A DNA stretch of 40,402 bases from Actinomycetes bacterium (GTDB lineage Bacteria; Actinomycetota; Actinomycetes; S36-B12), in contig JAHECS010000029.1 of the NCBI GenBank assembly GCA_024641635.1, forward strand, positions 1 to 40,402. The letters run 5' to 3'. The position numbers were made by a program, and so were the translations under genes. Shown one piece after another: positions 1 to 40,402 of this stretch. The notes under the pieces were generated by a model. It saw only the letters and a list, made by a program, of their open reading frames with translations. It had not been told where the DNA came from and made no database searches. Position 1 is the first letter of the stretch, and the number at the start of each line of letters is the position of its first letter.

Positions 1-119
1 CACTCATCGTCAACCTGCCGGGTTCCAACGGTGGGGCGAGGGACGGAGTCGCCGCCCTGGCTCCGGTCCTCCTCCACGCCCTGGACCAGATTCGCGGCGG
101 CGACCATGCCCGCTCCTGA
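1..119 (+). CDS. moaB: MoaB/Mog molybdenum cofactor biosynthesis protein, C-terminal end (5' truncated by window)
   Basis: The frame whose first complete codon is at 3 stays open to a TGA at 117-119 and gives the last 39 residues of a protein. It contains VNLPGSNGGARDG, followed by PVLLHALDQIRGGDH. Family knowledge: the MogA/MoaB family ends in a very similar NLPGSxGxVRDGL...VLxHALDQLxGGDH segment, near the molybdopterin-binding site. The enzyme adenylylates molybdopterin before Mo insertion, in the cytoplasm. The start lies outside the window. The gene is convergent with the Fe-S oxidoreductase at 206-2422, and a long hairpin begins at the very next base after its stop. A Moco gene fits with NarG, the molybdoenzyme encoded 13 kb away. 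Assignment rests on a short fragment, and Mog versus MoaB cannot be separated. Confidence 0.75.
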   Translation, partial: LIVNLPGSNGGARDGVAALAPVLLHALDQIRGGDHARS

Positions 120-184
120 CCGCCGAGAGGCACGCTGTGGTCGTGAAACCGCCCGTTTCACGACCACAGCGTGCCTCTCGGCGG
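120..184. repeat. Intergenic long-hairpin repeat, copy 1 of 4
   Basis: A perfect 30-bp stem (120-149 with 155-184) encloses the 5-nt loop CGCCC. The left arm starts CCGCCGAGAGG and ends GTCGTGAAAC. It begins one base after the moaB TGA and ends 21 bp short of the stop of the convergent Fe-S oxidoreductase gene. The variable base of the arm is T136, paired with A168; copies 2 and 3 have C-G there. The loop is C-rich on this strand, while copies 2-4 have G-rich loops, so this copy appears to lie in the opposite orientation. There is no T tract, so it is not a classical intrinsic terminator. Confidence 0.93.
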
Positions 185-205
185 GGTGGGCGTCGCGCGG
201 GGTGC

Positions 206-2422
206 TCAGGATTTGGCTGCGGACAGCATGAGGGTCGCCACGTCGACGACCTCCACACCCTCCGCCTTGCCCTCGCCCTGACGGCTGGTGACGGCGTCGT
301 TCAGCATGACGTTGCAGAACGGGCACGCGACGGCGACCTTGCTCGCCCCGGTTCCGATCGCCTCGTCGCCACGGTTGACGTTGACGCGGGTGCCGATCTT
401 CTCCTCCATCCACATGCGTGCACCTCCGGCGCCGCAGCAGAAGGACTTGTCGCCGTGTCGCTCCATCTCGATAGTGGCCGCGCCGGTGGCCTCGATGAGC
501 TCGCGTGGCGGGACGTACACGTTGTTGTGGCGTCCCAGATAGCACGGATCGTGATAGGTCACCGTCTGCTCGACCGGGGCCACGGGGGTGAGGCGGCCGG
601 CCTTGACCAGCTCGTTCAGCAGCTGCGTGTGGTGGACCACCTCGTAGTTGCCGCCGAGCTGCGGGTACTCGCGCTTGAGGGTGTTGAGGCAGTGAGGGCA
701 GGTGACGACGATCTTGGTCGCCTTGACCTCGTTGAGGACCTCGACGTTCTGCATGGCCTGCATCTGGAACAGGAACTCGTTTCCGGCACGTCGTGCGGGA
801 TCGCCCGTGCACGTCTCGCCTTCGCCGAGGACCATGAACTGGACACCGGCGATGGTCAGCAGCTCGGCGACGGCCTTGGTGGTTCGCTTGGCGCGATCCT
901 CGAAAGCCCCCGCGCAGCCGACCCAGAAGAGGTAGTCGACGTCGTCCGGAATGGTGTCCTCTCCGTCCATGCCGAACACGCGTACGTCGAAGTCGACCTC
1001 CGAGATCCAGTCCATCCGGCCAGAGGCGTTCATGCCCCACGGGTTGCCCTTGGTCTCGAGGTTCTTGAACAGTCCGTTGAGCTCGCTGGGGAACTCGCTG
1101 GCGATCATCACCTGGTTGCGTCGCATGTCGACGAAATGGTCGATGTGCTCGATGTCGACGGGGCACTGGTTGACGCACGCGCCGCACGTCGTGCAGGACC
1201 ACAGAGCCTCCTCGTCGATGACGGGGAGTTCCGCGCCCGTGGACCGGTGGCCGTCGAACGTGTAGCCGTCGTCGCCCTCGTGGTCCGAGCCCTCGCGCGA
1301 GCCGACGAACGGGCGCTCGACCTGTGTCCGGACGGTCTCGCTGACCGAGGCCAGCGCCTGCTCGTGCATCTCGCCGAGCCCGGGGTGCTCACCCTGCGCG
1401 GCCATGAGGTACGGCGCCTGCGTGAACATCGTGTCGCGCAGGTTCATGATCATCAGCTTGGGGCTCAACGGCTTCCCGGTGTTCCACGCAGGGCACTGAG
1501 ACTGGCACCGACCGCACTCGGTGCACGCCATGAAGTCCACGTAGTTCTTCCAGGTGAACTCGGCGATGTGCCCCTTGCCGAACGTGGCGTCGTCCGGCGG
1601 GTCCTCGAAGTTGACCGGCTCGCCGTTGTAGTAGATGGGCAGGAGCGGGCCGAGGGCGTTGGGCCGACGGGACGTGTAGACGTTGACGGGCGCCGAGAAG
1701 ATGTGCAGGTGCTTGGAGTGCAGCACGATCAGCAGGAATGCGAGGATCACCGTCACGTGCGCCCAGATGAACACCGTCTCGATCCACATGTTGGCGCTGT
1801 CGCCCAGGCCGCTGAGCCATCCGCCGACGATGTTGGAGGCGAACGCCCCGTTCATGTCGCCCGCGTTCTCGACCGAGTCGAGGATGTTGTTGACCTTCGC
1901 GCCGCGGTACGTCAGCAGCGTGACCACCACGAGGAAGATCATCAGCAGCACGAGCCACGCGCCCTTGGTGTGGGAGCCGAAGAACCGTGATGCCCGACCC
2001 TGCTTGGCGGGGTTGTTCGTCAGCCGGATGATCGCGAACATCACCACGCCGATGAGCACGAGGACCGCGAAGGCGTCCTCCAGGAAGCGCACCACCTGCC
2101 AGGTTCCGATGATCGGCACGTGGAAGTTCTCGATGACGAGTTCGCCGAATGCGGTCACCACCGTGAGACCCAGGATGAGGAAGCCCCAGAACGCGAACAC
2201 GTGGGCCAGACCGGGCACGGTCCACTTCAGCAGCTTGCGCTGACCCAGAACCTCCTTGGCCTCTGCCTCGATGCGGGTCCCGGGGTCCTGCGTGCGACCC
2301 ACGGCCGGCTTGCCGGCCCGCGCCAGGTTGACCAGGAACCAGCCCCGCTTCAGGGCGAAGGCAAGGAGCACGAGGGTGATGGCGATGCCGACGACGGCTC
2401 GCACGAGCATGTGTGAGTCCAC
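206..2422 (-). CDS. etfD: Membrane-bound Fe-S oxidoreductase of the EtfD/FadF type (probable ETF:menaquinone oxidoreductase)
   Basis: This 738-residue protein has three parts. Residues 1-245 hold about five membrane helices in a NarI-like cytochrome b fold, with histidines in helices (H74, H222) and the run HSKHLHIF near 235-242. Residues 300-310 (CTECGRCQSQC) and 410-420 (CTTCGACVNQC) each bind a [4Fe-4S] cluster. The last third has HdrB/GlpC-like cysteine-rich segments, including TCPHC, DPCYLG and SFCCGAGG. Mycobacterial EtfD, of the same architecture, passes electrons from ETF (fatty-acid oxidation) to menaquinone; that role here is inference by family. No ETF gene is beside it. The GTG start at 2422 lies 6 nt after a TAGTGT -10 hexamer, so the mRNA is probably leaderless. 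Alternative: another lactate or glycolate-type Fe-S dehydrogenase subunit. Confidence 0.85.
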   Translation of the reverse strand: MDSHMLVRAVVGIAITLVLLAFALKRGWFLVNLARAGKPAVGRTQDPGTRIEAEAKEVLGQRKLLKWTVPGLAHVFAFWGFLILGLTVVTAFGELVIENFHVPIIGTWQVVRFLEDAFAVLVLIGVVMFAIIRLTNNPAKQGRASRFFGSHTKGAWLVLLMIFLVVVTLLTYRGAKVNNILDSVENAGDMNGAFASNIVGGWLSGLGDSANMWIETVFIWAHVTVILAFLLIVLHSKHLHIFSAPVNVYTSRRPNALGPLLPIYYNGEPVNFEDPPDDATFGKGHIAEFTWKNYVDFMACTECGRCQSQCPAWNTGKPLSPKLMIMNLRDTMFTQAPYLMAAQGEHPGLGEMHEQALASVSETVRTQVERPFVGSREGSDHEGDDGYTFDGHRSTGAELPVIDEEALWSCTTCGACVNQCPVDIEHIDHFVDMRRNQVMIASEFPSELNGLFKNLETKGNPWGMNASGRMDWISEVDFDVRVFGMDGEDTIPDDVDYLFWVGCAGAFEDRAKRTTKAVAELLTIAGVQFMVLGEGETCTGDPARRAGNEFLFQMQAMQNVEVLNEVKATKIVVTCPHCLNTLKREYPQLGGNYEVVHHTQLLNELVKAGRLTPVAPVEQTVTYHDPCYLGRHNNVYVPPRELIEATGAATIEMERHGDKSFCCGAGGARMWMEEKIGTRVNVNRGDEAIGTGASKVAVACPFCNVMLNDAVTSRQGEGKAEGVEVVDVATLMLSAAKS

Positions 2423-2428
2423 GTGCCG

Positions 2429-2438
2429 ACACTAGCGT
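2429..2438. promoter_or_regulatory. Symmetric double -10 element between the etfD-like and O-antigen-ligase-like genes
   Basis: ACACTAGCGT reads TAGTGT on the minus strand and TAGCGT on the plus strand, the two hexamers sharing the TA at 2433-2434. The minus hexamer is followed by 6 nt and the GTG of the Fe-S oxidoreductase, the geometry of a leaderless actinobacterial promoter. The plus hexamer would start RNA near 2445, about 70 nt ahead of the gene at 2515. It was called by eye from the TANNNT consensus; no clear -35 was seen. Confidence 0.5.
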
Positions 2439-2442
2439 CTTG

Positions 2443-2452
2443 AGGACGTCCT
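2443..2452. promoter_or_regulatory. Perfect 10-bp palindrome AGGACGTCCT, possible operator
   Basis: AGGACGTCCT is exactly self-complementary. It sits where the plus-strand transcript from the double -10 would begin, in the 92-bp divergent spacer. A repressor site is possible, but no cognate regulator is evident nearby, and a 10-bp palindrome in high-GC DNA can arise by chance. Confidence 0.25.
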
Positions 2453-2514
2453 AGTAGTTGTGAGTTGGGCGACGTCGAGTCGGAACCCTGTTGACCAGTT
2501 GAGAGACTACGCCC

Positions 2515-3969
2515 GTGGCTCAGAGTGACGGCACTCCTCGAAGTGGGATCGATCCAGCGTGGTACCTCGGTGCAACCCTGCTCGGCTTCCTGCTGGTCCA
2601 GGTCGCGCTCTTCCTCATGGCCGTGCTGGACGCCTCCTTCCCCCCATGGCTGGAGCTCTCCATCGTCCTGTCCGTCCCGCTGGTGGCGTTCGCCCTGTGG
2701 TCGCAGACACGTCGGACAGTGGAGCCTCAGTCGACGGTGCGCAAGGTGTTCCTTGCCTTGCTGCTGCTTGTGTGGCTCGTCGCCGTGACAGATGAGGTGT
2801 TCCGTGAACGGGGGTTCAACACGCTGGCGCTGCTGCTGCCGCTTCTGATCGTGATGTTGTGGACTCGCCCGCCCGCCGGAGGATCGGTCGTCCGGGCCGG
2901 CGACGCCTATGTGATCGGTCTCACAGTCGTGAGCGTCGCTGCACTCTTCCTTGAGGTCGCGAATGTGATCCCCAGCTGGTATCAGGCGCTGATGGCGGAC
3001 GGGGATGGATTCGCAGCTGTGGAGCGGGCCTCCTACTGGGTCCCGCTCGCGGGACCCCTTGGCCTAGACGGTCGCTGGGCCGGACCGTTCCTGCACCCCA
3101 ATTTCGCGGGTATGGCTGCCGCGGTCGTGCTGCTGTGGAGCACCGGCCGCGCGGCATCATCGTTCTCTCGGAGAGCGCGTCGCCAGGTCACAGGCGTGTG
3201 GGGAGCGCTCGTCGTGGCGGGACTGTTGATGCTGACGCTCACTTCAAGCCGAACGTCGTTGGGCGCAGCATTCGCTGGCTCCGTGGTTCTCGCGATCGCG
3301 GTCGTGACTTGGGGGCGCCCCCAACGGTCCGGCTCGTGGGTACTGCTCATGGGAGTGCCGTCGGCGTTAGCCCTCCTTCTGGGCATGACGTGGACGGCTG
3401 CTGGCGGAATGATCGATGCGGCAGCCACGGTGGCGGATAACAGTTCCCTCTCGGGTCGAACCGAGGTGTGGGCCACATATGCGGCAATGTGGCGTGAATC
3501 GCCCTGGTTCGGGGTTGGTGACGTAGGCATTGCAGCCGCCATTGACACAGGGCAGCTGCCCTCGTGGGCACACCACGCGCACAACCTCGGCCTCGATGCG
3601 GCAACGCGCTACGGCGTCGGCTTCGCTCTGCTGGTCGCTGCGCTGCTCGTGACGTCGTTGGTCGCTACGACGGGTTCGGCGCGGCGCGGTGTGCCGTGGG
3701 CCCTGGCACTCGTGGTGATGCTGCTGGCCGAGGGTCTCACTGAGACGCCCTTCAAGTGGCTCTTCCTGACCCCAACTCTCGCTGCGCTCATCCTGGCGAC
3801 TATGACGACAATCCCGGATCACACGAGCGGGGGCGGAGGTGGGCCACCGTGGGGCGGTGTCAATCTCAGGACAAGGAGCGGGACCGCACCAAGCCCTCCG
3901 CCGCCTCCAGCTCCGGAGCGAGGAACCGATCCGGCCCCGAACCCGGCACCACCTCCCGCAGCGCCCTGA
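2515..3969 (+). CDS. O-antigen ligase / Wzy-like polytopic membrane protein
   Basis: The 484-residue product has about ten hydrophobic helices between residues 18 and 435. It carries the Wzy_C/O-antigen-ligase pattern: NFAGMAAA, then a SSRTSLGAAF helix, then NSSLSGRTEVW...WRESPWFGVG and HHAHNLGLDAATRYG. Family members join or polymerise lipid-linked glycans at the outer face of the membrane; the substrate here is unknown. The GTG at 2515 is preceded by only a weak GAGAG Shine-Dalgarno. The last 50 or so residues are Gly/Pro-rich and look unlike a folded domain; most of that tail (3866-3969) is the antisense of the hutH 3' end. Codon use appears more relaxed (more GCT, GTT, ACT) than in the hut genes. 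No glycosyltransferase genes flank it, so it may be an isolated or acquired gene. Confidence 0.8.
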   Translation: MAQSDGTPRSGIDPAWYLGATLLGFLLVQVALFLMAVLDASFPPWLELSIVLSVPLVAFALWSQTRRTVEPQSTVRKVFLALLLLVWLVAVTDEVFRERGFNTLALLLPLLIVMLWTRPPAGGSVVRAGDAYVIGLTVVSVAALFLEVANVIPSWYQALMADGDGFAAVERASYWVPLAGPLGLDGRWAGPFLHPNFAGMAAAVVLLWSTGRAASSFSRRARRQVTGVWGALVVAGLLMLTLTSSRTSLGAAFAGSVVLAIAVVTWGRPQRSGSWVLLMGVPSALALLLGMTWTAAGGMIDAAATVADNSSLSGRTEVWATYAAMWRESPWFGVGDVGIAAAIDTGQLPSWAHHAHNLGLDAATRYGVGFALLVAALLVTSLVATTGSARRGVPWALALVVMLLAEGLTETPFKWLFLTPTLAALILATMTTIPDHTSGGGGGPPWGGVNLRTRSGTAPSPPPPPAPERGTDPAPNPAPPPAAP

Positions 3970-5374
3970 TCACGCCCGAGGTTGCCGGTGCAGGCTCCAG
4001 CGGAGCCCGCAGCTCGATCGCCCGGGCGGCCGTCACGAGCTCGATCGCCAGGATCCGGGTGAGGTTGTCGACGGACTGCCGCAGCTTGCGCGCCGCATGC
4101 CATCCCATCGACACGTGGTCTTCCTGCATCGCCGAGCTGGGGATGGAGTCGACACTGGCCGGCACCGCCAGACGCTTGTTCTCGCTCACCAATCCGGCCT
4201 GGGTGTACTGCGCGATCATCAGCCCGCTGTCGACGCCGGGGTCGTCGGCGAGGAACGGCGGCAGCCCGTGGCTTCGCTTTGCGTCGAGCATGCGATCGGT
4301 GCGCCGCTCCGCCATGGACCCGAGATCGGCGGCGGCGATGGCGAGGAAGTCCAGCACGTAGGCCACGGGTGCGCCATGGAAGTTTCCGTTGCTCGAGATC
4401 GTTCCGTCCGGCAGGACCACCGGGTTGTCGATCGCAGCCGCAAGCTCCCGCTCGGCGACCGTTCGCGCGTGGAACAGCGTGTCCCGCACCGCGCCGGTGA
4501 CCTGGGGTGCGCAGCGCAGGGAGTAGGCGTCCTGCACGCGGTCGTCGTTCTCCTTGTGCGACGCGACGATTCCGGACCCAGCGAGGGCGGCCAGCATGTT
4601 GGCGGCACTGACGGCCTGACCGGGGTGGGGGCGCAGCTCGGTGTGCAGGTCGGCGCGGAATACCTGGTCGGTGCCCATCAGGCCCTCGACGCTCATCGCT
4701 GCTGTGACGTCGGCAGCGTCGCAGAGCCGCTCGAGGTCGGCGATCGCCATGACGAGCATGCCGAGCATGCCGTCGGTCCCGTTGATGAGGGCCAGGCCCT
4801 CCTTCTCCCGTAGCTCCACCGGCGCTATGCCCGCCTCGGACAGGAGTTCGGCGACCGGCCGCTCGACGCCGTCACGGTCGACGGCGCGACCCTCGCCCAT
4901 GAGGACGAGTGCGCAGTGCGCAAGCGGGGCCAGGTCGCCGCTGCAGCCGAGCGAGCCGAACTCATGCACGACGGGGGTGATCCCGGCGTTGAGCAGGGCA
5001 GCCATCGTCTGCGCGACCACGGGCCGGGCGCCGGTTCGTCCCGACGCCAGCGTCTTCAGACGAAGGAGGATCAGGGCTCGGACGACCTCGCGCTCGACGG
5101 GTGCCCCCATGCCGGCGGCGTGGGAGCGAACCAGGGATCGCTGGAGCTGCACGCGACTCTCGATGGGGATGTGCCGGTTCGCCAAGGCACCGAACCCCGT
5201 CGAAATCCCGTACACGGGGGTGTCGGAGGCCGCCAGCTGCTCGACCTGGGCGCGACTCGTGGCCATGGCCGCCAGCGCGTCGTCGGACAGCTCGACGCGG
5301 GCGTTCCCGCGGGCGACGGCGACGACGTCGTCGAGGGTCATGCCGGACGTGCCGATGGTGACGGTGCTGATCAT
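3866..5374 (-). CDS. hutH: Histidine ammonia-lyase
   Basis: HutH removes ammonia from L-histidine to give urocanate, the first step of the hut pathway, in the cytoplasm. The 502 residues are the normal length and align throughout with actinobacterial HutH as I remember it: [19 protein letters not shown]-type [56 protein letters not shown]. The MIO electrophile would form from Cys144-Ser145-Gly146 rather than Ala-Ser-Gly; Cys at this place is, to my knowledge, also found in the Streptomyces enzyme. The ATG at 5374 overlaps the hutI stop by 4 bp, so it is the third gene of hutU-hutI-hutH. Its last 104 bp overlap the convergent membrane-protein gene. Confidence 0.97.
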
Positions 5375-6552
5375 GTGGTGACCCTAGGGGTGCGTGGCGC
5401 ACGCCAGACGCGATCGATGAGATCGACTCCTGGGCGGTACGCGAGATGGATGTGGCTGGGTGCATCGAGGCTGATGAGGTCCGCGCGGGCTCCGGGTGTG
5501 ATGCGACCGACGTCGTCCCGTCGGAGCGCACGAGCGCCCCCGGCAGTGGCGGACCACACGGCCTCGTCCGGAGTCATCCCCATGTCGCGCACGGCGAGGG
5601 CGATGCAGAAGGGCATGCTGGTCGTGAAGCTCGAGCCGGGATTGCAGTCCGTGGCCAGCGCGACGGTGACGCCTGCGTCGAGCATCCGCCGCGCGTCCGG
5701 ATAGGGCGACCGGGTGGAGAACTCGGCACCGGGCAGCAGCGTCGCGACGGTATCGCTGCCGGCGAGCAGGCTGAGGTCCTCGTCCGTCGTGTGGGTGCAG
5801 TGATCCGCGCTGGCCGCGCCCACCTCGACCGCGACCCTGATCCCGTCGCCGGGCTGGAGCTGGTTCGCGTGCACGCGCGCCTGCAGCCCGACCTCGAGCC
5901 CGGCCCGGAGGATCTCGCGCGCCTGGTCGGCCCCGAACGCGCCGCGGTCGCAGAACACGTCGATCCAGCGGGCATGGGGAGCGCACGCGTCGAGCATGGG
6001 ACCGGTCACCAGGGAGACGTAGCCGTCGGGATCGTCGACGAACTCGGGCGGCACGACGTGCGCGCCGAGGAAGGTCACTTCGTCGGTTCGCTGCCCGGCA
6101 ATGCGCAGGGCTCGGGCCTCGTCGTCGACGGTCAGCCCGTAGCCGGACTTGGCCTCGAAGGTCGTGACGCCGGAACGGTGGAACTCGTCGACGAGCCGGT
6201 CGAGCCCGGTGCTGAGCTCTTCGTCGGAGGCGGCCCGGGTGCGGGCGACGGTGCTCCGGATGCCTCCCGCGGAGTAGGGCTGGCCGGACATCCGCGCGGC
6301 GAACTCGTCGGCGCGGTCTCCGGCGAACACCGGGTGCGCGTGGCTGTCGACGAAACCGGGCAGGACGGCTCGACCGCCGAGGTCGACCACGCGGTCTGCG
6401 AAGTCGAACTCGGCCGAAGGCCCCGCCCAGCGGATCCGGTCGTCCTCGATGACGACGACGGCGTCTCTGATCAGCCCGAGTGCTCCCTCGCCCAGCTCGA
6501 CGTCGTTGGTGACGAGTGAGCCGATGTTGATGAGCGCGGTGGTCTCAGACAC
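5371..6552 (-). CDS. hutI: Imidazolonepropionase
   Basis: HutI hydrolyses 4-imidazolone-5-propionate to N-formimidoyl-L-glutamate, the third step of histidine breakdown. The 393-residue amidohydrolase shows the expected sites: [10 protein letters not shown] (metal-binding HxH), [22 protein letters not shown] and ATDCNPGS, in family order. The ATG at 6552 lies inside the end of hutU (8-bp overlap), and its stop overlaps the hutH start by 4 bp, so translation is coupled across the three genes. Length and motifs are complete, with no sign of damage. Confidence 0.96.
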
Positions 6553-8224
6553 CTTCGGTGTCCAGCATCGGCACGTGCACGTGCCGCTCGCGGGCGACGT
6601 CGATGGCCTCGTCGTACCCGGCGTCGCAGTGCCGGATGACGCCCATGCCCGGATCGTTGGTCAGGACGCGGGCGAGCTTCTCGGCTGCGAGCGGCGTGCC
6701 GTCCGCCACGCTGACCTGCCCCGCGTGGATGGATCGGCCGATGCCCACTCCGCCGCCGTGGTGGATCGACACCCACGACGCACCGGACGAGATGTTGATC
6801 ATCGCGTTGAGGAGCGGCCAGTCGGCGATCGCGTCGGAGCCGTCCAGCATCGCCTCCGACTCGCGGTAGGGGGAGGCAACCGATCCGCAGTCGAGGTGGT
6901 CGCGGCCGATGACGATGGGCGCGCTGACCTCTCCGCTCGCGACGAGGTCGTTGAAGGCCAGGCCGGCCTTGTCGCGCTCGCCGTATCCGAGCCAGCAGAT
7001 GCGTGCCGGCAGGCCCTGGAACGCCACCCGTTCCTGCGCCATGCCGATCCATCGGCGCAGGTGCTCGTTCTCGGGAAAGAGCTCGAGGATGGCCTGGTCC
7101 GTTCGCCAGATGTCCTTGGGGTCCCCGCTCAGTGCGGCCCAGCGGAACGGCCCCTTGCCCTCGCAGAACAGCGGCCGGATGTATGCGGGGATGAACCCGG
7201 GGAAGGCGAAGGCGCGGGAGAACCCGCCCTTGCGCGCCTCGTCGCGGATGGAGTTGCCGTAGTCGAAGACCTCGGCGCCCTCGTCCATGAACCCGACCAT
7301 CGCCTCGACGTGCTTGGCCATCGATGCCTGGGCCCGCTCCGTGAACTCCTCTGGCTTCTTGTCCGCGTACTCGCGGGCGTCGTCGAAGTCGATGTCCTCG
7401 GGGATGTAGTAGAGCGGGTCATGGGCAGAGGTCTGGTCCGTGACGATGTCGACGGGGACTCCGCGTCGCAGCAGCTCGGGCAGGATCGTCGCCGCGTTCC
7501 CGACGAGCCCGACGGAGATCGCCTTGCGCTGCTCCTTGTAGGCGACCACCCGCTCGATGGCATCGTCGAGGCTGTCGGCGACCTCGTCCAGGTAGCGCGT
7601 CTGCACGCGACGATGGAGGCGGCTCGGGTCGATGTCGATGATCAGGCAGGTGCCCTCGTTCATCGTCACAGCGAGGGGCTGCGCTCCGCCCATCCCACCG
7701 CATCCGGCGGTCACGGTCAGCGTTCCGGCAAGTGTGCCGCCGAAGCGCTTCGCAGCCACTGCGGCGAAGGTCTCGTAGGTGCCCTGGAGGATGCCCTGGG
7801 TGCCGATGTAGATCCACGAGCCGGCCGTCATCTGCCCGTACATGGTCAGGCCGAGGTGCTCGAGACGGCGGAACTCGGGCCAGGTGGCCCAGTCACCGAC
7901 GAGGTTCGAGTTGGCCAGGATGACCCGTGGCGCCCACTCGTGCGTCTGGAAGACCCCGACAGGCTTGCCGGACTGGACCAGCATCGTCTCGTCGCCCTTG
8001 AGGTTCGTCAGCGTCCGCACCATCGCGTCGAAGCTGGCCCAGTTGCGAGCGGCCTTGCCGGTGCCGCCGTAGACGACGAGCTCGTCAGGGTGCTCGGCGA
8101 CCTCGGGGTCGAGGTTGTTCATGAGCATGCGAAGGGCGGCTTCCTGCTGCCAGCCCTGGGCAGTCAGGGTGGTGCCGCGGGCGGCGCGGACGGGACGGGG
8201 GCCGGAGATCGTGGTCATGGGCAT
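6545..8224 (-). CDS. hutU: Urocanate hydratase
   Basis: HutU adds water to urocanate using tightly bound NAD+ to give imidazolonepropionate. The 559 residues match the family length and contain [37 protein letters not shown]-like [11 protein letters not shown], the NAD-binding [25 protein letters not shown] with the conserved Cys, and HHGGGVGIG. Start choice: ATG 8224 has GAGGGAG (8231-8237) at 6-nt spacing, which favours it over ATG 8218. It is first in the minus-strand hut operon. A HutR-like operator lies about 50 bp upstream, between it and the divergent regulator gene. Confidence 0.97.
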
Positions 8225-8273
8225 ATTCGACTCCCTCGGAGGCTGCTCGGCGATAGCCTGAGCCCCTTAAGTG

Positions 8274-8287
8274 TCTGGTATCCGAGA
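8274..8287. promoter_or_regulatory. HutR (IclR-type) operator-like site
   Basis: TCTGGTATCCGAGA is an imperfect palindrome (10 of 14 positions symmetric). From memory, the HutR box of Corynebacterium hut genes is TCTGwwATwCCAGA. This site agrees at 11 of 14 positions on either strand, and its reverse complement has the ATACCAGA half intact. It sits in the only spacer shared by hutU and the IclR-type gene, so one site could control both arms of the cluster. Confidence 0.6.
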
Positions 8288-8298
8288 CTCTGGTGCAC

Positions 8299-9069
8299 AT
8301 GGCGAACGCGACGTCGGCTAGACGGGCCCTCGCCATGCTCCGCGCGCTGGCATCGGCCTCCGGACCCGTGACGGCGACCGCGATCGCTCGCGACGTCGGT
8401 CTGCCCCGCTCGTCCACGTACCACCTCCTTGCCGTGCTGGCGGAGGACGGTTTCGTCACGCACTACCCGGAGGAGCAGCGCTGGGGGATCGGGGTGTCGG
8501 CCTTCGAGCTCGGTTCGGCGTACCTGCGGCACGACCCGCTCGAGCGCCTCGGCAGGCCGCTGCTCCATCGGCTCGCTCATGAGGTGGAGGGCGTGGCCCC
8601 GGCTGTGGCGCACCTCGGAGTGCTGCATGGCAGGGAGACGCTGTACCTGCTGACCGAGTCGCCGCGGAGCCCTGTCACGACGGTGGCGCAGGTCGGCGTC
8701 AGGCTGCCGGCCGCGCTGACCGCGTCGGGCCGCGCGATGCTCGCCGCCCTCCCGGCCGCGCAGGTCCGTGCGCTGTTCCCCTCGCGTTCGTCGTTCGTCG
8801 ACCGCACGGGGCACGGGCCGACGAACCCGACCGCGCTGTCCCGCCTCCTGGCGGAGGAGCGAGCCCGAGGCTGGTCCGAGGAGGACGGCTTCATCGTCGA
8901 GGGGTTCGCGTCCGTCGCATGCGTCGCGATCGACCGTTCCCGGCGTCCGGCAGCCTCCATCGGGCTAACGTTCAGGTCGGACCGGGTGGGGGACCGCGCG
9001 CGCGCCGTTCTGGCGCGAGCGGCGGTCCGCGCTGCAGGTGACCTGTCCCGTCGATTGGGGGGTGGATGA
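8299..9069 (+). CDS. hutR: IclR-family regulator of histidine utilisation
   Basis: About 256 residues. An N-terminal winged helix-turn-helix (residues about 5-65, with SARRALAML and IARDVGLPRSSTYHLLAVL) is followed by a C-terminal IclR effector domain (about 80-245; GVRLPAALTASGRAMLA and the EDGFIVEGFASVACVA stretch). IclR proteins bind as dimers or tetramers and sense small metabolites. In Corynebacterium the IclR-type HutR activates hut genes, so the same role is inferred here from position between hutU and hutG. ATG 8299 is chosen because MANATSARRALAM is a typical IclR start; GTG 8293 is possible and adds two residues. Its stop overlaps the hutG start by 4 bp. Confidence 0.88.
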   Translation: MANATSARRALAMLRALASASGPVTATAIARDVGLPRSSTYHLLAVLAEDGFVTHYPEEQRWGIGVSAFELGSAYLRHDPLERLGRPLLHRLAHEVEGVAPAVAHLGVLHGRETLYLLTESPRSPVTTVAQVGVRLPAALTASGRAMLAALPAAQVRALFPSRSSFVDRTGHGPTNPTALSRLLAEERARGWSEEDGFIVEGFASVACVAIDRSRRPAASIGLTFRSDRVGDRARAVLARAAVRAAGDLSRRLGGG

Positions 9070-9959
9070 GCGACGACCCACGCTGGCCGAGGGCGAGCGA
9101 GTGGCTGGCCGCCGGAGACTCGGCGGGTTCGGTGGACGTCACGGTCCTGGGCGTGCCCGCCTCGCGCACCTCGATCAGCCCGACCCACGCGCACCTGACC
9201 CCCAACGCGATCCGTGAGGCACTGGCCCGCTACTCCACCTATGCCTGGTCGCATGATCTCGACCTGATGTCGCTCAGCGCGCGAGACGCGGGCGACGTGC
9301 TCGACCCCGACGGCGAGGAGGGCGAGCGACGTGTCATGGAGCGGGTGAGAGTGCTCGCCGCGGAGACGCGCCTTCTCGTCGCCCTCGGTGGCGACAACTC
9401 GATCACCTACAGCGTTGCCCGCGGGCTGTGGGGAGAGACGATCGGGAGCGCCGGGCTCATCACTCTTGATGCCCATCACGACCTCCGCGACGGCGCCAGC
9501 AACGGGTCGCCCGTGCGGAGGCTCGTCGAGGCGGGCCTGTCCGGGTCCCGCGTGGTCCAGATCGGGATAGCGGACTTCTCCAACTCGGCGGACTACGCCG
9601 CGCGGGCAAGGGACCTCGGCATCACCGTCGTGACTCGCGATGCCCTGCGCCGCCGTCCGCTCGGGGACGTCATGGCCGAGTCGCTCGCGATCGCCTCCAG
9701 CGGTGGCGGGCCCGTGCACGTCGACCTCGACGTCGACGTGTGCGACCGATCGGTCGTGCCCGGCTGCCCGGCAGCGGCACCCGGCGGCCTGACCGCTGAC
9801 GAGCTCAGGCAGGTGGCCTTCCTGGCCGGTCGCTCGCCGCGGGTGGCGGCGGTCGACATCACCGAGATCGACGCCAGCGCGGACGCGCCGGACGGTCGGA
9901 CGGTGCGCCTCGGCGCGCTGCTCGTCCTTGAGGCAGCGGCAGGCGTCGCCCTCCGCTGA
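9066..9959 (+). CDS. hutG: Formimidoylglutamase (arginase superfamily)
   Basis: HutG hydrolyses N-formimidoyl-L-glutamate to glutamate and formamide, completing the pathway. The 297-residue ureohydrolase has VALGGDNS (residues 106-112), DAHHD (135-139), the SNGSPVRRLVE substrate loop and VHVDLDVDVCD (217-227), the Mn-binding aspartates. In arginases and agmatinases the first motif is GGDHS; here the metal-ligand His is Asn111. I recall an Asn at this place in some formiminoglutamases, so this may mark the subfamily rather than loss of function. Translation is coupled to hutR by an ATGA overlap. A hairpin repeat begins immediately after the stop. Confidence 0.88.
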   Translation: MSDDPRWPRASEWLAAGDSAGSVDVTVLGVPASRTSISPTHAHLTPNAIREALARYSTYAWSHDLDLMSLSARDAGDVLDPDGEEGERRVMERVRVLAAETRLLVALGGDNSITYSVARGLWGETIGSAGLITLDAHHDLRDGASNGSPVRRLVEAGLSGSRVVQIGIADFSNSADYAARARDLGITVVTRDALRRRPLGDVMAESLAIASSGGGPVHVDLDVDVCDRSVVPGCPAAAPGGLTADELRQVAFLAGRSPRVAAVDITEIDASADAPDGRTVRLGALLVLEAAAGVALR

Positions 9960-10025
9960 CCGCCGAGAGGCACGCCGTGGTCGTGAAACCGGGGGGTTTC
10001 ACGACCACGGCGTGCCTCTCGGCGG
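9960..10025. repeat. Intergenic long-hairpin repeat, copy 2 of 4
   Basis: A perfect 31-bp stem (9960-9990 with 9995-10025) closes on a GGGG loop. It starts one base after the hutG TGA, as copy 1 does after the moaB TGA, and ends 14 bp before the stop of the convergent nitrate transporter gene. The variable pair is C9976-G10009. It lies between convergent genes, so a role as a two-way transcript end is possible. Confidence 0.93.
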
Positions 10026-10039
10026 GAGTGCGTTCCGTC

Positions 10040-11377
10040 CTAGCAGCGCTTCTCGGCTCCCGGCCGCGCGTAGTACCACCAGGACACGATCCCGGCGATG
10101 AACGCGAAGACCACGCCGAGTCCGAAGAACAGGGTGGGCGCGATGAAGGACAGCAGCACCCCGAAGATGAACGGCCCGTAGGCGGCGATCGCCGACGTCC
10201 AGCCGATGACGCCACCGGCCTGCCTGCGCTCGAAGATCATCGGCATCTGCTTGAACGTGCTCGCATTGCCCACGCCGGCGAAGAAGAAGATCACCAGCAT
10301 CCCGTAGAGGAACTTGGGGAAGTCGTCGGCAGAGGTCGGGTTGAGCTGGAAGGCGGTGTAGAGCGAGCCGAGTGAGATCCCCAGGGTGGCGACGAACGTG
10401 ATGCGGCCGCCGCCGAGCCTGTCCGCGACCGGTCCTGCGAGCACCCGCGCCAGGGACCCGACCAGCGCCCCGAGGAAGGCGTACTTGAGCGGGTCGATGC
10501 CGGCCTCGCCGAACACCTTGGTGCCGTAGAGGTTGTTGATCAGCAGGCCGAAGCCGGCCGCGAGGCCCGAGAACGTGCCGAAGGTGATGACGTACAGGTA
10601 GGTCATGATCCACGTGTGCTTGTTCTTGAAGATGTCCATCTGCTCGCGCACCCCGCGTGCCTGCACGGGGACGCTGCGCAGGAGCAGCCAGGCGAGGATG
10701 ACGGCGACGACCACGAACGGCACCCAGATGTAGGCGGCGTTCTGGAACCAGACCTCCTTGCTGGCGCCGGTGTCCTTGTTGGTGAGCATCTGCGACGTGC
10801 CGCCGATGATCGCGAACCCGATCACCCACGGCGTGACGAACTGCACGATGCTCACGCCGAAGTTGCCGATGCCCGCTTGGAGGCCGAGCGCCGTGCCCTG
10901 CTTGGACCGGGGGAAGAAGTACGAGGTGCTCGGCATGAAGCCCGAGAAGGCGCCGCCGCCGATGCCGGCGAGGATGCCGAGGAGCAGCAGCACCACGTAA
11001 GGCGTTTCGGGGTTCTGGACGGCGAGCGCCCAGCCGACCAGGGGGATGAGGAAGAGCGCCGTCGTCAGCGTGACGAGCTTGCGCGTGCCCATGATGGGCG
11101 GCAGGAACGTCCAGACCAGGCGCAGTGAGCCGCCTGCGAGTCCCGGCATGGCGATGAGCCAGTAGAGCTGGGCGTCACTGAGGTCGAAGCCGATGCTGTT
11201 GAGCTTGGGCGCGATCGCCGACGCGAGGAACCACGTGATGAAGGCCAGCGTGAGCGCGAATGTCGTGACCCACAGGGTCTTCCAGGCCCGACCGGAGTCC
11301 CAGGTCGCTGAGTCCTCGGGGTCCCAGGACGGAAGCCAGTCCGATCCCTTGCGGGCGGGCGAGTCGGTGGTGCTCAT
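10040..11377 (-). CDS. narK: NarK-type nitrate/nitrite transporter (second of the pair)
   Basis: This 445-residue MFS protein of about 12 helices belongs to the nitrate/nitrite porter family. It shows the nitrate signature glycine-rich segments GIGNFGVSIVQFVTPWV (helix 5) and GVGNASTFKQMPMIFERRQ followed by GGVIGWTSAIAAYGPF (helix 11), and has charged R/K residues in helices. The 35-residue N-terminal tail (SDWLPSWDPEDSATWDSG) is typical of E. coli NarK-like antiporters, which exchange nitrate for nitrite. The ATG at 11377 overlaps the stop of the upstream narK by 4 bp, so the two porters are co-translated. Which one is symporter and which antiporter is inferred only from resemblance. Confidence 0.9.
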   Translation of the reverse strand: MSTTDSPARKGSDWLPSWDPEDSATWDSGRAWKTLWVTTFALTLAFITWFLASAIAPKLNSIGFDLSDAQLYWLIAMPGLAGGSLRLVWTFLPPIMGTRKLVTLTTALFLIPLVGWALAVQNPETPYVVLLLLGILAGIGGGAFSGFMPSTSYFFPRSKQGTALGLQAGIGNFGVSIVQFVTPWVIGFAIIGGTSQMLTNKDTGASKEVWFQNAAYIWVPFVVVAVILAWLLLRSVPVQARGVREQMDIFKNKHTWIMTYLYVITFGTFSGLAAGFGLLINNLYGTKVFGEAGIDPLKYAFLGALVGSLARVLAGPVADRLGGGRITFVATLGISLGSLYTAFQLNPTSADDFPKFLYGMLVIFFFAGVGNASTFKQMPMIFERRQAGGVIGWTSAIAAYGPFIFGVLLSFIAPTLFFGLGVVFAFIAGIVSWWYYARPGAEKRC

Positions 11378-12756
11378 GAACGGGCTCCTGTCTGGGTGAG
11401 GTCGTGCTGGTCGGTGAAGGGCGCCTCGTCGGCGACGCTGGCGTCATGGGAATGCTCGAACTTGTTGGCGAGCTCGGGGCTGGCCTTGTGCAGGATCGAC
11501 ACCACGGTGATGTGCATCCAGATCATGGCGATGGCGGTGACGACGAAGACGACGAAGAAGGTCATCTGCGGCAGGCCCGTCCAGGCAGTGGCGTAGGCGA
11601 ACATCGGCGGGAGGAAGAAGCCGCCGAGGGCGCCCAGCGATCCGACGAGGCCGCCGACGGCGCCGACGTCGTGGGGGAAGTACTCGGGGATGTGCTTGTA
11701 GACGGCGGCCTTGCCGATGCCCATGGCGCAGCCCATGAGGAAGACGAGCAGGGTGAACAGCGTGGTGCCGACGCTCCACGGCAGCACTTCGTTGGTGGTG
11801 CCGTCCGGAAGGTCGAGGACGATGTACCCGTAGGGCATCATGAGAATGCCTGAGGCGATCAGCATGATGGTGAAGCAGGCGTACATCACGCGGCGGGCGC
11901 CGATGCGGTCCGAGACGTAGCCTCCGACCGGACGCAGCAGCGAGGCGGGGAAGATGAAGAGCGCCGTCAGCAGTGCCGCCTGGCTCAGCGGCATGTCGTA
12001 CACGTCGACGTAGTACTTGGGCAACCAGGCCGCGAGGGCGACGTAGGCGCCGAACACGACGACGTAGTAGAGGCTGAAGCGCCACACGCGGCTCTGCTTG
12101 AGCGGCCGGAGCAGTGAGGGAAGCGACCGGCCTCCGCCGGGCTTGATCTCGCGGTGGGGAGTGAAGGCCCACGTGAGGATGGCCATGGCCACGAGCAGCA
12201 CCATGTAGAGGAACGGAACGAAGCGCCAGCCTCCGGGGATGAAGCCGCCGAGCAGGCCGGCTGCCGGGACGATGGCGATCAGGGCCGGCCCGATGAACTT
12301 CGTGACGGAGGCGCCGACGTTTCCTGCCCCGAACACGCCCAACGCGAAGCCCTGTCGGTTCTGCGGGTACCAGGCGCTGACCCACGCGATGCCGACGCTG
12401 AAGGAGTTGCCTGCGAATCCGACGAGGAAGGCGTAGAAGAGCAGGACCGTGAACGAGGTCGCCGTGGACACGAGGTAGGCGGGGATCGCGGTTACCGCGA
12501 GCATCGCGACGAAGACCCGCTTGCCGCCGAATCGGTCCGCGGCGAGTCCGGCCGGCAGTCGCCAGATCGCACCGTTGAGGACGGCGACGGCGGTGATCCA
12601 GGACAGCTGCACGTCCGTGAGGCCGAACTCGTCGCGGATGGGGATGCCCAGAACCCCGAACATCAGCCAGACGGCGAACATCAGGGTGAAGCCGATGGTC
12701 GACCAGACGAGGATGCTCGTCCGGCCCTTCTGGTACGTCTCTGTGGTCACGGGCAT
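11374..12756 (-). CDS. narK: NarK1-type nitrate transporter (first of the pair)
   Basis: About 460 residues with 12 predicted helices. It contains the MFS motif RLPAGLAADRFGGKRV, the nitrate signature GAGNVGASVTKFIGPAL and GCAMGIGKAAVYKHIPEYFP. This form resembles the NarK1 (proton-nitrate symporter) half of Paracoccus-type fused porters. ATG 12756 is taken as start (MPVTTETYQKGR); the frame is open a further 64 codons upstream, but that extension crosses the AT-rich promoter and has no transporter character. It diverges from the HTH regulator at 12830, with 73 bp between them. Co-operonic with the second narK. Confidence 0.92.
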   Translation of the reverse strand: MPVTTETYQKGRTSILVWSTIGFTLMFAVWLMFGVLGIPIRDEFGLTDVQLSWITAVAVLNGAIWRLPAGLAADRFGGKRVFVAMLAVTAIPAYLVSTATSFTVLLFYAFLVGFAGNSFSVGIAWVSAWYPQNRQGFALGVFGAGNVGASVTKFIGPALIAIVPAAGLLGGFIPGGWRFVPFLYMVLLVAMAILTWAFTPHREIKPGGGRSLPSLLRPLKQSRVWRFSLYYVVVFGAYVALAAWLPKYYVDVYDMPLSQAALLTALFIFPASLLRPVGGYVSDRIGARRVMYACFTIMLIASGILMMPYGYIVLDLPDGTTNEVLPWSVGTTLFTLLVFLMGCAMGIGKAAVYKHIPEYFPHDVGAVGGLVGSLGALGGFFLPPMFAYATAWTGLPQMTFFVVFVVTAIAMIWMHITVVSILHKASPELANKFEHSHDASVADEAPFTDQHDLTQTGARS

Positions 12757-12790
12757 GATTAAAGCACAGTCAGCAGAATAAATCCCATAA

Positions 12791-12804
12791 GTATTAATAA
12801 ATAC
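12791..12804. promoter_or_regulatory. AT-rich inverted repeat in the narK / nar-regulator divergent spacer
   Basis: GTATT-N4-AATAC is a perfect 5-bp dyad in a markedly AT-rich spacer (about 12755-12825) inside otherwise GC-rich DNA. A TATGGT hexamer (12813-12818) lies 11 nt before the regulator ATG and could be its -10. The dyad is well placed to control narK leftward and regulator-narGHJI rightward. The binding protein is not known; the adjacent regulator is the first candidate. Confidence 0.4.
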
Positions 12805-12829
12805 CGGGAATGTATGGTAGAAATCGGTC

Positions 12830-13525
12830 ATGGCCGAGATCGGGAGTGCCCTCGAGAGCCGCTCGCGCGTCCAGGCGGTGATCGACGAGTCCGGTGTGCC
12901 CCTCACGGTCGAGCAGGTCGCCGAGCGCACCGGACTCCACGCCAACACGGTCCGAGGTCACCTCGACGTGCTTCTCGCCACCGGCGTCGTGGCCCGGGAC
13001 CCGGCCGACGCTCAGGGCCGGGGGCGTCCGCGATGGCTGTATCGCGCCGCGCAGCCGAAGGCCACCCCGTTCGAACTGCTGGCGCAGGCCCTGACAACCC
13101 AGCTGACGCGCTCACAGGACCCCGATCTGGCCGACGCAGCCGCGGAGCGATGGTCCCAGGCCCTGCCCGACCTCCCCGTCGCGGGATCGCCCGACGAAGC
13201 GGTCGCCGAGACCACGGACGCGCTCAGGAGGCTCGGTTTCGGGGCGGCCACCAGCCCCGTGGGCGACGCCATCGCGCTCACCGGCTGCCCCTACGCCGAC
13301 CTCGTCGACGATAACCCGGTCATCTGCGACATCCATGCGGCACTCGTCGTGCGGCTGCTGGACCAGACCGGTCAGGGAGTGACCCTGGGCTCCATGGACG
13401 TGTGGGCGCGACCGGGCCTGTGCGTCGCCCACCTCCAGCGCGACGACGTCGATCCGGCTCGCACGATCACCATCGGCTCCATCCCGAAGCACACGGACGC
13501 CGCTCTCGAAGGGAAAGCACCGTGA
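12830..13525 (+). CDS. ArsR/SufR-like HTH regulator with a three-cysteine (possible Fe-S) C-terminal domain
   Basis: The 231-residue protein has a winged HTH at residues 8-75 (LTVEQVAERTGLHANTVRGHLDVL, then the GRGRPRWLY wing). A C-terminal domain carries TGC153PYADL, PVIC166DIH and GLC198VAHL. The spacing Cys-X12-Cys-X31-Cys recalls SufR, whose cluster ligands begin Cys-X12-Cys and include two more Cys; one of those is absent here. By family it may bind an Fe-S cluster and so sense O2, NO or iron, but that is inference. Its stop overlaps the narG GTG by 4 bp, so it is the first gene of the nar operon and diverges from narK. I know no standard name for it. Confidence 0.85.
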   Translation: MAEIGSALESRSRVQAVIDESGVPLTVEQVAERTGLHANTVRGHLDVLLATGVVARDPADAQGRGRPRWLYRAAQPKATPFELLAQALTTQLTRSQDPDLADAAAERWSQALPDLPVAGSPDEAVAETTDALRRLGFGAATSPVGDAIALTGCPYADLVDDNPVICDIHAALVVRLLDQTGQGVTLGSMDVWARPGLCVAHLQRDDVDPARTITIGSIPKHTDAALEGKAP

Positions 13526-16500
13526 CCACTGTCCAAGGCGCGAGCTCCGCGACCGACGACTTCCTCGTCAAGGCAGCGAGGTTCTTCACCCCCGGCACCG
13601 TCTCATCGGATCTGCGAACGGTCACCAAAGTGGGCGGACGAGACGGAGACGTGTTCTACCGGGATCGGTGGAGTCACGACAAGGTCGTACGAAGCACGCA
13701 CGGCGTCAACTGCACGGGCTCGTGCTCGTGGAAGGTGTACGTCAAGGACGGGATCATCACCTGGGAGACGCAGCAGACCGACTACCCGACCGTCGGCCCG
13801 GACAGTCCCGAGTACGAGCCTCGCGGATGCCCGCGCGGAGCGGCGTTCTCCTGGTACACGTACTCGCCCACGCGCGTGCGCTACCCATACGTTCGTGGCG
13901 TCCTGCTCGAGGCCTACCGGGCGGCCAAGGCCGTCACTCCGGATCCGGTCGACGCCTGGGCCGCCGTGGTCGGCGACCCCGAGACCCGTCGCCGCTACCA
14001 GAAGGCCCGCGGCAAGGGCGGCCTCGTCCGGGCCTCCTGGCCCGAGGTGCTGGAGATCATCGGTGCAGCGCACGTGCACACCGCGAAGGTGCACGGTCCG
14101 GACCGCATCTTCGGCTTCTCGCCGATCCCCGCGATGTCGATGGCGTCTCATGCGGCCGGGGGCAGGTTCATCAGCCTGATGGGCGGATCGATGCTGTCCT
14201 TCTACGACTGGTACTGCGACCTGCCGGTGGCCTCGCCGCAGGTGTTCGGCGACCAGACGGACGTGCCCGAGTCCGCCGACTGGTGGAACGCCTCGTACCT
14301 GATCATGTGGGGCGCCAACGTCCCCGTCACCCGCACGCCGGACGCCCACTTCATGGCGGAAGCCCGATACCGGGGCCAGAAGGTCGTCACCGTATCCCCG
14401 GACTACGCGGACAACACGAAGTTCGCCGACGAGTGGATGGCTCCCCACCCCGGCACCGACGGCGCGCTCGCGATGGCGATGGGGCACGTCGTGCTGAAGG
14501 AGTTCTTCGTCGAGCGGCAGGTGCCGAGGTTCGTCGACTACGTCAAGAAGTACAGCGACCTTCCGTTCCTCGTGACGCTGCGCGAGAAGCAGGGCTCGTG
14601 GGTGCCGGACAAGTTCGTCACGTCAGCCGACCTGGGGGACGAGGGCGAAGGGGCCGCGTTCAAGACGGTCGTCGTGGACGCCGCCACTGGGCGGCCGCAT
14701 GTGCCCAACGGCTCGCTGGGCTTCCGGTTCGGCGAGGCGGGCAAGGGCAAGTGGAACCTCGACCTCGAGGGGGTCGACCCGGCGCTGTCCCTCCTCGGCG
14801 CGAGCGGCACCGAGGGAGTGGAAGTCCTTCTGCCGCGATTCGACGTCGGGCAGGAGGACGGCGAGGGTGGCGGGAGCCACCTCCGAGGCGTTCCCGCCGC
14901 ACGCCTGACCACTCCGGCGGGCGAGCGCCTGGTCACCACGGTGTTCGACCTGATGCTCGCGCAGTACGGCGTCCCACGCGACGGGCTGCCTGGACAGTGG
15001 CCGGCCGGCTACGACGATCCGGAGCCGTACACGCCCGCGTGGCAGGAGGAGATCACCGGGGTCCCGGCGGCCATGGCGGAACGGATCGGACGCGAGTTCG
15101 CCCAGAACGCCGAGGACTCCGGAGGACGATCGATGATCATCCTGGGAGCCGGCACGAACCACTGGTTCCATTCCGACACCATCTACCGCACCTTCCTCGC
15201 CCTCGTGACGCTGTGCGGAACGCAGGGAGTCAACGGCGGGGGCTGGGCTCACTACGTGGGTCAGGAGAAGTGCCGCCCGGTCACGGGATGGGCCCAGCTG
15301 GCCTTCGGGCTGGACTGGCAGCGTCCGCCGCGCCAGATGATCGGGACCGGCTTCTGGTACGTGCAGACCGATCAGTGGCGCTACGACCGCCTGGGTGCGG
15401 ACCTGCTCGCCTCGCCGCTGGGGGAAGGGCGCTTCGCCGGCCGGTCGATGATCGACACGATGGCCCAGTCGGCGCGCTCGGGGTGGATGCCCTCGTACCC
15501 GCAGTTCGATCGCAATCCCCTCGACCTCGCCGACGAGGCGGAGGCCTCGGGCATGCCGCCCGCCGACTACGTGAGGGACGAGCTCAAGGCCGGACGACTG
15601 GCGTTCGCCATCGATGATCCGGATGCCGAGGGCAACTGGCCCCGCGTGCTCACTGTGTGGCGGGCCAACCTGCTCGGTTCGTCCAGCAAGGGCAACGAGT
15701 TCTTCCTTCGGCACCTGCTCGGAACGAGCAATGCGGTCCGCGCCGATGAGGCGCCTGAGGGCGAACGGCCCCGGGACGTGACGTGGCGGGACGAGGCCCC
15801 GGAGGGCAAGCTCGACCTCCTCGTCAGCATCGACTTCCGGATGACGAGCACCGGGCTCTTCGGCGACATCCTGCTGCCGGCAGCGACCTGGTACGAGAAG
15901 CACGACCTGTCCACGACAGACATGCATCCCTACGTGCACGCGTTCACCCCCGCGATCGACCCGCCGTGGGAGACGCGCAGTGACTACGACATCTTCCAGG
16001 CACTCGGGCGCAAGGTGTCCGATCTCGCTCCGGGGCATCTGGACGTGCGCAAGGACCTCGTGTCGGTGCCCCTGCTGCACGACACCCCCGACGAGATGGC
16101 CGTTCCGGGTGGCGTCGTGCGCGACTGGAGATCGGGCGAGGTCGACCTCGTCCCCGGGCTGACGGCTCCGAAGTTCGTCATGGTGGAGCGCGACTACACG
16201 GCCCTCGGCGCGAAGATGTCGGCGCTGGGCCCCCTGGCCGCGAAGGCCGGCATGGTCACCAAGGGCGTGCCGTTCTCGCCCACCGTCGAGGTGGAGGAGC
16301 TGGCATCGAGGAACGGGGTCATCCCGGACGGCTACGCGGCGGGACGACCGTCCCTCGCCACGGACATCCACGCCTGCGAGACCATCCTTGCCCTCTCCGG
16401 CACCACGAACGGCCGACTGGCCGTTCAGGGGTTCCGTGCCTTGGAGGAGCGGACGGGCATGCCGCTCGCCGACCTGGCCCTGGAGGAGGAGGGCAAGCGC

Positions 16501-17217
16501 ATCACCTTCCCCGACACCCAGGCACGGCCGGTACCAGTGATCACCAGCCCGGAGTGGTCGGGCAGCGAGCACGGCGGACGTCGATACACGGCGTTCTGCA
16601 TCAACGTCGAGAGACTCAAGCCCTGGCACACGCTCACCGGGCGTCAGCACTTCTTCCTCGACCACGACTGGATGACCGAGATCGGCGAGGGCCTGCCCAC
16701 GTTCCGGCCGCCGCTGAACCTCAACCGTCTCGACGGCGACCAGCACACGGGCGCCGGTCGGGAGGTCACCGTCCGCTACCTCACACCCCACTCCAAGTGG
16801 TCGATCCACTCCGAGTACCAGGACAACCTGTTCATGCTGTCGCTGTCGCGCGGCGGCCCCGAGATCTGGATGAGTCCGCAGGACGCGGCCGCGATCGGAG
16901 CGAAGGACAACGAGTGGGTCGAGGCGTACAACCGCAACGGCGTGGTGGTCGCTCGGGCCATCGTCTCGCACCGCATGCCTGCGGGCACCGTGTACATGTA
17001 CCACGCGAAGGACAGGACGGTCGACGTTCCCAAGACCGAGACGTCCGGACTGCGCGGTGGAATCCACAACTCGCTGACCCGCCTCATGATCAAGCCGACC
17101 CACATCGTCGGCGGCTACGCCCAGCTGTCGTTCGCCTTCAACTACCTCGGCCCGACAGGCAACCAACGCGATGAGATCACCGTGATCCGCCGCCGTTCGC
17201 AGGAGGTCGAGTACTGA
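13522..17217 (+). CDS. narG: Respiratory nitrate reductase alpha subunit
   Basis: NarG holds the bis-MGD molybdenum site and the FS0 [4Fe-4S] cluster and reduces nitrate to nitrite at the cytoplasmic face of the membrane. The product has 1231 residues, the normal size. FS0 ligands are visible as His60-X3-Cys64-X3-Cys68-X34-Cys103. The Mo-ligand region SFYDWYCDLPVASPQ with QTDVPESADWWN follows near residue 227, and the MGD-binding C-terminal domain ends GYAQLSFAFNYLGPTGNQRDE. GTG 13522 is chosen: it overlaps the regulator stop, has AAGGGAAAG just upstream and gives a family-like start; the frame is open further upstream only as a shadow of the regulator gene. The next gene begins on the stop codon. 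Confidence 0.97.
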   Translation: MTTVQGASSATDDFLVKAARFFTPGTVSSDLRTVTKVGGRDGDVFYRDRWSHDKVVRSTHGVNCTGSCSWKVYVKDGIITWETQQTDYPTVGPDSPEYEPRGCPRGAAFSWYTYSPTRVRYPYVRGVLLEAYRAAKAVTPDPVDAWAAVVGDPETRRRYQKARGKGGLVRASWPEVLEIIGAAHVHTAKVHGPDRIFGFSPIPAMSMASHAAGGRFISLMGGSMLSFYDWYCDLPVASPQVFGDQTDVPESADWWNASYLIMWGANVPVTRTPDAHFMAEARYRGQKVVTVSPDYADNTKFADEWMAPHPGTDGALAMAMGHVVLKEFFVERQVPRFVDYVKKYSDLPFLVTLREKQGSWVPDKFVTSADLGDEGEGAAFKTVVVDAATGRPHVPNGSLGFRFGEAGKGKWNLDLEGVDPALSLLGASGTEGVEVLLPRFDVGQEDGEGGGSHLRGVPAARLTTPAGERLVTTVFDLMLAQYGVPRDGLPGQWPAGYDDPEPYTPAWQEEITGVPAAMAERIGREFAQNAEDSGGRSMIILGAGTNHWFHSDTIYRTFLALVTLCGTQGVNGGGWAHYVGQEKCRPVTGWAQLAFGLDWQRPPRQMIGTGFWYVQTDQWRYDRLGADLLASPLGEGRFAGRSMIDTMAQSARSGWMPSYPQFDRNPLDLADEAEASGMPPADYVRDELKAGRLAFAIDDPDAEGNWPRVLTVWRANLLGSSSKGNEFFLRHLLGTSNAVRADEAPEGERPRDVTWRDEAPEGKLDLLVSIDFRMTSTGLFGDILLPAATWYEKHDLSTTDMHPYVHAFTPAIDPPWETRSDYDIFQALGRKVSDLAPGHLDVRKDLVSVPLLHDTPDEMAVPGGVVRDWRSGEVDLVPGLTAPKFVMVERDYTALGAKMSALGPLAAKAGMVTKGVPFSPTVEVEELASRNGVIPDGYAAGRPSLATDIHACETILALSGTTNGRLAVQGFRALEERTGMPLADLALEEEGKRITFPDTQARPVPVITSPEWSGSEHGGRRYTAFCINVERLKPWHTLTGRQHFFLDHDWMTEIGEGLPTFRPPLNLNRLDGDQHTGAGREVTVRYLTPHSKWSIHSEYQDNLFMLSLSRGGPEIWMSPQDAAAIGAKDNEWVEAYNRNGVVVARAIVSHRMPAGTVYMYHAKDRTVDVPKTETSGLRGGIHNSLTRLMIKPTHIVGGYAQLSFAFNYLGPTGNQRDEITVIRRRSQEVEY

Positions 17218-18842
17218 TGCGCGTGATGGCTCAGATGGCCATGGTGATGAACCTGGACAAGTGCATCGGCTGCCACACCTGCTCCGTCACGTGCAAGCAG
17301 GCGTGGACGAACCGCGCGGGTGTCGAGTACGTGTGGTTCAACAACGTGGAGACCCGCCCGGGGCAGGGCTACCCGCGGACCTACCAGGACCAGGGCAGGT
17401 GGAAGGGCGGCTGGACGGTCAAGAGGGGAAAGCTGCGGCTGCGTTCCGGCGGTCGGATGAAGCGCCTCGCCCAGATCTTCAGCAACCCCAACCTGCCGAC
17501 CATGGACGACTACTACGAGCCGTGGACCTACGAGTACGACATGCTGCTGTCCTCGCCGCTCGGCGAGCACACGCCGGTTGCGCGTCCGAAGTCGCTGATC
17601 TCAGGCAAGAACATGAAGATCGAGTGGTCCGCCAACTGGGATGACGACCTCGCCGGTGGCCCGGAGCTTGCGCCCAAGGATCCCGTTCTCGTGAAGATCA
17701 GGGACCAGGTCGGCGACCGCGTGAAGATGGAGTTCGAGCAGGCGTTCATGTTCTACCTGCCGCGCATCTGCGAGCACTGCCTCAATCCTGCGTGCGTCGC
17801 CTCGTGCCCGTCCGGCGCGATGTACAAGCGCAGCGAGGACGGCATCGTGCTCGTCGACCAGGACCAGTGCCGTGGATGGCGCATGTGCGTCAGTGGCTGC
17901 CCGTACAAGAAGGTGTACTTCAACCACAGGACGGGCAAGGCCGAGAAGTGCACGATGTGCTACCCGCGCATCGAGGTCGGCATGCCGACTGTCTGCTCCG
18001 AGACGTGCGTGGGCCGGCTGAGGTACATCGGCCTGTTCCTCTACGACGCCGACAAGGTCACGGCCGCTGCGGCCGTCGAGGACGAACGTGACCTGCTCGA
18101 GGCCCAGCTCGACCTCCTGCTCGATCCCGAGGACCCTCAGGTTCAGGAGGCCGCACGGCGCGACGGCATCCCCGAGGACTGGCTGAGCGCGGCCGTCCGT
18201 TCCCCGGTCTACAAGCTCGCCAAGGTGTACCGAGTCGCGCTGCCCCTGCATCCGGAGTACCGGACGATGCCGATGGTCTGGTACGTGCCGCCGTTGTCAC
18301 CGGTGGTCGATGCACTGCGCGACACCGGCAACGACGCGGAGGATGCGGGCAACCTCTTCGGTGCGCTCGACGCGCTTCGGATCCCGATCGAGTACCTGGC
18401 GGAGCTCTTCACCGCCGGCGACATCGGGCCTGTCCGGTCGTCGCTGCAGAAGCTCGCCGCGATGCGCTCGTACATGCGCGACGTGAACCTCGGACGTGAG
18501 ACCCGGCCGGACATCCCGGCGGCGGTGGGGATGGACGAGGAGTCGCTGTACGAGATGTACCGCCTCCTCGCGATCGCGAAGTACGAGGACCGGTACGTCA
18601 TCCCCAAGGCGCACACGGAGACGGCTCGCGAGCTCGAGGAGCTGGCGTGCGCGGTCGACTATGCCGGCGGAGCCGGCCATGTGTCTGGGCCTTTCGGCGA
18701 GGTGTCGGGGCGACCGGTGCCAGTGGCCGTCGAGACCTTCCACGCGCTGAAGGAGCGCCAGACGACGGAGGTCATCATCCCCGTCGAGGCGGTCCGGGTG
18801 AACCTGCGGAACTGGGATGGGCTGGGTGGTGGCGATGAGTGA
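17217..18842 (+). CDS. narH: Respiratory nitrate reductase beta subunit
   Basis: NarH carries four Fe-S clusters that relay electrons from NarI to NarG. The 541-residue product shows CIGCHTCSVTCKQAW (residues 16-30), CEHCLNPACVASCPSGA, CRGWRMCVSGCPYKK and CTMCYPRIEVG...CSETCVGRLRYIG. Trp221 replaces a cysteine in CRGWRMC, which in this family produces the one [3Fe-4S] cluster, as in E. coli NarH. The C-terminal NarH-specific domain is present (FHALKERQTTEVIIP). The ATG overlaps the narG stop (TGATG) and the end overlaps narJ by 8 bp, so it is tightly coupled. ATG 17226 is a possible alternative start three codons in. Confidence 0.97.
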   Translation: MRVMAQMAMVMNLDKCIGCHTCSVTCKQAWTNRAGVEYVWFNNVETRPGQGYPRTYQDQGRWKGGWTVKRGKLRLRSGGRMKRLAQIFSNPNLPTMDDYYEPWTYEYDMLLSSPLGEHTPVARPKSLISGKNMKIEWSANWDDDLAGGPELAPKDPVLVKIRDQVGDRVKMEFEQAFMFYLPRICEHCLNPACVASCPSGAMYKRSEDGIVLVDQDQCRGWRMCVSGCPYKKVYFNHRTGKAEKCTMCYPRIEVGMPTVCSETCVGRLRYIGLFLYDADKVTAAAAVEDERDLLEAQLDLLLDPEDPQVQEAARRDGIPEDWLSAAVRSPVYKLAKVYRVALPLHPEYRTMPMVWYVPPLSPVVDALRDTGNDAEDAGNLFGALDALRIPIEYLAELFTAGDIGPVRSSLQKLAAMRSYMRDVNLGRETRPDIPAAVGMDEESLYEMYRLLAIAKYEDRYVIPKAHTETARELEELACAVDYAGGAGHVSGPFGEVSGRPVPVAVETFHALKERQTTEVIIPVEAVRVNLRNWDGLGGGDE

Positions 18843-19467
18843 TCGATCGACGGCTGCGGCGCGGTTGGCCTGCTCCTGGCTCCTGTCGTACCCCGACGAA
18901 CGGCTGCTGGCGCAGCTCGACGGGATCGCGGCGATCGCGGAGGAGCTTCCCGCCTCGTCAGGGGATCCCATCCGCGCCTTCCTGGACCATCTGTCCGGGA
19001 CTCCGTTGACGGTCGTGCAGGAGCACTACGTCGTCATGTTCGACATGAAGAGGAAGGCGTGCCCCTACCTCACGTACTGGACCGACGGTGACACCCGGAA
19101 CCGGGGAAGGGCGATCCTGCGGTTCAAGCAGGCGTATCTCGATGCGGGCTTCGAGCTGGGCAGCGAGGAGCTGCCCGACCACCTGTCCGTCGTGCTGGAG
19201 TTCGCCGCCGTGGGCGACCGGCTGACCGGAGAGGCCTTGCTGGCCGAGCATCAGGAGGCCATCCATCTCCTTCGTGACGCCCTCGCCCGGATGGAGTCGG
19301 CCTACGTGCACGTCCTCGACGGGGTCGTCGCCACCCTGCCGGCGGTGACGCCGGAGATCAGGCAGCGGATGGCGGACATCGCCGCGTCGGGACCGCCCAG
19401 CGAGAGCGTCGGGCTGGAGCCCTTCGGTGCGGCGCTGAGCCTCGAGCCCCTGGGAGCGCGTCGATGA
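18835..19467 (+). CDS. narJ: Nitrate reductase assembly chaperone
   Basis: NarJ binds apo-NarG and assists molybdenum cofactor insertion and membrane attachment; it is not part of the finished enzyme. The 210-residue helical protein has the family core QEHYVVMFDMKRKACPYLTY followed by WTDGDTRNRGRA, and LPDHLSVVLEFAA. ATG 18835 (MSDRSTAAARLACSW) is chosen, inside the narH end and preceded by GGGTGG; an in-frame ATG at 18817 would add six residues without an evident ribosome site. The stop overlaps the narI ATG by 4 bp. Confidence 0.94.
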   Translation: MSDRSTAAARLACSWLLSYPDERLLAQLDGIAAIAEELPASSGDPIRAFLDHLSGTPLTVVQEHYVVMFDMKRKACPYLTYWTDGDTRNRGRAILRFKQAYLDAGFELGSEELPDHLSVVLEFAAVGDRLTGEALLAEHQEAIHLLRDALARMESAYVHVLDGVVATLPAVTPEIRQRMADIAASGPPSESVGLEPFGAALSLEPLGARR

Positions 19468-20198
19468 GCGCGAAGGACATCCTCCTGTGGGTGGTGCTGC
19501 CCTACGTCACCATCGCCGTCTTCGTGACCGGGACGCTCTGGCGCTATCGCTACGACAAGTTCGGCTGGACGACGCGGTCGAGTCAGCTGTACGAGCGCAG
19601 GCTGATCCGCATCGCCAGTCCGATCTTCCACATCGGCATCCTCGCCGTCGTCGTCGGGCACGTGATCGGGCTCCTCATCCCGGAGTCGTGGACGGACGCG
19701 GCGCGGGTCAGCGAGGACATGTACCACCTCATGGCGGTGGGGATCGGCCTGGTGGCGGGCGCCTGCACCCTGTTCGGCGTGGTGATGCTCATCTACCGGC
19801 GCCGGACCACCGGGCCGGTGTTCGCCGCCACGACGAGGAACGACAAGACCATGTACGTGTTCCTGGTCGCGGCGATCTGCCTCGGACTTCTGACGACGCT
19901 GATCGGCTCGGGCATCGTCGGCGACGGGTACAACTACCGCGAGACGGTCTCGCCCTGGTTCCGCTCGATCTTCCTGCTGAACCCGCAGCCGGAGCTGATG
20001 GCCGAGTCGCTGCCGTCCTTCCAGATCCATGCCGTCGCCGGCATGCTGCTGTTCATCGCCTGGCCGTTCACCCGGCTTGTCCACGCCTTCAGCGCGCCGC
20101 TCGGGTACGTGTTCCGGCCGTACGTGGTCTACCGGGACCGAGGGCCCCATGACTCCGGCAGCCGCCCCTCCCGCCGTGGTTGGGAGCGCGTCGGCTGA
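19464..20198 (+). CDS. narI: Respiratory nitrate reductase gamma subunit (cytochrome b)
   Basis: NarI is the di-haem b membrane anchor that oxidises menaquinol and passes electrons to NarH. The 244 residues form five helices. Haem-ligand histidines are visible in FHIGILAVVVGHVIG (helix 2) and in FQIHAVAGMLLFIAWPFTRLVHAF (written here as separate motifs IHAVAGML and RLVHAF, helix 5), matching the two pairs of E. coli NarI. It is the last nar gene, coupled to narJ by ATGA. A hairpin repeat lies 6 bp past the stop. Confidence 0.95.
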   Translation: MSAKDILLWVVLPYVTIAVFVTGTLWRYRYDKFGWTTRSSQLYERRLIRIASPIFHIGILAVVVGHVIGLLIPESWTDAARVSEDMYHLMAVGIGLVAGACTLFGVVMLIYRRRTTGPVFAATTRNDKTMYVFLVAAICLGLLTTLIGSGIVGDGYNYRETVSPWFRSIFLLNPQPELMAESLPSFQIHAVAGMLLFIAWPFTRLVHAFSAPLGYVFRPYVVYRDRGPHDSGSRPSRRGWERVG

Positions 20199-20204
20199 CC
20201 TCCC

Positions 20205-20273
20205 CACCGCCGAGAGGCACGCCGTGGTCGTGAAACGAGGGGTTTCACGACCACGGCGTGCCTCTCGGCGGTG
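20205..20273. repeat. Intergenic long-hairpin repeat, copy 3 of 4
   Basis: A perfect 32-bp stem (20205-20236 with 20242-20273) encloses the loop GAGGG. It starts 7 bp after the narI TGA. The variable pair is C20223-G20255. Unlike copies 1 and 2, the next gene downstream points the same way, so here it separates the nar operon from the secreted-protein genes. Confidence 0.93.
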
Positions 20274-20478
20274 CTGGGGCGGTGATTTCGGGGCAGGTGA
20301 CGCACGGCGTGTCGTTGTCCCATCAATCACTTCTGCCCCTATCGTCACGTTCGCCCCACAGCAGGCGACCCTGCCGACGGCGCACACGCACGGCCGCACC
20401 TGACACAACTCGATATCGGCGCTGCCGGACTCCACGGGGGGAGGCCGTCACCCTTCCCCTCGGATATGGAGTACCGCC
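20274..20478 (+). other. 205-bp leader region of the secreted-protein genes
   Basis: No gene was found here. A weak promoter can be drawn from TTGTCC (20315-20320) and TATCGT (20340-20345), with a long 19-bp spacer, which would leave a leader of about 130 nt. GGAG at 20468-20471 is the ribosome site for the ATG at 20479. No riboswitch class was recognised in the leader. Confidence 0.35.
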
Positions 20479-20934
20479 ATGAAGCGCATGACACGAACCG
20501 GCTACGTGATCGCCGGGACGACAGCAGCAGCACTCGTCCTCGGCGGCGGCATCGCCGTCGCCTACTGGACGAGCTCCGGAACCGGAACCGGCACCGCGGC
20601 CGCAGGCACCACGTCTGCCGTCACGATCGCCCAGACCGGGTCCATCACCGGCCTGTATCCCGGTGGCGATCCGGCAACCATCAGCATCGACATCACCAAC
20701 CCCGACGCGAGCGCCGTCACGATCGCGAACGTGGCCGCGACGGTATCGGGCACGAACAAGACCGGCTGCACGGCTGCCGACTTCACCATCAGCGGGAACG
20801 CCTGGGATGGTGGCACGATCGCCGGTGGAGCCACCCAGTCGGCATCGGATGCCACGATCGCCATGGTGAACGCAACCACGAGCCAGGATGCCTGCAAGGG
20901 CGCGACGGTGAACCTCGCCTTCGCGGCGAGCTGA
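20479..20934 (+). CDS. Small secreted beta-rich protein, first of a three-gene set
   Basis: 151 residues. A signal peptide (residues 1 to about 28: basic MKRMTR, hydrophobic core, AVA) is followed at once by YWTSSGTGTGTA (29-40). The mature part is Thr/Ala/Gly-rich with alternating hydrophobic residues, suggesting a beta sandwich, and has one cysteine pair (C97, C139), the second in SQDACKGAT. The post-signal motif resembles that of proteins processed like TasA/camelysin, but no SipW-type peptidase is in the window and I do not recognise the family. GGAG 8 nt upstream supports the ATG. The next gene shares its Cys-bearing domain. Function unknown; likely exported to the cell surface. Confidence 0.8.
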   Translation: MKRMTRTGYVIAGTTAAALVLGGGIAVAYWTSSGTGTGTAAAGTTSAVTIAQTGSITGLYPGGDPATISIDITNPDASAVTIANVAATVSGTNKTGCTAADFTISGNAWDGGTIAGGATQSASDATIAMVNATTSQDACKGATVNLAFAAS

Positions 20935-20976
20935 CGCGACTGGGCTCCTCAACGGCTGCCGTCCGGCTCCTGAGCC

Positions 20977-21552
20977 ATGGACACGGATTCCCTGACTGAC
21001 ACGCCGCACGTGCCCGGGCACGTGGAGAGGCGTCGATCCCAGCACGCGTTCCCCGTGCTGCTCGGCGTCGTCCTCCTCGTGCTCGGCGCGTGCGCCTCGT
21101 TCGCCATCGTCATGACCAACGGACCCGACTACCGGGCGGCGGCGCAACCCTTCTCCGTCGGCGGCACGGACGTGTCCGTGACCGTCGGGGCTCCGGACCG
21201 CCTCGGACCGTTGGAGCCCCTCGAGTTCAACGTCGCTCTGGCGAACGGGCCGATCGCCCTCGGGGACCCCGGCCAACTCGTCATCTCGGTGTCGAACCCC
21301 ACCGATCGGGCGATCGAGGTGGACGCACTCGTCATCGACGTTCTCGAGCCGTCGACGCCAGGCTGCCGGGCGGAGTGGTTCACGTTGCGCTACGACTCTC
21401 CGAATGCGGATGCGCCCCTTCTGGTGGACGCCGGGGGGTCGTCGGACCTGTCCGTCGCCTACACCCTGGTCGATCTGGCCGGTACCAATCAGGACGCCTG
21501 CCAGGGCGCCACATTCCCGTTGTCCATCAGGGGATCGGGGCGGCCCGTGTGA
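20977..21552 (+). CDS. Membrane-anchored protein sharing the cysteine-pair beta domain, second of the set
   Basis: 191 residues. A short cytoplasmic tail (1-22, ending ERRRSQ) is followed by one hydrophobic helix (about 24-46). The external domain has C130 and C175 in TPGCRAEWFTL and NQDACQGAT. It parallels the preceding protein: GDPGQLVISVSNP matches GGDPATISIDITNP, and NQDACQGAT matches SQDACKGAT, with similar Cys spacing (45 versus 42). So the first two genes look like paralogues, one released and one anchored. No convincing ribosome site precedes ATG 20977. The stop overlaps the next gene's GTG by 4 bp. No known family recognised. Confidence 0.72.
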   Translation: MDTDSLTDTPHVPGHVERRRSQHAFPVLLGVVLLVLGACASFAIVMTNGPDYRAAAQPFSVGGTDVSVTVGAPDRLGPLEPLEFNVALANGPIALGDPGQLVISVSNPTDRAIEVDALVIDVLEPSTPGCRAEWFTLRYDSPNADAPLLVDAGGSSDLSVAYTLVDLAGTNQDACQGATFPLSIRGSGRPV

Positions 21553-24056
21553 CGCGAGCCTCGGCGCGTGGAACGGCCACGCGCGTCTCAGCCCGGTGGC
21601 TCGTCGCCGCCGGGCTCGTCGGCGTGGTCGGACTCCAGCCGGGCACGGCCCACGCCTTCTGGACGGGGCAGGGATCGGGCACGGGGACCGCTCGGGTGGC
21701 AACCCTCGAGAAGCCGGTGGTGACCGCGTCATCGCCGCAGTACTCCGCGCGCGTGCGCGTGGAGTGGACGGCTCCTGTGGTGCCTGCGGGCATGCTCATC
21801 ACCGGCTACCGGGTGTCGCGGGTAGCTGCGGGCGTGCCCACTGGGGTCTGCGGCACGGACAGCACGACGACCCTCCCGGCGGCGACCCTCGACTGCGTCG
21901 ACAGCGGTCTGGCTGATGGGCAGTACGACTACACCGTCACCGCCGTGGTCGGGTCGTGGACGACGACAGGGCAGACCGCAGGACCCGTCACCGTCGCGGC
22001 CGACCGCACTCCGCCCGGGATCCGGCTCGTCGGCGTCGAGCCGAGCACGGCACTGCTCGACCACCGCTCGGGGGCGTACCTCCTCTTCTACCGGCCGAGC
22101 GCGCCGACTGGCGGCTACCTGCGCCTCGACGCCGAGCTCACTGACACCGAGGTGGGTCCGGCGTCCGCGACGTTCCCGAGGGTGACGGCGTCCGGCTGGA
22201 CGCACCCGGCCGAGACGGTGACCTCCGGTACCGGCGCCGAGCCGACCATCACGTACCGCTCGGGATACTTCGCCTACGGCCCGGGCGCTGCGAATCCGGG
22301 CACGATCACCGTGACCGGGGCCGATGACCGGGGCAACGAGGCCACGAAGGACATCACCGTGGTCGCGGACACCGCTGGCCCGACCGGCGGCGTCGTCGTC
22401 GTCAACGGCAGCGCGGCGACCACCGGCGGATCGACCTCGAGAGCCACCGGAGCCTTCTCCGTCTCCTCGAGGACGGACTTCACTGAGGCACAGACCACGG
22501 CGGCGGTCGGACTGGCGTCGTCGACCCTCGTCCGGGAGTCGGCGGCCTACGCCGGTGGCGCCTGCGGCAGCTTCTCGGGTGCCACCACCCTGACGGATCC
22601 GATCCCGATCGCCCAGACCGGTCTCACGGACGGCTGCTACCGCTACAGCCTGATCGGCGCGGATCTCCTGGGCAACACATCCACCGTCAACACGACCGTG
22701 TCTCTCGACACGACGGCGCCGTCGGGTGGCGCCGTCCGCGCCAACGGCGTCGACGCGTCACCCGCAGGGACTGTCTCGACAAGCCGCACGGGGACCTGGT
22801 CGCTCACCCGCACCGACTACACGGACGCCCAGTCGGGCATGGGCACGTCCACCCTCGGTCTGGCCCAGGCGACTCTGGCTGCCGGCAGCTGTGGGGCCTT
22901 CGGGTCGCCGACGGTGCTCACCGGATCGCCAGGAGTGACCGCCGTGGCGACGGGGTGCTACCTGTACACACTCACCGGCGTGAACGCCAACGGACTCGCG
23001 GCCTCGACGTCGACGACGGTCTGGGTCGATCGCGCGGTTCCCACCGGCGGGGCGCTGAGCGTCAACGGGACTGCCGCAAGCGCGGCGGGCTCGTCGTCGA
23101 CGAGCAATGCGGCTTCAGTGACGGTGAACTCACTGGTGAGCTTCGTCGATGCTGAGTCGGGGATCTCCTCGAATGTCCTCACCGATGCTGTCGCACCGCT
23201 CGCCAACGGCACCTGCGGCACCTTCGGGGCGGAGGCCACGGTGACGACGTCCGCCGCTCCGTTCACCGTGGCCGGCCTCGCCGACGGCTGCCATCGGTTC
23301 ACGCTCACCGGCACCGACGTCGCAGGCAACAGCTCGGCGATCAGCACGACCGTCCGCGTCGACGCGTCGCCGCCGTCCGGTGCGTCGTTCACGGTCAACG
23401 GTGTCGCGGCGTCCGCGACGGGAACGGTCGCCTACACGCAGGCCGCAGCCACGACGGTGGTGTGGAGCAAGTTCGCGGACGCCCAGTCCGGGATGTCAGC
23501 CGCGCTGCTCGAGCGGACTCGGAGCACGTCCCTGACCAACGGCGTCTGCGTCGAGCCCTACAGCTCCCCTGTCACCGTGACCAGTGGTCTCACCCCGGTC
23601 AGCGGGACGACGAACCAGAACCTCCCGACGAACGGCCGGTGCTACCTGTACGTCCTCAGCGGCACGAACACCTACGGCCTGACCTCGACCGTCCAGCTCG
23701 TGCTCTGGTTCGACTCATCGGTCCCTGCGGTGACCGGCAAGTTCACGGTGAACGGGGTTAACGGCAGCGCCTCGGGCACCTCGTCGACGAGCGCCAGCGG
23801 CACCTTCACGGTGAGCAAACTGGCGACCTTCAGCGACGCCCAGTCCGGAATGGCCGCGAGTGTGGTGACGCGCACCTGGGCGCCGGCTTCCGGCGGTGTG
23901 TGCGGTGCCTTCGATCCGGCGACGACCGTCGACCTTGGCGGCACGGTTCCGGTGCAGCAGACGGCGCTGGCCCCCGGCTGCTACCGGTACGTCCAGTCGG
24001 GCACGAACGGCGTCGGCGGCGTCACTGATCTGTCGACCACGGTCGTCGTCGGCTGA
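21549..24056 (+). CDS. Large secreted repeat protein (FN3-like plus five Ig-like repeats), third of the set
   Basis: 835 residues. A signal peptide (1 to about 36, ending AHA) is followed by FWTGQGSGTGTA (37-48), the same post-signal motif as the first gene. An FN3-like domain (about 55-150; VRVEWTAPVVPAGMLITGYRV) and a beta domain (about 153-277) lead to five tandem repeats starting near 278, 391, 498, 609 and 726. There is no LPXTG, no C-terminal helix and no obvious wall-binding domain, so it is released or held by other partners. GTG 21549 is taken as start because it overlaps the preceding stop (GTGA) and places the signal peptide at the N-terminus; the same frame is open upstream only as a shadow of that gene. 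A surface-structure or adhesin role is inference. Confidence 0.8.
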   Translation: MTRASARGTATRVSARWLVAAGLVGVVGLQPGTAHAFWTGQGSGTGTARVATLEKPVVTASSPQYSARVRVEWTAPVVPAGMLITGYRVSRVAAGVPTGVCGTDSTTTLPAATLDCVDSGLADGQYDYTVTAVVGSWTTTGQTAGPVTVAADRTPPGIRLVGVEPSTALLDHRSGAYLLFYRPSAPTGGYLRLDAELTDTEVGPASATFPRVTASGWTHPAETVTSGTGAEPTITYRSGYFAYGPGAANPGTITVTGADDRGNEATKDITVVADTAGPTGGVVVVNGSAATTGGSTSRATGAFSVSSRTDFTEAQTTAAVGLASSTLVRESAAYAGGACGSFSGATTLTDPIPIAQTGLTDGCYRYSLIGADLLGNTSTVNTTVSLDTTAPSGGAVRANGVDASPAGTVSTSRTGTWSLTRTDYTDAQSGMGTSTLGLAQATLAAGSCGAFGSPTVLTGSPGVTAVATGCYLYTLTGVNANGLAASTSTTVWVDRAVPTGGALSVNGTAASAAGSSSTSNAASVTVNSLVSFVDAESGISSNVLTDAVAPLANGTCGTFGAEATVTTSAAPFTVAGLADGCHRFTLTGTDVAGNSSAISTTVRVDASPPSGASFTVNGVAASATGTVAYTQAAATTVVWSKFADAQSGMSAALLERTRSTSLTNGVCVEPYSSPVTVTSGLTPVSGTTNQNLPTNGRCYLYVLSGTNTYGLTSTVQLVLWFDSSVPAVTGKFTVNGVNGSASGTSSTSASGTFTVSKLATFSDAQSGMAASVVTRTWAPASGGVCGAFDPATTVDLGGTVPVQQTALAPGCYRYVQSGTNGVGGVTDLSTTVVVG
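22380..24056 (+). repeat. Five tandem protein repeats of 107-117 residues within the secreted repeat protein
   Basis: Units begin at 22380, 22719, 23040, 23373 and 23724. Each opens with a PxGGxxxVNG-like strand and carries a Ser/Thr linker, most units have a DAQSGM- or DAESGI-like phrase, and each has a Cys in CG(S/T/A)F or its equivalent, a second Cys in GCYRY, GCHRF or RCYLY, and a closing STTVxVD-like strand. The unit length, paired cysteines and strand pattern suggest Ig-like beta sandwiches, each with one disulfide. Units have diverged, so the array is not a recent duplication. Confidence 0.85.
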
Positions 24057-24094
24057 TCCGCCGCCACCCCCCGCCCGTCCGCCCGTCCACCCAC

Positions 24095-24160
24095 CCGCCG
24101 AGAGGCACGCTGTGGTCGTGAAACCGGGGTGGTTCACGACCACAGCGTGCCTCTCGGCGG
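24095..24160. repeat. Intergenic long-hairpin repeat, copy 4 of 4
   Basis: A 28-bp stem (24095-24122 with 24133-24160) continues past one unpaired A (24123) into two more pairs around the loop GGGGT. The right arm has lost one T of the TTT found in other copies, the only arm mismatch in the family. The variable pair is T24111-A24144, as in copy 1. It lies 39 bp after the stop at 24056. The bases between are an unusually C-rich tract (about 24060-24096). It separates the secreted-protein genes from the dnaK promoter. Confidence 0.92.
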
Positions 24161-24176
24161 TGTGAGGGAGGTCACA

Positions 24177-24195
24177 TTGAGCCGAGGGGGCTCAG
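24177..24195. promoter_or_regulatory. Second, divergent HAIR-like HspR site upstream of dnaK
   Basis: TTGAGC-N7-GCTCAG keeps the HAIR geometry (6-7-6) and the symmetric GAGC/GCTC core. The T/A of the canonical TTGAGT/ACTCAA is replaced by C/G on both sides. Its centre is 56 bp upstream of the proximal HAIR. Streptomyces dnaK promoters also have several inverted repeats of this kind. Confidence 0.5.
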
Positions 24196-24232
24196 GGAAT
24201 GCCTCACGGGGCTCCGCGGTTGTCACATGTAG

Positions 24233-24251
24233 TTGAGTCACCTCGACTCAA
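24233..24251. promoter_or_regulatory. HAIR operator (HspR binding site) of the dnaK operon
   Basis: TTGAGT-N7-ACTCAA matches the HspR-associated inverted repeat CTTGAGT-N7-ACTCAAG except for its outermost pair. It lies 100 bp before the dnaK ATG. TTGTCA (24220-24225) with a 17-bp spacer points to TCGACT (24243-24248) as a weak -10, so bound HspR would cover the promoter. The matching repressor gene, hspR, is fourth in the same operon. Confidence 0.88.
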
Positions 24252-24287
24252 AGAGTCTGAGCCATGAGTTGCGTGGCAGATTCCTGA

Positions 24288-26779
<2,492 letters not shown>

Positions 26780-26800
26780 CCAGGACGCTAGGACGAGGAC

Positions 26801-27976
26801 GTGAACAAGGACTGGCTCGAGAAGGACTTCTACGCCGTGCTCGGCGTGACGAAGGACGCGACGGCCGACGAGATCAAGAAGAAGTACCGCAAGCTGGCCC
26901 GCGAGCTGCACCCGGACAAGAACCCGGGCGACAAGGCGGCCGAGGAGCGGTTCAAGTCGGTCTCGGAGGCGTATGACGTCCTGTCCGACGACACGAAGCG
27001 CAAGGAGTACGACGAGGCCCGTTCCCTGTTCGCGGGCGGGGGGTTCCGCCCCGGCGGCGGAGGCTTCGGTGGCGGGGGCCAGCAGTACAACGTCAACGTC
27101 GAGGACCTCTTCGGCCAGGACTCGGGGGGCTTCGGCGACTTCCTCGGCGGCATCTTCAACCGCGGTCGGGGTGGGGGCAGGACCCCGCAGCCGCGTCGCG
27201 GGCAGGATCTCGAGAGCTCGCTGACCCTGTCCTTCGACGACGCCCTCGACGGTGTCACCGTGCCGCTGCGGCTGTCCAGCGAGGCACCCTGCAGCACGTG
27301 CCACGGGACGGGCGCCAAGGCCGGAACGGTGCCGCGGATGTGCCCGACCTGCGAGGGGTCCGGGCAGACGTCACGCAACGCCGGCGGCTTCGCGTTCTCC
27401 GACCCCTGCGTCACGTGCCGTGGACGCGGGCTGTTCGTCGACGACCCGTGCGCGACCTGCCACGGGTCCGGCCGAGGCCTGAGCTCGCGCACCGTGCAGG
27501 CCCGCATCCCGGCGGGCGTGCGCAACGGGGCCCGGATCCGGCTCAAGGGCAAGGGTGCTCCCGGCGAGCGTGGCGGCCCGAGCGGCGACCTGCTCGTCGA
27601 CGTGACGATCGCGCCGCATGCGGTCTTCGATCGCAAGGGCGACAACGTCACGGTGACGGTGCCGGTCACCTTCACCGAGGCGACGCTCGGCGGGGAGATC
27701 TCCGTGCCTGTTCCGCGGGGTGGCTCCGTCACCCTCAAGGTCCCGGCGGGCACCGCGAACGGCCGCACCTTCCGGGTGAGGGGCAAGGGCATCCGGCGCA
27801 AGGACGGGACGAACGGTGACCTGCTGGCCACCGTCGAGGTGACCGTGCCGCAGAACCTGTCCACCGAGGCGCGCGAGGCCCTCGAGGCCTACGCGGTCCA
27901 GACCGGCGATCACGACCCGCGCAAGGACCTGTTCACCCTGGCGCAGGGGGCGGCGCCGCCGAGGGCATCGTCATGA
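26801..27976 (+). CDS. dnaJ: Chaperone DnaJ (type I Hsp40)
   Basis: DnaJ delivers substrates to DnaK and stimulates its ATPase. The 391 residues have a J domain (8-73, with HPD at 37-39), a Gly/Phe-rich linker (about 83-125), four CxxCxGxG zinc motifs ([32 protein letters not shown]) and the C-terminal substrate-binding domain ([18 protein letters not shown]). The GTG at 26801 follows a GGACGAGGAC stretch 21 bp after grpE. The stop overlaps the hspR ATG by 4 bp, the actinobacterial dnaJ1 arrangement. Confidence 0.97.
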
Positions 27977-28323
27977 GCGTCGAGCGGACCGGCTTCAGCA
28001 TCGCCGACGACGCGCCGGTGTACGCGATCTCGGTCGCCGCGCAGCTCGCCGGCCTGCATCCGCAGACTCTTCGTCAGTACGACCGACTGGGACTGGTCAC
28101 GCCGACCCGGGTCGGTGGGCGCAACCGCCTGTACTCGGCCAACGACATCGCCCGGCTCCGCGAGATCGCCGACCTGTCGGCGCAGGGACTGTCCCTGGAG
28201 GGGATTCGCCGGATCCTCGTGCTCCAGGAGGAGGTCAGGGTGCTGCGACTGCGACTGGAGGAGTTCCGTCGCGAGAAGACATCCACATCGCTGGTCGTCT
28301 GGCGACCGCACCGCAACAGATAG
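27973..28323 (+). CDS. hspR: Heat-shock repressor HspR (MerR family)
   Basis: HspR binds HAIR sites, together with DnaK as co-repressor in Streptomyces and mycobacteria, and shuts off its own operon. The 116 residues have a MerR winged HTH (about 16-85: [22 protein letters not shown], then [18 protein letters not shown]) and a short coiled coil ([19 protein letters not shown]). Position within dnaK-grpE-dnaJ-hspR and the HAIR at 24233-24251 make a closed feedback loop. It is translationally coupled to dnaJ. Confidence 0.96.
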
Positions 28324-28333
28324 AGGCAGGGCC

Positions 28334-30916
<2,583 letters not shown>

Positions 30917-30930
30917 CCGGGTCGGCTCGG

Positions 30931-31209
30931 TCAGGGCTGGTGGTGGCCCCGCGACGCGGTGGGGTGCTTGCGCAGTCCCGCGGCGCGAAGCGCGCGGACG
31001 ACCGTGCGCGAGTCCACCGCGACTGCCCCCTCGGCGATCGCGCAGTCGCGCAGCTCGTCGGTGATGTCGTAGTGATCGCCCTGGAAGGCACGCTGCGGGA
31101 TGCCGAGGCGCGCCGCGAAGTCGTGCAGCTCGATGGTCGAGGTGTCGCTCACGAGGTGCGCCCACAGGCGTCCGCGCCATGGCCAGATGGCATCGTCGAC
31201 GAGGATCAT
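30931..31209 (-). CDS. DUF4031-family small protein
   Basis: 92 residues. It begins MILVDDAIWPWRGRLWAHLVSD and contains FAARLGIPQRAFQGDHYDI and a conserved-looking AVAVDSRTVVRALR end. This matches my memory of DUF4031, small cytoplasmic proteins of unknown function. The start overlaps the stop of the aminotransferase gene by 4 bp, so the two are co-transcribed. Its stop is only 14 bp from the convergent clpB stop, leaving no room for separate terminators. Confidence 0.85.
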   Translation of the reverse strand: MILVDDAIWPWRGRLWAHLVSDTSTIELHDFAARLGIPQRAFQGDHYDITDELRDCAIAEGAVAVDSRTVVRALRAAGLRKHPTASRGHHQP

Positions 31210-32414
31210 CGTGCGTCCAGTCCAGCGGAGCCGAGGCGGTCGAGTGCGTCCCTGAGCACCGACTCCTGCTTGCAGAACGCCCAGCGCACGTAGGGCGCTC
31301 CGACGGACTCGTCGTCGCAGAACGCCTGATGCGGGATCGCCACGACGCCCGCGCGTCCCGGCAGCGTCCGGCAGAACTCCAGACCGTCGGAGTACCCGAG
31401 GCCACGCACGTCGGTCGTCACGAAGTAGGTCCCCTGGGTGGCGACGACGCTCAGTCCCAGGTCGGCAAGCCCGGCGCTGAGCAGGTCGCGCTTGGCCGCC
31501 AGGTCGGCCCGGAAGTCCTCGAAGTACTCGTCAGGAAGCCCGAGGCCGTGGGCCATCGCGTACTGGAACGGCCCGCCGGACACGTAGGACAGGTGCTGTC
31601 GCACGACTCGAACGGCGGCGATGAGCTCCCTCGGGCCGGTCGCCCAGCCCACCTTCCAGCCGGTGAAGGAGAAGGTCTTGCCACCCGACCCCACGGTGAC
31701 GGTGCGGTCCCACATGCCTGGCAGGGTGGCTAGCGGGACGTGGCGACTCGCGTCGAACCACAGGTGCTCGTAGGCCTCGTCGGCGATGACCAGCACGTCG
31801 TTGTCGATCGCGATCCGGGCGACCTCGGCCAGCTCGGCGGGGGTGAAGACGACGCCCGTCGGGTTGTGCGGGGAGTTCAGCAGGATGAGCCGGGTCCGAG
31901 GGGTCACGACCTCCCGGAGGCGGTCAAGATCGGGACGCAGTGCGGGGCCGGCCATCGGCACGCCGACGCGGACGCCGCGCGCGAGGGACACTCCGGCCGC
32001 GTAGATGTCGAACCACGGCTCGAACAGGACGACCTCGTCGCCGTCGTCGACAAGGGCCAGCAGGGCGGCCTGGATGACCTCCGAGGCGCCGGTGCCGACC
32101 ACCACCTCCGAGGCAGGGTCGACCTCGAGGCCGTAGAACCGCCGCTGGTGGACGGCGATCGCCTCGCGCAGCAGGGGGAGTCCGTGCGGAGGCGGGTACT
32201 GGTTGCCCCGACCGTCCTGGATGGCCGCCTTGGCGACGTCCTTGAGCTCCTGCGGCCCGTCCGTGTCCGGGAACCCCTGACCGAGGTTGACGGCCCCCAC
32301 CTCGAGCGCGAGGGTCGACATCTCCGCGAAGATCGAGGTCGTGTGCTCGGCCATCCGTGGCACGAGGAGCCGCCTGGCCCCGGTCCGCGTGTCGGTGGGC
32401 CGGCTCGGGGACAT
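31206..32414 (-). CDS. PLP-dependent class I/II aminotransferase (DapC-like)
   Basis: 402 residues of fold-type I aminotransferase. Pyridoxal phosphate binds at Lys246 (VGSGGKTFSFTGWKVGW), with N184 in SPHNPTG and D212/Y215 in ADEAYEHL; the C-terminal Arg is in RWAFCK. It closely resembles, from memory, mycobacterial DapC (N-succinyldiaminopimelate aminotransferase) and kynurenine/methionine aminotransferases, including VNLGQGFPD and LSYVSGGPFQ. Substrate cannot be chosen from sequence. ATG 32414 is preferred: a TACCGT hexamer ends 6 nt upstream, pointing to leaderless translation. The frame is open further upstream, but only antisense to the neighbouring flavoprotein gene. ATG 32354 (MAEHTTSIFAEM) is a shorter option. 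Confidence 0.9.
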   Translation of the reverse strand: MSPSRPTDTRTGARRLLVPRMAEHTTSIFAEMSTLALEVGAVNLGQGFPDTDGPQELKDVAKAAIQDGRGNQYPPPHGLPLLREAIAVHQRRFYGLEVDPASEVVVGTGASEVIQAALLALVDDGDEVVLFEPWFDIYAAGVSLARGVRVGVPMAGPALRPDLDRLREVVTPRTRLILLNSPHNPTGVVFTPAELAEVARIAIDNDVLVIADEAYEHLWFDASRHVPLATLPGMWDRTVTVGSGGKTFSFTGWKVGWATGPRELIAAVRVVRQHLSYVSGGPFQYAMAHGLGLPDEYFEDFRADLAAKRDLLSAGLADLGLSVVATQGTYFVTTDVRGLGYSDGLEFCRTLPGRAGVVAIPHQAFCDDESVGAPYVRWAFCKQESVLRDALDRLGSAGLDAR

Positions 32415-32417
32415 GCG

Positions 32418-32469
32418 GGAACGGTAGCGCGACGGCGGTCCGGGTCCCCGCTGTCCTCGATACCGTTCC
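32418..32469. promoter_or_regulatory. Divergent promoter pair with inverted TACCGTTCC repeats
   Basis: GGAACGGTA (32418-32426) and TACCGTTCC (32461-32469) form a perfect 9-bp inverted repeat in the 58-bp spacer. Each half contains TACCGT reading toward its own gene, 6 nt before the ATG at 32414 and 6 nt before the GTG at 32473. Both genes thus fit leaderless -10 promoters. Because the whole repeat extends past the hexamers, it could also be an operator covering both. Confidence 0.5.
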
Positions 32470-32472
32470 GAC

Positions 32473-33609
32473 GTGACCTCCTCCCGCGGCTTCCCCGCCG
32501 TCGATCCGGTCGGACCTGCCGTCCCGGGGGCCGCACTGTCGGATCGCCGTGACGTCATCGAGGCCGTGGCGGCACAGGCGTCGGTGGCGGACTCCACTGG
32601 TGTGAGCCGGAGTGTCATCGACGCGCTGGCCGCGGCCGGGCTGCTGGGGACGGCCCTCGCCCCCGCGGAGCAGCGTGAGCTGTCGGAGCTGCTGTCCGGC
32701 GCCGACGCCTCCACGTGGTTCTGCTGGGTCCAGCACCAGACGCCGCTGCGCACCCTCGAGGGGAATGTGGCGGGCCTGCGCGAGGGTGCGTCCGAACCAC
32801 TCCAGCGGGACCTCCTGCCGGGACTTCGGGCGGGACGCCTCCTCGGCGCGGTGGCCTTCGCCCACGTTCGGCGTCCCGGCCCGCCCAACCCGGTCGCCAC
32901 GCGCATCCCCGGCGGCTGGCGACTGGACGGTCGGTTGGACTGGGTCACGTCGTGGGACATCGCCGATGTCGTGATGGTCATGGCCCAGGGGTCCGGACCG
33001 GACGCGGACGCCCTTGTCTGCTGCTACCTGGCGGCGGGCAGCGCCGCAGCGCCGGTTCCGGGCGTCCGACCCGGTCCACCGTTGGAACTCCTGGCGATGT
33101 CGGGCACGCATACCCGGCCGGTGCAGCTCGATGCCGTGGAGGTGTCCGATGACCGAGTCGGTGCCGTCCTGGATCGAGAGGCATGGCTGGCGGTCGACGC
33201 GGTACGGACGGCAGATGCGAACCCGGCGGCGTTCGGCGTCGCCCGCGGCGCCATCGCTGAGCTGCACGCGCTGGCCCGGCATCGGCAGGACGAGGGCATG
33301 TCGGCGCTCGCCGACGCGCTCGCAGACCGGTGCCGCGAGGTGCGAGGTCGCGCATACTCCCTGGCGGACGAGGATGGCCCCCTGCACAGTCGTCTCGAGG
33401 CCCGTGCTGACTCCCTGGACCTCGCGATCACCTCGACGACGGCCGTCGTCACCGCGCGTTCCGGCGCCGCGATGCAACGAGGCAGCTCGGCCGAACGGCG
33501 CGTCCGCGAGGCGATGTTCCTCCTCGTGCAGGCGCAGACGAAGGCCACCAGGGATGCGTCCCTGCAGCTCATGCGGGCGCGCGCGTCGGGACCAGCCGAC
33601 CTACAGTGA
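32473..33609 (+). CDS. Acyl-CoA-dehydrogenase-like flavoprotein
   Basis: 378 residues. The N-terminal helical region (RDVIEAVAAQASVADSTGVSRSVIDALAAAGLLG), the central beta domain (GAVAFAHVRRPGPPNP, GGWRLDGRLDWVTSWDIADVV) and the C-terminal helical bundle ending in ATRDASLQLMRAR are those of the acyl-CoA dehydrogenase superfamily, closer to its monooxygenase and hydroxylase branch (the GxxxSGxDxAD-like DWVTSWDIADV stretch). I could not place a catalytic Glu. FAD- or FMN-dependent oxidation of an unknown substrate is inferred. The GTG start has no ribosome site but sits 6 nt after TACCGT. The hydrolase gene begins 4 bp after its stop. Confidence 0.8.
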   Translation: MTSSRGFPAVDPVGPAVPGAALSDRRDVIEAVAAQASVADSTGVSRSVIDALAAAGLLGTALAPAEQRELSELLSGADASTWFCWVQHQTPLRTLEGNVAGLREGASEPLQRDLLPGLRAGRLLGAVAFAHVRRPGPPNPVATRIPGGWRLDGRLDWVTSWDIADVVMVMAQGSGPDADALVCCYLAAGSAAAPVPGVRPGPPLELLAMSGTHTRPVQLDAVEVSDDRVGAVLDREAWLAVDAVRTADANPAAFGVARGAIAELHALARHRQDEGMSALADALADRCREVRGRAYSLADEDGPLHSRLEARADSLDLAITSTTAVVTARSGAAMQRGSSAERRVREAMFLLVQAQTKATRDASLQLMRARASGPADLQ

Positions 33610-33612
33610 GGT

Positions 33613-34575
33613 ATGGCTCGTCTCCGCGCTTGGTTCGTGTTCGTCGTCGCGGCGGTGGCCGTGGTGACCGGTGCGGCGCCCGCGGCGGCGGTCCCAACCG
33701 TCGATCGCGACGAGGTCTCCCTCGAGGCCCTGATGTCGACACCACTCGACGGCAAGGACCTGACGATCCGGCGAAAGCTCGGCTCGACTTCGGCCTACAC
33801 GCGGTATGCGATCGCCTACCGCGGAGCCGGCCTGCGGATCACCGGGATCATGAACGTGCCCCGCGGACGGGGACCGTTCCCTGTGGTCGTTCTCGCCCAC
33901 GGGTACATCGATCCCGACACCTACTGGAGTGGACAGGGATTCCGGCGCGAGCAGGATGCCCTCGCCCGGAACGGATACGTGGCGCTGCACGTCGACTACC
34001 GCAATCACGCCGGGTCCACCGACGACCCGGACAACGACCTGACGATGCGGCTCGGCTACGCGCAGGACGTGCTGAACGCGGCGGTCGCCGTCCGTTCCTC
34101 CGACCTGCGGTTCATCGACGGGGAGCGGATCGCCGTCCTCGGCCGCTCCATGGGCGGCAGCGTCACGTTCAACGCGCTCGTGGCCCGACCGGGCATCTTT
34201 GACGCTGCCGTCGTCTACGCGTCGACCAGCACGGACGCGGTCGACAACTTCGACCGATGGCAGCGCGACGACGACCGACTGCGGCGGACGATCTTCCGGG
34301 CGCACGGTTCGCCGTCCGCGAATCCGGCCTTCTGGCGCGGGATCTCAGCGGTCAACTACGTCGATCGGATCACCGAGCCGGTGCTGATGTTCCACGGCGC
34401 CCGCGACGAGAGCTGCCCGATCCGGTGGGCCCGAGCCACCTCCCGCGCCCTGGCTGCTGCCGATGTCGACGTGAGGCTGGTCGAGTACCCCCGCGCGGGG
34501 CACTACATGTATGGGGAGTGGCCGGATTCGATGCGTCGGACCCTGGCCTTCCTGGACCGGCACCTCGAACGGTGA
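33613..34575 (+). CDS. Secreted alpha/beta-hydrolase (prolyl-oligopeptidase S9-like)
   Basis: 320 residues. A signal peptide (1 to about 26, ending PAAA) is followed by an alpha/beta-hydrolase domain. The catalytic triad is visible as Ser179 in GRSMGG, Asp265 in HGARDE and His297 in AGHYMYGEW; the oxyanion region is AHGYID (95-100). The order and RRKLGSTSAYTRYAIAYRGAGL lead resemble S9 family peptidases and dienelactone-hydrolase-like esterases. Substrate unknown; likely acts outside the membrane. TACAGT (33602-33607) lies 5 nt before the ATG, and GAGG could also serve as a weak ribosome site. It follows the flavoprotein gene by 3 bp and is convergent with the protease gene. Confidence 0.87.
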   Translation: MARLRAWFVFVVAAVAVVTGAAPAAAVPTVDRDEVSLEALMSTPLDGKDLTIRRKLGSTSAYTRYAIAYRGAGLRITGIMNVPRGRGPFPVVVLAHGYIDPDTYWSGQGFRREQDALARNGYVALHVDYRNHAGSTDDPDNDLTMRLGYAQDVLNAAVAVRSSDLRFIDGERIAVLGRSMGGSVTFNALVARPGIFDAAVVYASTSTDAVDNFDRWQRDDDRLRRTIFRAHGSPSANPAFWRGISAVNYVDRITEPVLMFHGARDESCPIRWARATSRALAAADVDVRLVEYPRAGHYMYGEWPDSMRRTLAFLDRHLER

Positions 34576-34579
34576 CGGT

Positions 34580-36052
34580 CTACCGGCGAGCCTTCACCCG
34601 GACGGGCGCGGATTCGATCGCGCCGTAGGCGTTCTCCGCACGGACTCGGCATGCGTAGCGCGTGGGCCTGAGTCCGGACACCACGACGCGGCCCGCCGTG
34701 ATGTCGGACGTGAGCTCGGGGCCGCCGGCGACCGGCGTGCACACAACGCGGTTCGAGGTGAGGTCGCCGCCGTCGGAGGTGCTCGGCGTGACTCGCAGGA
34801 CGGCCCGACCGGACCGCAGGGCCGTCGCCCTGATGATGCGTCCGGCCGTCGGCACGGGGAGCGGCGTCGCCTCGACGGGGCCGGCCACCGGTGAGTTGCC
34901 CAGGGCGTTCCCGGAGATCCCGGTGACCTGGTACGTCGTGCCGTTCACCAGGCCGTCGACCGTGCAGCTGGACGCGGCAACGGGGCGTGCGCCCGTGGAG
35001 CAGTTCCAGACCTGACCGGTCGCGGGGTCGACCACGGACGCGGCGAAGGCGGTGACCTTGCTGCCGTCGGGTGCGGCGGAGAACCCGATGATGAGCTGGC
35101 CGGACCGCGGCGCGGCGGTGAGCGAGGGCGGCTGTGACGGTGCCACCTCGAGCGGCGGGATGGCGTTGTTGCTGGAGAGGAACGCGAGCTCGGACGCGAT
35201 GCGCGTGTACACCCCGGGGAAGCGGCTTGCGCACGCCTCCCCCCAGCTGACAACGCCGATCAGTCGAGCGGCTGCTCCCTCGCGTGCGATGAGCGGACCA
35301 CCGGAGTCCCCCTGACAGCTGTCGATCACCTCGCCGGCCGGTGTGGCGCCGGCCGCGCACACCATGAACCGCGCATTGGCCTCGGTCGGGTCGAAGCCGT
35401 TGAACGTGACGCCGTTCAGGATGAACTTCTGCTCCTGCCCGCAGGAGGCATCGGGGAAGATCACCACCTGGGCGATCCGGAACGTCGACGGGAACTCCTT
35501 GCCGGAGGTGGACGTGTTTCCCCACCCGGCAACGCGCACCGTCTCGCCGGGCGCGGTCAGCGCGACCGCCTCGTCGGCCGAGACAGGGCGGAGCAGACGG
35601 ACCCCGGTGACGGGCTCGGCCAGCGTGAGGATGGCGATGTCGTTGACGGCCGTGCGCCGCACGTAGTCAGGGTTCGTTGTGACGCGCGCCACCGAGACGA
35701 TGCGGAGGTCGGGATCGCGAAGATCGGGGCCGACACCGACCAGGATCGAGCTGGCGGTGCGCTGATCACCGGTCTTCTGGTCGATGATGCAGTGCGCTGC
35801 CGTGACGACGGTCGTGGGCGTGGTCAGCGTCCCGCCGCAGAACTGGGCCTGGAAGGCGCCGCTCTCGACGAGCCGGTCCGATGAGAGGAGCGAGACGAGG
35901 AACGGGTACTGCTCGGCTGGTGCCGGATCGCCGTTGATGATCTGGGGTGCCACCGTCGGAGCCGCACTGGCAACCGGGGCTCCGGTCAGGGCGACCGCCA
36001 CCGCCGCCGCGGTGGCGAACCACAGCCGCGCATTCGCCCATCCTGCCCTCAC
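34580..36052 (-). CDS. Secreted trypsin-like serine protease with two C-terminal FN3-like domains
   Basis: 490 residues. A signal peptide (1 to about 30, ending ASA) and a short propeptide precede IINGD (38-42), where activation cleavage would fall. The S1 triad is His87 (TAAHC), Asp138 (NDIAILTL) and Ser250 (GDSGGPL); Asp244 at the base of the S1 pocket predicts cleavage after Arg/Lys. Two FN3-like domains follow (about 302-397 and 400-490), perhaps for substrate or surface binding. The start is GTG 36052, 6 nt after TAGCGT, again a leaderless pattern. Substrate unknown. Confidence 0.92.
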   Translation of the reverse strand: MRAGWANARLWFATAAAVAVALTGAPVASAAPTVAPQIINGDPAPAEQYPFLVSLLSSDRLVESGAFQAQFCGGTLTTPTTVVTAAHCIIDQKTGDQRTASSILVGVGPDLRDPDLRIVSVARVTTNPDYVRRTAVNDIAILTLAEPVTGVRLLRPVSADEAVALTAPGETVRVAGWGNTSTSGKEFPSTFRIAQVVIFPDASCGQEQKFILNGVTFNGFDPTEANARFMVCAAGATPAGEVIDSCQGDSGGPLIAREGAAARLIGVVSWGEACASRFPGVYTRIASELAFLSSNNAIPPLEVAPSQPPSLTAAPRSGQLIIGFSAAPDGSKVTAFAASVVDPATGQVWNCSTGARPVAASSCTVDGLVNGTTYQVTGISGNALGNSPVAGPVEATPLPVPTAGRIIRATALRSGRAVLRVTPSTSDGGDLTSNRVVCTPVAGGPELTSDITAGRVVVSGLRPTRYACRVRAENAYGAIESAPVRVKARR

Positions 36053-36058
36053 GGGACC

Positions 36059-36068
36059 ACGCTACGTT
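36059..36068. promoter_or_regulatory. Symmetric double -10 element between protease and SDR genes
   Basis: ACGCTACGTT reads TAGCGT leftward and TACGTT rightward, sharing the TA at 36063-36064. The leftward hexamer is 6 nt from the protease GTG (leaderless). The rightward one would give a leader of about 50 nt for the SDR gene, which does have a Shine-Dalgarno. Confidence 0.5.
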
Positions 36069-36127
36069 GGGATCCCGCCTCAGGCAGCGTCGGGGCGGCA
36101 TCCATGCGACGACATCCAGGAGAGGTC

Positions 36128-36910
36128 ATGCCCACAGCCCTGGTCACGGGACCGACATCGGGCATCGGACGCGGTTTCGCCGACGCGTTCGCGCGGAAGG
36201 GCTTCGATCTCGTCCTCGTGGCGCGGGACCGGGAGCGCCTCCGCGGGCTGGCCGACGAGCTGACGGTGCAGTACGGGGTCGGCTGCGAGCTCATGCCCGC
36301 CGACCTGTCGGACCGAGCCGACGTCGATCGGGTCGCGGCGCGGCTTGCCGACCGCGACCGTCCCGTGTCCGCGCTGGTGAACAACGCCGGCTTCGGACTC
36401 AACCGCTCGTTCCTCGGCGGGTCAGTGGAGGACGAGCAGCGTTCAATGGATGTGCTTGTCACGGCCGTGATGCGCCTGACCCACGCAGCGGTACCGGGGA
36501 TGGTCGAGCGTGGCACCGGGATGGTCGTCAACGTCAGCAGCGTCGCGGGCTGGATCACTGGGGGTACGTACTCGGCGGCCAAGTCCTGGGTCACCGTGTT
36601 CAGCGAGAGCCTCGCCCAGGAACTCGATGGCTCGGGAGTCCGGGTGACGGCCGTGTGCCCGGGCTTCACGCACACCGAGTTCCACCAGCGCGCCGGGATC
36701 GACATGACAGCGATCCCGGAGTTCATGTGGCTCGACGTCGACCAGGTCGTGTCACAGACGATGCGTGATCTGGCGCGCGGGCGCCCGGTGAGCGTCGCGG
36801 GGGTCCATTACAAGGCGGCGTCGGCATTCCTTCGGCATGGCCCACGGGCGTTGGCGCGGTTGACGACCGCGTCGCGTCGCCGCAACCCTCGCTTCGGTGC
36901 CCGGGACTAG
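36128..36910 (+). CDS. Short-chain dehydrogenase/reductase
   Basis: 260 residues of classical SDR. The NAD(P)-binding TGPTSGIGR is at 7-15, NNAG at 85-88 and the catalytic Ser138, Tyr148 and Lys152 in NVSSVAGWITGGTYSAAK. Arg33 in VARDRERL suggests NADP preference. Substrate unknown. ATG 36128 is chosen: AGGAG (36118-36122) lies 5 nt upstream and the residues MPTALVTGPTSGIGR fit the family; an in-frame ATG at 36104 would put eight residues before that. The stop overlaps the stop of the next, convergent gene within CTAG. Confidence 0.92.
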   Translation: MPTALVTGPTSGIGRGFADAFARKGFDLVLVARDRERLRGLADELTVQYGVGCELMPADLSDRADVDRVAARLADRDRPVSALVNNAGFGLNRSFLGGSVEDEQRSMDVLVTAVMRLTHAAVPGMVERGTGMVVNVSSVAGWITGGTYSAAKSWVTVFSESLAQELDGSGVRVTAVCPGFTHTEFHQRAGIDMTAIPEFMWLDVDQVVSQTMRDLARGRPVSVAGVHYKAASAFLRHGPRALARLTTASRRRNPRFGARD

Positions 36911-37329
36911 ACGTCTTCCGCTCGCCAGGTCGCGAGCTGCGAGCTGCCGATCAGCCGCCAGCCACGGAGCCGGGCCTGGGCCCCGACCCAGCCGTCCTCG
37001 TCGGAGACGACCGTGACCGGGGCGTCGGGCCAGGAGTCGTTGACGACCGGCAGCTCCGGCTCGACGAGCACGTAGTGCGTCACGCGTCGGTGTGCGCTCC
37101 TCTGCGCGAGAGCCACCGCGGGCAGGAGCAGAGCGTCTGCGCCCGACGCCACGATGACCAGCGGGGGCTCGGGCGCGACGACCGCGATCGCTGCGCAGAC
37201 GCGTGCGGCCAGGGAGGCCTCCGGCCCCTCGACGGGCTGTATCCGGACCACGGTGGTGTCCTCCGCGCCGAGGCTGGAGGCCAGCTCGGGATCGTGGCCG
37301 GTACCAGGCAGCAGGAGGACGGTCGCCAC
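36907..37329 (-). CDS. Small alpha/beta-fold protein, hydrolase-like but without a nucleophile elbow
   Basis: About 140 residues. It opens with a strand and turn LLLPGTGHD and has a second strand PPLVIVASGADALLLPAVAL, which looks like a shortened alpha/beta-hydrolase core; the usual GxSxG is replaced by ASGAD, so catalysis is doubtful. I do not recognise the family. GTG 37329 (MATVLLLPGTG) is preferred over GTG 37338 because a TAGGGT -10 hexamer (37337-37342) overlaps the latter and stands 7 nt before the former. It is divergent from pyrE and convergent with the SDR gene. Confidence 0.72.
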   Translation of the reverse strand: MATVLLLPGTGHDPELASSLGAEDTTVVRIQPVEGPEASLAARVCAAIAVVAPEPPLVIVASGADALLLPAVALAQRSAHRRVTHYVLVEPELPVVNDSWPDAPVTVVSDEDGWVGAQARLRGWRLIGSSQLATWRAEDV

Positions 37330-37336
37330 CCCGCAC

Positions 37337-37346
37337 ACCCTAGGCT
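37337..37346. promoter_or_regulatory. Symmetric double -10 element between alpha/beta protein and pyrE
   Basis: ACCCTAGGCT reads TAGGGT leftward and TAGGCT rightward, sharing TA at 37341-37342. The two start codons (37329 and 37353) lie 7 and 6 nt from their hexamers. Only 23 bp separate the genes, so both must be leaderless if this is the promoter. Confidence 0.6.
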
Positions 37347-37352
37347 GCTCGC

Positions 37353-37895
37353 ATGCCGAGTGATGCGTGGAACCAGCTCCGCGACGAGATCGTTCAGAAG
37401 GCCGTCGTCCGGGGGAAGGTGATCCTCTCCAGCGGGCGGGAGGCCGACTACTACGTCGACCTGCGGAGGGTGACCCTGGACTCGGTGGCGGCGCCGCTGG
37501 TCGGGCGCGTGATGCGCGAGCTGACTGCGGACTGGGACTACGCCGCCGTGGGCGGCCTGACCCTCGGCGCGGACCCGGTCGCCACCGCGATGCTGCATGA
37601 CGCCGACCGTTCCGGACACGCTCTGGATGCCTTCGTCGTCCGCAAGAGTGAGAAGCAGCACGGGCTCCAGCGGCGGATCGAGGGCCCGGACGTCGCGGGC
37701 AGACGCGTGCTCGCGGTCGAGGACACGTCCACCACGGGCGGATCGGTGCTGACCGCCGTCGACGCCCTGCTCGACGCTGGCGCGGTGATCGCAGGTGTCG
37801 CCGTCATCGTCGACCGTGGAGCCGGAGCGGCGATCGTCGAGCGTGGCCTCGAGTATCGGGCGGCCTACTCGCTCGCCGATCTCGGCCTGGAGTAG
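37353..37895 (+). CDS. pyrE: Orotate phosphoribosyltransferase
   Basis: PyrE joins orotate to PRPP to give OMP, the fifth step of pyrimidine synthesis, in the cytoplasm. The 180 residues have the orotate-binding start (LSSGREADYYVDLRR), VGGLTLGADPVA, the flexible-loop FVVRKSEKQHG and the PRPP motif VLAVEDTSTTGGS (119-131). Length is normal. The ATG lies 6 nt after TAGGCT, with no Shine-Dalgarno. Its stop is 2 bp from that of the convergent DedA gene. Confidence 0.95.
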   Translation: MPSDAWNQLRDEIVQKAVVRGKVILSSGREADYYVDLRRVTLDSVAAPLVGRVMRELTADWDYAAVGGLTLGADPVATAMLHDADRSGHALDAFVVRKSEKQHGLQRRIEGPDVAGRRVLAVEDTSTTGGSVLTAVDALLDAGAVIAGVAVIVDRGAGAAIVERGLEYRAAYSLADLGLE

Positions 37896-37897
37896 CG

Positions 37898-38578
37898 CTA
37901 CTCGAGTCCCGCGCGCTGCCTGCGGTGCCGGATGAACTCGAAGATGATCGGCACGACGCTGACGAACACCACGAGGATGAGGATGAACTCGATGTTGTTC
38001 TTGACGAAGTCGATGTTGCCGAGGAAGTAGCCCGCCAGTGTGACGCCCACGGCCCAGATGAAGCCGCCGATGGCGCTGAAGGCCATGTACCGACGGAAGT
38101 CCATCTTCCCGATGCCCGCGGTCGCCGTGATGAAGGTCCGGACGATCGGAACGAACCTGGCCAGGACGATGGCGCGCGCGCCGTACTTGTTGAAGAACCG
38201 GTGCGTGTGCTCGACGTACTCCTGCTTGAACAGCCGCGACTCCGGCTTGCTGAACAGCGAGGGACCGGCCTTGTAGCCGATCCAGTAGCCGGTCATGTTG
38301 CCCAGGAGCGCGGCCAGGAACAGGAGGAGGCACGCCACCCAGATGTTGAGGGTGATGGCGCCACTGGCGATGAACAGCCCGGTGATGAACAGCAGCGAGT
38401 CGCCGGGCAGGAAGAAGCCGATGAGCAGGCCGCACTCGGCGAAGATGATGCCCAGGACCACCCAGAAAGCGATGTCGCCGAGATTGGTGAGCATGGTCTC
38501 GGGATTGAGCCAGTCCGGTCCGAGGCTCCGCACGACGGCGGTGTTGACGAGCGTGGCCAGCCCGAGTGAGAGGTCCAT
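37898..38578 (-). CDS. DedA-family membrane protein
   Basis: 226 residues with the DedA/VTT fold: FAECGLLIGFFLPGDSLLF near residue 47 (re-entrant loop with the conserved Glu and GDS), the amphipathic middle, and RFVPIVRTFITATAGIGKMD (140-160) with the conserved arginines, then two C-terminal helices. Family members flip lipid carriers such as undecaprenyl phosphate or phospholipids; which one here is not shown. ATG 38578 stands 6 nt after TAGCCT. Divergent from the methyltransferase gene, with 23 bp between. Confidence 0.94.
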   Translation of the reverse strand: MDLSLGLATLVNTAVVRSLGPDWLNPETMLTNLGDIAFWVVLGIIFAECGLLIGFFLPGDSLLFITGLFIASGAITLNIWVACLLLFLAALLGNMTGYWIGYKAGPSLFSKPESRLFKQEYVEHTHRFFNKYGARAIVLARFVPIVRTFITATAGIGKMDFRRYMAFSAIGGFIWAVGVTLAGYFLGNIDFVKNNIEFILILVVFVSVVPIIFEFIRHRRQRAGLE

Positions 38579-38584
38579 CCGCTC

Positions 38585-38594
38585 AGGCTATCGT
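38585..38594. promoter_or_regulatory. Symmetric double -10 element between dedA-like and SpoU genes
   Basis: AGGCTATCGT reads TAGCCT leftward and TATCGT rightward, sharing TA at 38589-38590. Start codons at 38578 and 38602 lie 6 and 7 nt away. The 23-bp spacer has the same length as the one at pyrE. Confidence 0.6.
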
Positions 38595-38601
38595 CGCGCT
38601 C

Positions 38602-39231
38602 ATGGACGACCCGACGATGCCGCGGGAAGTCGGAGTCGGGCCGTTCGAGGGACAGTGGCCCAGCGACCCTCGCCTCGATCCCGCACTGCTCGCCGGCGGG
38701 GACCGCCGGAACGTCGTCGACGCATACAGGTACTGGCGGATGGACGCGATCGTCGAGGATCTGGACACCCGTCGCCATCCGTTCCATGTCGCCATCGAGA
38801 ACTTCAGCCACGACCTCAACATCGGTTCGGTCGTGCGGACGGCGAACGCCTTCCTCGCCAGCGAGGTGCACATCGTGGGCAGGCGTCGCTGGAACCGCCG
38901 AGGCGCCATGGTGACCGACCGGTACCAGCACGTCCGCCACCACGAGGACGCCCAGGCGCTGGCCGCATGGTCGAAGGACCGTGGCCTGCCGTTGCTCGGC
39001 ATCGACAACCTCCCGGGCTCGGTTCCGCTCGAGACGACGGATCTGCCGATGGCGTGCGTGCTGCTCTTCGGGCAGGAGGGAGTCGGTCTCTCCGATGACG
39101 CGCGTGATGCCTGCTCGAAGGTCCTCTCGATCGCCCAGTACGGCTCGACCCGATCGATCAATGCCGGTGCGGCCGCCGCGATCGCGATGCACGCCTGGGT
39201 ACGGCGCCACGAGTTCGGTCAGCTGCCGTGA
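38602..39231 (+). CDS. SpoU/TrmH-family RNA 2'-O-ribose methyltransferase
   Basis: 209 residues with the SPOUT trefoil-knot motifs in order: HDLNIGSVVRTANAF (motif 1, about 74-88), LLFGQEGVGLS (motif 2, about 155-165) and LSIAQYGSTRSINAGAAAAIA (motif 3, near 178-198, given here as its ends LSIAQYGS and NAGAAAAIA). It transfers methyl from SAM to a ribose 2'-OH in tRNA or rRNA; the target is unknown. ATG 38602 is preferred to an in-frame start at 38566, which would lie inside the divergent dedA-like gene. The MFS gene overlaps its stop by 4 bp. Confidence 0.93.
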   Translation: MDDPTMPREVGVGPFEGQWPSDPRLDPALLAGGDRRNVVDAYRYWRMDAIVEDLDTRRHPFHVAIENFSHDLNIGSVVRTANAFLASEVHIVGRRRWNRRGAMVTDRYQHVRHHEDAQALAAWSKDRGLPLLGIDNLPGSVPLETTDLPMACVLLFGQEGVGLSDDARDACSKVLSIAQYGSTRSINAGAAAAIAMHAWVRRHEFGQLP

Positions 39232-40402
39232 GTGAGCCGGAAGCGATCGGCCGCTCCGCACACCGCGCGCTCTGGGGCAACGACCACTACCGCCGCCTGT
39301 TCGTCGCGCGCACGATCAGCAACGTCGGCAACGGCGTGGCCCCCATCGCCCTGGCGTTCGGCGTTCTTGCCCTGCCGGGCGCGACGGCGACATCGCTCAG
39401 CATCGTCCTCGCGGCGCAGGCGCTGCCACTGGTCGTCATGCTGCCGTTGGGGGGCGTCATCGCTGACCGCCTCGGGCGAGCACGGGTGATCGCGGTCACC
39501 GACGTGATCCTGAGCGCGTTCGTGATGACGACCGCCGTCCTGTTCCTCACCGGGACGGCGACGGTGCCGGTTCTTGCCGCTCTCGGCTTCGTCTCGGGGA
39601 TCCTCAACGGACTGTGGTGGCCGGCGTTCTCCGGGCTCGTACCTGATGTCGTGGGAGAAGACGAGCACCTGCAGCCCGCGAACGCGTATGTCAGCGTCGC
39701 CTCCAATGCGGGCCTCATCGTGGGCAACGCGCTCGGCGGCCTCCTCGTCGCGGCGTTCGGGGCGGGCATCGCCATCGCGATCGACTCGCTGACTTTCCTC
39801 GGCGCCGGGATCCTCGTGTTCACGTTCCGACACGTGTCGAAGCCGCACGCGTCTGGCGAGTCGATGATGGGCGACCTCGTCCACGGCTTCCGGGTGTTCG
39901 TCTCCTTCCGGTGGGTCGTGGTCATCGTCATCGCGTTCAGCTTCATCGTGATGGTCATGCGCGGAGCTGAGGAGGTCATGGGCCCGGTGCTCGCCAACGA
40001 GGAGTACGGGGGAGCGGCCGGGTGGGCGGTCGTCCTGGCATCGATGTCGGCCGGCCTGCTCGTCGGCGCCGTGGCAGCCACGCGCATCCGCGTGAAGCGA
40101 CCACTCGTGGTCGCCATGGTCGGCTGCCTGACGCTGCCCCTGTGGCTGGTCACCCTGGCCCTCGCCCTGCCTCTGCCGGCCGTGTCCGTGGGGGCCTTCG
40201 CCTGGGGCTTCTCCCTCGAGCTCATGGCCGTGCTGTGGTTCACCGCGATGCAGACCAACATCCCTCGCGAGGCGCTGTCGCGTGTCAGCGCCTACGACGC
40301 GATGGGGTCGCTGATGTTCGGGCCGATCGGCCTGGCCCTGGCGGGGCCGCTCGTAACGGTGATCGGTCTCGAGGCGAGCTTCCTGATCGCGGCAGGGGTC
40401 GC
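39228..40402 (+). CDS. MFS transporter, drug-efflux-like (3' end beyond window)
   Basis: The GTG at 39228 overlaps the methyltransferase stop and opens a frame of 391 codons that runs off the window. The protein has about 11 hydrophobic helices, the MFS motif A (GGVIADRLGRARVI, about 76-89) and a MFS_3/enterobactin-exporter-like start (NDHYRRLFVARTISNVGNGVAPIALAF). Family members export drugs or siderophores with protons; substrate unknown. Coupling to an RNA methyltransferase gene is probably just operon packing. Confidence 0.88.
   Translation, partial: MSEPEAIGRSAHRALWGNDHYRRLFVARTISNVGNGVAPIALAFGVLALPGATATSLSIVLAAQALPLVVMLPLGGVIADRLGRARVIAVTDVILSAFVMTTAVLFLTGTATVPVLAALGFVSGILNGLWWPAFSGLVPDVVGEDEHLQPANAYVSVASNAGLIVGNALGGLLVAAFGAGIAIAIDSLTFLGAGILVFTFRHVSKPHASGESMMGDLVHGFRVFVSFRWVVVIVIAFSFIVMVMRGAEEVMGPVLANEEYGGAAGWAVVLASMSAGLLVGAVAATRIRVKRPLVVAMVGCLTLPLWLVTLALALPLPAVSVGAFAWGFSLELMAVLWFTAMQTNIPREALSRVSAYDAMGSLMFGPIGLALAGPLVTVIGLEASFLIAAGV

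Follow-up and report, generated by a model that had tools for sequence, protein, structure and literature searches.

An ArnR homologue at the head of a narGHJI operon in an actinobacterium

ArnR and the nar locus

The closest characterised homologue of the regulator considered here is ArnR (Cgl1185) of Corynebacterium glutamicum, which a 2025 paper describes as an NO sensor with a [4Fe-4S] cluster and as the repressor of narKGHJI and hmp (PMC12343034). The protein has three cysteines, Cys179, Cys193 and Cys223, with a fourth absent, plus a conserved histidine that is mentioned as a possible fourth ligand, and changing any of the three cysteines leads to loss of both the cluster and DNA binding (PMC12343034). 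The same source likens the sensor domain to TRAPPC3, reports a Zn-bound TRAPPC3 as template as well as Zn in ArnR preparations, and has the Crp-family regulator GlxR acting on nar in C. glutamicum (PMC12343034). In the literature found under that name, experimental work on ArnR is confined to Corynebacterium.

The window, by which we mean the whole stretch of 40,402 nucleotides analysed (contig JAHECS010000029.1 of assembly GCA_024641635.1, an Actinomycetes bacterium), contains a nar cluster with a regulator gene at its head. This gene, arn (12830..13525, plus strand), starts with ATG, encodes 231 amino acids and is followed on the same strand by narG (13522..17217), narH (17217..18842), narJ (18817..19467) and narI (19464..20198), all assigned by Pfam. 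The TGA stop of arn (13523-13525) shares the bases GTGA with the GTG start of narG at 13522, a 4-base overlap. On the minus strand, narK (11374..12756), an MFS transporter gene by Pfam, diverges from arn, and beyond it lies a second narK-type MFS transporter gene (10040..11377, minus strand, Pfam), which is the copy closer to narK of four Corynebacterium genomes (50.8-53.9% identity). Read from ATG to ATG, 73 bp separate arn and narK, and this divergent promoter spacer (12757..12829) is AT-rich, with 36% G+C against 60-78% in the flanking windows. A sequence-only reading of this DNA had described just such an arrangement, a winged-helix gene in translational overlap with narG and separated from the divergent narK by an AT-rich spacer of 73 bp, and it is found as described.

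The start of narK may lie slightly further in. In eight relatives (L003-L007, L009, L042 and L051, compared by eye) the narK frame has an upstream stop and its first start codon aligns with Val3 of the window (GTG 12750-12748), so that narK may begin at 12750 rather than at the possible ATG at 12756-12754, giving a spacer of 79 bp; narK of L008 has an upstream ATG like that of the window. One member of the genus (G005) carries two narG copies (G005:C17 and G005:C25), each 90% identical to narG of the window.

Kinship and conservation of the Arn protein

The winged-helix protein with Cys153-X12-Cys166-X31-Cys198 announced by the sequence-only reading is confirmed in that Arn has exactly three cysteines, with gaps of 12 and 31. 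Family libraries recognise its winged helix, and the sensor part receives only a weak MetOD1 match (E 0.032). An AlphaFold2 model, built from 50 sequences (the window's and 49 of its 79 relatives in named genomes), has a mean pLDDT of 90.1. Structure comparison of this model matches residues 1-77 to winged helices and residues 76-205 to BcsD (Z 10.9, 127 aligned, 3.2 A; a second BcsD row has Z 10.8) and to TPC6 (Z 10.1, 125 aligned, 3.3 A), which we take to be a TRAPP subunit. These three rows out of 50 listed cover the sensor domain and the remainder the winged helix; the Foldseek list is likewise dominated by HTH proteins, and BcsD enters it at ranks 13, 29 and 42. The modelled sensor domain thus matches a TRAPP-like fold, the likeness being one of fold only. 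Cys153 is predicted to lie in the loop that follows strand 147-151; helix 164-180 of the model carries Cys166 and His169, and strand 197-203 opens with Cys198.

A search of 201 genomes of one genus, taken to be Corynebacterium, provided the comparison with ArnR, for which 50 loci were used (30 from the search and 20 chosen). One ORF (L158), encoded on the strand of narI and about 0.7 kb downstream of it, has the spacing X13/X29 and places its cysteines at 179, 193 and 223 from the first start codon in frame, which are the published ArnR positions. Among 38 loci read by a motif script it alone joins Cys179 with X13/X29; the script preferred starts giving Cys179, and L158 has no earlier start. 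BLASTP aligns Arn with this ORF at 30% identity over 189 amino acids (E 5e-20 for the single comparison), and profile-profile comparison of the window group with the Corynebacterium group gives a probability of 99.5 and E 2e-22 over 190 columns, spanning both the winged helix and the sensor domain. By these comparisons, Arn is an ArnR homologue. The two share the winged helix, a TRAPP-likened sensor domain, three cysteines with a conserved histidine and no fourth cysteine, and linkage to nar. They differ in spacing (X12/X31 in Arn against X13/X29), the identity of Arn to a Corynebacterium ArnR is about 30%, and the genes occupy different places: arn heads its operon, overlaps narG and diverges from narK, whereas in C. 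glutamicum arnR follows the nar operon on its downstream side. Systems of this kind are already known from ArnR; the operon-head position and the overlap with narG are what is new.

Arn may be, but need not be, a strict orthologue of ArnR. In a careful tree (61 rows chosen from 139), one supported clade (95/93) contains the 13 rows of the window group, every one of them linked to nar, and a separate one (100/100) contains 11 Corynebacterium rows; a joint clade of the two is neither shown nor rejected (p-AU 0.36, or 0.27 with the Nocardioides group added). More distant likenesses, in the winged helix and C-terminal domain, extend to the MsvR/MetOD1-type regulators of methanogens through weak profile matches of some members (MetOD1 in 9 and MsvR in 5 of 50 family members). 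Those regulators differ from the Arn family in cysteine pattern and targets. For Rv2621c of M. tuberculosis, the likeness to Arn consists in its being termed ArnR-like (PMC12343034).

Within the genus, a close arn relative is present in 8 of 14 genomes, each time with narK divergent, narG next, and the three cysteines and their spacing invariant; the L008 protein has a fourth cysteine, at another position. The overlap with narG recurs in seven of the eight loci, L003 being the one without it. Nine of the 14 genomes have a strong narG match and eight of these nine a close arn, the contig of the ninth (G003) beginning inside narG; the other five, in which the narG match is weak or absent, have no close arn (0/5), and one of them (G001) is 73% complete. 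A wider set of 79 loci in named genomes comes from the best 80 of 161 matches. Its 17 closest members (L041-L057, again among the best 80 of 161) all have narK diverging from arn-narG, seven of them carrying the same proteins as genus loci, that is, contigs already in the genus set. Clear narG genes occur in 27 of the 79 loci from these best 80 of 161 matches, along with a short narG match only in L066 and a narI match in L110. Relatives with nar-linked arn are labelled Candidatus Nanopelagicales and other Actinomycetota MAGs, and the linkage is also seen in Nocardioides, Blastococcus, Geodermatophilus, Lacisediminihabitans, Flavimobilis and one other actinomycete (L064).

The candidate ligands are conserved throughout. 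All 79 relatives align with Arn at Cys153, Cys166 and His169, and 78 do so at Cys198, the exception being truncated (best 80 of 161 matches). Part of this agreement comes from the search itself, in which one pattern contained Cys166 together with His169 and a second the HTH, neither of them including Cys153 or Cys198. In 40 rows collected by whole-protein search, Cys153 and Cys166 are each present in 40 and Cys198 in 39 (one truncated), and the position of His169 is Glu in two SufR-type rows and Asp in one. Some match at E 0.001 or better, SufR-like proteins included, is found in 203 genomes of a 396-genome sample of the phylum. Together, ArnR homology, cysteine conservation and nar linkage lend good support to the proposal of the sequence-only reading that nar has a local Fe-S switch belonging to none of the FNR, Crp and NarL families.

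Members of the family also stand beside other genes. With the globin ORF of L179 as query, hmp is found within the available flanks of 7 of the 79 loci (best 80 of 161 matches), two of which also have nar (L084 and L087), and of 10 of the 50 Corynebacterium loci. PF00042 has no match in the window's genome (96.88% complete), but it also gave none in the control C. glutamicum, a species with hmp (PMC12343034), or in three of four Corynebacterium genomes, so this result does not show that Hmp is missing. Control of hmp, a trait of ArnR in C. glutamicum, need not be shared by the whole family. In ten loci of genomes taken to be Corynebacterium (L131, L132, L133, L135, L137, L139, L142, L146, L148 and L152), ArnR-type genes are convergent with hmp, with a spacing of X14/X26 where it was counted by eye (L131, L137, L139 and L152). 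An Actinomadura locus (L062:6748-11404) has an ArnR-type gene near a hemerythrin-DUF2249 gene. Divergent from the hemerythrin gene is one for a membrane protein, and behind that comes a multicopper-oxidase gene (all by Pfam), which reads as nirK-like. L063:7213-9274 also places an ArnR-type gene near a hemerythrin-DUF2249 gene divergent from a membrane-protein gene, and TATTTACTAA stands in the shared hemerythrin/membrane-protein promoter of both loci.

The divergent promoter spacer

The sequence-only reading had drawn attention to an inverted repeat, GTATT-N4-AATAC, in the spacer and had proposed to test whether it is conserved together with the cysteines. The repeat is present (GTATT-AATA-AATAC, 12791..12804, no strand) and its exact form occurs once in the 3.06-Mb genome. 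The three cysteines are invariant in nar-linked relatives, but of 188 loci none contains the exact dyad apart from the two that represent the window's own place, so for the dyad the proposed test fails. Its significance is weak at best: when the spacer is dinucleotide-shuffled 2000 times, an inverted repeat with 5-bp arms arises in 35% of the trials if the loop may be 0-10 and in 4% if it is exactly 4. The dyad itself was rejected as the operator, its exact sequence being absent from relatives and a repeat with 5-bp arms unremarkable in shuffles. Inside it, a shorter core does recur in a few promoters: the minus strand reads GTATTTATTAATAC, which holds TATTTAYTAA and is here the candidate operator. 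Short palindromes in other spacers are mostly at chance level. In L008 (L008:1407-1488), a single perfect palindrome, its 23-bp arms separated by a 6-base loop, takes up most of the spacer and extends into both -10-like elements; it arises in 0 of 200 shuffles and is seen in one genome only.

The core was chosen after inspection of the window and L055-L057. Exact TATTTAYTAA occurs at five places in 855 kb (the 79 loci from the best 80 of 161 matches), all of them TATTTACTAA. Three belong to narK/arn spacers (L055-L057) and two to the hemerythrin/membrane-protein promoter of L062 and L063; up to 60 letter-shuffled patterns average 0.07 occurrences (largest 2) and the reversed pattern has 0. Allowing one mismatch gives 11 places in the same loci (best 80 of 161) against 3 for the reversed pattern, the six further sites lying upstream of arn in L044, L051, L052, L057 and L082 and elsewhere in L060. 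Independent cases are few, L055-L057 being sisters, L062-L063 sisters, and L044 a genus contig. The core appears in 0.34% of 5000 shuffles of the window spacer, and the window core compared with nine relatives' cores in either orientation gives z 4.0 and 4.5 (60 shuffles). Exact words shared by the spacers of the window and L055-L057 are not significant (P 0.64, 0.27 and 0.06), whereas shared words with one mismatch give P 0.013, 0.010 and 0.003.

At their centre, the relatives' spacers have CCGG or ACGG flanked by AT tracts. A matrix made from eight of these spacers, with the window left out, places a CGG-containing element at 12797..12816 on the minus strand, overlapping the dyad, with p 0.02-0.03, or 0.09 for a shortened matrix from which the -10-like half was removed. 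On four distant nar spacers the full matrix finds one (L053, p 0.005; L055-L057, 0.09-0.31), and on four Corynebacterium narK promoters it gives p 0.10-0.44 (combined 0.15), which is not significant. Among the 10 hmp loci, all seven with the hmp start in the available stretch fall below 0.05, four of the seven still doing so with the shortened matrix; these loci are mutually related. As evidence for a shared operator the matrix results are suggestive only, and comparative support is modest both for the TATTTAYTAA core and for the CGG-containing element that overlaps the dyad.

Facing extended -10-like elements, of the CTGTGCTTTAAT and TGTGGTAGAAAT type, stand a few bases before the start codons in the relatives' spacers. 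The window has TATGGTAGAAAT (12813..12824, plus strand), 5 bases before the ATG, as the proposed extended -10 of arn-narGHJI, and facing it CTGTGCTTTAAT (12758..12769, minus strand) as that of narK; both are conserved in the spacers. A -10 element close to the start codon is, as a rule, tied to leaderless transcripts, and the position of these elements a few bases before the starts therefore suggests that arn-narGHJI and narK are transcribed without leaders. A two-hexamer consensus promoter scan of 11300-14000 found none (0.2 expected), and the spacer contains neither FNR sites (TTGAT-N4-ATCAA, up to 2 mismatches) nor Crp sites (TGTGA-N6-TCACA, up to 3 mismatches).

A candidate NO switch and its alternatives

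How would such a regulator act? By analogy with ArnR, it is quite probable that Arn is a repressor of that type, a [4Fe-4S] dimer that blocks both promoters at the spacer and is released by NO. The cluster would be held by Cys153, Cys166, Cys198 and probably His169 in the C-terminal TRAPP-like domain, and the dimer would sit on the AT-rich centre of the spacer, keeping both divergent promoters closed. At low oxygen, NarG would reduce accumulating nitrite to NO, which would nitrosylate the cluster and release the DNA, allowing expression of narK and of arn-narGHJI. Since arn opens the operon and shares bases with narG, its repressor product would be made together with its target, and the switch would be self-limiting. 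NO is the more likely signal by analogy with C. glutamicum, and the conserved histidine strengthens the case for the possible fourth ligand of the 2025 paper (PMC12343034). In this freshwater-type actinobacterium the regulator is probably built into the operon under its control. With regulator, target and the two promoters side by side, the locus offers a compact system for tests. The ArnR sensor type, with invariant candidate ligands, is now placed on the nar operon of uncultured actinobacteria, and in several other families.

Could Arn instead be a SufR-like regulator that reports Fe-S cluster supply, with nar set by iron or cluster status and not by NO? SufR (TIGR02702, and the paralogue L002 in the same genome) and Arn have the winged helix, Cys-X12-Cys and the Fe-S regulator superfamily in common, and of 50 family members 29 match the SufR_cyano model with an E of at most 0.01. 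The X12 spacing made the SufR likeness noted in the sequence-only reading a fair lead, but ArnR, with three cysteines, is the closer characterised relative. Arn itself matches SufR_cyano (NCBIfam TIGR02702) at E 0.035 and 13.8 bits against a cut-off of 178.8, over residues 26-76 only. The cut-off alone is not decisive, as L002 also falls below it (E 2e-16, 60.2 bits). This SufR-like paralogue has four cysteines (C-X3-C-X12-C-X27-C, the fourth being the one X3 before the first of the three) and Glu in place of His169, and it stands before a SufB ORF, thus heading sufB, whereas arn heads narGHJI and not suf genes. The first SufR cysteine corresponds to Ala149 of Arn, a position that varies among relatives, and nar and hmp are among the neighbours of family members. 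These differences make a supply sensor very unlikely. The narrower idea of a SufR that lost one cysteine is ruled out by the separate four-cysteine gene heading sufB together with the ArnR homology.

The three cysteines and the histidine might also bind zinc or form thiol switches, making Arn a direct redox sensor or a structural Zn protein. The TRAPP-like fold match and the MetOD1 and MsvR matches would suit this, as would the zinc found with TRAPPC3 and in ArnR preparations (PMC12343034), but the closest characterised homologue uses the same residues to bind [4Fe-4S] and loses cluster and DNA binding when its cysteines are changed (PMC12343034), and we regard the zinc or thiol protein as quite unlikely. 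An activator of nar that makes use of the conserved extended -10 promoters would accord with the empty two-hexamer scan and with a candidate operator placed where -35 regions would be. ArnR is a repressor, however (PMC12343034), and a site lying between two promoters that face each other suits their joint repression, so activation seems unlikely. Beside the preferred NO-released repressor, other regulatory inputs to nar are possible, because the genome has two matches to PF13545 (Crp-type HTH) and one Rrf2 match above the cut-off. The Rrf2 family includes NO sensors.

A broader proposal is that ArnR-type regulators are a phylum-wide and largely unrecognised nitrogen-oxide switch of Actinomycetota, attached separately, lineage by lineage, to nar, hmp or hemerythrin/multicopper-oxidase (nirK-like) genes and recognising an AT-rich operator whose core is TATTTAYTAA, here as part of the nar operon itself. 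This we put forward tentatively, and would sooner doubt than assert. If true, regulator, both promoters and target would form one self-regulating locus in the lineage of the window.

The window also contains a near-perfect palindromic element at 9958-10026, 20205-20274, about 123-181 and 24098-24157, the first two copies directly flanking the two ends of the narK-arn-nar cluster. Its arms are 31-32 bp and its loop 4-5 bases, and as RNA it folds at -73 kcal/mol (z about -14 to -16). An exact 17-base piece of it is in none of the 188 loci. Across the genome, the arms have 24 forward and 25 reverse matches when up to 3 mismatches are allowed, against 0 for the control; the two arms of a pair frequently carry the same variant. 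Two perfect Crp-type palindromes stand elsewhere in the window, TGTGATCGGTCTCACA at 2910-2925 and TGTGAGGGAGGTCACA at 24161-24176, the latter directly beside a copy of the long palindromic element.
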